A program made the position numbers and the translations under genes. The notes beneath the pieces are model-generated. The model was not told the DNA's origin. It did not search any database and saw nothing but the letters and a program-made list of their open reading frames with translations. This document shows, in pieces, positions 1-43,549 of a stretch of 43,549 bases of DNA. The stretch comes from a virus. Location of the stretch: positions 1 to 43,549 of the IMG/VR virus record IMGVR_UViG_3300036845_000448; one strand, written 5' to 3'. Every line of letters begins with the position of its first letter. Within the stretch, counting starts at the first letter, position 1.

Positions 1-100
1 GGCGGGGAATCCTTTTGCACTTTACAAACCTGCCAAAAAAATTTATGCGGCAGCATAAATTTTTTTGGCAGGTTTGTAAAGTGCAAAAGGATTCCCCGCC
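1..100. repeat. Left-terminal palindrome (possible hairpin telomere)
   Basis: Positions 1-48 and 53-100 are perfect reverse complements separated by the 4-nt centre GGCA (49-52). The centre of the stem is AT-rich, with a run of seven A paired to seven T, and the outer part is GC-rich. The palindrome starts at the first base of the window. It is much longer than a rho-independent terminator, and no gene lies on its outer side. It could be the end of a covalently closed hairpin, a recombination or resolution site, or an assembly or amplification fold-back. The inverted repeat is seen directly; its role is inferred. Confidence 0.9.
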
Positions 101-180
101 CCCCCCTTCTTTTTTATTAGTAGTACCTATGCTTTTTTCTGCTTTGTGGTTATTGCTTTTACTGGGCTCCGCGCGGATTT

Positions 181-359
181 CCGCTGGCCGTTCGCGGGTC
201 ATCCGCTGGCCGTTCGCGGGTCATCCGCGCTGGCCGTTCGCGGGTCATCCGCTGGCCGTTCGCGGGTCATCCGCTGGCCGTTTCGCGGGTCATCCGCTGG
301 CCGTTTCGCGGGTCATCCGCTGGCCGTTCGCGGGTCATCCGCTGGCCGTTCGCGGGCAT
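181..359. repeat. Eight tandem ~22-bp repeats next to the left end
   Basis: Eight head-to-tail units of 21-24 bp begin at 181, 203, 225, 249, 271, 294, 317 and 339. Most units read CCGCTGGCCG followed by TTCGCGGGTCAT; variants carry one extra T, an extra GC or a missing T. Each junction creates the short inverted repeat GCGG-GTCAT-CCGC. The open frames crossing the array only reflect the repetition and are not genes. Such arrays can be iterons bound by an initiator protein or subterminal repeats of a linear replicon. Neither role is shown here. The stretch 101-180 holds only T-rich, gene-free sequence. Confidence 0.9.
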
Positions 360-418
360 CCGCTAAACTTTTTTTACCTTTGTTTTGTGGCTTGTGGCAA
401 CCGTCCCCAATTTTTCGA

Positions 419-447
419 TTGACACGTTCGCCACTATTCCATTAGTT
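419..447 (+). promoter_or_regulatory. Probable sigma70-type promoter of the clamp-loader gene
   Basis: TTGACA at 419-424 is followed after 17 bp by a weak -10 candidate, TTAGTT (442-447). Transcription would start near 454, a few bases before the leader hairpin at 463. The -35 is consensus and the -10 is poor, so the assignment is moderate. Confidence 0.45.
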
Positions 448-462
448 TCTAAAAATCAAAGC

Positions 463-476
463 GTGGCGGATGCCAC
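463..476 (+). promoter_or_regulatory. Leader hairpin, copy 1 (GTGGCGGATGCCAC)
   Basis: The 14-nt sequence GTGGCGGATGCCAC forms a 5-bp stem around GGAT. It is followed directly by AAGAGGAGTAA, whose GAGGAG is the ribosome binding site of the gene at 493. The same 14 nt occur at 1237, 3514 and 3739. Likely roles are a 5' mRNA-stabilising stem or a translational operator. Confidence 0.7.
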
Positions 477-492
477 AAGAGGAGTAACAAAC

Positions 493-1125
493 ATGCTGCT
501 AGTTGAAAAGTACCGTCCAACCCTAATCAAAGATTTTGTCGGTATCCCCAGTGCAAAGGAAACTGCAACCGATTTAGTGGCCAGTCCATACAGCTCCGCA
601 TGGTTGTTTGTTGGCAGTCCCGGAATGGGGAAGACAACCCTAGCAATGGCCATCGCGCATGAGTTGGGAGCTGAGGTTCACCATATCCCTAGTCAATCTT
701 GTACCGTTGACACTGTAAAGCAGCTCCGCGCGAAGCTGGCATTTTGCCCGATGTTTGGCGCAAAGTGGAGTGTCGTGATTGTGGATGAGGCGGATGAAAT
801 GAGTTCGGCGGCGGAAAATGCTTGGTTGTCTATGACTGACTCCACCAACCGGCCAGAAAACACAATTATCATTTTCACTTGCAACGAAACAGAGAAACTA
901 AAGTCCCGGTTCACGTCCCGGTGTGAGCAAGTTGTCTTTTCCTCTAAGGAAAAGAGTGGAATGAACAAACCCGCATCCGATCTGCTAGCGCGCGTCTGGA
1001 ATGAAGAGACGGGCGGATTGTCCCCAGCTCCCAACTTTTCCACGATAGTAAAAGAGGCTAACAGTAACATCCGCGAAGCTCTGCAAGTGCTGCAAGGCCA
1101 TGTCAGACGCGCTAAACGCGCATAG
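493..1125 (+). CDS. AAA+ ATPase of the clamp-loader small-subunit type (RFC / T4 gp44-like)
   Basis: This 210-residue protein resembles the ATP-driven subunits that load sliding clamps onto DNA. It begins MLLVEKYRP, the typical RFC/gp44 start. It has Walker A GSPGMGKT (41-48), Walker B VVIVDEADE (94-102), a sensor-1 segment ending TCNE (about 129-132), the SRC arginine-finger motif (142-144) and a sensor-2-like SNIREAL (191-197). It is shorter than RFC or gp44 (about 320 residues), so the C-terminal collar domain is mostly missing. The start at 493 is chosen for its GAGGAG site; an upstream in-frame extension to 385 would run through the promoter. No clamp or polymerase gene is visible, so it may act with the host clamp. 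Confidence 0.85.
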   Translation: MLLVEKYRPTLIKDFVGIPSAKETATDLVASPYSSAWLFVGSPGMGKTTLAMAIAHELGAEVHHIPSQSCTVDTVKQLRAKLAFCPMFGAKWSVVIVDEADEMSSAAENAWLSMTDSTNRPENTIIIFTCNETEKLKSRFTSRCEQVVFSSKEKSGMNKPASDLLARVWNEETGGLSPAPNFSTIVKEANSNIREALQVLQGHVRRAKRA

Positions 1126-1140
1126 TCCGCGCGGGTTTCG

Positions 1141-1180
1141 CGCGCGATACGCTGGGGTCATCCTGAGCGTATGGCGCGCG
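1141..1180 (+). terminator. Long GC-rich hairpin between clamp loader and ArdC gene
   Basis: CGCGCGATACGCT (1141-1153) can pair with AGCGTAT (1166-1172) and CGCGCG (1175-1180), with a small internal bulge. It lies 15 bp after the stop of the upstream gene and just before the next promoter. There is no T-tract, so termination is only possible. The loop contains GGGTCATCC, also found in the left tandem repeats. Confidence 0.4.
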
Positions 1181-1194
1181 CATCTTGCGCGGTC

Positions 1195-1223
1195 ATGGCG
1201 TCATCATGGCGTCATGGTATAAT
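1195..1223 (+). promoter_or_regulatory. Extended -10 promoter with tandem 11-bp operator-like repeats (ArdC operon)
   Basis: ATGGCGTCATC (1195-1205) and ATGGCGTCATG (1206-1216) are tandem repeats, running straight into an extended -10, TGG-TATAAT (1215-1223). No good -35 is visible, as expected for an extended -10 promoter that needs an activator or is blocked by a repressor. The start would be near 1230, seven bases before the leader hairpin. The same arrangement recurs at 3475-3503 and, diverged, at 40128-40156. Confidence 0.7.
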
Positions 1224-1236
1224 CAACCTAACAACC

Positions 1237-1250
1237 GTGGCGGATGCCAC
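1237..1250 (+). promoter_or_regulatory. Leader hairpin, copy 2
   Basis: GTGGCGGATGCCAC is again followed by AAGAGGAGTAA and then the ATG at 1268. The 25-nt stretch from the stem to the end of the ribosome site is identical to that before the gene at 493. Confidence 0.7.
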
Positions 1251-1267
1251 AAGAGGAGTAATCAAAA

Positions 1268-2164
1268 ATGTCTGTCTATGACGCGGTCACTGATCGCATT
1301 ATCGAATCCCTAGAAAATGGCGTTATCCCGTGGCGTCGGGAGTGGCAAACTTCCGGTAAAAAGTCCGGTTTGCCATACAACCTAGTCAGCAACAAACCTT
1401 ACCGTGGCGTGAACATCCTGACTCTGTTTTGCTCCCCGTATGCTTCGCGTGGATGGTGCACGTACAAGCAAGCGCAAGCTCTTGGCTATCAGGTCCGCAA
1501 GGGCGAAAAGGCTATGCCGATTGTCTTCTGGAAGTTTCCAACTAAAGCGGAGCTGGTTAAGAATCCTGATCGTAAACCGTTCGCGAAACCCTACTACGTT
1601 TTCAATATCGAACAACTGGATGGCGTCCCGGTGGAGCTGCCATTAGAGGCGGTGGCGTTTGACCCGATAGAAGAGTGCGAACGGGTTACGGCCGATTTTA
1701 TGGCGTCGGCGTCGCATCCTGAGCTGAAGCATGGCGGGGATAGTGCTTACTTCTCGCAACGTCTGGATACTGTCCAGATGCCTCCGCGCGAAACGTTCAA
1801 GTCTGCTGGTGGATACTATGCCACTTTGTTCCATGAGTTCGCACACTCCACGGGCGTCAAGTCCCGGCTCGCGCGTCCCGAGTTCGTGGGCGGGTTCACA
1901 TTCGGAGATGAGAATTATTCCCGTGAGGAGCTGGTCGCGGAGTTCGCTTCCGCGTTTCTCTGTGCCGAAACTGGTTGCTCGAATGAGGAGAGAATCGGCA
2001 ATACTGTCGCGTACATTCAGAGCTGGCTTAAGGTCTTCAAGAATGACAAGAGCGTAGCGATAGAAGCAGCTCAGAAGGCTCAGCGCGCGTCGGACTTTAT
2101 CCTGTGTCGCACCTTCGCTAGTGAGTCCGCCGGCGAGACTGAAGAGACGGAGGTGGCCGCGTGA
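1268..2164 (+). CDS. ardC: ArdC-like antirestriction protein with zincin metallopeptidase domain
   Basis: This 298-residue protein has the two-part ArdC layout. The N-terminal ssDNA-binding domain (about 1-120) has the typical features IIESLENGVIPWRREW and NKPYRGVNIL. A zinc metallopeptidase domain follows, with HEFAH at 189-193 and a conserved glutamate in SREELVAEF (about 218-226). ArdC proteins of conjugative plasmids protect incoming DNA from restriction. Here it would act early after entry, which fits its position beside the left end. The start has a GAGGAG site and follows the regulated promoter. The stop overlaps the next start (GTGA). The family is clear; protection of this phage is inferred. 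Confidence 0.9.
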   Translation: MSVYDAVTDRIIESLENGVIPWRREWQTSGKKSGLPYNLVSNKPYRGVNILTLFCSPYASRGWCTYKQAQALGYQVRKGEKAMPIVFWKFPTKAELVKNPDRKPFAKPYYVFNIEQLDGVPVELPLEAVAFDPIEECERVTADFMASASHPELKHGGDSAYFSQRLDTVQMPPRETFKSAGGYYATLFHEFAHSTGVKSRLARPEFVGGFTFGDENYSREELVAEFASAFLCAETGCSNEERIGNTVAYIQSWLKVFKNDKSVAIEAAQKAQRASDFILCRTFASESAGETEETEVAA

Positions 2165-2844
2165 GGGCGGCTCCTCTGTACCGTCCGGCGAACGTCGGTC
2201 TATTCGGGGAAACCCGAATAGACTACGCGGCGGCGGCTGACTCTTACAGTGCGGACGTAATCGCCATGAGTGCAACCGTTCGGCGTCCGTTCGAGCTGGA
2301 CGGCGCGCGCTGGGTCTGCGTCGGTACTGGCGGGAACTTCACCACGTACACGTCAATCCGAATCTACAAACTAACCCCTGAGCGGGAGTTCGATGGCGTG
2401 GCGCGGTCTTATACGGGGAAGTGTCTGATTGACGGCGGCGAGTTCGCGCGGAATGACCCGAACGGGTTTTACCACGGGATGACGGTCCAGCATGGCGGTA
2501 AATGGTACGCGCTGACTGGTCCAGAGTTCGAGCTGCTGGCGGAACCAACTGAGGTACGCGGTGGGCTCTATCAGGATGAGGATGAGGAGCTGGCCACGGT
2601 CTCGGATGAGGACTTCGAGCTGGATTACTCGGATGAGGACGTAGAAGAGTACGCGGGGGACCAACTAACTTTTAGCCAGGTTGACGGCGCGGCCAGCTCC
2701 CAAGCGTTTGCAGAGTGGGAAGCAAAATACTATCCCGAACCTGAATTTAAATGTCCTGACTGCTGGGCTGAAAGTGTAGACGGTTCGGTTTGCGCTGGCT
2801 GTCTCGCGCGTCGGTCCGATGGTAGTCAGCTTTCGATGTTCTAA
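2161..2844 (+). CDS. Zinc-ribbon protein with acidic region and C-terminal QLSMF peptide
   Basis: A 227-residue protein of no family I recognise, translated from GTG at 2161, which overlaps the ArdC stop. Residues about 55-135 form a compact mixed domain. A strongly acidic stretch follows (about 136-170, rich in D and E). Near the C-terminus is a Cys4 zinc ribbon (CPDC ... CAGC). The final five residues are QLSMF, matching the bacterial beta-clamp-binding consensus QL[S/D]LF closely. Together with the clamp-loader-like protein two genes upstream, this suggests contact with a sliding clamp. That link is inferred from the peptide only; the acidic region could also make it a DNA mimic. Confidence 0.75.
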   Translation: MRAAPLYRPANVGLFGETRIDYAAAADSYSADVIAMSATVRRPFELDGARWVCVGTGGNFTTYTSIRIYKLTPEREFDGVARSYTGKCLIDGGEFARNDPNGFYHGMTVQHGGKWYALTGPEFELLAEPTEVRGGLYQDEDEELATVSDEDFELDYSDEDVEEYAGDQLTFSQVDGAASSQAFAEWEAKYYPEPEFKCPDCWAESVDGSVCAGCLARRSDGSQLSMF

Positions 2845-2888
2845 ACTCGCGCGGATGACGCGCCAAACCGTATCTAAAAGGGGACTAG

Positions 2889-3074
2889 ATGAAGCTCTTA
2901 ATTGAAATTGATTTAGGCAATGATGCCATTCAACGGTACAGCCAAGCGCGTGCGCTGCTGCGCGATGCTGTTGGTCCAGCTCGTCGCGATGCCTCCCCGA
3001 AAGTTGGGGATGGTTCAACTCTGAACGATAAGAACGGGGTCCGCGTGGGCTCGTGGCGGGTGGTGGCCGAATGA
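2889..3074 (+). CDS. Small conserved phage-type protein
   Basis: A 61-residue protein starting at an ATG with a strong AAAAGGGGA site at 2877-2884. The beginning, MKLLIEIDLGNDAI, and the end, LNDKNGVRVGSWRV, resemble a class of small actinophage and plasmid proteins with a closing D-x-N-G-x-x-V-G-x-W segment, whose function is unknown. It is separated by 44 bp from the upstream gene and its stop overlaps the start of the next gene (ATGA at 3071), so the two are probably translationally coupled. Confidence 0.7.
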   Translation: MKLLIEIDLGNDAIQRYSQARALLRDAVGPARRDASPKVGDGSTLNDKNGVRVGSWRVVAE

Positions 3075-3466
3075 ATCAGCCCAACTTGTTTTGTATCTCG
3101 GATGAGGAGCTGGCGGCGGATCGCGCTGCGTTGTCTCCTGATGATCGCGCGGCGGTGGATGCGCTCCCCAGCTCGTTTGAGGACTCCCCAGCTCCTCCGG
3201 CTCCTCCTCATCTGTACGATTTGGCGGCTCCGGCTCCCAAGCATGACGCGCGGCTGGATGCCTATACGGGTCCATTTCCGCGCAAGCGTCATTACCATCG
3301 GTGTCCCCAGTGTCGGGCGAAGGGTAGCGGCGGCGTCCACTGCTACAAGTCCCGGTGTATGGCTCCGGTCCTAATGTCTACTCCCTGCCAGTGGTGCCGG
3401 ACTTCCGTGGCTCCTGGGCGAACGACTGATGCGGGGCGGTGGCGCGCGGCTGCATACGGGGACTAA
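3071..3466 (+). CDS. Small zinc-finger protein with Pro/Ala-rich N-terminal half
   Basis: 131 residues from an ATG overlapping the previous stop; an upstream in-frame GTG at 3053 is less likely. The N-terminal half is rich in Ala, Pro and Asp and looks disordered. The C-terminal half carries several Cys pairs (HRCPQC, HCYKSRC, CQWC), consistent with a two-zinc fold. The first residues contain QPNLF, which loosely fits a clamp-binding QxxLF pattern, but this is weak. No family is recognised. The next promoter begins immediately after the stop. Confidence 0.6.
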   Translation: MNQPNLFCISDEELAADRAALSPDDRAAVDALPSSFEDSPAPPAPPHLYDLAAPAPKHDARLDAYTGPFPRKRHYHRCPQCRAKGSGGVHCYKSRCMAPVLMSTPCQWCRTSVAPGRTTDAGRWRAAAYGD

Positions 3467-3474
3467 ATACTTTT

Positions 3475-3503
3475 ATGGCGTCATCATGGCGTCATGCTAC
3501 AAT
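3475..3503 (+). promoter_or_regulatory. Second copy of the extended -10 promoter with tandem 11-bp repeats
   Basis: ATGGCGTCATC (3475-3485) and ATGGCGTCATG (3486-3496) precede TGC-TACAAT (3495-3503). This matches the promoter at 1195-1223 at almost every position except one T-to-C change in the -10 and one base before it. The start would be near 3510. Confidence 0.7.
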
Positions 3504-3513
3504 CAATTTCAAC

Positions 3514-3527
3514 GTGGCGGATGCCAC
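3514..3527 (+). promoter_or_regulatory. Leader hairpin, copy 3
   Basis: GTGGCGGATGCCAC lies at the predicted 5' end of the transcript, followed by AAGCGAAGGAGAAAA and the ATG at 3544. The stem is the same as in copies 1 and 2, but the ribosome site differs (GAAGGAG). Confidence 0.7.
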
Positions 3528-3543
3528 AAGCGAAGGAGAAAAA

Positions 3544-3693
3544 ATGGACCAACTTATCAACCTAGTCGATGCAATCACCATCATCAAAACCGCGCGGATC
3601 GCTGTATCCGGTGCTTCGGCTGTTGTCTGGAACAAAGTGAATAACGCGGCTGAATACCTAGATAAACAGGTGGCCGAACTACTCGCGGAATAG
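3544..3693 (+). CDS. Small protein of 49 residues, unknown function
   Basis: The frame begins at an ATG with a good GAAGGAG site directly after promoter and leader hairpin, which supports it as a real gene despite its size. The product is 49 residues, mildly hydrophobic in the middle (about 8-30: VDAITIIKTARIAVSGASAV) and ends in an amphipathic stretch. It might associate with a membrane or form a small helical bundle; I do not recognise it. A terminator-like hairpin follows 10 bp later, so it forms a single-gene unit. As the only product of a dedicated regulated promoter it is a good candidate for a regulator or inhibitor, but that is inference. Confidence 0.65.
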   Translation: MDQLINLVDAITIIKTARIAVSGASAVVWNKVNNAAEYLDKQVAELLAE

Positions 3694-3703
3694 TAGCGAA
3701 TGG

Positions 3704-3734
3704 CGCGCGGATCGTCTCCGCGCGTCTCTTCTTT
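3704..3734 (+). terminator. Rho-independent-like terminator after the 49-residue gene
   Basis: CGCGCGGA (3704-3711) pairs with TCCGCGCG (3717-3724) around the loop TCGTC. TCTCTTCTTT follows, an interrupted T-tract. Confidence 0.6.
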
Positions 3735-3738
3735 AACC

Positions 3739-3752
3739 GTGGCGGATGCCAC
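3739..3752 (+). promoter_or_regulatory. Leader hairpin, copy 4
   Basis: GTGGCGGATGCCAC again, here 45 nt before the next start and without the linked ribosome site. No clear promoter separates it from the terminator just upstream. It may lie at the 5' end of a transcript reading through, or be a relic of a duplicated leader. Confidence 0.6.
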
Positions 3753-3797
3753 AAGTAACCGCGCGGGTCCGGCGCGGAATCCGGCCAGAAGGTATCA

Positions 3798-4178
3798 ATG
3801 ACAAATCTAAAGCTCCACGTCCCCCATCATCCCGACAGTTACAAGTCTTTCGAGTTCTTCTCTGCTGAGCTGGGAGAGGTCGTTAAGTTCACCCTCGAAT
3901 ACCACAAGCGGAGAGGCTACTTCGCAAAGTTCACTCCGGTCCGGCTCGAAGCTGGCGGCGTCCTCGTCTGGGAGATGTTCGGCAAACATAAGGATCGCTC
4001 AACCTACCTCCTCCTGGGCGGGGATCGTTTCAACTTCAAGACTCTGACCCAACTGGCAACCCTCTTCGATAACTCCGTCCCTTACCTCGTGGCCTTGTGG
4101 CTGAAAGACCACAAAGAAGCTGAGACAACCGTGGACGATATGATCGGGCGGTTCACTGAACTTGGCGGGGTGGCCTAA
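3798..4178 (+). CDS. Hypothetical protein
   Basis: A 126-residue soluble protein with no recognised domain. The start has an AGAAGG site five bases upstream. It alternates beta-like segments (SFEFFSAELGEVVKFTLEY; GGVLVWEMFG) with a helical second half. It is first in a run of four genes joined by one-base overlaps or direct abutment (4178, 4552, 4879), so they are very likely co-transcribed. The next gene encodes a DUF2958 protein, a plasmid-associated family. Confidence 0.7.
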   Translation: MTNLKLHVPHHPDSYKSFEFFSAELGEVVKFTLEYHKRRGYFAKFTPVRLEAGGVLVWEMFGKHKDRSTYLLLGGDRFNFKTLTQLATLFDNSVPYLVALWLKDHKEAETTVDDMIGRFTELGGVA

Positions 4179-4552
4179 TGACGCGTCAAACAATGATTCT
4201 CGAATCGCAACGTGCGGAGATGATCGCCAACTGGCGGCGTGGCTGTGAACTGGCTTCAGGTGAGCGGGACGGGGAGCATGACCCTAAGCCAGTCCTGAAG
4301 CTGTTCAACCCTTGCGGGGCTGCTACGTGGCTTCTGACGGAGCTGGTGGAGCATGAGGACGGCGTAGCCTTCGGCCTCTGTGATCTGGGACAGGGGACTC
4401 CTGAGCTGGGTTATGTTTCCCTTGAGGAGCTGGAAAGCGTCTCCCTCCCGTATGGCCTCTACATCGAGCGGGATATTCACTTCACTGCAAAAAAACCACT
4501 CTCAGGGTACGCGGCTGAGGCGCGGCGTCTGGGAAGAATTGAGGTCTGTTAA
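4178..4552 (+). CDS. DUF2958 family protein
   Basis: This 124-residue protein has the hallmark run of the DUF2958 family: KLFNPCGAATWLLTEL (about 41-56), then FGLCDLGQGTPELGYVSLEE and LYIERDIHF near the end. DUF2958 proteins are common on plasmids and integrative elements, often near ArdC-type antirestriction genes; their function is unknown. The start shares one base with the upstream stop (TAATG). Its presence with ArdC and DUF3846 supports a plasmid-like lifestyle for part of this genome. Family assignment is from memory of the conserved motifs. Confidence 0.85.
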   Translation: MTRQTMILESQRAEMIANWRRGCELASGERDGEHDPKPVLKLFNPCGAATWLLTELVEHEDGVAFGLCDLGQGTPELGYVSLEELESVSLPYGLYIERDIHFTAKKPLSGYAAEARRLGRIEVC

Positions 4553-4878
4553 TGGCTATCACTCATCGGCGCGCGATGGAGCTGTTGGTCCAAGCGCAAG
4601 TGTTTTTCCCTGCCATCGTCCCTTACTTGGGCGGTGGCGGGTTTCATATCTTCTCCGCGATGCGGGTTATAGGCTCCGGCTCCACGATAGACGCGGCTCT
4701 GGCGGATGCCAGGGCACGCGAAAATATCCCGTCCCTGCCTCCGCGTCCCCCCTTCCGCGCTCATGGCGTCGAAGTGGAGATGCGCGGCGAAGTCGTGGCC
4801 ACGGCCAAGTCCCGAACCTTCGCGGATCGGATCGCGAACGCGCTGAACCTCTACAACCCGAACGAAAGGGGAATCTGA
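4552..4878 (+). CDS. Conserved phage-type hypothetical protein
   Basis: 108 residues, start overlapping the DUF2958 stop by one base (TAATG). The N-terminal part includes a hydrophobic patch with a run of four Gly (about 27-30). The C-terminal part, VEVEMRGEVVATAKSRTF then ADRIANALNLYNP, resembles a short domain found in many phage proteins, where a two-strand hairpin is followed by a helix ending ANALN. No enzymatic motif is visible. It lies within the compact 3798-5067 gene run. Confidence 0.7.
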   Translation: MAITHRRAMELLVQAQVFFPAIVPYLGGGGFHIFSAMRVIGSGSTIDAALADARARENIPSLPPRPPFRAHGVEVEMRGEVVATAKSRTFADRIANALNLYNPNERGI

Positions 4879-5067
4879 ATGTTGTTCCGGCTCCTGCTGG
4901 TCTGTTATTGTGCTGGCCTTCTCTTCGGGTCGCTGGCCGCTATTGAGTGGCTGGTGGTTCGGATCGTCCGGCTGTGGCTGTCCGGCGTCGTCGCTGGGCT
5001 GGCTGCTTGTGCGCTGGCGGCGGCGTTCGCCGGCATCGTCAAAATGAGGCGGCTAATCGCGCGCTAA
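4879..5067 (+). CDS. Small membrane protein with two transmembrane segments
   Basis: 62 residues, starting directly after the previous stop with AAAGGGGA upstream. Residues about 3-27 and 32-54 are strongly hydrophobic, joined by a short charged linker (VRIVR), and the protein ends in a positively charged tail (KMRRLIAR). It is the last gene of the plus-strand block, followed by a hairpin. Candidate roles include superinfection exclusion, a holin-like function or membrane anchoring of the early complex. The sequence alone does not decide between them. Confidence 0.65.
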   Translation: MLFRLLLVCYCAGLLFGSLAAIEWLVVRIVRLWLSGVVAGLAACALAAAFAGIVKMRRLIAR

Positions 5068-5088
5068 CCTGTCTCTAAACCTATGCGG

Positions 5089-5119
5089 AACGGCCACGGG
5101 ATTCGCTCCCGTGGCCGTT
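5089..5119. terminator. Bidirectional terminator hairpin between convergent blocks
   Basis: AACGGCCACGGGA (5089-5101) pairs perfectly with TCCCGTGGCCGTT (5107-5119) around TTCGC. It lies between the last plus-strand gene (stop 5067) and the last gene of the minus-strand block (stop 5190). The T/A tracts on both sides are short, so it could serve both directions. Confidence 0.75.
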
Positions 5120-5189
5120 TGCATTTGGAAGGTACTTACCCCTGTCCGGCCTCTCACGGGCGCGTTGTGGGGCATCCTAGAGCGTCTTT

Positions 5190-5516
5190 TTAGGGCTTAA
5201 ACGTCCCCTTGCGGATACTGAACACGTTTTCGGCTCCATCCAGTCCCTTGATAAACTTCCGGCCTCGTTCCAGCCATTGCAACAGCTCCACGGGGTTCCC
5301 CTTGGCGCGGCGGTATAGTTCGGCGTCGTCCTCCTCGTAGGCAATCAGGGCTCCGAAATTCTGGGGATAGCGCGGCGGGATCAGGACTCCCCCCTGGTTG
5401 ACTGATTCAAGCGTGGCGGCGTCGGCCTTCTTCATTCGTTCAAGGTTGTCGCGCTCGATGACCACGAGGAGAATTGATTGCTGGAACTCGTCAATGTTTA
5501 TCATCGCGGCGATCAT
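5190..5516 (-). CDS. Conserved phage hypothetical protein
   Basis: 108 residues and last gene of the long minus-strand block. Its start overlaps the upstream stop (ATGA at 5513-5516); a second in-frame Met at 5504 (MINIDEF) is an alternative. The sequence NIDEFQQSILLVVIERDNLERMKKAD followed by a proline-rich segment and IAYEEDDAELYRR resembles a family of small conserved phage proteins without known role. It is predicted to be soluble and shows no metal or nucleotide motif. Confidence 0.7.
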   Translation of the reverse strand: MIAAMINIDEFQQSILLVVIERDNLERMKKADAATLESVNQGGVLIPPRYPQNFGALIAYEEDDAELYRRAKGNPVELLQWLERGRKFIKGLDGAENVFSIRKGTFKP

Positions 5517-6319
5517 GCTTGAACCTCCCGTGGGACCAATTTCATAGCCTCGGCCAACTGCCGTCCGATTTCTGCGTCCCCGAGCTCATCCGGTATTCCC
5601 TGCTTCCGGTTGGCCTCGCGCAAGAGCGGCAATCCTGTCTCGATGGAGTTCATAACCTCCTCGCGCGTGGCGGGTCGGCCTTTGCAGTACCACTCCGTTT
5701 TAAACGCTCTGCCAAGTTGGAGGAGGATTCCTTCACGGGCGTCGGCCTTTGGGATCGCTGGCACTCTCACAACTTCATAGCGGTAGGTGAACCAAAGCAG
5801 GGTGACTCCGGGGTTCCTGTCCACCATAATCCCCGCGTACTTGTCATTGAAACCCTCGGTGCCGTCCTCGCGGCGGATCATGTGAGGTCTCGAAAGAAAC
5901 GGGCATCCGCGCGCGCTGAACTGGGCGCACTCTCGATGCGATGGTGCTTCGGAGCTGATCTTGTTAATCGAGCACATCGGTCCAATCACAAAAACCATCT
6001 CCCTCCACAGCTCTTTACCGCACACCCAACAAAGTCTTTCCTTGATGGCGCGGTATAGCTTGGCTCTGCTGGTCGCGCGAAACTCCGGCTCTCCGTTAAC
6101 CCACTCCACAAACCACGGAACGGGGAAGCCTCGCTTGTCGATTGGTAGGTGTCGCATCGCGCGCGGAACCTCCGGTAAATGGGGGCGAAGTACCTGCATC
6201 TTGGCCCTTCTGTCTGCGGCTTCGTCGTCCTCCTCCTGACAGGGGCAACGTTGGCCTCCCGGTAGGTATCTGGTCCCCTCGCATTGTTCGCAGAGGATGA
6301 TCTGTTCTTCTTTCGTCAT
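5513..6319 (-). CDS. Conserved phage protein with zinc-binding cysteines
   Basis: 268 residues, overlapping genes on both sides by ATGA. The N-terminus has CEQC ... CPC (about 10-27), a short zinc knuckle. The core MRHLPIDKRGFPVPWFV (about 55-71) and then CWVCGKEL, GPMCSINK, SHRECAQF and GCPFLSRPHM form the recognisable pattern of a widespread phage protein of unknown function, with paired Cys/His positions likely binding zinc. The C-terminal third is helical. No catalytic activity is known to me for the family. Confidence 0.75.
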   Translation of the reverse strand: MTKEEQIILCEQCEGTRYLPGGQRCPCQEEDDEAADRRAKMQVLRPHLPEVPRAMRHLPIDKRGFPVPWFVEWVNGEPEFRATSRAKLYRAIKERLCWVCGKELWREMVFVIGPMCSINKISSEAPSHRECAQFSARGCPFLSRPHMIRREDGTEGFNDKYAGIMVDRNPGVTLLWFTYRYEVVRVPAIPKADAREGILLQLGRAFKTEWYCKGRPATREEVMNSIETGLPLLREANRKQGIPDELGDAEIGRQLAEAMKLVPREVQA

Positions 6320-6675
6320 CGCGGGATACTCCTTCTCATCTTGCCTATGTAGGCTCCGATTGCTTCGTGATCTTCGGGTGCCTCTTGCAGTAGCGAAGCC
6401 TTCAACTTGTCCAGCATCGCATCATAGTCTGCAAGTAACCTCTTCTTTTCCCGGTACAGCTCTATCCCTGTGATCGTCAACAAGACAACCTGGGCGAGTC
6501 CTAGGACGATGGCGATTCCGCTGCTCCAAGCTACGGCCTTGGCCATCGGTAGGTGTCGGTGTAGCGTGTCAGCAATCGTGATCCCTACTACCATTCCCGA
6601 CAGAGCCCAAACTATCGCGATCTTGAAATGTACGCGCGGCATCGTTTGCCGTGGCGGTCCTTGCTCGTCTGTCAT
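6316..6675 (-). CDS. Small membrane protein, two transmembrane helices
   Basis: 119 residues from the ATG that overlaps the previous stop (ATGA at 6672-6675); an upstream extension to 6768 is possible but overlaps the neighbour. Two hydrophobic helices are visible, about 17-37 (IAIVWALSGMVVGITIADTL) and 47-70 (WSSGIAIVLGLAQVVLLTI), followed by a charged amphipathic tail of about 45 residues likely to be cytoplasmic. It could be a holin-like or exclusion protein, but it is not in the lysis cluster, so I leave it unassigned. Confidence 0.7.
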   Translation of the reverse strand: MTDEQGPPRQTMPRVHFKIAIVWALSGMVVGITIADTLHRHLPMAKAVAWSSGIAIVLGLAQVVLLTITGIELYREKKRLLADYDAMLDKLKASLLQEAPEDHEAIGAYIGKMRRSIPR

Positions 6676-6866
6676 TCCTGATAGCCTCTGGGCGTCTTGT
6701 GAATCATCTGTCTTACTGGCTTCGACTCCTCGCCTTCCTGCTGGCTGAGGAGCTGGTGAAATGGGCATAAGGTTCCTCCTGGGTCACACAGCTTGTTGCA
6801 AAAACTGTCTCCGCTATGCTCCCGGTAGCGGCATCCTTCCGGCTCCGTCGTCGTAGGGCTCGTCAT
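6672..6866 (-). CDS. Small Cys-rich protein
   Basis: 64 residues with a Shine-Dalgarno (AGGAGAAAAAGC) and an ATGA overlap with the upstream stop. The central part holds four Cys and one His (CRYREHSGDSFCNKLC ... CPFH), a plausible single zinc site. The remainder is polar. It is one of many small putative zinc proteins in this block. I do not recognise the family. Confidence 0.6.
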   Translation of the reverse strand: MTSPTTTEPEGCRYREHSGDSFCNKLCDPGGTLCPFHQLLSQQEGEESKPVRQMIHKTPRGYQE

Positions 6867-7291
6867 GCTTTTTCTCCTGTGTCGGGGTCGGTCCGGCTGG
6901 TCTCCACCTTCTCCATTTCGAGCTCGTGGCGGAAGTCTCTGAACTCCTGCATAAAAGCTCCCAGCGCGCCATCTGGAAGGTCCAGCTTGGAAAAGAATTT
7001 AACAACCATCGCGTCGGCCTCGGCGTTGTGGGTTGCGGTCAAAATGTCGTGGGCCACGTTGCGCGCCTGGGCGATGGTGAGCTGAGCAATCAATCGCTGG
7101 GCGTTGGCGATCTGGACGTATGGCACTCGATTCCGCGCGGCTACTATTCCCTGAACCCAGAAGGTTACTCCGGTCTCTTCCTCGCTCGGCTTCGGCGGTC
7201 CGGTGAAGTCGTGACAGTGGCCGCAATAGCCATACTCCTCATCCTTCGGATGGTGGCTTACCTTCGTGCATATTGGGCATGTAAAGGCCAT
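6863..7291 (-). CDS. Zinc-ribbon protein, conserved phage type
   Basis: 142 residues. The N-terminus is a zinc ribbon, CPIC-x-V-SHHPKDEEYGYCGHC (residues 5-26), a start seen in many actinophage proteins. The rest is helical, with a hydrophobic middle (VPYVQIANAQRLIAQL) and a charged C-terminus. It lies five bases after the upstream stop and overlaps the next gene by ATGA. The function is unknown; a role in protein or nucleic-acid binding is only suggested by the ribbon. Confidence 0.7.
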   Translation of the reverse strand: MAFTCPICTKVSHHPKDEEYGYCGHCHDFTGPPKPSEEETGVTFWVQGIVAARNRVPYVQIANAQRLIAQLTIAQARNVAHDILTATHNAEADAMVVKFFSKLDLPDGALGAFMQEFRDFRHELEMEKVETSRTDPDTGEKA

Positions 7292-7296
7292 TCAGT

Positions 7297-7527
7297 TCAC
7301 CGATGGGAAAGCACCCCGCGCTCCTCCTCGTCTCTTATCTGGCTGTCAAACAATTCGAGCGTTTCGGGGCAGCAGGGAAGGAATAAGCTATTTAAGTCCT
7401 CTCTGGTTGCAATGCGGTGGATGAAGACGAAAACCTGTTTGTCATCCTCGGTTACTCCATTCCAGACGCGGCACTCAACCCCATCAATCGTCGTCAGAAT
7501 CTCGGTTGGCTCAATCTGAAGTTTCAT
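7297..7527 (-). CDS. Conserved small phage protein
   Basis: 76 residues from an ATG with the strong site GGAGGGAAGC. The pattern MKLQIEPTEILTTIDGVECR, then VWNGVTEDDKQVFVFIHRIA, is a two-sheet fold seen in many phage and plasmid small proteins of unknown role. It is separated by 27 bp from the gene upstream, so it may have an internal translation start rather than coupling. Confidence 0.7.
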   Translation of the reverse strand: MKLQIEPTEILTTIDGVECRVWNGVTEDDKQVFVFIHRIATREDLNSLFLPCCPETLELFDSQIRDEEERGVLSHR

Positions 7528-7554
7528 TGCTTCCCTCCCTTGAAATAATCACGT

Positions 7555-7803
7555 TCATTCTACCCATTCAATCCTCCTCGCCTTCATCGAAAAAACCGTC
7601 CTTACTTTCTCCGCGTCGCTGCCGGGGCAAAGTCCGGCGCCATACTCAAGGTTGTGGAGGAGCACAGCGCGCGCCTCGTCCTCGGTGATCTTCAGCGCGG
7701 CGGCGTACTCTCTGGACTCCTCGGCCAGCAAAGCGGCTCCCTGCTCCGGCGTGTTAATCTCGGAGTCGATTACTCCGCAGAGGATTTGCCCTATGCTTCG
7801 CAT
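7555..7803 (-). CDS. Hypothetical protein
   Basis: 82 residues, soluble and mostly helical. The central segment ITEDEARAVLLHNLEYG followed by a Cys-containing turn looks conserved-protein-like, but I cannot place the family. The start at 7803 lies 11 bp after the upstream stop. No motif indicates a function. Confidence 0.6.
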   Translation of the reverse strand: MRSIGQILCGVIDSEINTPEQGAALLAEESREYAAALKITEDEARAVLLHNLEYGAGLCPGSDAEKVRTVFSMKARRIEWVE

Positions 7804-7814
7804 CCTGATTATCT

Positions 7815-8162
7815 CTACTCTCGTCCATCTTCTCGTGACTCTGGTGGCGGCTGGGGGGTTGTGGTGGCTGTCGTCGGGGCTGCCCCTGGCTTGGCGGGTG
7901 GGGATGCTGGTGGCGTTTGCGCTTGGGGTGATTCACTCGAAGCTGCGGAAGTGGGTTTCTTCCTCCGAAACTGCGCGGCTTTCACGCAAGTCGCAAAATG
8001 GCTCTCAGCCTTAGAATCGTGGGCTGGCATCGGGTTCATGGGGATAAAGTCCCCCTTGGGCGTGTGCCATAACTCCATCGGCTCCCCACAGGGACACGTC
8101 TTGTTGGTGTGGTAGGCGTATCCGGCCTCTAACAGCTTCGCTCTGGTATCTGGAAATGGCAT
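7815..8162 (-). CDS. Zinc-finger protein with disordered Pro/Thr/Ala tail
   Basis: 115 residues from an ATG overlapping the upstream stop (TGATG). The N-terminal 60 residues contain CPCGEPMELWHTPKGDFIPM ... HFATC, matching a small zinc domain found in phage and plasmid proteins where a CxC, an IPM/IPL segment and HFATC are conserved. The last 45 residues are low-complexity Pro, Ala, Thr and Ser. The complementary strand of this tail encodes a hydrophobic open frame (see findings), so part of the tail composition could result from two-strand constraint. Confidence 0.65.
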   Translation of the reverse strand: MPFPDTRAKLLEAGYAYHTNKTCPCGEPMELWHTPKGDFIPMNPMPAHDSKAESHFATCVKAAQFRRKKPTSAASSESPQAQTPPASPPAKPGAAPTTATTTPQPPPESREDGRE

Positions 8163-8734
8163 CAGTCCCACCAATCGGGCAACAGGTTAAAGTGCATCCC
8201 GCTATAGTCGGTATCGGATTTAGTCGGTAGCCAGTGAATCGAGTCGTTCGGTCCGCGCTCATAGTGCGCCATGCGAAGCGGTATCTTGCCCTTCAGCTCT
8301 GGTCCTTTCATCACGACACACACAGCCTCGTGCCAATACTGCCGGGGCAGGTTCTTAACCTCTCCTCCGAATCGCGCGGTCAGTACGCGGGTGTATTGCT
8401 TCCCCCAGGCCTCCACGCCTATCTCTTCCAGCTCCGGGATTCCCAGAAACTTCGCAACCTCCGGTGAAGTTGTCCAGCGTACATCCGTAATCAGAACGAC
8501 CAAACGGGTGAAGCTCAGCTTGGCCAGCGCGCTTACGTTTCGCATGACGTGATATTTTTCTGCTTCGTCCTTCCACAGTGCGGGGACTGTCGCGGCCTCG
8601 AAGTTCTGGCCGATCATAGTAAGACACTGGGGAAATTGTTCCTCTTTGCTGTAGGGGATACCTGTGCGAACGTCTTTAGCTTTGAGCATCAGCGCGTCTA
8701 GCAGGTCATCAATCTTTTGGTCGGTAATTACCAT
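8162..8734 (-). CDS. Hypothetical protein
   Basis: 190 residues, predicted soluble, alpha/beta, with no motif I recognise. Trp-rich segments occur near the C-terminus (DSIHWLPTKSD, LLPDWWD). It overlaps both neighbours (7 bp upstream, one base downstream), so it belongs to the same operon as the flanking conserved phage genes. It may be specific to this phage group. Confidence 0.65.
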   Translation of the reverse strand: MVITDQKIDDLLDALMLKAKDVRTGIPYSKEEQFPQCLTMIGQNFEAATVPALWKDEAEKYHVMRNVSALAKLSFTRLVVLITDVRWTTSPEVAKFLGIPELEEIGVEAWGKQYTRVLTARFGGEVKNLPRQYWHEAVCVVMKGPELKGKIPLRMAHYERGPNDSIHWLPTKSDTDYSGMHFNLLPDWWD

Positions 8735-9327
8735 TGGTCCTCGTCCTCATCGTTGTAGATTCTCCATGTTTCATCCCGGCCAACTGTCCACAGTAAAAAG
8801 TGTCTCCATCGCGGGGGGATGAGTGTCTGTAGGCGAAGTTTCTTGTGATTCGCGCGCGCTTGGCCTTCCTTTTCGTAGCGGACTTGTAATAGCTGATCGT
8901 GGGGGAAGCGTCGCTTTTTCTCGCGCTCCTCGGCCTCGGCTGCTTCGCGCTCTCCCTTCGTCATCGAGGTTGGCGATAGTAACAACTGTCTCGCCAGTTC
9001 GCGGTCCCCCGGCGCAAACAACATCGTCTCGAACAAAATGGGTGGGCCTTGCATAAAAAAATTGTGGTCCAGTCCTAGAAAGACGGTGGAGAGCCGTTCG
9101 CCATACGGAGTCGTGTGTTGGGCTACGCTGCGGTCTTCGTTCTCAAACAACATCGCCCACTTGAGAAAAGCTGGCATCAGCTCATCGCCTAGAATCGGCG
9201 TTCCGTCGCGGTAGTAGTGGGTTGGGCGGTGCGGCTTGAATCCGGCGTCGGCGGCGGCGGCGAAGAGTTTATTAAAATCTTCGTCTAGGCTGAAAAGCTG
9301 CTCGTCCATGTGCTCGTCGCTGTCCAT
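8728..9327 (-). CDS. Conserved phage protein (GLDHNF family)
   Basis: 199 residues. The central run YGERLSTVFLGLDHNFFMQG then PPILFETMLF (about 75-102) is a highly conserved signature of a phage protein seen in many siphoviruses and podoviruses, usually near recombination or replication genes; its function is unknown. The C-terminal half is rich in charged residues with a basic helix (EREKKRRF). The site GGAGCAGAG precedes the start. The 125-bp gap upstream contains two hairpins and a TACAAT that could act as a -10. Confidence 0.75.
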   Translation of the reverse strand: MDSDEHMDEQLFSLDEDFNKLFAAAADAGFKPHRPTHYYRDGTPILGDELMPAFLKWAMLFENEDRSVAQHTTPYGERLSTVFLGLDHNFFMQGPPILFETMLFAPGDRELARQLLLSPTSMTKGEREAAEAEEREKKRRFPHDQLLQVRYEKEGQARANHKKLRLQTLIPPRWRHFLLWTVGRDETWRIYNDEDEDQW

Positions 9328-9349
9328 CTCTGCTCCGATTGTAGGGGCG

Positions 9350-9450
9350 GGGAGTGACGGCTAGCTTCGCCACTCCCCTCTCTGCCTTACTCCGGTTCGA
9401 CTACAAACCGTCTCAGGCTTTGCAGCTCGGGGTTAGTCCTCCGCTGCAAA
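9350..9450 (-). promoter_or_regulatory. Intergenic region with two hairpins upstream of the GLDHNF gene
   Basis: GGGGAGTG at about 9350-9357 can pair with CACTCCCC at about 9373-9380. TTTGCAGC (9419-9426) pairs with GCTGCAAA (9443-9450). Neither is followed by a T-tract on the minus strand. A possible -10 (TACAAT, 9343-9338) precedes the next gene. The region may hold an attenuator or a processing site after the ATPase gene. Confidence 0.4.
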
Positions 9451-9452
9451 TG

Positions 9453-10889
9453 TCATTTAATCAACTGGCCTTGCTTTTCGTTCTTGCTCTTTCGCGCGGC
9501 CTTCTTCGCTGGCGTGGCGGCGGCGGCGGTGTCCTGCTCCGCGTTCACGGCTTTGATTGTCCCGTCCTCTAAGAAGATGCCTACCTTCCCCGTGGTATCA
9601 ACTACCTCGCTCAGAATTTGGAAGTTGTTCTCGTGGGCCATCTGCTCAAGGATGGTCCAGCCATTCTCATCCAACAAGCTCCCCTCCCGAATCAGGAGGA
9701 AACGAAGGTCCGGCTTCCCTGCCATGCCGATAGCGGTTGACACTCTGATCTGCTCCGCGCTCGAAGCGTCGGCCAGGGGGATACCGTTGTAGGTGACAAT
9801 CTTCTTCGGGTTCTTGCGTTCGCGGCCACTCGAACCCTCCTCCACGGTATCGAAGCTCAATCCCTTGACGGGAAACTTCGCCTTCTCAAGAGTGCGCGCG
9901 ATGGTTAGCTTGCGGACTCGCGTGGCATCCTCTAGGGCTTTCATCTTGTCCTTGATTCCATCCACTTCGTTGTCCAGCTTCGCGCGCTGCTCCCGGTTGT
10001 TGTTGTTGACGGTCACGCGCTGGTTGGTGGTGGATGCTGCGCTGATCCGCTCGTCCAGCTCATGTCTGTCCTTGTGCGCGGCCAGTGGCTTCCACGCGGC
10101 GATTGCTTCGTTGCGCTTCCCCAGGTCCGCGCTGTCGGCATCGTTGGCCTTCTGCATCCGGTCCAGCTCCGCGCGAAGCTGGCCGATGCGCTGGGTCCGG
10201 TCCTCGATCGCTCGGACAACCTGATCGCGCTCCCTCTTGTGATCCTCGCGTTCTCGCTCCTGCTGGTCGATGGCGCGGTTGTGATCGGTGACGGCGCGCG
10301 CCTCGGCCAGTAGCGCGTCAATGTCTACCGTCTCCGTGGCCAGCGTCTTATCAACGGTGAGCTCATCGCGCGCGTGTTCCTTCGCCTTCGCCTCGGCCTT
10401 GATCTTCTTCAGGGTCTCGCTGTCGTTCTCGTTCCGAGTCTCAAGGTCGTCTATGTCCTCCTCCATCTTGACAAGTCCCTTGAGTACATCGAACTGCTCC
10501 TCCGGCTTCATCCGCATAAACTTCAGCGGGTCGAACCCCAGGTCTCCGGCCATCCCTGCCAGCCAGTCGTCCGGAGCCTTCAAGAGCGTCCCTGTGGCCT
10601 TCGCCTCGATTTCCAACCCGCCTCCCTTCTCATCCAGTCGGCGGGTAACGATGTGGCTGTTGGTCTCGATGCGGAGAAACCCTTTCTTCTGGCCTTGCCG
10701 GAGTAGGTGGGGTGGTACGGTCTTACGCGGAGCCAGGGCGTTGAAAATCGCGTCTATCGCGGAGGTCTTCCCGGCTCCGTTGGCTCCTGAGATTTTGGTG
10801 ATGAAGCGGTTGGGTACGAAGTCAACTACCTTTATGTTTTTAAAGGCTTCTGCGGTGACTCGGATGATGAACTGGGACTGATCGGCCAT
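9453..10889 (-). CDS. RecF/SbcC-like AAA ATPase with coiled coil
   Basis: 478 residues. Walker A is GANGAGKTS (35-43) after an SMC/RecF-type N-terminus. A long charged coiled coil spans about 140-350. The signature-like SSAEQIRVS (376-384) and a Walker-B-region strand LRFLLIREG (395-403), followed by SLLDENG, complete an ABC-type ATPase head. Phage relatives are thought to act in DNA recombination or end processing. In this family the Walker B acidic residues are often shifted, as here (REGSLLDE). The C-terminal 25 residues are Ala/Lys-rich and likely contact DNA. It may work with the RusA-like resolvase at 39709. Confidence 0.85.
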   Translation of the reverse strand: MADQSQFIIRVTAEAFKNIKVVDFVPNRFITKISGANGAGKTSAIDAIFNALAPRKTVPPHLLRQGQKKGFLRIETNSHIVTRRLDEKGGGLEIEAKATGTLLKAPDDWLAGMAGDLGFDPLKFMRMKPEEQFDVLKGLVKMEEDIDDLETRNENDSETLKKIKAEAKAKEHARDELTVDKTLATETVDIDALLAEARAVTDHNRAIDQQEREREDHKRERDQVVRAIEDRTQRIGQLRAELDRMQKANDADSADLGKRNEAIAAWKPLAAHKDRHELDERISAASTTNQRVTVNNNNREQRAKLDNEVDGIKDKMKALEDATRVRKLTIARTLEKAKFPVKGLSFDTVEEGSSGRERKNPKKIVTYNGIPLADASSAEQIRVSTAIGMAGKPDLRFLLIREGSLLDENGWTILEQMAHENNFQILSEVVDTTGKVGIFLEDGTIKAVNAEQDTAAAATPAKKAARKSKNEKQGQLIK

Positions 10890-10891
10890 TT

Positions 10892-10984
10892 TTACTCTTC
10901 TTCCTTGCTTGCGGCGGGGTTAGTTGACTTGCGTTTCGGTGTCGCGCGCGAATTGGAAGTCTCCAATCCGTTCGCATTGTTCAA
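10892..10984 (-). CDS. Possible 30-residue peptide gene
   Basis: A frame from TTG at 10984, overlapping the upstream stop as TTGA, runs for 30 codons and ends three bases before the ATPase start. The peptide is hydrophilic (GLETSNSRATPKRKS) and ends in acidic residues. The same TTGA coupling is used by the gene upstream, and the frame fills an otherwise empty 91-bp gap. It could be a coupled leader peptide, or the tail of the upstream protein reached by a frameshift. Short length keeps confidence low. Confidence 0.35.
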   Translation of the reverse strand: MNNANGLETSNSRATPKRKSTNPAASKEEE

Positions 10985-11208
10985 TGAAGTTGCTGGCCTT
11001 CCCCCAGGTCTGCGCGGATTCCGTCCCCCAGCTTGTCGATTTTGTCTCCGAGTTCTTTACGATCCGCGCGCATCTCGGTATGAAGATTTTCGCGGAGTGC
11101 ATCAATTTTCGTGTCCAGTCGGCTGCTTTGAATCAGGGTAGTTATCCATGCCAGAATCACAAGGATTGAGGGAATGGCTATGGCGGTATAGAGCTGTGAG
11201 TTGTTCAA
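10981..11208 (-). CDS. Small membrane-anchored coiled-coil protein
   Basis: 75 residues from TTG, overlapping the upstream stop (TTGA). Residues about 6-26 form a transmembrane helix (YTAIAIPSILVILAWITTLI), followed by a charged amphipathic coiled coil (about 30-70) with regular Lys/Glu/Leu spacing. Similar short proteins are common in phage and plasmid clusters; their role is unknown. It is co-transcribed with the ribbon-helix-helix gene in front of it. An antitoxin/toxin relation to that gene is possible on layout only. Confidence 0.6.
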   Translation of the reverse strand: MNNSQLYTAIAIPSILVILAWITTLIQSSRLDTKIDALRENLHTEMRADRKELGDKIDKLGDGIRADLGEGQQLH

Positions 11209-11399
11209 CGTGTCCCCGCTTTCTTTCGAGGAGCTGCTGTGGGCCTGTCGCCGTTATTGTCGGGTTTGTGCTGGGAGATGTAGGTTGCGACGATCTTGTT
11301 GAGCATCGAGGAGCGGTCTCTATGGTCCGCTTCCGCAATCTCATCCAACCTCGCCACGTTGTTAACGGGGCATCTAAAAGTTAGTTTGGTTGTATCCAT
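11205..11399 (-). CDS. Ribbon-helix-helix DNA-binding protein
   Basis: 64 residues. KLTFRCPVNNVARLDEIAEA (5-24) followed by RSSMLNKIVATYISQ fits the Arc/CopG fold: a short strand, then two helices. Such proteins dimerise and bind operators, often their own. The gene has a strong promoter, and the ATG lies six bases after the -10, so the mRNA probably has no leader. The inverted repeat TATTG-ACAGA-CAATA over the -35 is a candidate operator. The tail is basic and disordered. Confidence 0.75.
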   Translation of the reverse strand: MDTTKLTFRCPVNNVARLDEIAEADHRDRSSMLNKIVATYISQHKPDNNGDRPTAAPRKKAGTR

Positions 11400-11405
11400 T
11401 CTGCC

Positions 11406-11434
11406 AGTATGCGGGGGGAGTTATTGTCTGTCAA
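11406..11434 (-). promoter_or_regulatory. Strong minus-strand promoter of the ribbon-helix-helix gene, with operator candidate
   Basis: On the minus strand TTGACA (11434-11429) is followed after exactly 17 bp by CATACT (11411-11406), then six bases and the ATG at 11399. The expected start coincides with the ATG, implying a leaderless transcript. TATTG-ACAGA-CAATA (11436-11422) overlaps the -35. Confidence 0.75.
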
Positions 11435-11452
11435 TAGGCGTGTTACATGGAC

Positions 11453-11482
11453 AAAAATAGGCCGGGGAGTATCCCCCGGCCT
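11453..11482 (-). terminator. Rho-independent terminator at the end of the structural operon
   Basis: On the minus strand AGGCCGGGG and CCCCGGCCT form a 9-bp stem with a 6-nt loop, followed by ATTTTTG. It lies about 80 bp after the stop of the lipoprotein gene (11561) and before the promoter at 11434, so it separates the two minus-strand units. Confidence 0.85.
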
Positions 11483-11560
11483 GGATTGGCAACACCGTTT
11501 CTCGTATGAATCCCGAATCCCTGCTCAATTTGAGAAACGTGGTTTAAGTTTAACCCTTTT

Positions 11561-13360
11561 TCACTGGCATTTGACGGTGACGGCTCCGGTGGAGTCGATG
11601 GTTCCTACGCAGTGCATCAGCGGCGGCGTGACGGTGACGGGCGGCGGCTGCACTGTAAAGGTGAAGGTATTCGTTGGCGGCGGGATCGGCGTGGGGCTGC
11701 CTCCGGTTGGAACAATCGTTCCCGGTGCTCCGAGTCCCTGGGCTGCGCTGGTGGCCGTGAGGTTGGTGTTGTAGTTGTCTAGTGACGCCTCGCTGGTGAA
11801 CGTCGGTTGATTGACAAACTGAGGATCGGCCTCCTTCTCCCCCTCCACAAGCGTCAATCCCTTGAGCCCGTAGTAGAGATTCCCCGTTCGCACAATCGAG
11901 CCCAACTCCTTCGTCTCGTTGCATCCTCCGGTACAGTAGGCTCCCGGCTGGCCGCGCGGTCCGGTGTATCCAAGCGTGATGTTGTCTGCCATCGTCAGCT
12001 TGCTATGCGCGCAAGTGTTGGCGTCTCCGCAAAGAATGTCATAGGTGGTTGGCGAGTAGGTGATGATGGTGTTGTGGGAGAGGGTCATCGAGGTTGTGTC
12101 ATAGAACACGAGCGCGATGGCATCGTTGGCGCGGCAATAGTCTTGCAGGTTCGCGTTAAAGCTGGCTGGCTGGCCGGGGAATGGCGCGGAGAGTCGCGCG
12201 CAATTCGCAACGATTGTGCTGTCCGTCAAGCTGGATCCGTTGTTCGCTGGTCCCCACTTGAACTGACTCCCATTGTTGCCGTAGGACATTGAGTGGGAGA
12301 CAACCTGCTTACAGGCTCCGGTGTCATTGTGGAGCATGTCGTAACCGTCCTGGGTGTTGTACCGGAAGATAGAGTTGGTGACTGTCGCGCTGACACAAGT
12401 ACCTGCTGGCGTCCCGATGCCATCGCCATAGCCTCCGCTGCTCTGGCTGTAACAGGCCACGGCTCCGGTGCCTGGGTAGGCTTGGTTGCATCCGTTCCAC
12501 TCGATGATGAGCCCGTTGGCTATGAGCTGCGCGTTGACACTTGCGCGCGCGGTGCCGTCGTCAAAGTCCCATCCGGCTCCGGCGTTGTAGGCAATGTCCA
12601 CGTTGTTCGCGGTGATCGTTCCTCCAATCGGTCCGATGATCCCGCGCGAAGTGAACCCGTGAATCCACAAGTCCTGTAACCCAATGTCGTGTGTGCTGGT
12701 GTTGGTGACAATGCCGTTCTGCGCGAAGTCGTCCATCGGGTAATTGCTGCTGCAATAGCTTGGCAGGGCTGGCGCGCCGATGCGGACGCATTGGGAGTGC
12801 CGCGTCATCTCGATTCCATCAAGGTCCACAAAGCTCGCGCCCGACAGGTCGAAGACGGCAAAGGCTCCGTAGCCTCCGAAGATTTGTGTCTTGTCGCTCC
12901 CGGCTCCGATGAACATTGTGTGGTGGCTGGCTGTGCCTGACGGCGGCGGCGGCAAAGCGGGTGCGATGGGATTCCCGGCAATGGCCACGGAGTAGCCGTT
13001 AGGTAGGGTGTAGTCTTTCGAGTTCGGTCCGGTGTAACCGACGCGATACTTCCCCGCTGCGATATGAACGATATCCCCTCCGGCGATAATCCACGGCTGC
13101 GCTACGGTGGTGTACTGGCCGTTGTAGGCCAAGAATCGAACATCAGCGAACGGGCAATGTTGGCCTGGTGCGGTCCCGTTCGGCGCATCCGGTCCCTTGC
13201 CGTCGCAGATGCCTTGCGGATTGATTGCGGAATCGTAGCGAGAGCTGCCCTTCACGGCGTCGATGTACCAGTTGGTCGGCGTGGGAGCTGATCGTTTGCA
13301 TCCGACAATCCCCGCTACGGCCGTAGCGAGAAGGAGGGTGGCGAGTTTGAACGGAGTCAT
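11561..13360 (-). CDS. Beta-helix lipoprotein, last gene of the virion operon
   Basis: 599 residues. The N-terminus is a lipoprotein signal peptide: a basic start, a hydrophobic stretch, and a lipobox ending IVGC with Cys21 as lipidation site. The mature part contains repeated short strands with Asn/Ile turns (NGIVTNTSTHDIGLQDLWI; NNVDIAYN; LIIEWNG; TNSIFRYNTQDGYDML), typical of right-handed parallel beta-helices of polysaccharide-active enzymes. The C-terminus is Pro/Thr-rich. It overlaps the fibre gene by ATGA. A lipid-anchored protein is unusual in a virion operon. It may modify the host surface or block superinfection, or derive from a cellular enzyme. No catalytic residues were identified. 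Confidence 0.75.
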   Translation of the reverse strand: MTPFKLATLLLATAVAGIVGCKRSAPTPTNWYIDAVKGSSRYDSAINPQGICDGKGPDAPNGTAPGQHCPFADVRFLAYNGQYTTVAQPWIIAGGDIVHIAAGKYRVGYTGPNSKDYTLPNGYSVAIAGNPIAPALPPPPSGTASHHTMFIGAGSDKTQIFGGYGAFAVFDLSGASFVDLDGIEMTRHSQCVRIGAPALPSYCSSNYPMDDFAQNGIVTNTSTHDIGLQDLWIHGFTSRGIIGPIGGTITANNVDIAYNAGAGWDFDDGTARASVNAQLIANGLIIEWNGCNQAYPGTGAVACYSQSSGGYGDGIGTPAGTCVSATVTNSIFRYNTQDGYDMLHNDTGACKQVVSHSMSYGNNGSQFKWGPANNGSSLTDSTIVANCARLSAPFPGQPASFNANLQDYCRANDAIALVFYDTTSMTLSHNTIITYSPTTYDILCGDANTCAHSKLTMADNITLGYTGPRGQPGAYCTGGCNETKELGSIVRTGNLYYGLKGLTLVEGEKEADPQFVNQPTFTSEASLDNYNTNLTATSAAQGLGAPGTIVPTGGSPTPIPPPTNTFTFTVQPPPVTVTPPLMHCVGTIDSTGAVTVKCQ

Positions 13361-15381
13361 TTCTTTTTCCCTTTCGCGGTTGGCTTCTGTTTCGCTCTGA
13401 TTGCTTCACCGAAGGTTGGATCATTCGGTTGAATATCGGTGACAATTTCCAGCGGGGGAATGTCGGCGCGAACGGCTTTCACTTCCCAATAAAACTTCTG
13501 TATCGGCTGCGAGGATCGCACCTTGAACTTGCCGTCGATCACACGCCCTGCGGCGATGAAGCCGACTGGCCCGTTGTCATCCTCGAAGAGTGCGGTTAGC
13601 TGTACGCTGCGGTCAGTCGCCATCACAAGGTTCTCGAAATAATCGGGCAACGTTATTTCACAGGTGCCTTCAGCGGTGACGCCTTCCCCACGGTAGAAGA
13701 CGGCACACTCTGGCCCCTCGATGCAGGAGTGCGCGAGGTACTTGGTGTCATCGAGAGGATGTACCGTGAGAAAGTTTTTCGAGCCGTTGTAGACAATGAA
13801 GGAGCTGTTGTTCACCTGAACAGTTCCCCCGGTTCTGTTGTTGTTGATATAAAGCCTTCCCCCTGCTCCCCCGTCGATGAAGGTTGTCCCGCCATCCTGC
13901 GAAAATTCAAGGTTGTTCGTGGAAGATGGGATTGAGAAATGAGTCGTTACGATGGTTTGGAAGGTCGCGTTTCCTGCGTCGTCAACAGAGGCAACCTCCG
14001 CGCCAGTGGTGCCGTTGCCAAAATGTGTTCCCCCGGTTCCAGAGCTCCAATTCAGATAAGTACCGTTTGAGGCTCCCCCCTGGACTACGAGGTTGCCAGT
14101 GGCTTGAATCTGCCCGCCTATAGTCATGTTGTTTTGCAAAGTCAGATTCCCATTGCTCTGAAGGTCTCCGAAAATCGCCATCGTTGTTGTGCCGCCAGCG
14201 GCTCCCGGCTGGCCTACGATGAACGACCCTCCACCATAGGGCTGCACCTGAATGGTGCCGTCTCCTACTCCCTGCCTCATACATTCAATGATGAGATGGC
14301 CGTTGTTGCCAGTGCCGATAGTCGATGCCATTTTGAAAAGTGCTTGCGTCGGACTGCCTGTGATCGCGTAGCTCTCCCCCAGTGTCATCAGCGTCGTGAA
14401 CGTAGAGGATAGAGGCGCGTTCTGTAGGGATAGTGACGTTGCTTCGACGTTCCCGCTGCGGTCAATCAACGCGACAACTTTGTTGTTGGCTCCGCTTCCG
14501 TCTACTCCTGACCAGAAGCGATACAGCCCCGCTGCTGTGGTGCCCCATGCTGAATCCGCGCCAAACTCGATGTGTGCCGCCGTGCTGAATGGCGAGAGTC
14601 TGAGGTCTCCTACGGCTCCATTCGTCGCGACATACGCGGTTGCCCCTGCTGGTGCGCCACTAACGCGGGTGTCATAGAGTCCAAGCGTGCTCACGAGTAG
14701 CGATGGAACGGTCTGCGAGACTGTGAAGTTATTGTTTTTGTTGTTGAACGCAACTGTAGCGGGGTTGATAGGTGCTCCCCACGCGGTTCCGGTGGATACG
14801 GGTATTCCTGCGCCTGGGTAAGTCGCAAGGGTCTCAGGGTCGATAGAAGTGTCCCACGCGGTTCCGGTGGATACTGCAATCCCGGCCTCGGGGTAGCTCC
14901 CTCCTCCTCCTCCTCCTGAGTTGGCGAAGGTGCGAACGGGTGAGCCGTCCACGTTGGCGGCGGCGGCGTTGAGTGTCTGATTAACTTGGAGGTTGTCAGC
15001 GTAGGCGGTTCCGGCGTGGAGCGTGTCGCTGGCTGTGATCGTGTCCGCTGTGATCGTGGTCGCTGTGATGGTGTCAACTGTGAGGTCGGCCACGGTCAGA
15101 TGCAACGGCGTTGGAGTATAGACGCCTCCAATCCAGCTATAGGTCTGCGTCTGCGGCTGGCGTTCGTCAACGATGTAGACGGCGGCGGCTCCGTTCACAA
15201 CTGCCGCTATGGTATCGCTTCCGGCGTAGCCTGCCGGAATAACCACTTGGAACCCGCCTCCGGTTTTAACTGCGAAGTCTACGGCGTTCTGAATCGTATG
15301 CAAGTAGCCTTCGCCAACATAGAGCGTCTGGTTTATCTGCTGCGTTGTGGTCGGTCCTACAAGAGTAGGTGCGCTGCTCAT
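13357..15381 (-). CDS. Tail fibre or spike protein
   Basis: 674 residues, strong GGAGG site. Features in order: an N-terminal segment with a jelly-like repeat region (1-100), Thr/Ile/Asp repeats (TVDTITATTITADTITASDT, 101-120) typical of trimeric fibre shafts, a poly-Gly linker (156-161), a tandem motif YP[EG]AGI-x-VSTGTAW (163-176 and 188-201), a long beta-rich shaft, and a C-terminal domain (537-674) with HPLDDTKYLAHSCIEGPE. That last domain recurs at the ends of many phage and viral appendage proteins. A basic KGKKK ends the protein. It is the probable receptor-binding protein. Confidence 0.8.
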   Translation of the reverse strand: MSSAPTLVGPTTTQQINQTLYVGEGYLHTIQNAVDFAVKTGGGFQVVIPAGYAGSDTIAAVVNGAAAVYIVDERQPQTQTYSWIGGVYTPTPLHLTVADLTVDTITATTITADTITASDTLHAGTAYADNLQVNQTLNAAAANVDGSPVRTFANSGGGGGGSYPEAGIAVSTGTAWDTSIDPETLATYPGAGIPVSTGTAWGAPINPATVAFNNKNNNFTVSQTVPSLLVSTLGLYDTRVSGAPAGATAYVATNGAVGDLRLSPFSTAAHIEFGADSAWGTTAAGLYRFWSGVDGSGANNKVVALIDRSGNVEATSLSLQNAPLSSTFTTLMTLGESYAITGSPTQALFKMASTIGTGNNGHLIIECMRQGVGDGTIQVQPYGGGSFIVGQPGAAGGTTTMAIFGDLQSNGNLTLQNNMTIGGQIQATGNLVVQGGASNGTYLNWSSGTGGTHFGNGTTGAEVASVDDAGNATFQTIVTTHFSIPSSTNNLEFSQDGGTTFIDGGAGGRLYINNNRTGGTVQVNNSSFIVYNGSKNFLTVHPLDDTKYLAHSCIEGPECAVFYRGEGVTAEGTCEITLPDYFENLVMATDRSVQLTALFEDDNGPVGFIAAGRVIDGKFKVRSSQPIQKFYWEVKAVRADIPPLEIVTDIQPNDPTFGEAIRAKQKPTAKGKKK

Positions 15382-15393
15382 AGCTGCCTCCGA

Positions 15394-15699
15394 TTAGTTC
15401 CATGTGCCGGGGATATTCGCCAGCAACAATCCTCCGGTGAAGCCGATGAAGTTCTGGACGGTGGTGGAGTTCGCGGCTGGGTTGACGCGCGCGGCGTTTC
15501 TGCAAACGGGTGGCCAGGTGAAGAGATGGTTTCCTGCGGCGTCCTGCTCGATGATGACGGTGTAGAGCTGTCCCGGCGAGATGTTCTTGACGCGCGGCTT
15601 CAGTACATCGTTCTGCATGTTAATCACCCAGCACACGGCGGCGAGTCCATCCAGCATCAGAGCCCCGCTTGAATCGAGAGTGAGCGTCGGGCGTGTCAT
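15394..15699 (-). CDS. Small fibre-associated protein, paralogue of its neighbour
   Basis: 101 residues from an ATG overlapping the upstream stop (ATGA). The segment LYTVIIEQDAAGNHLFTWPP ... NSTTVQNFIGF is clearly related to the C-terminal part of the next gene upstream (LYTFIIEQDGQGAHIFTWPA ... NSFTVQTFIAL). This indicates a duplicated beta-rich domain. Its place between lysis genes and the main fibre suggests a tail accessory or fibre-tip protein. Function is inferred from context. Confidence 0.7.
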   Translation of the reverse strand: MTRPTLTLDSSGALMLDGLAAVCWVINMQNDVLKPRVKNISPGQLYTVIIEQDAAGNHLFTWPPVCRNAARVNPAANSTTVQNFIGFTGGLLLANIPGTWN

Positions 15700-16361
15700 A
15701 GGTTGTAGGTTCCTGCTCCGATGGGTAGGAGCTGATCGGGAGCCAGAGCTATAAAGGTCTGGACGGTGAATGAATTTGGATCGAGGTCTACTGGCGTGGC
15801 GTTGGTAACTCCGGCTGGCCAGGTGAAGATATGCGCTCCCTGTCCGTCCTGCTCGATGATGAAGGTGTAGAGATTCCCTTCCACGAGTCCCGAGACTGTG
15901 GCCGCGGCGTCTCCGATTAAGAGAATGTGCCACGAAGTTAAAATGCTGCCGTCGAAGTTGGGAGCTGCGCTGTACGGTACTTCAAGCAGGTAGTTTGTCA
16001 GCAGCGGCGGTAACGGCGGCGGCGGCTGGTTCGGATCGTAGGGCGGGATGAGGTTGAGGTCGTAGTCCGCATCTGTGCTGATAAAACGGTAGGCGTTCAC
16101 CTGAATAATGTCGCCGTTGCTGTCTTTCACGGTGACGGTGTAATAGGTGCCGTCCGGCACAATATCATCGTTCCCGTCAACGTCGAAGGTGAAGGTTCCA
16201 TCTGGGTTTATCGCCACTCCATCGTCTGTAACGCGCGCGCCAAGTCCCAGGGCGTTGATACGCGGTACTTGGCTTCCGTATCCGCAGAGCGCAACTTCGA
16301 TGGTTCCCGGTTCGGCGGTTTCATTCAGAATCGTCTTTAGTGTTCCGGTGATCGTCGGCAT
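15696..16361 (-). CDS. Putative tail appendage protein with duplicated C-terminal domain
   Basis: 221 residues from ATG 16361; an in-frame TTG at 16373 would add four residues. The first 110 residues resemble a small all-beta fibre-type domain (GTIEVALCGYG, DGTFTFDVDGN, GTYYTVTVKDSNG). A Pro-rich linker (about 112-120) leads to a second beta domain sharing FTW and TVQ motifs with the 15394 gene. Similar first domains are found at the start of phage fibre or carbohydrate-binding proteins. Probable particle component; not confirmed. Confidence 0.65.
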   Translation of the reverse strand: MPTITGTLKTILNETAEPGTIEVALCGYGSQVPRINALGLGARVTDDGVAINPDGTFTFDVDGNDDIVPDGTYYTVTVKDSNGDIIQVNAYRFISTDADYDLNLIPPYDPNQPPPPLPPLLTNYLLEVPYSAAPNFDGSILTSWHILLIGDAAATVSGLVEGNLYTFIIEQDGQGAHIFTWPAGVTNATPVDLDPNSFTVQTFIALAPDQLLPIGAGTYNL

Positions 16362-16365
16362 AGTC

Positions 16366-16794
16366 TCACCCAAAGAAAGTAAGCTGTCCCACTGTGGCTA
16401 AACGCGGGTGTGATTCGAGGTCATCCAGCACGTGTTCTGTGAACCATTCGCGGTTGATATTGTGCAGCTCGGCATAGTAGAGGCTGGTTCCGCTTTCGTT
16501 GTTAATGTTCGAGTCGTCGGCGGTGCCGTGGTAAACCTCATCCACTCTCCGCATCAGCTCTCGAAAATTTCCGTCGCGCGGATCGAGGGGGACATAGTTT
16601 TTCGGCTGGACGGTTCCGCGATAGTCCGGCGCGCTGTCGATGACGCGGAGCCAGTCGCCTCCCTGCCATCCGGCCTGTACGCGATTGGCGAGTGTCTGGG
16701 CCACGGCCAGCATTACCTCCACGCCTCCGCTCGAATACGCCTCTTCGATTACGAAGTCCATCAAGCGGCTCTTAACGTAGCTCTCGAATGTCAT
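16366..16794 (-). CDS. Probable endolysin, cell-wall hydrolase (SleB-like)
   Basis: 142 residues, overlapping the lipoprotein gene upstream by ATGA. The segment EAYSSGGVEVMLAVAQTLAN then RVQAGW resembles the SleB/cell-wall hydrolase fold, in which a catalytic Glu precedes a VxxNR helix. The later stretch GTSLYYAELHNINREWF matches the family's second half (an aromatic pair before a Trp). Position next to a small lipoprotein supports a lysis role. The candidate catalytic residue is one of Glu17, Glu18 or Glu26. It lacks a signal peptide, so it would need a holin, which I could not identify. Confidence 0.6.
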   Translation of the reverse strand: MTFESYVKSRLMDFVIEEAYSSGGVEVMLAVAQTLANRVQAGWQGGDWLRVIDSAPDYRGTVQPKNYVPLDPRDGNFRELMRRVDEVYHGTADDSNINNESGTSLYYAELHNINREWFTEHVLDDLESHPRLATVGQLTFFG

Positions 16795-17021
16795 TGCGTT
16801 TTCGCTTTCTGGCGTTGGTCCTCTTCTTCTTCACACTGCTTGATTGCTTTGTGCTGGGCCTCGGGTAAAAGTTTTTGCAGGGCCAGGGCTACGCATTGCA
16901 TCTCCGGCGTCGGCGGTACAAGAATCACGATTGGTCTGAATCCTCCCCCTGAGAGGATGAGCGCGTTGTGGCATCCGGTGATCGCGATTAGAAACACTAA
17001 GACGGTGGCCGCGCGTCTCAT
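16791..17021 (-). CDS. Small lipoprotein, possible outer spanin
   Basis: 76 residues. A signal sequence VLVFLIAITGC ends in a lipobox (ITGC, Cys17), followed by a short hydrophobic stretch, a proline-containing region and a charged helical tail rich in Gln, Glu and Lys. Small lipoproteins beside an endolysin often serve as outer-membrane spanins that help disrupt the envelope at lysis. If so, the host is Gram-negative. No inner spanin was recognised. The run of G before the start serves as ribosome site. Confidence 0.55.
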   Translation of the reverse strand: MRRAATVLVFLIAITGCHNALILSGGGFRPIVILVPPTPEMQCVALALQKLLPEAQHKAIKQCEEEEDQRQKAKTQ

Positions 17022-17035
17022 CTCCCCCCCCTGCG

Positions 17036-17599
17036 TTAATCGTTCATTGTGAAGTTCACAAGCTCCAACTCTGCTGAAGCTGCCTCTCTCGCCCGTGTCG
17101 CGTCGCTGCTTGCGCCAAGCGCAAACACGATAACGGGGTCGGTGTTCTTCTCAATCCCTTGGAGGTTGTGAGTCAGACCTGCATCCGCCACTGGAAAGTC
17201 AGCTATGTTTGTGGCGAAGGTGCCTTGTAGTTTGCCGTTATCAAGATTGAACATCAGCCTCGAACCTTGCAGCATGAAGGAGGTTGTCGCGAAGTCCTCG
17301 CTTCCGCCTATCGCTGCTGGCTGCGAAGTGGCGATGTCGGTCCACTCGCTTATATCCATCGCGGAGTCCTCGGGCGGGAGTCCTGGCCGCGCGTAAAGTG
17401 TCAGTACCAGATTCATCGCAACCTTGGGAGATACACGTCCGGTTGCGGTGATGTTGAACAACTCAAGGTCGAATCCTGACGCGCCGGACACGGAGACCAT
17501 TGCGGGAATGTTCGGGTTGTCGCGGTGCGCGAAAAGATGAGGTTCCGTGTCGGTCAGTTTCAGTGGGGCGGCTGGCGGTGCCTTCGTGATGGTGGACAT
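17036..17599 (-). CDS. Putative minor virion protein
   Basis: 187 residues from ATG 17599 with AAGGAG seven bases upstream; an upstream extension would overlap the neighbour. The product is beta-rich (VSVSGASGFDLELFNITATG; MFNLDNGKLQGTFATNIAD), without Cys, and with a helical C-terminus. It lies between internal virion proteins and lysis genes, so it is likely structural (for example a decoration or tail component). No homologous family is recalled. Confidence 0.6.
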   Translation of the reverse strand: MSTITKAPPAAPLKLTDTEPHLFAHRDNPNIPAMVSVSGASGFDLELFNITATGRVSPKVAMNLVLTLYARPGLPPEDSAMDISEWTDIATSQPAAIGGSEDFATTSFMLQGSRLMFNLDNGKLQGTFATNIADFPVADAGLTHNLQGIEKNTDPVIVFALGASSDATRAREAASAELELVNFTMND

Positions 17600-17601
17600 T
17601 T

Positions 17602-18336
17602 TTATTTCTCCTTGTAGTTTCTCTGTCGATAGCTCTGAAGCGTTTCGCAGTAAAGCGCGCTGGCTTCGTTCTGAACCACTGGACCAAAGGCGCGGTCTAC
17701 TTCGTCCTCGGTCAGCACGTCGTTTGTGATAAGGGCCAGGAGCGCGGTTCTCCATCCCCGGTAGCGTTCGCGGATCGGTACGTCAAACTCATCGAAGTAC
17801 ATCAGGCTCCACTCCGGTCCGCAGTCCCATTGCAGACTGGTGAAACACTTCGGGATGCGTTCTCCGTTGTCCGTCACCCATGCGCTGATACCGATGCGTC
17901 CGGCGTTGGTCTCGCTTGTCCCCTTGAGGTACACGGCCTCGCCATGAAGCCATAGGCGCGCTGTCGATCGAGGTTTCGGTTTCAGTACCAGAAGGCCAGT
18001 CTCGTCGCTCGGAACCCATACCCAGTCCACGGCGGGTTCAATGCTGGCGGCTACTCCTGCGGCTTGCAGCTTTCGGATTACATCGTGAGGGTGAAGGATG
18101 TTCACAAGACGCATCTCTTCGTTCTGGCGTCCCTTCCATCGCTCTTGGCCTTTCCATCGTCGCGCGTGAGCTGAGCGATAGTTCTCCTCGAATAGCTCCT
18201 GCTCGGCCTCGATGGTCTGTTGACTCGAAGGGCGGTCATCGTACTGCAATTCAATCTGCGGCGTCGGTAGCTCGTCATCGTAGCTGGTGGTAACGCGTTT
18301 CAGATTGGAACCTACATTGCCGGCCTCGTGGCTCAT
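17602..18336 (-). CDS. Hypothetical virion-operon protein
   Basis: 244 residues, overlapping the upstream gene by ATGA and followed two bases later by the next gene. The N-terminal 60 residues are acidic and probably disordered. A basic region (HARRWKGQERWKGR, about 56-69) follows, then a mixed alpha/beta domain with several Trp (VDWVWVPSDE, ARLWLHGEAVY, LQWDCGPEWSL). Its position after the largest internal virion protein suggests a particle or packaging-related role, but I recognise no family. Confidence 0.6.
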   Translation of the reverse strand: MSHEAGNVGSNLKRVTTSYDDELPTPQIELQYDDRPSSQQTIEAEQELFEENYRSAHARRWKGQERWKGRQNEEMRLVNILHPHDVIRKLQAAGVAASIEPAVDWVWVPSDETGLLVLKPKPRSTARLWLHGEAVYLKGTSETNAGRIGISAWVTDNGERIPKCFTSLQWDCGPEWSLMYFDEFDVPIRERYRGWRTALLALITNDVLTEDEVDRAFGPVVQNEASALYCETLQSYRQRNYKEK

Positions 18337-20747
18337 GGCTGATCCTCTGGCTGCTGCTCTTGCTTCTTCGGTTGCGTTGGCTGGTTCTTCATCGTGGCTA
18401 TCATCCGCGCGGCCAGGAGCGGTCCGGCTGTGCGCGGCGGTAGATTCTTTTCGACGGCATAAGCAAACTGCCGTAAAAAAGTTGGGTCCGAGATGAGCTT
18501 GTTGGCTAGAAACGTTCTGGTCCCGGCGATTCCCCCTGTGATCGCGGGTCCGCTCAATGCTCCTCCGGCGGCTCCGAGTCTATGGGCCACAAGCAAGCCA
18601 ACCTCTCCGGTGGTCAGGACTCCGCGAACTCCGTGATAGTGCCTCTTCATCGTCGTCAGGATTGTCTTAGCGAGTCCCTGTGATTGTTCCAGTCGCTTCG
18701 ATCCGTCAAAAAGCACACCGATTTTTTTCAGGTTGTCCATATGGTCCTGGCCGATGGTGCGTTGCAGGACTTGGCGGTTGGTGTCGGTCCCGCGAAACCC
18801 CTTGTTGTAAAAATCTTCGAGCTGCTGGTTGAAATTGTTCTTCGGGTCAAAGACGCGCTGGCCTACTCCGCGCGCCTCCTCTGGGCGCGTGATCGCGTTG
18901 AAATGCTTTTGTAGAAGGTCATCGAGATTCTGCATGACGATCCCATCCTGATAGCCACTCCGCGCCTGTTGCCACTCGTCGGGGGAAACAGTGGTCCGGT
19001 ATTTGTCGAAGAAATCCATTTGTTTTTGCTGGTTCTCATCGAGCTGGCTTCTCAGCTCGTCCAGTTTTCCGGTGGGGTTCTCTCCGTAGATTTGTTTGCG
19101 TAGTCTCTTCTCTTCGTCGCGGAGCGAACTAAATGTTTCGTCGCCTCCTTCCTTCGCGGCGGCGTCGGCTACTGTCCAGAAACGTCCGTAGGTTCCCTTC
19201 AAATGGTCGGCGGCTTCGCTGAGGCTCGAAGTGTTGCGCGCAATGTCCACTGGATCGGGCGCGCTGAAGTGGGGTTGCGATGCGGCGTAGTCGTCAAAGC
19301 GTCGGAGCTGCCCTTGCAGGTCATCGCGCGCGTCCGTGATCTGCTGGTGCTGCCTGACTCCCATCTGGCCAACGGTGTCGTCGTCGTTAAGAATTTGGTT
19401 GTATTGCGAGAGCTGCTGGCGCGCGCGCGCCTCGCTCATCCCGTCGCCCTTGTCGGTGAAGATGACAGATGGAGGTCCGGTCTCGCCTTCTACTGCTGTC
19501 TCTGTGCCTGGGCGCGCGCTGGTGAGGTACTGGTTGATCGGTTCGCGGTGGCTCCCTTGTTGGGTCGGCGGCTCTGCAACCTCACGCGGCGGCGGCGGTT
19601 CTTCTCCCGCGCCTCTGAATCCCACGCCACGATAGTCCGGCGTTCCGGTGGGGCTCCCCTTGCCTTCAACAGTGCGTGTCCCTATTTGCTTTTTGCGCGC
19701 TGGCTGTAATATCTGGCCCTCTTTGGTCGGCGTCGTCTCGGTTGCGGCGGCTCCTGCTGTGAGTCCTCCTCCCCCTGGGAGCTGGCGTGATGGCGGAATA
19801 ATCTCGCCTTCCGGCGCGCGCGCGGCGTTGGTGCGGTTAATCGAATTGACTACACCTGTCTGGGCCATGTTGCCGAAAGCTTCGTCCACGGCTTGCGTTG
19901 CAGGGTCTTGTCCAACTTCCTTGAGGTTGCGGAGTAGAAGGTCTCCCGTCTTCGGGTGCGTCTCGAAGTTCGCTCCTGCAATCGGCTTGACTCCTGGGCT
20001 CCCGCGTCGGACGGCGGCGGCGGTCTCGCCTAATGCTGCCCCTCCTGCTCCGAGTACGCCTCCCGCTACTGCTCCCGTCTTCCCGGCCTCTTGCGCTTGC
20101 TGCTCGTCTCCGGTCTTCAGTAGGGTTTGTCCGTATTGTTCGACTCCGGCGCGCGCGGCGGTCTTCCCGGCTCCGATACTCACATTGAGCATCGAGCGGA
20201 GAAACGGATACTTCTCCATGAAGGCTGAAACGTCTTTGCCGAATCCAAATTTTTCCGCAAGACTCAATCCCTTGGCTTCGCCTTCTCCTCCCGGAATCAG
20301 CGCGGCCTCTAGTCCGGCCTCGATGATCTGGCCTATCTCCTGCTCTGGGTTGCTGCCTATAGATTTTTGGCGAACCCAATCTGTGAAGTGCCGGAGCGTC
20401 TGACTGTAGGGGATCGCTTCCCCAGTGAAGGGCATCCCGTTCCCGCCTTTGTAGTAGTCGGTATTCAGCATGTCCAGAATCCCGGCTCCGCTGGCGGCGG
20501 TCCCTTTCGCAAAACCTTTCGTTTTCTCCCAGTCGCGTTTTGCTGATTCAACGGTGGGATTGCGTCCCGCTGCCAGGTCCGCGCGGTATTGGTCTAACTC
20601 GGTCTGCGGCTGCTGCTGCCCCACTAATCCAGCTTCAAAACCTGCTGGCATATCATCACCAGTCGGCGGCGTCGGCGGCGTCGATGGCGGCTGCTGCTGC
20701 CCCACTAATCCAGCTTCAAAACCTTGCGGCATCTGTTCTTCTGCCAT
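18333..20747 (-). CDS. Large internal virion protein (T7 gp16 position)
   Basis: 804 residues, third of three proteins in the order small, large, large that matches T7 gp14-gp15-gp16. The N-terminus has a tandem 14-residue repeat MP[QA]GFEAGLVGQQQP (about 6-19 and 33-46), encoded by a 36-bp exact DNA repeat. The body is helical and Gln/Glu-rich (about 430-640). A hydrophobic region, AGGALSGPAITGGIAG (about 740-755), precedes a basic end. No lytic transglycosylase motif as in T7 gp16 was seen, and it is shorter than the 1318-residue T7 protein. Proposed role: ejected into the host envelope to help form the DNA channel. Confidence 0.65.
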   Translation of the reverse strand: MAEEQMPQGFEAGLVGQQQPPSTPPTPPTGDDMPAGFEAGLVGQQQPQTELDQYRADLAAGRNPTVESAKRDWEKTKGFAKGTAASGAGILDMLNTDYYKGGNGMPFTGEAIPYSQTLRHFTDWVRQKSIGSNPEQEIGQIIEAGLEAALIPGGEGEAKGLSLAEKFGFGKDVSAFMEKYPFLRSMLNVSIGAGKTAARAGVEQYGQTLLKTGDEQQAQEAGKTGAVAGGVLGAGGAALGETAAAVRRGSPGVKPIAGANFETHPKTGDLLLRNLKEVGQDPATQAVDEAFGNMAQTGVVNSINRTNAARAPEGEIIPPSRQLPGGGGLTAGAAATETTPTKEGQILQPARKKQIGTRTVEGKGSPTGTPDYRGVGFRGAGEEPPPPREVAEPPTQQGSHREPINQYLTSARPGTETAVEGETGPPSVIFTDKGDGMSEARARQQLSQYNQILNDDDTVGQMGVRQHQQITDARDDLQGQLRRFDDYAASQPHFSAPDPVDIARNTSSLSEAADHLKGTYGRFWTVADAAAKEGGDETFSSLRDEEKRLRKQIYGENPTGKLDELRSQLDENQQKQMDFFDKYRTTVSPDEWQQARSGYQDGIVMQNLDDLLQKHFNAITRPEEARGVGQRVFDPKNNFNQQLEDFYNKGFRGTDTNRQVLQRTIGQDHMDNLKKIGVLFDGSKRLEQSQGLAKTILTTMKRHYHGVRGVLTTGEVGLLVAHRLGAAGGALSGPAITGGIAGTRTFLANKLISDPTFLRQFAYAVEKNLPPRTAGPLLAARMIATMKNQPTQPKKQEQQPEDQP
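20608..20724. repeat. Two exact 36-bp direct repeats in the gp16-like gene
   Basis: The 36 bp at 20608-20643 recur exactly at 20689-20724. Both encode GFEAGLVGQQQP on the minus strand. This is a recent tandem duplication of the N-terminal segment of the large internal virion protein. Confidence 0.9.
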
Positions 20748-20754
20748 ACGCGCC

Positions 20755-22917
20755 TCATTCGTTCACTACTTTAAAGTTGTGAGTCTTCGCCCACTGAATC
20801 ATCGGGCCAGCGTCATTGTGCGGGTGTACGTTCCTCCAAACGTTCGCGTCCCAGGTCGCGCCTTTTCCGTCTGCCGTTGCCGATACTCCTTTTGGTGTTG
20901 CGGCGGCGGGGGCTGGTCGGGCGGCTGGTGCGGCTCCGGCTGCGGCTGGTGCGGGTGTTGCAGCTACTCCGGCGCGGCTCAGAATCTCGTCTCCTCCCGG
21001 TAGTTTCTTTAGCGTGTCGATGGATTCCGGCGTGAGGAGCTGGTAGTTTTTCCCCGGCGTATTTAATCCCTCTTGGAGCTGGCGGTTGATAATTCCCAGT
21101 CTCGAAGCCAGCATGTGCGCGCGGGTTCTGAATCCTCCCTCTTGCGCGGATCGCGGCTCATTGATTCCCGCGTGTTGGCGATATTGATTCACTTCCGTCT
21201 GCGTCGGCGCGCCTCCCTTGAATACGCGCGCCATCTCGCTCGCCACGCCTTCGTTCGCGTCTTCGTACCCGCCGTAGGCTCCCTTTACTTCCTTGTCTCC
21301 GAATCCCGCTGTCATGTGATATTGCTGTTGCGCCCAGTTAGTCGCGGGGTACTCGCCGGGGTTAACCTGCTGCATCCGGTCCCACATCTCCCCCATGTGC
21401 TGAATCGTGAGGTTGAGCGCGTTGCGGCTGTTCGCAATCTTGCCGTCTCCGGTTGCGCTCTTAACCACGTCCCGGCGCGATTCATAATGCGCGCTGTCCC
21501 AATCGGGATAGACAGAGGAAACAAGTTCAAGGAACGGGCCGCGCTCTTTACCGCGCGGGAGTTCCTTGCTCTCGTCTGCGAGATAGTTCCCGAAACGTCG
21601 GACCAGGTTGGCTTGTCCGGCTGGGAGTCCGTCTAAAACCTGCTGGCCTTGCGGCGTCGGCTGCTTGGTGATCTGGCCGATGAATCCCTGATCGTCCGAG
21701 GATATGGGTGTTGCTCCTTTGGGTAACGTGGAAAGAAGAGGGTTCCCCTCCCCTGCGCCTTCCTTGCCTTTTAGCGTCTCTTCATTGCTGAGCTGCGTCT
21801 TGTACTGCTGCCAGAGTCCGGCTTTCTTCGTGGGATTGGTCTCCTGTCGCCATGCATCAAGCGTCTTGCCGGAGGTATCGAGCGGCTTCGCGTCTGGCCC
21901 TTTCTCATCCTTTTCCGCGCTGGCGAAGTCCTTGAGGTTGCCGTAGAAATTCTTCATCATGGCGATATTGTGGTTGTTAATGTTCTCCACCGTATCCGCG
22001 TTTACAGGGGCTATTTCACTCTTCAGAGTCGGCTTCCCATCGTCGTCTTTGCCGATATAAAAAGAGTCCATCGGCTGAGTGTTTCTGCGCTCCTCCCATG
22101 ATCGGTCTGTCAGTACCATGTGGAGCTTGTGGTCCGGTGCAACCACTGGCCTGAGTACCTGATTACTCTTCCCTAAAAAGGCATCCATCGCGCCGGGATT
22201 CTTCTTCGCAACGTTCATCGCTGCGTTCGGGTCAGAGGGGTCAATCGGGCCTAAATCTTCGGCGTTCGGACTGGTCTGAAGCGTCTTCAAATACTTGCCC
22301 AAAACGTCCGCTGAAGCTTGGTTAAATTGCAGGTCATTCAGCTTGCCTTGCTGGGCCAGCATGTAGGTCTCTTGGGTCAGGTGAATCCGGTTCGCTTTGG
22401 CCAGTAATTGCTTGTTGCTGAAGTCCACGGATTGCTGTGCTTCCTGCTTGTCTTGCTGGGGCTTTTGGAGTCCATATTGCGTCCCTGCTGCGGCGGCTCT
22501 TGCGGCTCCCCCTGGGCCTTGCGAATTGGCTAGTCCTTGGGCGGCTCCCCCCAGTGCGGCGGCGGCGATTCTCCCCCACTTTTCAGTCTCCGTGGCGGGG
22601 ACTGCTTGGAGGGTCATGCTCCCGTCTTTATCGGGGATCATTTTTAGGGTTGTTCCGCCTCCCAGAGCTGTCGAAACCGCATGGAGCGCGCGGCCTATCC
22701 AGTTCAAATGCTCCCCCACGTCGGGCGGGGTCGGGGTGGAGGGTGGCTGGGCGTCAGACGCGGAGCCAGGAGCCAGCATGTTCGCGGCGGCGGCGGACTG
22801 GCTGGGGTCAACAGCCGACGCGGGATTAATCATGGAGGTTCCATCGTCGGGCGGCGGCGTCGCTGTCGGCGGCGTGGCTGGCTGCGAAGTAAGGGGATTG
22901 ATACTGTCTTCTGCCAT
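20755..22917 (-). CDS. Large internal virion protein (T7 gp15 position)
   Basis: 720 residues from ATG 22917 with TAGGAGG. The first 70 residues are a Pro/Ser/Thr/Ala-rich, probably disordered arm, followed by Ala/Gly-rich segments (GRIAAAALGGAAQGLANSQG, about 113-132) and then long helical stretches with many Gln. The length and position match T7 gp15 (747 residues), part of the ejectosome that spans the envelope. No enzymatic motif. The assignment rests on gene order and overall composition. Confidence 0.65.
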   Translation of the reverse strand: MAEDSINPLTSQPATPPTATPPPDDGTSMINPASAVDPSQSAAAANMLAPGSASDAQPPSTPTPPDVGEHLNWIGRALHAVSTALGGGTTLKMIPDKDGSMTLQAVPATETEKWGRIAAAALGGAAQGLANSQGPGGAARAAAAGTQYGLQKPQQDKQEAQQSVDFSNKQLLAKANRIHLTQETYMLAQQGKLNDLQFNQASADVLGKYLKTLQTSPNAEDLGPIDPSDPNAAMNVAKKNPGAMDAFLGKSNQVLRPVVAPDHKLHMVLTDRSWEERRNTQPMDSFYIGKDDDGKPTLKSEIAPVNADTVENINNHNIAMMKNFYGNLKDFASAEKDEKGPDAKPLDTSGKTLDAWRQETNPTKKAGLWQQYKTQLSNEETLKGKEGAGEGNPLLSTLPKGATPISSDDQGFIGQITKQPTPQGQQVLDGLPAGQANLVRRFGNYLADESKELPRGKERGPFLELVSSVYPDWDSAHYESRRDVVKSATGDGKIANSRNALNLTIQHMGEMWDRMQQVNPGEYPATNWAQQQYHMTAGFGDKEVKGAYGGYEDANEGVASEMARVFKGGAPTQTEVNQYRQHAGINEPRSAQEGGFRTRAHMLASRLGIINRQLQEGLNTPGKNYQLLTPESIDTLKKLPGGDEILSRAGVAATPAPAAAGAAPAARPAPAAATPKGVSATADGKGATWDANVWRNVHPHNDAGPMIQWAKTHNFKVVNE

Positions 22918-22926
22918 GATCGCCTC

Positions 22927-23553
22927 CTAAGGTACGGCCTTTCCGAAGAGTCCGCCTGCTCCGGTGGCGGCTCCGGCTACGGAGCCAAGCGCGCCGAAGG
23001 CTGCTCCCCACGGGGCGAAGGCGGATGCGGCTTCCGCAGTCGCGGAGGTCGAAGCGGCTGAACCTGCTCCGGTGGCTTGTCCCGAATATGCGTTTGGGTT
23101 GATTAGTCCGGCTGTGGAGCCTAGAACGCTGGCGGCGGTATTCCAGTTTTGGTAGCCCTGCGCGTAGTTCGCCTGGGTGATCTGGTTCTCCCCCTGAGCG
23201 CGCTGGGCGGCGGCGGCGGTGGTGTTCTGGGCCAGAATGTTCGAGCTAACGCTAGACGGTAGAAGGGTATTGCCTCCCCCTCGGGCGGCTAAGAGCTGGG
23301 CGGTGGCCTTCTGTGCCTGGGCGTAGTCGGTGGCCACTCCCTCGGTATTCTGGGTCCGCAGGGCGGTGTCCTCGGAGGGGCTGAACCCGGTCTGCGAAGG
23401 TCCAGCCTGAAGGATTGGCAGGTAAGCGGAGGTCAGCGCGCCCGTAATCGCCTGTTGCTGGCCGAAAATGGACGTGTACTGGTCGGTAAGCGTCTGGTAA
23501 AACTGCTTTTGCTCGGCGGTGATTTCTGTCTGGTCTGAATTTGTTCCGCACAT
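22927..23553 (-). CDS. Internal virion protein (T7 gp14 position)
   Basis: 208 residues. The start MCGT resembles other internal virion core proteins. A Gln/Thr-rich helical region (about 10-130) is followed by an Ala/Gly-rich, mildly hydrophobic C-terminus (AFAPWGAAFGALGSVAGA, about 178-195). T7 gp14 has 196 residues and lies in the same place before gp15. In T7 this protein enters the outer membrane at DNA ejection. The assignment is by synteny and composition. Confidence 0.65.
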   Translation of the reverse strand: MCGTNSDQTEITAEQKQFYQTLTDQYTSIFGQQQAITGALTSAYLPILQAGPSQTGFSPSEDTALRTQNTEGVATDYAQAQKATAQLLAARGGGNTLLPSSVSSNILAQNTTAAAAQRAQGENQITQANYAQGYQNWNTAASVLGSTAGLINPNAYSGQATGAGSAASTSATAEAASAFAPWGAAFGALGSVAGAATGAGGLFGKAVP

Positions 23554-23564
23554 TTGCCCCTGTC

Positions 23565-24053
23565 CTACCTTCCTAACCCGTTTGTGGGAACACTCCCCAT
23601 ACTCTCAGGCTGTATTTCTTTGGTCGGATTGGTGCCTAGCTTCAAGCTGAGGAGTCCCGGCGTCTCCGCGAACCCAAGGTGGCGTTTTGCAAAATCGTGC
23701 AATTCTGGGCCTTCTGTATCAAAGAAGACTTCCCTGAATCGGTTGTGAGTCAGCATCGCGGCAAACCACGCCAGTCCCTCAATTAGAGCGAGTCCGTTCT
23801 TCCGCTTCGCGCGAAGGTCTCCGGCGTCGGTGAACTGGATCGCCACGCGGACGGCGGCGGCGGTCTTGAAATAGAAGACAATCCGCTCCCCCTCTTCGAG
23901 AGCCCATGCCTCCTCCCCAGGTTGGAGTGACAGAAAGAAGTCCGGCGTCATACAGTCCCGGTGGTACTCGTCCGTCGCTATCAAGTGCTCCAAGTAGGCT
24001 CTGTCCCGCTCGGTGACGGCGCGGACGGTGTAGGGTCCGAAGGTGAATATCAC
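23565..24053 (-). CDS. GNAT-like protein in the T7 gp13 position
   Basis: 162 residues from GTG 24053, overlapping the previous stop. The strand-helix pattern YTVRAVTERDRAYLEHLI, then RVAIQFTDAGDLRAKRKNGL, LIEGLAWFAAMLTHNRFREV and AKRHLGFAETPG, follows the GNAT acetyltransferase core. The acetyl-CoA loop motif (Q/R-x-x-G-x-G/A) is not evident, so it may be non-catalytic. T7 gp13 (138 residues), in the same place between the tail tube and internal proteins, is also related to acetyltransferases. Role inferred: minor particle-assembly factor. Confidence 0.6.
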   Translation of the reverse strand: MIFTFGPYTVRAVTERDRAYLEHLIATDEYHRDCMTPDFFLSLQPGEEAWALEEGERIVFYFKTAAAVRVAIQFTDAGDLRAKRKNGLALIEGLAWFAAMLTHNRFREVFFDTEGPELHDFAKRHLGFAETPGLLSLKLGTNPTKEIQPESMGSVPTNGLGR

Positions 24054-24289
24054 GCCTTGGCTCCTTTCCCGACTGGCAAAATCCTCTGCTGGGGTAGGTT
24101 CTGGCCGCTATAAAACTGCCGATTGAAAGCGTCTCCCGTGGATGCCATCAGGGGCATTGACGCGACCATAAAAGGACTCCTCCCCAGAAGGTCCAAAGGT
24201 GCCGGAGTCTGGGCCTTCGCGGGAGCTCCAGGAGGGGTCCGGTCCCATCCCTCCATGCTCGGCTTTGCGGACTGTTTTATGGTGGGCAT
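24050..24289 (-). CDS. Small hypothetical virion-operon protein
   Basis: 79 residues from ATG 24289 that overlaps the stop of the large tail protein (TAATG), with CAGGAG upstream. It is rich in Pro, Ala, Met and Lys (PSMEGWDRTPPGAPAKAQTP) and probably extended. It sits between the tail tube protein and the GNAT-like gene. It could be a small connector or assembly peptide. No family recognised. Confidence 0.6.
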   Translation of the reverse strand: MPTIKQSAKPSMEGWDRTPPGAPAKAQTPAPLDLLGRSPFMVASMPLMASTGDAFNRQFYSGQNLPQQRILPVGKGAKA

Positions 24290-26799
24290 TACTGGCTCCT
24301 GAACTCCTTCCAAGTCTGACCAAAAATGGTGAACGCCAGTAGCTCATTCGGGGCGTCTTCTGCTGGCCAAGAAACCCTCATCTGGAAGTGTCTGCACCAT
24401 GCCGTTTGCTGCTTCTGCGCGAAGTGGTATCTATCGCTGAAAAGTGACATGCTTGGGGGAAGATTTACGGGATCTTGGCGGGTACGATTCAGGCTCTCAA
24501 ATGGGACTTCTGAGGATGGCTTAATCTCCCCTAAAAGTAGGGCGAGTCCGGCGCGTGTTCCGACGCGCACGGACTCTAGGGTGATGAAAGTTAAAGCGGC
24601 TAATTCTCCCGGCTGGGCGAGCACAATATTGCCGAAGTCTGTCTCTACCGGGAAGGCGATTCCATTGTCTGTATTTACGCTTCTGTCGCGCTGAAAAATA
24701 GGGGCGGTTCCACTCCTGCAACCGATCAATAAACGCCACTGGCCGGGGGTTACTTCGACGCTCTGAATGGCTCCGATTCCCGGTACTTGCGCCTGTGTAC
24801 TCCAACTGGTTCCCTGCTCCGGCGCGGAGTTGTTATTCATGCGATACCATCCGGTCTTTGTATCCCCCACATAGAGCGCGGAATCGCGGCTGGACTGGTT
24901 GTGAAAAGTCACATAACTAGAGGCTGAATCGTAGTCATTTTCCAGTAAATCCGCGATGGGATAACCCACGTCAATAATCCCGGCTGAGGGGTCCAGAGAG
25001 ATGAGCTGGCTGTTGCCCATAAGCATGAAAGCGGCGGTCTTATTCGTGGTGAAACAGTCATACGATCGGAGTGGTAATTGCTCAATAAAAACAACCATAT
25101 AAAGCGGGTCGGAGCTGGTCGCGCTGCCTAGAATCATGTACGCATCCCGCACCGTCAGAACCATCATTCCAAGCGGCGTAACCCAGAATCTCGTGATCTT
25201 GGACTGGCAGGTAAAGAAGGTATCGAAGCCTGAGTTTCCGCTCGATCCGCTGGCCACGGCATCGGGTCCGCTCGATATCCAAACCACGTTTTCCACGGCG
25301 GCGAAGATGCGGCCAAGATGGTATCCCAGACACGTCGCTCCGGCTGGTAACGGCGTCCCCTCGCCTCCTACTAAAGCCTGAATCTCGGGGTTCAATGCGC
25401 TATCCGGCTTGGTGTCGATGTACGTCCACGTAACCCCTGCGCCGGGGTTCGCGATGGTGTCCAGAAGGAGGAAAGTGGAGCCTCCCTGTGCGGTGCGGTA
25501 AATCGGGATTGTGTCAATGGGCGGGTCGGCTGTCCCGACTCCCTGAATCACCACCTGGCCGCCTTTGATAACGGTGACTGGTACGCTCGGCGGGGACATT
25601 TCGCTAAGGTCGGTATTGGTTGAGTCTTGGTAGGCGTAGCCATACTGGACGGCGGCTGTCGCGCCTGCGGCGAAGTTCCCTACGTTCTGCCAAACAATCG
25701 TCCCGTCGAAGGTGTATGCGCCTAACAGAGTTTGCCAGGGTGCCGGAGGGGTGGCTGCGCTCTTACCACACTGAAGAATCTGTTGCAGGTAGCCGTTAGA
25801 ATCAACAATCGTGTCAGCTCCTACGATGGCGGTTGTGGGTCCAATGTCCGGCCAGTAAAGCAGGTTCCCCATGTTCTTCCACGTCGTTCCTCCGTCCCCG
25901 GTTATTGATCCCACTCCTGCAACCCAGTTAGGCGCGCTGGCTCCGCTCTGGCCCTGCGTTTGGCAGTAGAAGAGGGTCGCAATGTTGAGCCCCTGTGCGT
26001 TGAGGACGGAGCCTACAACTGCATCCCCGAACTGATAGGCATGATTCGCAGTCCAGCCCGAAGCTCCCATGTTCTGCCACTCAACGGAACCATCAGGCGT
26101 TCCTCCCAGCGGAGCCGTCGTCCACACGGGAGCTTGAGCCCCAGTTGTTCCGAAGGTAGTCACGCGCTCTAGGAAATTGTTGGGGTCCTCGATGGTGAGC
26201 CCCTGGGTTTCTGTTGTGCTGTAGGCCGTCAAAGGCTTCCATGAGGCGTAGGTGTTGGGCCTCGGCTGCTGGGTTACAGTCGGCGCGGTGGTCGGCGCGG
26301 GGATTCCCCAATCTGTAACTTTTCCGGTTGCATAATTCCACTGCTTGTTGTCGATGCCATTGGTGAAGTAGAGCGTGTTGCCTACGCCTAGAAAGTAGGT
26401 CGAACCTGCGCCGGGAGTCTTGGTAAAAACGGAGGTTGCATTGGGCGCGGTCACGTCCCAAACGTCCGTGTTTGTGTCGGCCATCACGCGGATTAGTTCG
26501 CTGGTCAGCGTGAACGTGTTAAAGCTGTACCATCGCGTGATCGGATGCATGAGCGTGGGGTTGTATACGCTGCTGCCGGGTCTGCGGATGAGGGTGAGCC
26601 GTGAGCTGATTTCGCTGTTGAATCCGCCAAAGATGGAATCCTGCCGTCCCATCCCGTAGTGCTCCATGTAGTCGCTCGTCGCGGCGTCGCGCAACAAGCT
26701 GCGGTTTGTCCAGAGTCCGGTAAAAATCCGGTTCGTGTTGAGTGGCGCGAAGTTGGTTGGCTCCGCTCCGGCTCCGGCCATGACAAGGGCGTTAGGCAT
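24289..26799 (-). CDS. Tail tubular protein B-like (T7 gp12 position)
   Basis: 836 residues, start overlapping the upstream stop (TGATG). T7 gp12 has 794 residues and the same genome position. The N-terminal region NTNRIFTGLWTNRSLLRDAA (about 22-41), followed by beta-propeller-like strands with repeated Gly/Trp turns, resembles podovirus nozzle proteins. Between about 180 and 400 are three or more repeats with P-x-W and GTTGAQAP/GQSGASAP motifs, each ending D-G-x-x-x-W-x-N-x-G. These look like inserted carbohydrate-binding-type modules. Expected role: tail nozzle. Confidence 0.7.
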   Translation of the reverse strand: MPNALVMAGAGAEPTNFAPLNTNRIFTGLWTNRSLLRDAATSDYMEHYGMGRQDSIFGGFNSEISSRLTLIRRPGSSVYNPTLMHPITRWYSFNTFTLTSELIRVMADTNTDVWDVTAPNATSVFTKTPGAGSTYFLGVGNTLYFTNGIDNKQWNYATGKVTDWGIPAPTTAPTVTQQPRPNTYASWKPLTAYSTTETQGLTIEDPNNFLERVTTFGTTGAQAPVWTTAPLGGTPDGSVEWQNMGASGWTANHAYQFGDAVVGSVLNAQGLNIATLFYCQTQGQSGASAPNWVAGVGSITGDGGTTWKNMGNLLYWPDIGPTTAIVGADTIVDSNGYLQQILQCGKSAATPPAPWQTLLGAYTFDGTIVWQNVGNFAAGATAAVQYGYAYQDSTNTDLSEMSPPSVPVTVIKGGQVVIQGVGTADPPIDTIPIYRTAQGGSTFLLLDTIANPGAGVTWTYIDTKPDSALNPEIQALVGGEGTPLPAGATCLGYHLGRIFAAVENVVWISSGPDAVASGSSGNSGFDTFFTCQSKITRFWVTPLGMMVLTVRDAYMILGSATSSDPLYMVVFIEQLPLRSYDCFTTNKTAAFMLMGNSQLISLDPSAGIIDVGYPIADLLENDYDSASSYVTFHNQSSRDSALYVGDTKTGWYRMNNNSAPEQGTSWSTQAQVPGIGAIQSVEVTPGQWRLLIGCRSGTAPIFQRDRSVNTDNGIAFPVETDFGNIVLAQPGELAALTFITLESVRVGTRAGLALLLGEIKPSSEVPFESLNRTRQDPVNLPPSMSLFSDRYHFAQKQQTAWCRHFQMRVSWPAEDAPNELLAFTIFGQTWKEFRSQ

Positions 26800-27518
26800 C
26801 AGGAGTTACCCCGCGCTTGCGTCCCTTGCTGGACTGTCATCTGTTCGCGTCCCTGCTGGCCTAGCAGCTCAAGGAAATTGCCTAAGAAGATGTTGCGCTG
26901 GGTCGCGGTCAATCCGTCTTGCGCTCCGAGTAGGTGGCTTGCGAACTTCCCCAGAAAAATAGGCGCGCGCGCGTCTTTGGTGAGGAGCGAAACGAATCCG
27001 AGAAAACCCCAGTCGTAGATGTAGCTGAGATGATCGGGGATCGGAGACCAGGTGTTAGCAAGCGAACTCATCAACACCGGCGCGCGCTGATAGCTTCCGT
27101 CGATGCCATATGCAACGTCTGGGAGAGTGTTGAGTCTGAGCGTCACGTTGCCATCGGTGTCAATCTCGTTCATGGCTGCGCTCGATGGCCTCTTCTCCAC
27201 TGCCTCTGAAGCCAGCGTTTGAACCACGGTGATTTCAGTTACTTTCCCCGTGGGATCGGTGAGCCAGAGTTTTTCGATGAAGTGAAAATCGGAGAGAAGG
27301 ATCAAGTAGTCCTGTCCCCAGCTGGTCGCGGTGGGGCTCAAGTCATAGTGAAACGTGCCACGGTTCCACGGCCATTTGAACGGCGGTCCCAGCATCGTTT
27401 GCTTGGTGATGTTCGCGGCGGAAACGGCTGGCTCGTTGTTCGAGATGTTCACAGGCTGATAGCCGATGAAGGGCATGGAGAACAATGCGCTGGCTGCGAT
27501 ATTCCGCGTTGTACTCAT
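26799..27518 (-). CDS. Tail adaptor protein, tail tubular A-like (T7 gp11 position)
   Basis: 239 residues. The segment FKWPWNRGTFHYDLSP then WGQDYLILLSDFHFIEKLWL (about 47-86) parallels the upstream gene (FPWKWNRLKILPFPLI ... QQDYATLAL). The two therefore look like paralogues. The position before the large nozzle-like protein matches T7 gp11 (196 residues). Expected to connect portal and tail tube. The start has GGAG eleven bases upstream. Assignment by synteny and the shared pattern; no direct homology claim to gp11. Confidence 0.6.
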   Translation of the reverse strand: MSTTRNIAASALFSMPFIGYQPVNISNNEPAVSAANITKQTMLGPPFKWPWNRGTFHYDLSPTATSWGQDYLILLSDFHFIEKLWLTDPTGKVTEITVVQTLASEAVEKRPSSAAMNEIDTDGNVTLRLNTLPDVAYGIDGSYQRAPVLMSSLANTWSPIPDHLSYIYDWGFLGFVSLLTKDARAPIFLGKFASHLLGAQDGLTATQRNIFLGNFLELLGQQGREQMTVQQGTQARGNS

Positions 27519-27521
27519 CTC

Positions 27522-28532
27522 TCATCTCCAACCGTAGCGATATGGATACGGGCCGGGGTCCGTCGTGTAGCTCGGTGACATTACGCTCTTGTCGGGGAAG
27601 AATCCTTTGCTCTCGTCTTCTCTGTCGTTCTTCACCGTCTCAGCGGCCATCGCTTCCAGCCACTCTTTTTTCATCAGGGGATAGCGCGCTTTGACGGCGG
27701 GGTTCGCACTATAGCGGTGGGCGTAGGCTACGCATCCATCGCGGAACCACTTCTCCTCGTCGTCGGGTACGGGGTCAATGTATTGCTTCAGCTTTGTGAA
27801 GCTCGGAGCCTTCTTCTGTCCCCACAAGCGCGCCAACCAAACTTGTCCTCCGCTGGGCGGCATCGGGTTGAATCGGAACCCTTGCGCGTCTGGATCGGCT
27901 ACGGTCCATTCGCAAGTCCCGTCCGTGATGATCTGACCGATAGGCCAGGTATCCGGCTGTGGAGCTGGCCCTGTCCACGGTGGCGCAACTGGGGGAGTGT
28001 CCCCAGTGACTCCAAATTTCGTGAGTACCAGAATGTTCCCCGCGTTGTCGGTGATGTTCGTGCAAGGATTCTCCGGCACGTCCACGGCTCCAATCGGCCA
28101 GATGTAAGTCTTCTGCGCTCCCGGCCAGGTGCCTTGTTCGAGGTCGCGGTTATAGAACCAACAAAACTGATACGGGAATCCGCCTTGCACGTTGCTCATC
28201 TGCAAATCACGGACTGCGTATATCGGCCATGTTGGAGGAGGAAACATCGAATTGTTTATATCGACGCGGAGACCGTTTTCGAGCCATCCCAATCCCTTGA
28301 GCGCGAGAGTTGCGTAGTCCTGTTGGAGCGAGATGAGAGGGAAGGGAAGAATCTTCAGACGGTTCCACTTCCACGGGAATCGGACGCCAAGCAGCTCCTT
28401 CATCACATCGTTTCCGATAGTGATAGCTGGCTCGTCTGCCCATCCTCCCGTGTGATCGAGGACAGTTTGAATGTCCCCAATCGTTGAGATGGAGTCCATC
28501 ACGTCCTGTAACTGGATCGTTGAATTTCCCAC
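27522..28532 (-). CDS. Putative head-tail adaptor protein, paralogue of the next gene
   Basis: 336 residues from GTG 28532 with the site GGGGGAAGG. The N-terminal half carries the W-x-WNR ... QDY pattern shared with the gene at 26799 (about 53-76). The middle contains Pro/Trp-rich loops with D-G-T-x-x-W (about 206-211) like the repeats in the tail nozzle protein. A helical C-terminal part (about 240-310) follows. It lies between capsid and tail genes, so it is likely a head-tail connector or inner-tail protein. Confidence 0.6.
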   Translation of the reverse strand: MGNSTIQLQDVMDSISTIGDIQTVLDHTGGWADEPAITIGNDVMKELLGVRFPWKWNRLKILPFPLISLQQDYATLALKGLGWLENGLRVDINNSMFPPPTWPIYAVRDLQMSNVQGGFPYQFCWFYNRDLEQGTWPGAQKTYIWPIGAVDVPENPCTNITDNAGNILVLTKFGVTGDTPPVAPPWTGPAPQPDTWPIGQIITDGTCEWTVADPDAQGFRFNPMPPSGGQVWLARLWGQKKAPSFTKLKQYIDPVPDDEEKWFRDGCVAYAHRYSANPAVKARYPLMKKEWLEAMAAETVKNDREDESKGFFPDKSVMSPSYTTDPGPYPYRYGWR

Positions 28533-28547
28533 GCCTTCCCCCTCGGT

Positions 28548-28564
28548 AACGTACTGTGTACGTT
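28548..28564. other. Short inverted repeat with flanking T-tract (plus strand)
   Basis: AACGTAC (28548-28554) and GTACGTT (28558-28564) form a 7-bp stem around TGT, followed by TTTATTT on the plus strand. It lies in the 33-bp gap between two minus-strand genes. For minus-strand transcripts the A-rich tract precedes the stem, so it is not an ordinary terminator there. It may be a binding site or stop antisense transcription. Confidence 0.5.
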
Positions 28565-28565
28565 T

Positions 28566-29150
28566 TTATTTCGGTCCCTGTCCCTGCGCGGCTGCGACCT
28601 GTGCTCTGTCGCGTTTCGCGCGCGCGTCCATCTCGCCTTTGAGCGCGGCTTTCTTCTTCGCTGGGTCGGTGGAGTTTTCAAAGGTTTCCTTCGCGGCCTC
28701 GCGCTGCTCCTCTGCGGTGGCCGGATCGCCTTGAGGAAACCCAAGTTTTTCTTTGAGGTCGGCGGCTTGCTTCATCTGCATATCCGCCATCTCGGAGTTA
28801 TAGTCCGCCTGGGCGTCGCGTTCGGCTTCCAGCTCCTCGACGCGTTCTGAGTGAGCCTTCGGCTCCGGTGGCCAGTCAACGATATTGCGGTCTCGCGTGG
28901 CATTGGCCTTCTCGCCACTGCCAGCTCCGCGCGGTTGCGTCTGCGGCTGCTGCGGTGCGTCTGTCATGGTGGGTCTCCTTCGTGCTGGTTTGTGGCGCGC
29001 TTGGGTTGCTTCTCTCATCCGTTGCGGGATGGATTTTTTGGAGCTGCTGGGTCGCGTGGCCCTACGCATCCGCTCAGCGGTGGAGACGCGCGGCGGTGGC
29101 TTCTTCGCTGGCGCCTTCTTCTTCGCTGGCTTGGCGTGGGCCTTCGGCAT
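28566..29150 (-). CDS. Basic histone-like N-terminus plus acidic helical protein, with internal start
   Basis: 194 residues from an ATG overlapping the upstream stop (TAATG). Residues 1-61 are extremely basic with H1-like repeats (AKPAKKKAPAKKPPP; SSSKKSIPQRMREA) and probably bind DNA. The rest is charged and helical, a scaffold- or chaperone-like composition. At residue 62 an internal Met (position 28967) has an excellent AAGGAG site seven bases upstream, so a shorter 133-residue acidic/helical product is likely made too. It follows the major capsid gene. Possible roles are DNA condensation or packaging support. Confidence 0.65.
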   Translation of the reverse strand: MPKAHAKPAKKKAPAKKPPPRVSTAERMRRATRPSSSKKSIPQRMREATQARHKPARRRPTMTDAPQQPQTQPRGAGSGEKANATRDRNIVDWPPEPKAHSERVEELEAERDAQADYNSEMADMQMKQAADLKEKLGFPQGDPATAEEQREAAKETFENSTDPAKKKAALKGEMDARAKRDRAQVAAAQGQGPK

Positions 29151-29620
29151 TACGCGGCCTCGGTGTCGATCGGAGTGAAGCTGAACAGCGTCGTACCACT
29201 GGGCTCGTTGTCGGTGGGCAGGTTCAAGGCGCGGCGGTACTCTGTCAGGTCTTCTTTGTATTTCGCCTTCTGCTCCGGTGTTGCCTTCTTCGGTAGAGCT
29301 GCTGGCGGCTCCCAGACGTTTCCGCATCGCTGGCACACAACAATCGTGACGCCATGAGAAAGGGTGTGCGTGACCACGGCATAGTTCGCATCGTTGCCCT
29401 GGTATATCTGCGCTGTACCTTTCCCGCCTTTGCGGTGAACACAAGCGGCCTTAATCTGCGCCTGATTCGCGGCGTCGCGTTTCAAGCTCAGTTCAATCGC
29501 TCTGACTCGATTCGCGCGTGATGCGCGAACCATCTTGCGGTCCTCTGCGGCCTCGCGCGCCTCTTGGAGCTGCAAGTCTTCCAGTTCCTCCATGATTTGC
29601 TTTCTGTCCTGTGCTGGCAT
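29150..29620 (-). CDS. Zinc-finger protein in the capsid region
   Basis: 156 residues from ATG 29620 with GAGGAGGGA. The first 55 residues are a charged helix (IMEELEDLQLQEAREAAEDR). A treble-clef-like zinc site follows: ACVHRKGGKG at about 59-68 and CQRCGNVW at about 95-102. The rest contains a basic helix and a short tail. It lies directly after the major capsid gene, separated by 107 bp with strong secondary structure. No family recognised; a role as a head accessory protein is inferred from position. Confidence 0.6.
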   Translation of the reverse strand: MPAQDRKQIMEELEDLQLQEAREAAEDRKMVRASRANRVRAIELSLKRDAANQAQIKAACVHRKGGKGTAQIYQGNDANYAVVTHTLSHGVTIVVCQRCGNVWEPPAALPKKATPEQKAKYKEDLTEYRRALNLPTDNEPSGTTLFSFTPIDTEAA

Positions 29621-29647
29621 AAATCCCTCCTCGTGGCTGTTGGGTGG

Positions 29648-29675
29648 GAGAGGGGTGATGAGCAATCCCCCTCTC
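29648..29675 (-). terminator. Attenuator-like stem-loop after the major capsid gene
   Basis: GAGAGGGG (29648-29655) pairs with CCCCTCTC (29668-29675) across a 12-nt loop. A second possible pairing (CATCACG with CGTGATG) lies between it and the capsid stop. No T-tract. Such structures after capsid genes often lower downstream expression or protect the capsid mRNA. Confidence 0.5.
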
Positions 29676-29727
29676 GCCTCCACTCATCACGGCATCGCCC
29701 TCCCTTGAGCGTGGCGTGATGAAGCGT

Positions 29728-30888
29728 TTAACTAATCGTGCTGACGGCATCCATGTAGCGAAGGCGTTGAACGGGGTCCGGTGGCAGAGTCGCGGTGAAC
29801 ATTGTGTTGTAACTGGCGAACCCTCCGATCATCCGACTGGGATCGTAGCCGCTCGGCTCCGTTAAGCGGCGAACCCAGACGTTCAAGTTCCTCCACTTTC
29901 CATCGCCAATTTGTGTATTCTCTTTCGCGCCGAAACTGATACTGATAACTCCGTCCCTACCTGTTAGGTAAGTGCGTAGTCCCGTTTGCGTCGTTCCGCT
30001 GTAATTGGCCGTAGTTTTCACGAAGGTCGATTGAAAGAAAGTCGCGCCTCCCCAATCGAGCACAGTAATCGCGTCGCCATCCGGTGCGGGAAGCTCTTTC
30101 AGCCTCTCGTTCCCCTGGGCGGTGCGCTTCAGTACGTCTGTCAGGGAATTATTTTTGGAGTCTACAAGCACGTCTCCGACACTAAAAGGATGTGTCACTC
30201 CGAAGTACCTGCCGTCTTCGAAGGGAAGGGCATTTACTCCCTGCAACGATTGGACGGCGGTGGTGATATCGGTGGTGGCGAGTGTGGCCGCTCCGGTCTT
30301 CGAGAGATGACCAACAAGCGGGTCGATTGCGTTGGCTCCGTCTGCTGTGTTCTGGACGATGATGTTTACGAGCTGCGCGAGACGATAGGCCATCTGCGTC
30401 CCCAGTGCTTCGAGCGCGGGGTCAATCGCGGTCTGAAGCGCGTACATGGAGATATTCATGTAGTCCGCGTAGTTGCCGATTGTGGACGTGTTCTGTACCA
30501 CAGAGACGGTCAAGCCAGTTTGGATCGTTCCTTCCGGTGCCTGGGTGGTCGGTGGCGCGGGAAGGTTCTGATACATGAACAGGACGAGTTTGTTACCGCT
30601 GTTCTCGTCTAGCTGGCGTCGTGACGTGCAACGAATCCACGGAGTGTTCCCCTTAAGGTTTTCAATGAATATCTTGTCGAACTGGGTAACAACACTCTGC
30701 GGGAGATTCGTGGTGAGGTTGGACGCTGGGCTGACTCCGACTCCCAGCACAAGGGTATGTACTCTTCCCACGTTCCCGGTGTAAACGACTGCGGCTGAGC
30801 CTAGCGCGCAGATGAACTCGATTACCGGGACAACATACTTGCTAAAAAACTTCCTGCCGCGCTCGGCGGCTGCGGAATCGTTTCGCAT
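29728..30888 (-). CDS. Major capsid protein, N4 gp56-like
   Basis: 386 residues from ATG 30888, chosen for its GAGGGGGA site; an upstream GTG at 30915 would add nine residues and overlap the previous stop. The pattern fits the N4-gp56 family of HK97-fold capsid proteins: an N-terminal arm, IRCTSRRQLDENSGNKL then LFMYQNLPAPPTTQ (E-loop region), IGNYADYMNISMYALQ and LGTQMAYRLAQLVNIIVQNT (spine helix), and a C-terminal domain with GDGKWRNLNVWV. It would form the icosahedral head. It follows the portal, two small genes and the probable scaffold. Confidence 0.75.
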   Translation of the reverse strand: MRNDSAAAERGRKFFSKYVVPVIEFICALGSAAVVYTGNVGRVHTLVLGVGVSPASNLTTNLPQSVVTQFDKIFIENLKGNTPWIRCTSRRQLDENSGNKLVLFMYQNLPAPPTTQAPEGTIQTGLTVSVVQNTSTIGNYADYMNISMYALQTAIDPALEALGTQMAYRLAQLVNIIVQNTADGANAIDPLVGHLSKTGAATLATTDITTAVQSLQGVNALPFEDGRYFGVTHPFSVGDVLVDSKNNSLTDVLKRTAQGNERLKELPAPDGDAITVLDWGGATFFQSTFVKTTANYSGTTQTGLRTYLTGRDGVISISFGAKENTQIGDGKWRNLNVWVRRLTEPSGYDPSRMIGGFASYNTMFTATLPPDPVQRLRYMDAVSTIS

Positions 30889-30911
30889 GGCTTCCCCCTC
30901 GACGGGTTTAG

Positions 30912-31766
30912 TCACGCGCCCATTGCATCGACCTGTCGCCTGAAATCTGGATCGCTGCGAAGTTTATCGGAGTATTCAGCCCGGCTCATTCTCTCAATGT
31001 CAGCGCGTGTGTACTTCTGCTTTCGCGATGGCGGCGGCGGCGGCGTTGCGGATGCATCGCTGCTGCGTAGTCCTGTCGTCGCAATCGTGCGGGGTCTGGG
31101 AGAGTAAGCGGGTTGTGTCGCTGACTGACCGTTAGGGCGTCCGGTGCCGTTGACTAACACGGGTTGAGCGTTGGGCTCTTGTTCTTCTTCCTCGGAGTTT
31201 CGCTGATCGGTTGGCCAGGGGATTAAGTCCCCGCGCTCTTGGAGCGTTGCGAACGCGATAGCAAGATTGTTCCTCGTCAAGTCCCAGCCGTTCGCCTTCA
31301 GCTCATCGAAGAGAGCATCCCGGTTCTGCGGTACTGGGTAAAAGTCTGGGTGTTCGGTGCGGAAGGCTTGCGCCTCCTCACCATAGATTCGGTCCTGCTC
31401 CTCGCTGCTCTTTCGCCCGAAGTCCGCGCCTAATTTGTTAGGCGCGATTCCCATTCGGGCGGTCACAATTTCGTCCACGGCCTCAACTACGCTTGCGGGG
31501 TCTGTTATCTCGGAGCTTAGTCTTAGTCGGTCCGCGTTGGTCAGCTCTTTTGGCTGGACTCTTAGTGGGGGTCTTAACGCGTCCGGTTTTCGTAACCTCG
31601 CAATCTCACGGTTGGCGTGAACTTGCGAGTTTAGAAGCTGCTCGATGATTTCTTTTTCCGATTTTCCTTTAAAGGTGGATACCCGTTTACCCTCTGCGTT
31701 CTCTATGATCGCCTCGATGTATCCCTCATCGTTGGGTTCGCCGTCGTTCAGCAATTTGTATTCCAT
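30912..31766 (-). CDS. Probable scaffolding protein
   Basis: 284 residues, acidic and Glu/Arg-rich, with TAGGAGAC upstream. It lies directly before the major capsid gene, the usual place of the podovirus scaffold (T7 gp9). The middle is hydrophilic, with a run of Glu (SEEEEQEP) and a Pro-rich linker (TPPPPPSRKQ). The C-terminus (about 255-284) is a compact helical segment, YTRADIERMSRAEYSDKLRS, resembling the capsid-binding end of other phage scaffolds. Assigned by location, length and composition. Confidence 0.65.
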   Translation of the reverse strand: MEYKLLNDGEPNDEGYIEAIIENAEGKRVSTFKGKSEKEIIEQLLNSQVHANREIARLRKPDALRPPLRVQPKELTNADRLRLSSEITDPASVVEAVDEIVTARMGIAPNKLGADFGRKSSEEQDRIYGEEAQAFRTEHPDFYPVPQNRDALFDELKANGWDLTRNNLAIAFATLQERGDLIPWPTDQRNSEEEEQEPNAQPVLVNGTGRPNGQSATQPAYSPRPRTIATTGLRSSDASATPPPPPSRKQKYTRADIERMSRAEYSDKLRSDPDFRRQVDAMGA

Positions 31767-31777
31767 TGGGGAGTCTC

Positions 31778-32170
31778 CTAGACGCCTACGTAATCCTCCT
31801 CATCCGGTGCGGGTTTGCTTGGATCGAGTAAGTTCTCAATCATCTTTTCCCGCGTGGTGAGTTCGGGTACTGGCGGTTTCCGTTCGACAGACCTGAGATA
31901 ATTTGCTGCCTCTAGTTCAATTTTTTCCTGCATGTGGGTGAACATCTGCCATGAGGCTTTCGCCATCTTGTGATTTGCAAGTACGGCGGATTCGTCTGCG
32001 GGGTCGGTGTTGATTAGGTTGGTCTCGGTCTCGATGCATACCATCTCTAGTACATCGAGCACATCGGGGTAAACCTCTGAGTTACGAAAAGCTAAAATAT
32101 TTCGTCGCTGAATCGGCCTCAGCTCTGAAGTCACTCCGAAGGTTCGCTCGGTGCGGATCGGATCGCTCAT
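31778..32170 (-). CDS. Hypothetical protein of the head module
   Basis: 130 residues from an ATG overlapping the upstream stop (ATGA). It is mainly helical, with a Met-rich amphipathic segment (ANHKMAKASWQMFTHMQEKI, about 75-94) and an acidic tail (PDEEDYVGV). It sits between portal and scaffold genes. It may be a head-assembly or packaging accessory protein. No family recognised. Confidence 0.6.
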   Translation of the reverse strand: MSDPIRTERTFGVTSELRPIQRRNILAFRNSEVYPDVLDVLEMVCIETETNLINTDPADESAVLANHKMAKASWQMFTHMQEKIELEAANYLRSVERKPPVPELTTREKMIENLLDPSKPAPDEEDYVGV

Positions 32171-32409
32171 GCTGGCTCGATTCTGTTTTTGGCGGTGGTG
32201 AGCATCCAGTGAATTTGTTCTATGGTCCCCGGACCGTAGTGATGTAGGCCGACTCTGCAACTGCTGCTGTAGGGCTTTACTACCTCGCGCGTCAGAATCA
32301 AAACGTCGCTCGGGTTAATCTCTCCGCGCTCGATGCGGCGAATCAATCCGCGCATACATCCCGTCACGTCGTAGCGCGTCCCCTGGTCGATAGCGCGAAG
32401 CTTGGCCAT
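32167..32409 (-). CDS. Small hypothetical protein after the portal gene
   Basis: 80 residues, start overlapping the portal stop (TGATG) with GGAGG eleven bases upstream. It has a mixed alpha/beta composition and two Cys. Its position between portal and head genes and the tight coupling argue that it is made with the portal. No function can be assigned. Confidence 0.6.
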   Translation of the reverse strand: MAKLRAIDQGTRYDVTGCMRGLIRRIERGEINPSDVLILTREVVKPYSSSCRVGLHHYGPGTIEQIHWMLTTAKNRIEPA

Positions 32410-34532
32410 CAGGAGCCTCCTACAGACGTTCCGCCGAAAAATGGGGTGGCTTGCATGGTGCGCTCGTCGGCGGTTCGCTCTGCGAAGCTGGCGGCTCTGT
32501 CCAGTGGGCTTTCTACGGCCGTCTGGTGTGCTTGCTTCACGGCGTTCACGGCGATTCGTCCGCTGATCTTCTTGTCCTCCATCTGCATATCGCCCTGTTG
32601 CTTCTGGTGGAGGAGGGATTGTTTCGAGTTCGCCTGGACGTTGGCTTGCTGCTGCTGTTGCTGTTGCTGCTTCTCCTCGTCGGTCATCTTTACCACGAGG
32701 TCTCGCTTGTTCTTCCACTCGCTCATATCCAGCACCATGTTCACCAGCTCCATCACGTCCACCTTCCAGCCCGTCTCTGAGAGCTGCTGGATGAGAGCCT
32801 GATTGCTGAAGACTTCCATGAGGAAGGGAAGGGCTTGCGCCATGCGGCTTTTCGCGGCCAGCCGTGTCCCGGCCAGCGTGTCGAACTTAACCACCTGTGA
32901 AAGGAAGTCGCTGAAGTCCACAACCAGGTCTTCGGTCCGCTCGGCCAGCACGTTGCGGATTTCTGCGATGGGCATACGCTCCTTCACCATGCGGTAGACA
33001 AAGCGGAGGAAGGGAAGGAAGACGCCATCAATGAATCGCTCCACGGGGGACTGAAGGCGTGTAGAGCTGGCCGCGCCAACCATCCCCGCTCCGGTGCCTG
33101 ATCGCACAATGCTCGAACCCCGGCCTGGGATCGAACCTTGTACGGTTGCTTGATCGGCTCCCGTGGCCCCCTCTGAGCTGGACACTACGGCCTGTATCGC
33201 ACGCCACGCATCAGGGGGGACTATCGGCTGTGGCACAAGCGCGATGGCTTTGGTGGCATCGGCTCCGTCCACCATGCGGATTCCCCCAAGGCGTCTTCGT
33301 TGGTCCTGCGTCGGTACGTTGGCTCCGCGCGCAACTGCGTACTCCGGCTGGACTGCGAAGGCCAGAATATCCATGAGCGCGTTAAGTAAACCTTGTTCGC
33401 ATCTTTGGTCTGCTCCGGCTATGCGGCCAACCCCAAGGCCATACCCCGCGTTGTCGATGTCCCAGTAGTTCGCGGAGTAGAACGGCTTCTCCCCCAGGTT
33501 GTGCGTCTTGTTGCAAATGACAACCTTCTGTTGCAGTACCACGCGCTTTTGTGTCCTGCTCCACCATTCCAAAACCTGCATCGGCTTCTCTAAAGGATCT
33601 TCGGACCACTCGAAGTCCTGACGCTCGGCGTGGTGGATGCTCGTGTTCGCGGTCATCGCCTGTTCGGTGGGCGAGATTCCCACGGGCGTCTCCACGTCCT
33701 CCATGAAGATTGCGCGGAGCTGTTCATCGGAGGGAATGTCGTACTCATCGTTTTCGCGGAGCTTGTTCAAATCGTCATAGGTCAAATACATCTCGTGGAC
33801 GATGTACTTGGCTTTCCAAATCTGGTTCGGTGCCTTCCACGTCGGGTCCACGAAGACGGTCCCCAGCTCGCATTTCTCGAAGGTCGGGCGGTTGTACGTT
33901 ACCTCAACGTCGATGGCCTCGAACTCATCGCTGGCCTCTGTCGGGATCGTCAGCGGTGGGCCAAAGGGCATCTCGGTTATCTGCGGGGCACTCTTGCGCT
34001 GGTAGTGGGTCTCTACCTCGGTGACGGTCTCCCATCCGGCTTTAAAAACTACGGTCCCCTGATTCACCATCCCCTGAATACCGTAGGTACACTCCTGCTT
34101 GAAATTGATCTGGTCCAGCAGCTCCGCTATCAGCTCCTTCCACGCGCGCGCCGTGTTCTGGTGCGCGCTCGGGCGTGGGCGGATTTCAAACGGCGTGGCG
34201 TCAGAAAAAATGGCTCCCGTTATCGCGGGAGCCAGGGAGTTTACCTGTTTGGCAACAGTAAATCGTGAGATGTTCGCGCGCGTGACGGAGGAGCCTTCAA
34301 AGACGGCCAGCGTGCGCGGCGATTGATAGAGCAAATCGGATTCAGTCCATTGCAACGGCCAGCGGCGGTTTTCGAGCCACGCACTCGCGCGTATGTAGTC
34401 CTGAACAACGATGGATAAAACGGCTTCGTCGGTGTACTTGGCTGGTAGTGCTGGGTCGGCTGGCGTCTCCACGTCCTTTGCGTAGACGGGCTGACTCCAA
34501 TTGCTTTCCGCTATCAGCGTAGCCGTGGCCAT
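32409..34532 (-). CDS. Portal protein
   Basis: 707 residues, the size of large podovirus portals. Features are a mixed N-terminal domain (about 50-130), a beta-rich wing with a Pro/Ile loop, the segment LGEKPFYSANYWDIDNAGYG (about 349-368) followed by GVGRIAGADQ, and the stem/crown region EQGLLNALMDILAFAVQPEY leading to a helical C-terminus. A poly-Gln tract (QQQQQQQQ) and a basic tail lie near the end. It lies immediately downstream of the terminase genes. It forms the dodecameric ring at the capsid vertex for DNA entry and tail attachment. Start has a GAGGA site. Confidence 0.85.
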   Translation of the reverse strand: MATATLIAESNWSQPVYAKDVETPADPALPAKYTDEAVLSIVVQDYIRASAWLENRRWPLQWTESDLLYQSPRTLAVFEGSSVTRANISRFTVAKQVNSLAPAITGAIFSDATPFEIRPRPSAHQNTARAWKELIAELLDQINFKQECTYGIQGMVNQGTVVFKAGWETVTEVETHYQRKSAPQITEMPFGPPLTIPTEASDEFEAIDVEVTYNRPTFEKCELGTVFVDPTWKAPNQIWKAKYIVHEMYLTYDDLNKLRENDEYDIPSDEQLRAIFMEDVETPVGISPTEQAMTANTSIHHAERQDFEWSEDPLEKPMQVLEWWSRTQKRVVLQQKVVICNKTHNLGEKPFYSANYWDIDNAGYGLGVGRIAGADQRCEQGLLNALMDILAFAVQPEYAVARGANVPTQDQRRRLGGIRMVDGADATKAIALVPQPIVPPDAWRAIQAVVSSSEGATGADQATVQGSIPGRGSSIVRSGTGAGMVGAASSTRLQSPVERFIDGVFLPFLRFVYRMVKERMPIAEIRNVLAERTEDLVVDFSDFLSQVVKFDTLAGTRLAAKSRMAQALPFLMEVFSNQALIQQLSETGWKVDVMELVNMVLDMSEWKNKRDLVVKMTDEEKQQQQQQQQANVQANSKQSLLHQKQQGDMQMEDKKISGRIAVNAVKQAHQTAVESPLDRAASFAERTADERTMQATPFFGGTSVGGS

Positions 34533-34677
34533 GACACCGATTCCTCATCCGTTTTGAGTCTCTGACCTGCTCTGGGAGAACTAAGGACGGGTTCGGGTCG
34601 GGTAAATCAAGGGGTCCGGCCACTTCCGTTAAATCGCTGGGCTTAACCTTTCGGCGTGCCGTTGAAAGTGCTTGCAT
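34342..34677 (-). CDS. Possible small gene in the portal-terminase gap, or frameshifted remnant
   Basis: An ATG at 34677 preceded by AGGGGG opens a frame whose first 48 codons (MQALSTARRKVKPSDLTEVA ...) lie in the otherwise empty gap before the portal start. The frame then continues 63 codons inside the portal gene on the same strand, where its composition changes to Arg/His-rich noise. A stop shortly before the portal start exists in another frame, so a real ~45-residue gene with one indel, or a genuine overlap, are both possible. Confidence 0.3.
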   Translation of the reverse strand: MQALSTARRKVKPSDLTEVAGPLDLPDPNPSLVLPEQVRDSKRMRNRCHGHGYADSGKQLESARLRKGRGDASRPSTTSQVHRRSRFIHRCSGLHTRECVARKPPLAVAMD

Positions 34678-34727
34678 ACTACCCCCTGAGTTACGGAAGT
34701 TCCAAACTTTCGCTTTTTCTATGCCTA

Positions 34728-35099
34728 TCAAGAGTTACCGATGATTTCGGCCTCTTCCGGCGTGGCTGGCGGGGGAAGGTGAAGGGCTTTCAGTTCGGCG
34801 GCGTCGGCGGGTCGCGGAGCGCGCAACATCACTCCCATGCTGAGACAGACGGAGCCAAGCGGGGTGAGGCGAACGAAGTATTTCCCCGCAGTGCCAAGCT
34901 CGGTCCCGGTGAGGTCTTCGATGAGTCCGCGCTCGATCAGCGGTATGAAGAGTTGTTGGTACGTCAGCGGGTCGTCTTCGTCGCGGAGAGCTCCCCATCC
35001 GATTCCGCCAAGCTGGTCCTTCTTCTTCTGCGCTGCAAGCTCCTGCAACACGCGAAGGTGACGGGGAATGATGTGCATGAATTGCTCGGGTAGGGTCAT
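34728..35099 (-). CDS. Hypothetical protein linked to terminase, possible winged helix
   Basis: 123 residues from an ATG overlapping the terminase stop (ATGA); a longer frame to 35258 only reads through the terminase gene. Helices near the start (FMHIIPRHLRVLQELAAQKK) and QQLFIPLIERGLIEDLTGTE then YFVRLTPLGSVCLSMGV are compatible with a winged-helix DNA-binding fold. That would suit a small terminase or packaging factor, whose gene is not otherwise recognised here. The evidence is weak, so I keep it as hypothetical. Confidence 0.6.
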   Translation of the reverse strand: MTLPEQFMHIIPRHLRVLQELAAQKKKDQLGGIGWGALRDEDDPLTYQQLFIPLIERGLIEDLTGTELGTAGKYFVRLTPLGSVCLSMGVMLRAPRPADAAELKALHLPPPATPEEAEIIGNS

Positions 35100-36847
35100 C
35101 CGTTTAACCCCGGCATCCAATTTTCTAAGCCATTTTCGGTCAAGGGTTCTTCCTCGATCGCTGTCTCTTCCCGCTCCTCCGGCTCCGGCTCCGGTGGGGC
35201 GTACTGGCCTCGGCCATACACCAGGTTGAAATGGTCCCGCTCCTTCGCTGCTTGCCACGCCAGGGCGTCGTCCTCTTGATCGTCGGCTGCGATGCTCTGG
35301 GGTAGGTGATCGGCCACGCGGGAGACAACATCGGGAAGGGCATTGTCAGGGATCATCGCGTACTGGGTGAACTCAAGCATCAGCGGTTTTAGCTGTCTCA
35401 TTCCTGCGAAGAAGTATAGGCGCGCGTTCGACAAGACGGCTTCGATGTTGCGGATTCTCAAATCGCGTTCGCCCGTGTCCTCCTCTCCCTCTTCACGTCC
35501 AATCCAGTCCATCCCTACGCTCCATCCTGTCGTGAGCGCGTAGTTGTTGATTGCTGGCGTCATCAGGCGCGCGCCGGGGCTGTCCTCAATCTCGATCCGG
35601 TGGGTGTGATACTTGCGCGCGGTGTTGACGACCAACTTGGCGAGTAGGCTGGGCTTGTAGTGGCCCTGCATGGCCTCCACGATGTAACAACGGTTGCGGT
35701 GGAGCTGTCCCACGGCACAAGCGGCCATCATCCAAGAGCGTTTCTGACAGGGGAATCGCCAACAAATCACCGTTTGCCCCTCAAGCGGGATCGCGGTCTC
35801 CTCCACCATCGCGGCCAACATCTGCTCCTGACTGAAAACCACTTCATTCGCGCCATACTCATCGAGCAAGTATTGCGTGGCAAAACTCTCGAATCCACTC
35901 TCATATTCGGTTCTCAAAAATTCGTAGTTGAGGATGGTGGGGAAGTGTAAATCCACTTCGTTCTCTTCAGGGAATCCGTTCTGGTCGATGCGCTCCCCGC
36001 TCCTGAGTCGCATGGCTGGCTTGATGACGCGGCGTAGTGTGCCTGGGCGTGAGGTCAGAATCTCATCGGTGAAGAGGTCTCCGCTGCCGTAGATGGTGCC
36101 GATTCGGATTTCGGAGCCAACGGGCAACAGCACCTTCTTGGCCAGCTTGTACTTTTTCACGATTCCCGCGCGGGCCTCGAAGGTTCGAGAGTTGCGATTG
36201 TTGTGAATATCGTCGCTGATGAGGACGTTGGGGTGATAGCCAGAAGTGCCGGCCTCGATGCTCTCTCCCCAGATTGCGGGTTCGATGATCTTGGGCTCCT
36301 CCTGTCGGCTGGCCGTGGTGAACTCCCCGGCGTCCGGCCTCTTGTCCACGCACAGCTCCGGCCAGAGAGCTTGAAAGAGCGTCGATGTTGAACTCTTCGG
36401 CCTATAGAAGAAGCTGCCAACCTGCGTAACGAAGTCTTCGGCCAGGTCTCCGCGTCCGCACATAATCATTATCGCGATGGTCAGCGGCCAGCAGATGAGG
36501 AGCTGGACGCAGTTGGCGAGAGACAGTGTGGTTTTGTAGACGCCACGCGGAAGCAGCAGGGAACCCACGCGCTTGTAAAACTTATTGGCCTCGTCAATCC
36601 ACTCGTTCAACGTGAGCGCGGTATTCTTCGGCGGGAAAAACGCTATGGCGTCATGGTGGACTTCTTCATCAATCAGGGTGTAGCCCAACACCCAAGCCAG
36701 GGCCAGTAGGTTGTTCTGGGTGACACGTCGCCCGTCCTCGCGGACTTTGGGATCGGTAAGGACAAGCTGGGTCAGCTCGGCGCGCCACTTGCGGTTGTCG
36801 GCCTTCTCATAGCGCGAGTCCCGCAAACGGCGCCAGTCAAAGTTCAT
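35096..36847 (-). CDS. Terminase large subunit
   Basis: 583 residues. The ATPase domain has a Walker A of the terminase type, LPRGVYKTT (99-107), and a Walker B VLISDD (208-213), followed by a coupling region (VGSEIRIGTIYGSGD, 243-257). The C-terminal nuclease domain begins near 355: VICWRFPC (360-367), then IEIEDSPGARLM (418-429) and ALPDVVSRVADHL. The usual first catalytic Asp of the RNase H-like nuclease is not obvious in the first of these (see findings). The C-terminus is acidic. It cuts and pumps DNA into the capsid through the portal. Overlaps the upstream gene by ATGA. Confidence 0.85.
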   Translation of the reverse strand: MNFDWRRLRDSRYEKADNRKWRAELTQLVLTDPKVREDGRRVTQNNLLALAWVLGYTLIDEEVHHDAIAFFPPKNTALTLNEWIDEANKFYKRVGSLLLPRGVYKTTLSLANCVQLLICWPLTIAIMIMCGRGDLAEDFVTQVGSFFYRPKSSTSTLFQALWPELCVDKRPDAGEFTTASRQEEPKIIEPAIWGESIEAGTSGYHPNVLISDDIHNNRNSRTFEARAGIVKKYKLAKKVLLPVGSEIRIGTIYGSGDLFTDEILTSRPGTLRRVIKPAMRLRSGERIDQNGFPEENEVDLHFPTILNYEFLRTEYESGFESFATQYLLDEYGANEVVFSQEQMLAAMVEETAIPLEGQTVICWRFPCQKRSWMMAACAVGQLHRNRCYIVEAMQGHYKPSLLAKLVVNTARKYHTHRIEIEDSPGARLMTPAINNYALTTGWSVGMDWIGREEGEEDTGERDLRIRNIEAVLSNARLYFFAGMRQLKPLMLEFTQYAMIPDNALPDVVSRVADHLPQSIAADDQEDDALAWQAAKERDHFNLVYGRGQYAPPEPEPEEREETAIEEEPLTENGLENWMPGLNG

Positions 36848-37074
36848 CGCGGGATGGCTCTGAACCTGAAGGGAAATTTCCCGGTCAGGGAGTCGAAGGT
36901 TTTTTCGTCATAAGGGCGATAGTCTGGACTGAGCGCAAACAGCTTGTTCATTAGCCTGACGCCAGTACGCGCCATCTCTGGATCGTTCTCTGACACAACT
37001 CTCGCCGTCGCGAACCCCATCATCAAGGCCAGTGTGTCTTTCTCCGTCTCGCTCAACGTACAGTCGATTTTCAT
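36844..37074 (-). CDS. Small hypothetical protein before the terminase gene
   Basis: 76 residues, joined to both neighbours by ATGA overlaps. Helical in the first half (ETEKDTLALMMGFATARVVS) with a basic C-terminus (GKFPFRFRAIPR). It could be a packaging cofactor by position. No family recognised. Confidence 0.6.
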   Translation of the reverse strand: MKIDCTLSETEKDTLALMMGFATARVVSENDPEMARTGVRLMNKLFALSPDYRPYDEKTFDSLTGKFPFRFRAIPR

Positions 37075-37358
37075 TGCGGCGGTCCCTCGTTCTCTTCTGG
37101 CATTTCGCCCATGTGTTGCTCGATGTGAGCCAGCATCGCGGCCTTGTCCGGTAGCGCATACTCGGCTTCGTTTCGCTGCCCATCGGCGGCGGGGTTGCCG
37201 TTCTTGTCGCGGAGGTCATGGCGCGCGATGTAGCCCTTGTTCTTGGTCCGGCGCAAGTGAACCTCGTGGGTGTGAAGCTGCTTCCCTTGACCACCCAAAA
37301 TTTTTTTCGCTGCATCCGGCATCGTCGGCTCCAACGGTTGCGATCCTTGCGCCGCCAT
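37071..37358 (-). CDS. Conserved small phage protein
   Basis: 95 residues from an ATG with the strong site GAGGAGGAG. The segment THEVHLRRTKNKGYIARHDL then RDKNGNPAADGQ (about 30-61) resembles a widespread phage protein with H-E-[VI]-H and LRDKDGNPPADGQ motifs. The C-terminal helix AAMLAHIEQHMGEM is also typical. Function unknown. It overlaps the gene upstream by 143 bp in another frame, of which this one is the better supported. Confidence 0.7.
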   Translation of the reverse strand: MAAQGSQPLEPTMPDAAKKILGGQGKQLHTHEVHLRRTKNKGYIARHDLRDKNGNPAADGQRNEAEYALPDKAAMLAHIEQHMGEMPEENEGPPQ

Positions 37359-37545
37359 AAGACTCCTCCTCTGAGATTCTGACGTGAATGGTTATGCTGT
37401 CTGCGTCCCGCTCGAAGCGATACCACTTGCGCGGGTCCGGCTGGATCAGAGCTGCGATGAGCTGGGGGATAACGTAGTAGTTCATAATTACCCCGTCAAT
37501 CTCCATCTCCTCGGCGCGGAAGATTACGCTTAGTCCTGTCGCCAC
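37216..37545 (-). CDS. Hypothetical protein with overlapping C-terminus
   Basis: 109 residues from GTG 37545, 16 bp inside the gene upstream. The first 60 residues (LSVIFRAEEMEIDGVIMNYY ... WYRFERDADSITIHVR) look like a normal alpha/beta protein and are the only coding option for 37359-37529. The last 47 residues overlap the next gene and are low in typical coding character. A one-base error or a true long overlap could explain this. Confidence 0.45.
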   Translation of the reverse strand: MATGLSVIFRAEEMEIDGVIMNYYVIPQLIAALIQPDPRKWYRFERDADSITIHVRISEEESYGGARIATVGADDAGCSEKNFGWSREAASHPRGSLAPDQEQGLHRAP

Positions 37546-37685
37546 GGTCTGTTCTCTCCGGTGTACTTGTCCTTGTTGTCAGGGCACACCAGCCAGCCAT
37601 CGTCCGATACCTCGCGGTACGGCTTTACATCTTGGCCGTGGTCGTACTCCGGTTTGTGTTCACTCTCACGATTGGTCTCCGCCAT
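37530..37685 (-). CDS. Small hypothetical protein
   Basis: 51 residues from ATG 37685 with a strong GGGAGGGG site seven bases upstream. It is polar and acidic in the centre (VSDDGWLVCPDNKDKYTGEN). Its start lies inside the 3' end of the gene upstream in another frame (61-bp overlap). No family recognised. Confidence 0.5.
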   Translation of the reverse strand: MAETNRESEHKPEYDHGQDVKPYREVSDDGWLVCPDNKDKYTGENRPWRQD

Positions 37686-37945
37686 TGTTGTCCCCTCCCA
37701 TACGTCTCCACGCGCATATCCCATTCGGTCTCGCTCAATGCACCTTCGGCCTCGGGATCGTGGTGGCTGAAAATTTTTGTTCTGGTGATCTGGCTGATTT
37801 CGCAAAGCGGATGACACTCGCAATAGGCGGACAGTTTGTGGGCGGTTGAGGGTAGTTCGTCGCCGTCCGCTTCGACTATCGGAACAACGTGGTAGGCCAT
37901 GAATTGACCGTCCCGGTCCCTCTGTTGAAAGGCTCCCCAGCTCAT
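37625..37945 (-). CDS. Hypothetical protein
   Basis: 106 residues, four bases after the upstream stop. A central segment HVVPIVEADGDELPSTAHKL and CECHPLCEI gives a possible metal-binding Cys/His cluster (about 42-48). The last 20 residues overlap the next start and are Arg/Thr-rich. No family recognised; the gene lies among small conserved phage genes in this block. Confidence 0.6.
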   Translation of the reverse strand: MSWGAFQQRDRDGQFMAYHVVPIVEADGDELPSTAHKLSAYCECHPLCEISQITRTKIFSHHDPEAEGALSETEWDMRVETYGRGQQWRRPIVRVNTNRSTTTAKM

Positions 37946-37949
37946 ACGC

Positions 37950-38204
37950 TCACTCCCGGCGAATGGCCATCTTGTTCATCGTGTGCCTGAATCCGTCTTC
38001 AAACTCAAGCAGGACGATACTCTGACCTGGCTTGAGGATTCGGCATCGCTGGCCCTTGCGCTCTAACTTGTCCCAGTGAAGGACGTAGGGGAAGGGGTTC
38101 GGAGTAGCGGCCTCGTGAGAGGGTTGCGCGCCCAAGTGCATAATACCTGTTCGCAGTAGGGCATCGGTGCGTTTTTCATCTGTAGTACGCTCTTTTTTTT
38201 TCAT
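37950..38204 (-). CDS. Conserved small phage/plasmid protein
   Basis: 84 residues from an ATG overlapping the HNH gene stop (ATGA). The N-terminus is a lysine/arginine-rich arm; the core VLHWDKLERKGQRCRILKPG then SIVLLEFEDGFRHTM (about 41-75) is a small beta-barrel-like segment seen in phage and plasmid proteins of unknown function. DNA or RNA binding is plausible. Confidence 0.65.
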   Translation of the reverse strand: MKKKERTTDEKRTDALLRTGIMHLGAQPSHEAATPNPFPYVLHWDKLERKGQRCRILKPGQSIVLLEFEDGFRHTMNKMAIRRE

Positions 38205-38806
38205 CGCAATTTACTTTTGATCAGCGCGGCTATTTCTGGATGCTCCTTAGCATGACAATCCGTACAGAGCGTTTCCCCATTCTCCACTTCATATCGGAGG
38301 TCGGGATATTCGGCAAAGCTCTTTTTATGGTGGGCTTGCAGCTTATAACGGCATTTACAACGTACACATTGGTGTCCATCTCGTTTCCTAACTTTTCTTC
38401 CCCAGGTTGCTAGCATCGCCACATCGCGCGGGGTATTTGGTCTCGTTGATGATCTTCGAGCGAGACCGTTGCATGTATACGAACAATATTTCTTCCTCTT
38501 GTTTTTTGCGTTGATGAGTGAATGTTGTTTACAGTGCTGGCAGGTGAACCGTTTAGGTTTGCGCGGTCGTTGTTTGTATGAACAGGAGCGTGAACAGAAC
38601 ATTCGAGGGCCACACATCGACTGGCTCCTCCGAAACGGAGTTTTACAGTGGAGACATAGATACTCTCCAGTCGTCTGCGACGTTCGATAGTCGTTAACAC
38701 ATCTTCGGGTACAAAACTTTTGAGCTGCGTTGGCTATTTGTTTGGGCCTAAAGGATTTTTGACAATATTTGCATTGTCTCCTTGCCATACGATCTATCCC
38801 TCTCAT
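38201..38806 (-). CDS. HNH endonuclease with N-terminal zinc fingers
   Basis: 201 residues. Three Cys4 zinc modules (CKYC ... CTRRC; CLHC ... CSRSC; CQHC ... CSYTC) fill the N-terminal 115 residues. The C-terminal HNH domain begins RDGHQCVRCKCRYKLQAHHK (about 143-162), with HH as the metal/catalytic His pair, and ends in a zinc-binding LCTDCHAKEH (about 181-190). Free-standing HNH nucleases of this type act as homing endonucleases or packaging-associated nickases. It overlaps its neighbours by ATGA on both sides, so it looks domesticated in the operon. Confidence 0.85.
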   Translation of the reverse strand: MRGIDRMARRQCKYCQKSFRPKQIANAAQKFCTRRCVNDYRTSQTTGEYLCLHCKTPFRRSQSMCGPRMFCSRSCSYKQRPRKPKRFTCQHCKQHSLINAKNKRKKYCSYTCNGLARRSSTRPNTPRDVAMLATWGRKVRKRDGHQCVRCKCRYKLQAHHKKSFAEYPDLRYEVENGETLCTDCHAKEHPEIAALIKSKLR

Positions 38807-39399
38807 TTGGAAGCCTCTAGAGCGCGTAGGGCGTCGTCGCGCGACACATTGACCCTTGCGAACTCCGCGGAGTCGGCCTGGGCAGCGTGGAGCTTGCGGA
38901 TGAGGTCTTTATGGGAGAGCCGGACCATGCGCTCATCGCTCATCGGCGCAATCCCCAGCACCATCCAGCAGTCCTCGCCCTCCCCGGCCTGGGCGGGGAG
39001 CTGCTTGAACCCGGTGAAGATGCGCTCCATCATCTCGCTTGCTCCCCAGCGTTCAATCCCGCGCATGGCCTCAATCGTCTTGCCGATGGCATAGAGGTTG
39101 TCACGGACGTAGGAGTATTGATCGCAAGCGAACACGAGCTGCTTCTCTTCGCGGGTGAAGTAGACGGCCACGCCAGAGTCCACGGGCTCCCGGTCCAGCC
39201 GTGGCGTCCCATCGTTCTTGAGGGGAAGGTTGGTGGAGATGACCGTGTTGGTCCCTCCCATCCGCTGAATCTCCCAGCGCAAAAAATCAAAGGCTTTCGA
39301 TGCGTGGGTTTTGAACTTGGACGCGCCGGGAGTCTTGGTTCGCTTCCATCCGTCCGGCCACTGAAGAGGGTAGGCGGCTACGAGTTTCGCCTTGCTCAT
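38803..39399 (-). CDS. Phage J-domain-like protein lacking the HPD motif
   Basis: 198 residues. The N-terminal 135 residues (AAYPLQWPDGWKRTK ... TVISTNLPLKNDG ... DSGVAVYFTREEK ... NLYAIGKTIEAMRGIERWGA) match a widely distributed phage/plasmid protein annotated for a C-terminal J domain. Here the C-terminus (CWMVLGIAPMSDERMVRLSH) keeps the J-domain start and the closing helix, but the HPD tripeptide needed to stimulate DnaK is absent. Its role in phages is not established. Overlaps both neighbours. Confidence 0.75.
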   Translation of the reverse strand: MSKAKLVAAYPLQWPDGWKRTKTPGASKFKTHASKAFDFLRWEIQRMGGTNTVISTNLPLKNDGTPRLDREPVDSGVAVYFTREEKQLVFACDQYSYVRDNLYAIGKTIEAMRGIERWGASEMMERIFTGFKQLPAQAGEGEDCWMVLGIAPMSDERMVRLSHKDLIRKLHAAQADSAEFARVNVSRDDALRALEASK

Positions 39400-39716
39400 G
39401 CGGGGTTCTCCAATGAAACAATCTTTCTCTTCAGGCGTTCAACCTCTTTGAGTAGCTTCGCGGATATCTGCTCCTCGGTAAGTCCGGCCTTCTCCCATCG
39501 TCGCCAAGTCTTGTAGCGTTCGCGCTCCTCCGGCGTCGAAGGTCTGAGGCAATAACGACACTCGGTTTGATCGGCCAAGCTTCGTCCCCAGTTTTTGCGC
39601 GCCTTCGTACATTCGGAGCTGCACGTTACCGCGTCCTTCTTTCGTGTGGGTGGAATCGGTTTGGTACACATCACGCAGTGCGTTTGTACCCCTGTATATG
39701 CGTCTGTTCTAGCCAT
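39396..39716 (-). CDS. Small zinc-finger protein
   Basis: 106 residues, overlapping the RusA-like gene by 8 bp. It has paired cysteines, CVMC ... CSSEC (about 14-36) and CRYC (about 53-56), compatible with one or two zinc sites similar to treble-clef nucleases but without HNH residues. The C-terminal half is a charged helix (EQISAKLLKEVERLKRKIV). DNA-binding is plausible. No family assigned. Confidence 0.65.
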   Translation of the reverse strand: MARTDAYTGVQTHCVMCTKPIPPTRKKDAVTCSSECTKARKNWGRSLADQTECRYCLRPSTPEERERYKTWRRWEKAGLTEEQISAKLLKEVERLKRKIVSLENPA

Positions 39717-40140
39717 TGGTCTCCAATCGGGTTATGAGGTATTCAGTTCGCGGGTTGTCGCGTTGGTCCTTGTGGACGATACAGTTGCTCAGTCCGCCGT
39801 CTACGGCGGCGTCGCTGTGTATCACTCCACAGTTTGTCAGCGCGTCCAAACCACATTTCCAGAAATTATCGAAGTCGCCACGCTGACGCGGACCCAGGTA
39901 TACATCCATCTTGACGGCATAGCGCGCGGCTTTTCGTTCCTTGTCGGTCTCCGGTGCCACGGACAGGCCTGCGGCGAAGATTGCCACGGCATCGTAGTAG
40001 GCTTTGGCCGCTTTCGTCACCTTGAAACCCATGTGGCTGTACCCGTCGCGCCCGGTATAGCGGCATGGGCGTTTGTAGTGATTCCCCGTGACCGGAATCA
40101 GGTAGGGTACGGTAAAGCAAATTTCTGATGGCGTCATCAT
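39709..40140 (-). CDS. rusA: RusA-like Holliday-junction resolvase
   Basis: 143 residues. The RusA fold is visible: FTVPYLIPVTGNHYKRPCRY at the start, then YAVKMDVYLGPRQRGDFDNF (RusA: R-R-D-x-D-N) and CGLDALTNCGVIHSDAAVDG. The Asp residues in GDFDNF and HSDAAVD are the expected metal ligands. RusA resolves branched DNA during replication and recombination, a natural partner for the RecF-like ATPase and, if the ends are hairpins or inverted repeats, for processing them. Start at 40140; a TATCAT -10 lies six bases upstream, suggesting a leaderless transcript. Confidence 0.85.
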   Translation of the reverse strand: MMTPSEICFTVPYLIPVTGNHYKRPCRYTGRDGYSHMGFKVTKAAKAYYDAVAIFAAGLSVAPETDKERKAARYAVKMDVYLGPRQRGDFDNFWKCGLDALTNCGVIHSDAAVDGGLSNCIVHKDQRDNPRTEYLITRLETNG

Positions 40141-40156
40141 GGAGCCATGATACGCT
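40128..40156. promoter_or_regulatory. Divergent promoter and operator between RusA and ribbon-helix-helix genes
   Basis: ATGGCGTCATC (40128-40138) and ATGGAGCCATG (40139-40149) are the diverged version of the tandem repeats at 1195 and 3475, followed by an extended -10, TGA-TACGCT (40148-40156), for the plus strand. On the minus strand TATCAT (40152-40147) can serve as -10. The palindrome ATCATGG-AG-CCATGAT (40136-40151) is a strong operator candidate. Both ATGs lie 6-7 bases after their -10. Confidence 0.65.
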
Positions 40157-40163
40157 CTTGTTC

Positions 40164-40403
40164 ATGGCAAAGAAAAAAATTGTTAGTAGGGCATCCAGTC
40201 CTCGTCCTGATCGGCAAAGTAAGAAGAGGACAGGCTATGTGAGTCAGAGTGTCCGGCTCTCCGTGGCGGACAACAAAATCCTCCGCGAAGCGGCGGCGTT
40301 AGATGGTATGTCAATCAACTTCTGGGCATCGCGCGCGCTCCTCGTGGCGGCGAACAACCGGATTAACAAACAAAAGCAGAAAGAGAGCGTAACCCTTGGC
40401 TAA
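40164..40403 (+). CDS. Ribbon-helix-helix regulator (Arc/DUF1778-like)
   Basis: 79 residues from ATG 40164; the frame is open to 40128 but that would read through the promoter. A basic N-terminal arm (MAKKKIVSRASSPRPDRQSK) precedes a ribbon-helix-helix domain: SQSVRLSVADNKILREAAAL and DGMSINFWASRALLVAANN (about 26-66). The gene lies directly downstream of an operator that also occurs at the 1195 and 3475 promoters. Inference: an autoregulated repressor controlling ArdC and the 49-residue gene as well as RusA. Confidence 0.75.
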   Translation: MAKKKIVSRASSPRPDRQSKKRTGYVSQSVRLSVADNKILREAAALDGMSINFWASRALLVAANNRINKQKQKESVTLG

Positions 40404-40605
40404 ACCAACAATCACTTCATCTCCCAGCAAAACCAGCAGCAACGTCCCCCTCATCCCAAAGGCCACTGATCCGCGCGCGGAGCTGTTCTACCTGCTTGGC
40501 CGCATCGAGGGCCAGGGCGTCGAAGGCTCCAAGCGTATCGCGGAGTTGGTTATTGATTTAACGATGAACCATGCAGCTCCCACAACCACGGACGGAGGAG
40601 AGTAA
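40396..40605 (+). CDS. Small hypothetical protein
   Basis: 69 residues from TTG 40396, overlapping the regulator stop by 8 bp, with AGAGAG upstream. The first 25 residues are Ser/Pro/Thr-rich; the centre DPRAELFYLLGRIEGQGVEG then SKRIAELVIDLTM forms two helices. No family assigned. Confidence 0.6.
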   Translation: MAKPTITSSPSKTSSNVPLIPKATDPRAELFYLLGRIEGQGVEGSKRIAELVIDLTMNHAAPTTTDGGE

Positions 40606-40922
40606 TGTCGTCGTCTCTTTATCAAACCGATGGTCGCGTTCGCACCATCACACCAGCCAACGGCGTCCACTGGACGTTGGAGGAGCTACAGGGGCTCGTG
40701 GGCGGGTACGTCGAAGTCTTGCGGACCGTCGATGGCGGGTTCATGGTCATCAACGAAATGGGGAAGGTGATGAACCCACCTATGGAGTTGAACATCCCGG
40801 CCACGCGGCTCTACGTTCACGGGCGGCGGGATGTGATCGTGGGCCCGGCTGTGGTGGTGGATAGTAAGGTGGAGCTGGATGGTCCCGACGAGGATGAAGA
40901 AGGAATACAAGACTCGAACTAG
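40605..40922 (+). CDS. DUF3846 family protein
   Basis: 105 residues, start overlapping by one base (TAATG). The pattern WTLEELQGLVGGYVEVLRTV ... GGFMVINEMGKVMNPPMELN ... AT-R-L ... VIVGPAVVV is the DUF3846 signature. These small proteins are common on phages, plasmids and integrative elements of many bacteria; function unknown. The C-terminus is acidic. Confidence 0.85.
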   Translation: MSSSLYQTDGRVRTITPANGVHWTLEELQGLVGGYVEVLRTVDGGFMVINEMGKVMNPPMELNIPATRLYVHGRRDVIVGPAVVVDSKVELDGPDEDEEGIQDSN

Positions 40923-41178
40923 CAGAATTGCTCCGGCGTTCTGCCCGTTCTGTTTCAAAATGCTGGATGCTACAACGTCTTTAGGATCGGAGGAAGTCCC
41001 CCAGCCGGGGGACTTCACCGTTTGTATCGCCTGTTGCGGCGTCCTGCGGTTTACCGACGATATGAGCCTGTTGCCGTCGTCGCTTTTGGAGATTCCAACC
41101 CACTCCCGGCTGGAATTTGCCAAGGCGGTCCAAGCCTGTAAGGAATTGCCTTCCCGTCAACCAGCACATCGAACTTAA
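40879..41178 (+). CDS. Small zinc-ribbon protein
   Basis: 99 residues from ATG 40879 with AAGGTGGAG seven bases upstream; an internal Met at 40894 is less well placed. CPFC (about 22-25) and CIACC (about 49-53) form a zinc ribbon. The DNA between 40993 and 41016 encodes a perfect 10-bp hairpin within the gene. The 3' end overlaps an inverted repeat. It overlaps the DUF3846 gene by 44 bp in another frame. Confidence 0.6.
   Translation: MVPTRMKKEYKTRTSRIAPAFCPFCFKMLDATTSLGSEEVPQPGDFTVCIACCGVLRFTDDMSLLPSSLLEIPTHSRLEFAKAVQACKELPSRQPAHRT
40993..41016. other. Perfect 10-bp hairpin inside the zinc-ribbon gene
   Basis: GAAGTCCCCC (40993-41002) and GGGGGACTTC (41007-41016) flank the loop AGCC. It lies in coding sequence, without a T-tract, so it is unlikely to be a terminator. 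It could slow translation, affect mRNA stability or be a protein-binding site. Confidence 0.6.
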
Positions 41179-41354
41179 CCCGTAAGTTTAACGGAACCAA
41201 AAAGATAACCCCTTTAATTTCTTAAATCGCGCTATAGTTTGTTAAACCTTCGCTTTGGCGGCGGGTTGATTGAGAAGGCGCGGATTAGCTATCCGTTGCT
41301 GGCGGGGGGAGACTACGACTCCCCCTACCCCCTCATCGTAGAAAGGGCTGCTTC
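41172..41354. other. Gene-free leader region with inverted repeats and a hairpin
   Basis: AACTTA-ACCCG-TAAGTT (41172-41188) and CCGT-AAGTTTA-ACGG overlap at the end of the previous gene. TATAGT at 41233-41238 could be a -10 in AT-rich sequence. GGGGGAG (41305-41311) pairs with CTCCCCC (41319-41325). This looks like a promoter with leader for the small gene at 41355, but no good -35 is visible. Confidence 0.4.
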
Positions 41355-41534
41355 ATGGAGTCTCACCAAAATTTCGATTTCAAAAAACGAGTTACGAAAA
41401 TCCCCAGCGGATCGCGCGCGAGTTCCCCGCGAATCATCCGCCAAGTTCTGTTTTGGAGAGGAGAAGTTTTGTTCCTGAGCGAAGCTGGCGCAATCTCGAT
41501 GCGTCGAAAAGATCCAGCTCGTTCCCATCGTTAA
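41355..41534 (+). CDS. Small basic protein of 59 residues, possibly AbrB-like
   Basis: The frame starts at an ATG with AAAGGG eight bases upstream and ends six bases before a strong hairpin, which supports a real single gene. The product is basic: KKRVTKIPSGSRASSPRIIR then QVLFWRGEVLFLSEAGAISM. The order basic strand, R-x-x-R, strand, G-E-V-L, strand loosely resembles AbrB-type swapped-hairpin DNA-binding proteins, but the match is weak. It would sit just upstream of the replication-type gene and could regulate it. Confidence 0.5.
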   Translation: MESHQNFDFKKRVTKIPSGSRASSPRIIRQVLFWRGEVLFLSEAGAISMRRKDPARSHR

Positions 41535-41539
41535 AGTCG

Positions 41540-41567
41540 TAAGGCTCTGGCGGAACCCAGAGCCTTA
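41540..41567 (+). terminator. Strong hairpin after the 59-residue gene
   Basis: TAAGGCTCTGG (41540-41550) pairs perfectly with CCAGAGCCTTA (41557-41567) around CGGAAC. No T-tract follows, so termination could be partial. Confidence 0.6.
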
Positions 41568-41602
41568 CCGTTGAAGCCATTTCACCCTATTACTCAACCC
41601 CT

Positions 41603-41619
41603 ACTCGTTAGTAGCGAGT
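41603..41619. promoter_or_regulatory. Operator-like palindrome before the winged-helix gene
   Basis: ACTCGTTA and TAGCGAGT form an 8-bp inverted repeat with one mismatch around a central G, just before the AGGAG site (41625-41629) of the gene at 41640. It is a candidate autoregulatory or replication-initiator site. Confidence 0.4.
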
Positions 41620-41639
41620 GGATCAGGAGTCGTTTCGCT

Positions 41640-42485
41640 ATGCACAACACTACTATGCATAAGACTACATCAAACCGCCATGCGCTGCAATTAAATTCTG
41701 TTAATTCGCGGGTTTCTACCACTTCAGAGGGACGCTTCCACAAGCGTCCATGCGGACTAGAGCGGTTCATACCCCTAGCGGGTCCGCGCGAGACCTACAT
41801 GGTCATTCGGACGTGGATGCATCCCCAGAGTCGAACTTGTGTCCCAGGCATCGAGGACATAGCTGAGCGCGCCGGAGTCTCACCTAGGACGATTCAGCGT
41901 CATGCCAGATACCTTAAGCGCATCGGCGTTTTGATCGTCCGCGAACGGCGTATCGGCCATCGCTCCCACGCTACCCACGTCTACACGTTTCCACTTTTGA
42001 ATGAGGATTTTTTGCGTTCAAGAGTGTCACCCGTGGGGTGTCAAATTGTCACCGTTAAGCAAGTACCTGAGATTAAACAACATACAACTACCCCGCGCGC
42101 GCCGGAGGCGCGGCGGTGGACTCAGGATCGTGAACCAGCGAAGAGACCAGAAACCCCTCCGTTCACCAGGTGGCGCGAGTGGCGCGAACGCTGCGAACGT
42201 CGGCGGCTGCGGATGCGATCGGAGGCGCGGATAGGCACGTATGACCCGTCTGAGGCTCCAGCTCCGGCCACGGCGGTAGAAATGGCGAAGGTTGAGGCGG
42301 AATTGGAAGCCTGGGCGAAGCAAGCGAGAGAACGGCGTGAGGAGAACCAGCGGGAAGAGGATCGTAAGCGACAAGAGCGTTTGGCGTATGTTGAACGGAG
42401 AAGGTTTGAGGCTGCGGAACCACCGGACGCGGAGCTGCAAGCGAAGATCGACGCGCTGAAGCAAAAATTTGGGATGACGCGATGA
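41640..42485 (+). CDS. Winged-helix protein of the replication-initiator type
   Basis: 281 residues from ATG 41640, with AGGAG ten bases upstream; an in-frame TTG at 41571 would overlap the hairpin. The N-terminal winged helix (MVIRTWMHPQSRTCVPGIED, then IAERAGVSPRTIQRHARYLK) is the HTH_36 type typical of plasmid Rep and phage O-like replication proteins. A basic linker and a long charged coiled coil (about 180-270) follow. It may bind the left-end repeats or a nearby origin to start replication. It lacks HUH or primase motifs. Tail not conserved. Confidence 0.65.
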   Translation: MHNTTMHKTTSNRHALQLNSVNSRVSTTSEGRFHKRPCGLERFIPLAGPRETYMVIRTWMHPQSRTCVPGIEDIAERAGVSPRTIQRHARYLKRIGVLIVRERRIGHRSHATHVYTFPLLNEDFLRSRVSPVGCQIVTVKQVPEIKQHTTTPRAPEARRWTQDREPAKRPETPPFTRWREWRERCERRRLRMRSEARIGTYDPSEAPAPATAVEMAKVEAELEAWAKQARERREENQREEDRKRQERLAYVERRRFEAAEPPDAELQAKIDALKQKFGMTR

Positions 42486-42492
42486 TGGAGGC

Positions 42493-42771
42493 ATGATGAA
42501 GGATCGTATTGGAAACAAGCTGGCGAAGGGCGACAAGGTTTCGGTGGCATTGCCGGAGTCCAACATCTTCGGCTTCGTGGCTCAGATCGAGGAGGGCGGA
42601 TTGATTACCGGAACCCGTAGCCGTGGCGGGATGGACAAGAGACCAGGGCGGATACTGATTTCGTGCGTCCTTGCGCTGCCCATTGACCCCGAATACGATA
42701 GCGTGTCGCAGATCGTTAAGGTGTACGACCCAGACAAGCATGATGAACCACCAGCGGAACGCCCAAATTGA
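42493..42771 (+). CDS. Small hypothetical protein, SH3/KOW-like composition
   Basis: 92 residues from ATG 42493 (next Met 42496) with GGAGG upstream. The alternating strands KLAKGDKVSVALPESNIFGF then VAQIEEGGLITGT and GRILISCVLALPIDPE suggest a small beta barrel. Proteins of this kind are seen near replication genes of phages, with unknown role. Confidence 0.6.
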   Translation: MMKDRIGNKLAKGDKVSVALPESNIFGFVAQIEEGGLITGTRSRGGMDKRPGRILISCVLALPIDPEYDSVSQIVKVYDPDKHDEPPAERPN

Positions 42772-42799
42772 TTTGGGGATAGTCCCCACGCGGTAGAAT
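42768..42799 (+). promoter_or_regulatory. Possible promoter of the HNH gene
   Basis: TAGAAT (42794-42799) is a good -10. TTGATT (42768-42773) is a -35 candidate with 20-bp spacing, which is long. The first ATG (42808) lies eight bases after the -10, suggesting another leaderless transcript. GGGG-ATAGT-CCCC (42775-42787) lies in the spacer. Confidence 0.45.
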
Positions 42800-43312
42800 T
42801 GCCAGTTATGGGCCTCTTGATTGTGGAGCAAGGTATTGTGATGCCGGACGCGGATTATGAGCTGATCCGTGTCGGCTCACGGCTCCACAAGCAAGGTCGG
42901 CGCATGGCGATAGTTGATAGATCGGACTATCGGGAGTATGCGTGGGCGAGTTGGACACTGAGGCGCGCGGACTCTGGTAATTACTACGCCACTACCACCA
43001 TCAAGGGCGTGTCGGTGGATATGCATCGGGCGGTGATGGGTGTCACTGATCCCGGCGTCTACGTCGATCATCTGGACGGGTTCGGACTGAACAACAGGCG
43101 GTACAACTTGGTCCCAGGCACACCAGCGGCGAACGTGGCCACGCGGCGGCGGTGGGAAGTTGAGCGAAACCGGAAAACAGACAAACATGAGGTTGTGGTG
43201 TATAGTGCGGATGGCTCTAGGAGCGTCGTAGCGGCGTTTGAAAGCTATTCGGCAGCTCACCACGAGCGGTATGCGAAAGAGGCATACTGGGCGGCGTGGG
43301 AATAGTCCCCAC
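42776..43312. repeat. Direct repeat flanking the HNH gene
   Basis: GGGATAGTCCCCAC (42776-42789) and GGAATAGTCCCCAC (43299-43312) match in 13 of 14 positions and lie on either side of the HNH gene; the second covers its stop codon. This may mark the target site of an insertion. The repeat is short, so chance is possible. Confidence 0.5.
42808..43305 (+). CDS. HNH homing-type endonuclease
   Basis: 165 residues from ATG 42808; an internal ATG at 42841 (AAGG upstream) is an alternative, shorter by 11 residues. The HNH_3 motif is clear: MHRAVMG ... YVDHLDGFGLNNRRYNL (about 71-102), with the Asp-His pair and Asn residues expected. The C-terminus (SADGSRSVVAAFESYSAAHH) fits the DNA-binding AP2-like tail of such enzymes. 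It is the last gene before the right palindrome and is flanked by a 14-bp near-identical direct repeat, compatible with insertion as a homing element. Confidence 0.85.
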   Translation: MGLLIVEQGIVMPDADYELIRVGSRLHKQGRRMAIVDRSDYREYAWASWTLRRADSGNYYATTTIKGVSVDMHRAVMGVTDPGVYVDHLDGFGLNNRRYNLVPGTPAANVATRRRWEVERNRKTDKHEVVVYSADGSRSVVAAFESYSAAHHERYAKEAYWAAWE

Positions 43313-43404
43313 AAAAGGGTAAAGTAGGCTGGGGCAGGGACCGAGGAAAGAGCCGAAGCGCGCCCGTAAATAAAGCAAAACAGAAAAAGACTAGCCAAGC
43401 AGAA

Positions 43405-43549
43405 TGGGAAAATGCTAGTATCAAAAACGCAAACAAAAATAATGTAAATAATTTATTTCTGAGACTAGAGGATGCGGCGCCGCCATACGTCGAATAAATA
43501 AATTATTTACATTATTTTTGTTTGGGTTTTTGATACTAGCATTTTACCA
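43405..43549. repeat. Right-terminal imperfect palindrome (possible hairpin telomere)
   Basis: Positions 43405-43458 and 43496-43549 are 54-bp inverted arms with only two mismatches. The 37-bp centre is asymmetric except for the core GCGGCGCCGC (43474-43483). The arms are AT-rich (CAAAAATAATGTAAATAATT). The palindrome ends at the last base of the window. Because the arms are not identical, it is not simply an artefact of reading back along one strand. The left palindrome has an unrelated sequence. The 99 bp between the HNH stop and the palindrome hold no gene. Confidence 0.9.

Follow-up and report, generated by a model that had tools for sequence, protein, structure and literature searches.

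Introduction

Leaders of the ompA type and the leader of T7 gene 10 begin close to their 5' end with a small, stable hairpin, and a single-stranded Shine-Dalgarno (SD) region comes behind it. Phage translational operators, such as those of MS2 coat protein, T4 RegA and gp43 and the T4 gene 32 pseudoknot, usually offer one or a few sites per protein and involve defined contacts with a loop or a pseudoknot. The boxB hairpins of lambdoid nut sites are short, phage-specific and located in early transcripts, with a pentaloop and a boxA. The case nearest to the locus described here is given by the SAS and ESAS repeats of cluster K mycobacteriophages, in which the 13-bp non-palindromic SAS contains the SD and is found 3-7 nt from the start codon (PMC3203893). 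The ESAS consensus differs by subcluster, the function of both elements was given as unknown, and little evidence was seen there that the ESAS arms pair as RNA (PMC3203893).

Start-associated repeats have been known in phages since 2011 without a mechanism. The lineage analysed here offers a clearer case, with a short element, a pairing supported by covariation and a fixed position relative to the ribosome site. We examined a 43,549-nt virus record (IMG/VR IMGVR_UViG_3300036845_000448, taken as a whole and named the window), in which a first-pass annotation had pointed out four identical 14-nt hairpins in early mRNA leaders. We propose, with a probability of about 0.6, that these hairpins belong to a cis-acting RNA module that marks early genes and acts in translation initiation.

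Results

The 14-mer GTGGCGGATGCCAC, i.e. GTGGC[GGAT]GCCAC with the loop in brackets, is present in four exact copies, all on the + strand of the first 4 kb (Table 1), and is absent from the rest of the 43.5-kb record; base composition leads one to expect 0.0006 copies. The four identical hairpins are thus confirmed, and the invariant block that they share, CGTGGCGGATGCCACAAG, reaches 18 nt and is longer than first stated. Five matches with at most two mismatches were obtained, a number reached by no shuffle of the window; a two-mismatch match at 4699 is located inside an ORF (Ala-Asp-Ala codons) and was taken as chance. The hairpins of copies 1, 2 and 3 end 16, 17 and 16 nt before the ATG with a good SD in between, and copies 1 and 2 both carry AAGAGGAGTAA, in agreement with the shared ribosome site noticed before. 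Since -10-like hexamers are found 14, 13 and 10 nt upstream of these three copies, they lie a few nucleotides from the predicted 5' end and not exactly there. The hairpin of copy 1 competes with an alternative fold (predicted P 0.14). Copy 4 is 45 nt away from its ATG, with no SD directly behind it; a second structured element comes next, followed by the SD and the start codon.

Copy 1 precedes the gene of an AAA/clamp-loader-like ATPase and copy 2 that of an ArdC antirestriction protein; the proteins encoded behind copies 3 and 4 have 49 and 126 aa, respectively. The late genes, among them an SU10-type portal gene, are on the opposite strand, and no telomere resolvase (PF16684) was found in the window. 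A conserved HRR protein was considered as a possible hairpin reader; nothing in it points to RNA binding.

Table 1. Positions of the leader hairpins and associated features in the window
Feature	Position	Strand	Basis
Predicted promoter (TTGACA 419-424, 18-nt spacer, TAGTTT 443-448)	419..448	+	Consensus only
Leader hairpin copy 1, GTGGC[GGAT]GCCAC, ahead of the AAA clamp-loader-like gene	463..476	+	Exact match
Shine-Dalgarno AGGAG (gene start 493)	480..484	+	Sequence
AAA/clamp-loader-like ATPase gene	493..1125	+	PF00004, PF13177
Predicted promoter with repeated GGCGTCAT block (TATAAT 1218-1223)	1195..1223	+	Consensus, repeat
Leader hairpin copy 2	1237..1250	+	Exact match
Shine-Dalgarno AGGAG (gene start 1268)	1254..1258	+	Sequence
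ArdC-type antirestriction gene	1268..2164	+	PF08401, PF18818
Predicted promoter, block as at 1195 (TACAAT 3498-3503)	3475..3503	+	Consensus, repeat
Leader hairpin copy 3	3514..3527	+	Exact match
Shine-Dalgarno AAGGAG (49-aa gene start 3544)	3533..3538	+	Sequence
Leader hairpin copy 4, intercistronic, without recognisable promoter	3739..3752	+	Exact match
Second leader element, candidate H-type pseudoknot	3760..3786	+	Pairing; less complete than in relatives
Shine-Dalgarno GAAGG (gene start 3798)	3788..3792	+	Sequence

A nucleotide search against named phages gave no match, and an IMG/VR scan for the exact 14-mer returned mostly single chance matches, with several copies only in contig L027. 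This phage is collinear with the window (about 70% DNA identity) and has five hairpin copies, including one (GTGGC..GCCAT) that retains a G-U pair. L027 and a second contig, L162, were also found by a search for the pattern hairpin, SD and start. As a query, the AAA protein of the window alone retrieved only two distant relatives, and relatives gathered by the portal turned out for the most part to be fragments that lack the early end. An alignment of three AAA proteins, blind to the hairpin, gave 47 phage contigs; two of these three sequences (L027 and L162) came from the hairpin search, and the other contigs did not. About 24 related phage contigs were compared. Useful similarity to the AAA gene in bacterial genomes is nearly confined to Acidobacteriota MAGs, and Tunturiibacter phage Tunturi_3 is the one named phage with a related portal. 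On these two grounds, the soil podovirus-like phages of this lineage probably have acidobacterial hosts. Promoters, hairpins and stem-loops are not mentioned in the Tunturi virus paper (PMC11924767).

In most close relatives, the SD of the AAA gene is closely preceded by a short hairpin with differing letters: GCGGC[GGAT]GCCGC, GTGGC[GCTG]GCCAC, GCGGG[TTCG]CCCGC, GGGGC[AAT]GCCCC, TGGGC[GAT]GCCCA, GAGGG[TTCG]CCCTC and ATGGT[TTCG]ACCAT, among others. It is absent from two of the 25 close relatives (L199 and L208). A hairpin of set strength is found in 17 of 24 AAA leaders and 12 of 14 ArdC leaders, for 2.6 and 1.3 expected from dinucleotide shuffles, and in 6 of 18 leaders of an internal gene used as control (2.8 expected). 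Single leaders show a modest folding excess (mean z -0.76 and -1.38). Leaders of distant AAA homologues (35-44% identity) also scored above shuffles, but their hairpins are unrelated and unaligned and were left uncounted. Among 19 whole contigs, a hairpin is in place (end 14-26 nt from the start) at 32 of 63 early genes versus 37 of 497 other genes, approximate counts since starts were chosen by rule; an acidobacterial contig taken for comparison has one at 2 of 24 genes. Each genome's own stem is almost exclusively restricted to the first 4 kb. The position is also narrow: across 42 leaders, the mean distance from the end of the hairpin is 6.3 nt (sd 2.1) to the SD behind it and 18.9 nt (sd 2.7) to the start codon (range 12-25). 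The mean predicted pairing probability of these hairpins is 0.84. With a mean predicted SD accessibility of just 0.48, that the hairpin keeps the SD free is at most suggested.

Covariation across related phages had been proposed as a check on these hairpins, and it was found. In 14 distinct cores, double changes occupy 14 cells versus 2.9 in shuffles, control alignments that were slid score far below the true register, and between phages three of the five stem pairs show double changes. All cells are paired (100%), a value inflated by the partial choice of cores for pairing, a bias from which the test on orthologous leaders is free. The pairing kept through changed letters supports the earlier view that the hairpin of early mRNA leaders is under selection. 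Within a genome, the stem is nearly identical (97%), with lower identity in the loop (86%), the 10 nt downstream (69%) and the 10 nt upstream (42%); between genomes, these values are 72%, 46%, 41% and 32%, respectively. None of 2000 permutations of genome labels reached the within-genome stem identity. In L191/L192, L193 and L196, loops have diverged around the same or nearly the same stem, so that recent copying is insufficient to explain stem identity. The invariance of the repeat had been attributed to selection or recent spread; selection is favoured, and spread alone does not account for diverged loops on kept stems. Stem letters act as if they were read by something.

Such a pattern would fit a translational operator, i.e. 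a site bound by an RNA-binding factor of the phage or host that turns all early genes off or on together. This role, already suggested by the first-pass annotation, is favoured by the location of the site next to the SD, by the within-genome stem identity and by stems kept in L191, L192 and L196 while loops diverged, beyond recent copying. The usual recognition surface is the loop, and loops vary within some genomes (GCTG, GGAT and TGAT in L191), which speaks against it; we regard this operator as a possible candidate, on balance not favoured. Loop sequences also speak against a target of CsrA/Rsm, proposed earlier because the GGAT loop exposes a GGA. This trinucleotide is found in the window and its closest relatives, but most relatives' loops are devoid of it (TTCG, AAT, GAT, ACC, CCA, GGTT, AATT, etc.). 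Besides, CsrA occurs in only one of four Acidobacteriota genomes holding relatives, from which the window's own host may differ. There is hardly any probability left for this reading.

A functionless repeated cassette, either a mobile ribosome-site module or a recombination hot spot, would explain why linker and SD are also common within genomes, as seen from the downstream identity of 0.69. Nevertheless, the left edge of the similarity is the hairpin itself and orthologous sites bear unrelated stems in many phages, making this explanation improbable. The same identity profile bears on an antitermination site of the boxB/nut type, read by an N-like protein. In their distribution over early leaders and the gaps between early genes, these short hairpins, specific to each phage, do resemble lambdoid boxB, but their loops have 3-4 nt and not five, the upstream identity of 0.42 within genomes indicates that no boxA-like element is present, and the tight spacing to the SD would be unnecessary for nut. 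We consider it very improbable.

The position in the transcript was evaluated for 55 copies, with promoters called by consensus only, so that some were possibly missed: a -10-like hexamer that scores well lies 8-22 nt upstream of 27 copies, three have a weak one and 25 none. The 27 copies near a predicted 5' end would suit an ompA-like 5'-terminal stem shielding early mRNA from 5'-end-dependent decay, a role also put forward initially. A 5'-end role alone misses the 25 copies without recognisable promoter, several of them directly behind the stop codon of the upstream gene, while a role at the ribosome site covers all cases; moreover, the 5' tail predicted to be unpaired is often longer than 5 nt. 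Stabilisation is thus unlikely as the sole function and may contribute in part.

A further alternative places the signal in DNA, the palindrome GTGGC-N4-GCCAC being bound by a dimeric repressor at the transcribed start of early promoters. The dyad symmetry, the location of window copies 10-14 nt downstream of -10 hexamers and a stem more conserved than the loop, which is expected of a DNA palindrome as well, are all compatible with it. On the other side, half-site spacing is not fixed within L195 (stem lengths between 6 and 9 bp and loops between 3 and 5 nt), L215 (6-nt and 7-nt loops), L196 (at 2569) and L211 (one odd copy in each of the latter two), and such variation within a genome is not expected to be accepted by a dimeric binder. 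One relative carries a G-U pair (L194, copy at 2366), no listed copy covers the predicted -10, and the copies without recognisable promoter are again unexplained. In addition, three promoters, at 1195, at 3475 and, before a small gene at 40164, at 40128, already contain a separate repeated block, ATGGCGTCATCATG, which is a better candidate for a DNA operator. We therefore judge a DNA-level role of the hairpin quite unlikely.

Two other functions were considered. No U-run follows the stems, as an intrinsic terminator would have; they run into an A/C-rich linker and then the SD. RNase III processing needs stems longer than 5 bp and was rejected, the 5-bp stems being too short. With Rfam covariance models, nothing in the entire window reached the gathering score, and the match to SNORD50 (E 4.1) is at chance level.

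The second element behind copy 4 pairs CGCG (3760-3763) with CGCG (3773-3776), and its loop CCGG with the CCGG of 3781-3786. The pattern CGCG-(GG..CYGG)-CGCG-nnAT-CCRG.CC ahead of an SD is found there and at nine sites in five relatives. Two pairs of the second helix show double changes, a covariation score reached by 12 of 500 shuffles (8 distinct rows). This is suggestive only of an H-type pseudoknot.

Discussion

The module that we favour for translation initiation would consist of a hairpin, a short A/C-rich linker, the SD and the start codon. The hairpin would fold first in the nascent leader and border the 30S footprint on its upstream side, where it may hold its own C-rich arm off the SD and block interfering upstream structure. 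As a result, early translation would be raised or set and, where the hairpin is near the 5' end, mRNA decay might additionally be slowed. Less certainly, a phage-specific factor (protein or RNA) may read the hairpins as one regulon, which best accounts for the near-identity of stems within each phage. The translational operator is a narrower form of this module, in which private hairpins would result from the co-evolution of factor and site.

Taken one step further, each phage might use one stem as a private code on its early ribosome sites, read by its own co-evolving factor. We put this forward tentatively and hold it rather doubtful. If true, related phages in one cell would avoid cross-regulation, making the code an RNA-level counterpart of repressor immunity. 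Since each phage supplies its own stem, swap experiments are straightforward. Besides, Acidobacteriota are abundant in soil and very few of their phages have been studied; for such phages, the hairpins provide a set of regulatory parts.

To conclude, the hairpin shares features with several known systems. Like that of the ompA and T7 gene 10 leaders, it is a small hairpin with the SD region following, in about half of the copies near the predicted 5' end; unlike them, its sequence is private, repeated at several genes and present also without a recognisable promoter. Like the MS2 and T4 operators, it is a structured RNA adjoining the ribosome sites used by phage genes, but there are 2-6 sites per genome and loops are free to vary. 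Lambdoid boxB/nut sites are similarly phage-specific short hairpins of early transcripts, whereas here there is no pentaloop, no conserved boxA-like flank and a tie to the SD. The SAS/ESAS repeats come nearest, as short repeats in one orientation before the starts of non-structural genes, with a sequence that is subcluster-specific in ESAS and phage-specific here; the confinement of the hairpin to early genes agrees with this. SAS contains the SD, whereas the hairpin precedes it, 12-25 nt from the start, and its pairing is backed by double changes. The hairpin would thus be related in kind to the cluster K repeats without being one of them.

Additional leader and promoter elements

Besides the hairpin GTGGC[GGAT]GCCAC, some early-gene leaders carry a second conserved element, located 5' of the Shine-Dalgarno sequence, which is a candidate H-type pseudoknot and displays some compensatory changes across its sites in the window and the related phage contigs L027, L190, L196, L209 and L215 (see the table). 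Immediately 5' of the intercistronic hairpin copy at 3739, a terminator-like hairpin, CGCGCGGATCGTCTCCGCGCG followed by TCTCTTCTTT, spans about 3699-3735. In L027, the 3' end of the preceding ORF (1037-1258) contains the hairpin copy at 1217, and the C-terminus of this ORF, VADATRKEDSKVA, is thus encoded by a leader copy.

Two predicted early promoters of the window contain the block ATGGCGTCATCATG (1195-1208 and 3475-3488), of which a third copy (40128-40141) is found upstream of the gene for a 79-aa protein with relatives in five genomes. This protein is possibly an autoregulated early repressor, with the ATGGCGTCATCATG block as its operator.

Coordinates of the second leader element and of the 79-aa protein gene
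Feature	Contig	Position	Remark
Second leader element, candidate H-type pseudoknot	Window	3760-3786	
Same	L027	2024	
Same	L190	2645, 2905, 3939	
Same	L196	2939, 3399	
Same	L209	1887	
Same	L215	1683, 2862	
Gene for 79-aa protein	Window	40164-40403	Ribbon-helix-helix-like; weak HicB match, E 0.005

An early protein of the window (4552-4875), conserved in 19 contigs, has a variable N-terminus, whereas its C-terminus carries the strongly conserved motif A.A.S.TMA.RIANALN.Y.PNERG.

Tandem repeats and contig ends

To the left of the first gene, about nine 22-24-bp repeats (CGCTGGCCGTTCGCGGGTCATC) are arranged head-to-tail at 182-363; L027 and L162, another related contig, possess their own tandem repeats at the same location, unlike CGCTGGCCGTTCGCGGGTCATC in sequence. 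Long palindromes occupy both ends of the window (1-100 and about 43405-43549), the left one with perfect 48-nt arms and a 4-nt loop. These terminal structures look like hairpin telomeres, although no telomere resolvase (PF16684) was found in the window. Similar palindromes are present at the contig ends of the relatives G006, G007 and G008, and the L027 contig starts close to the palindrome centre.
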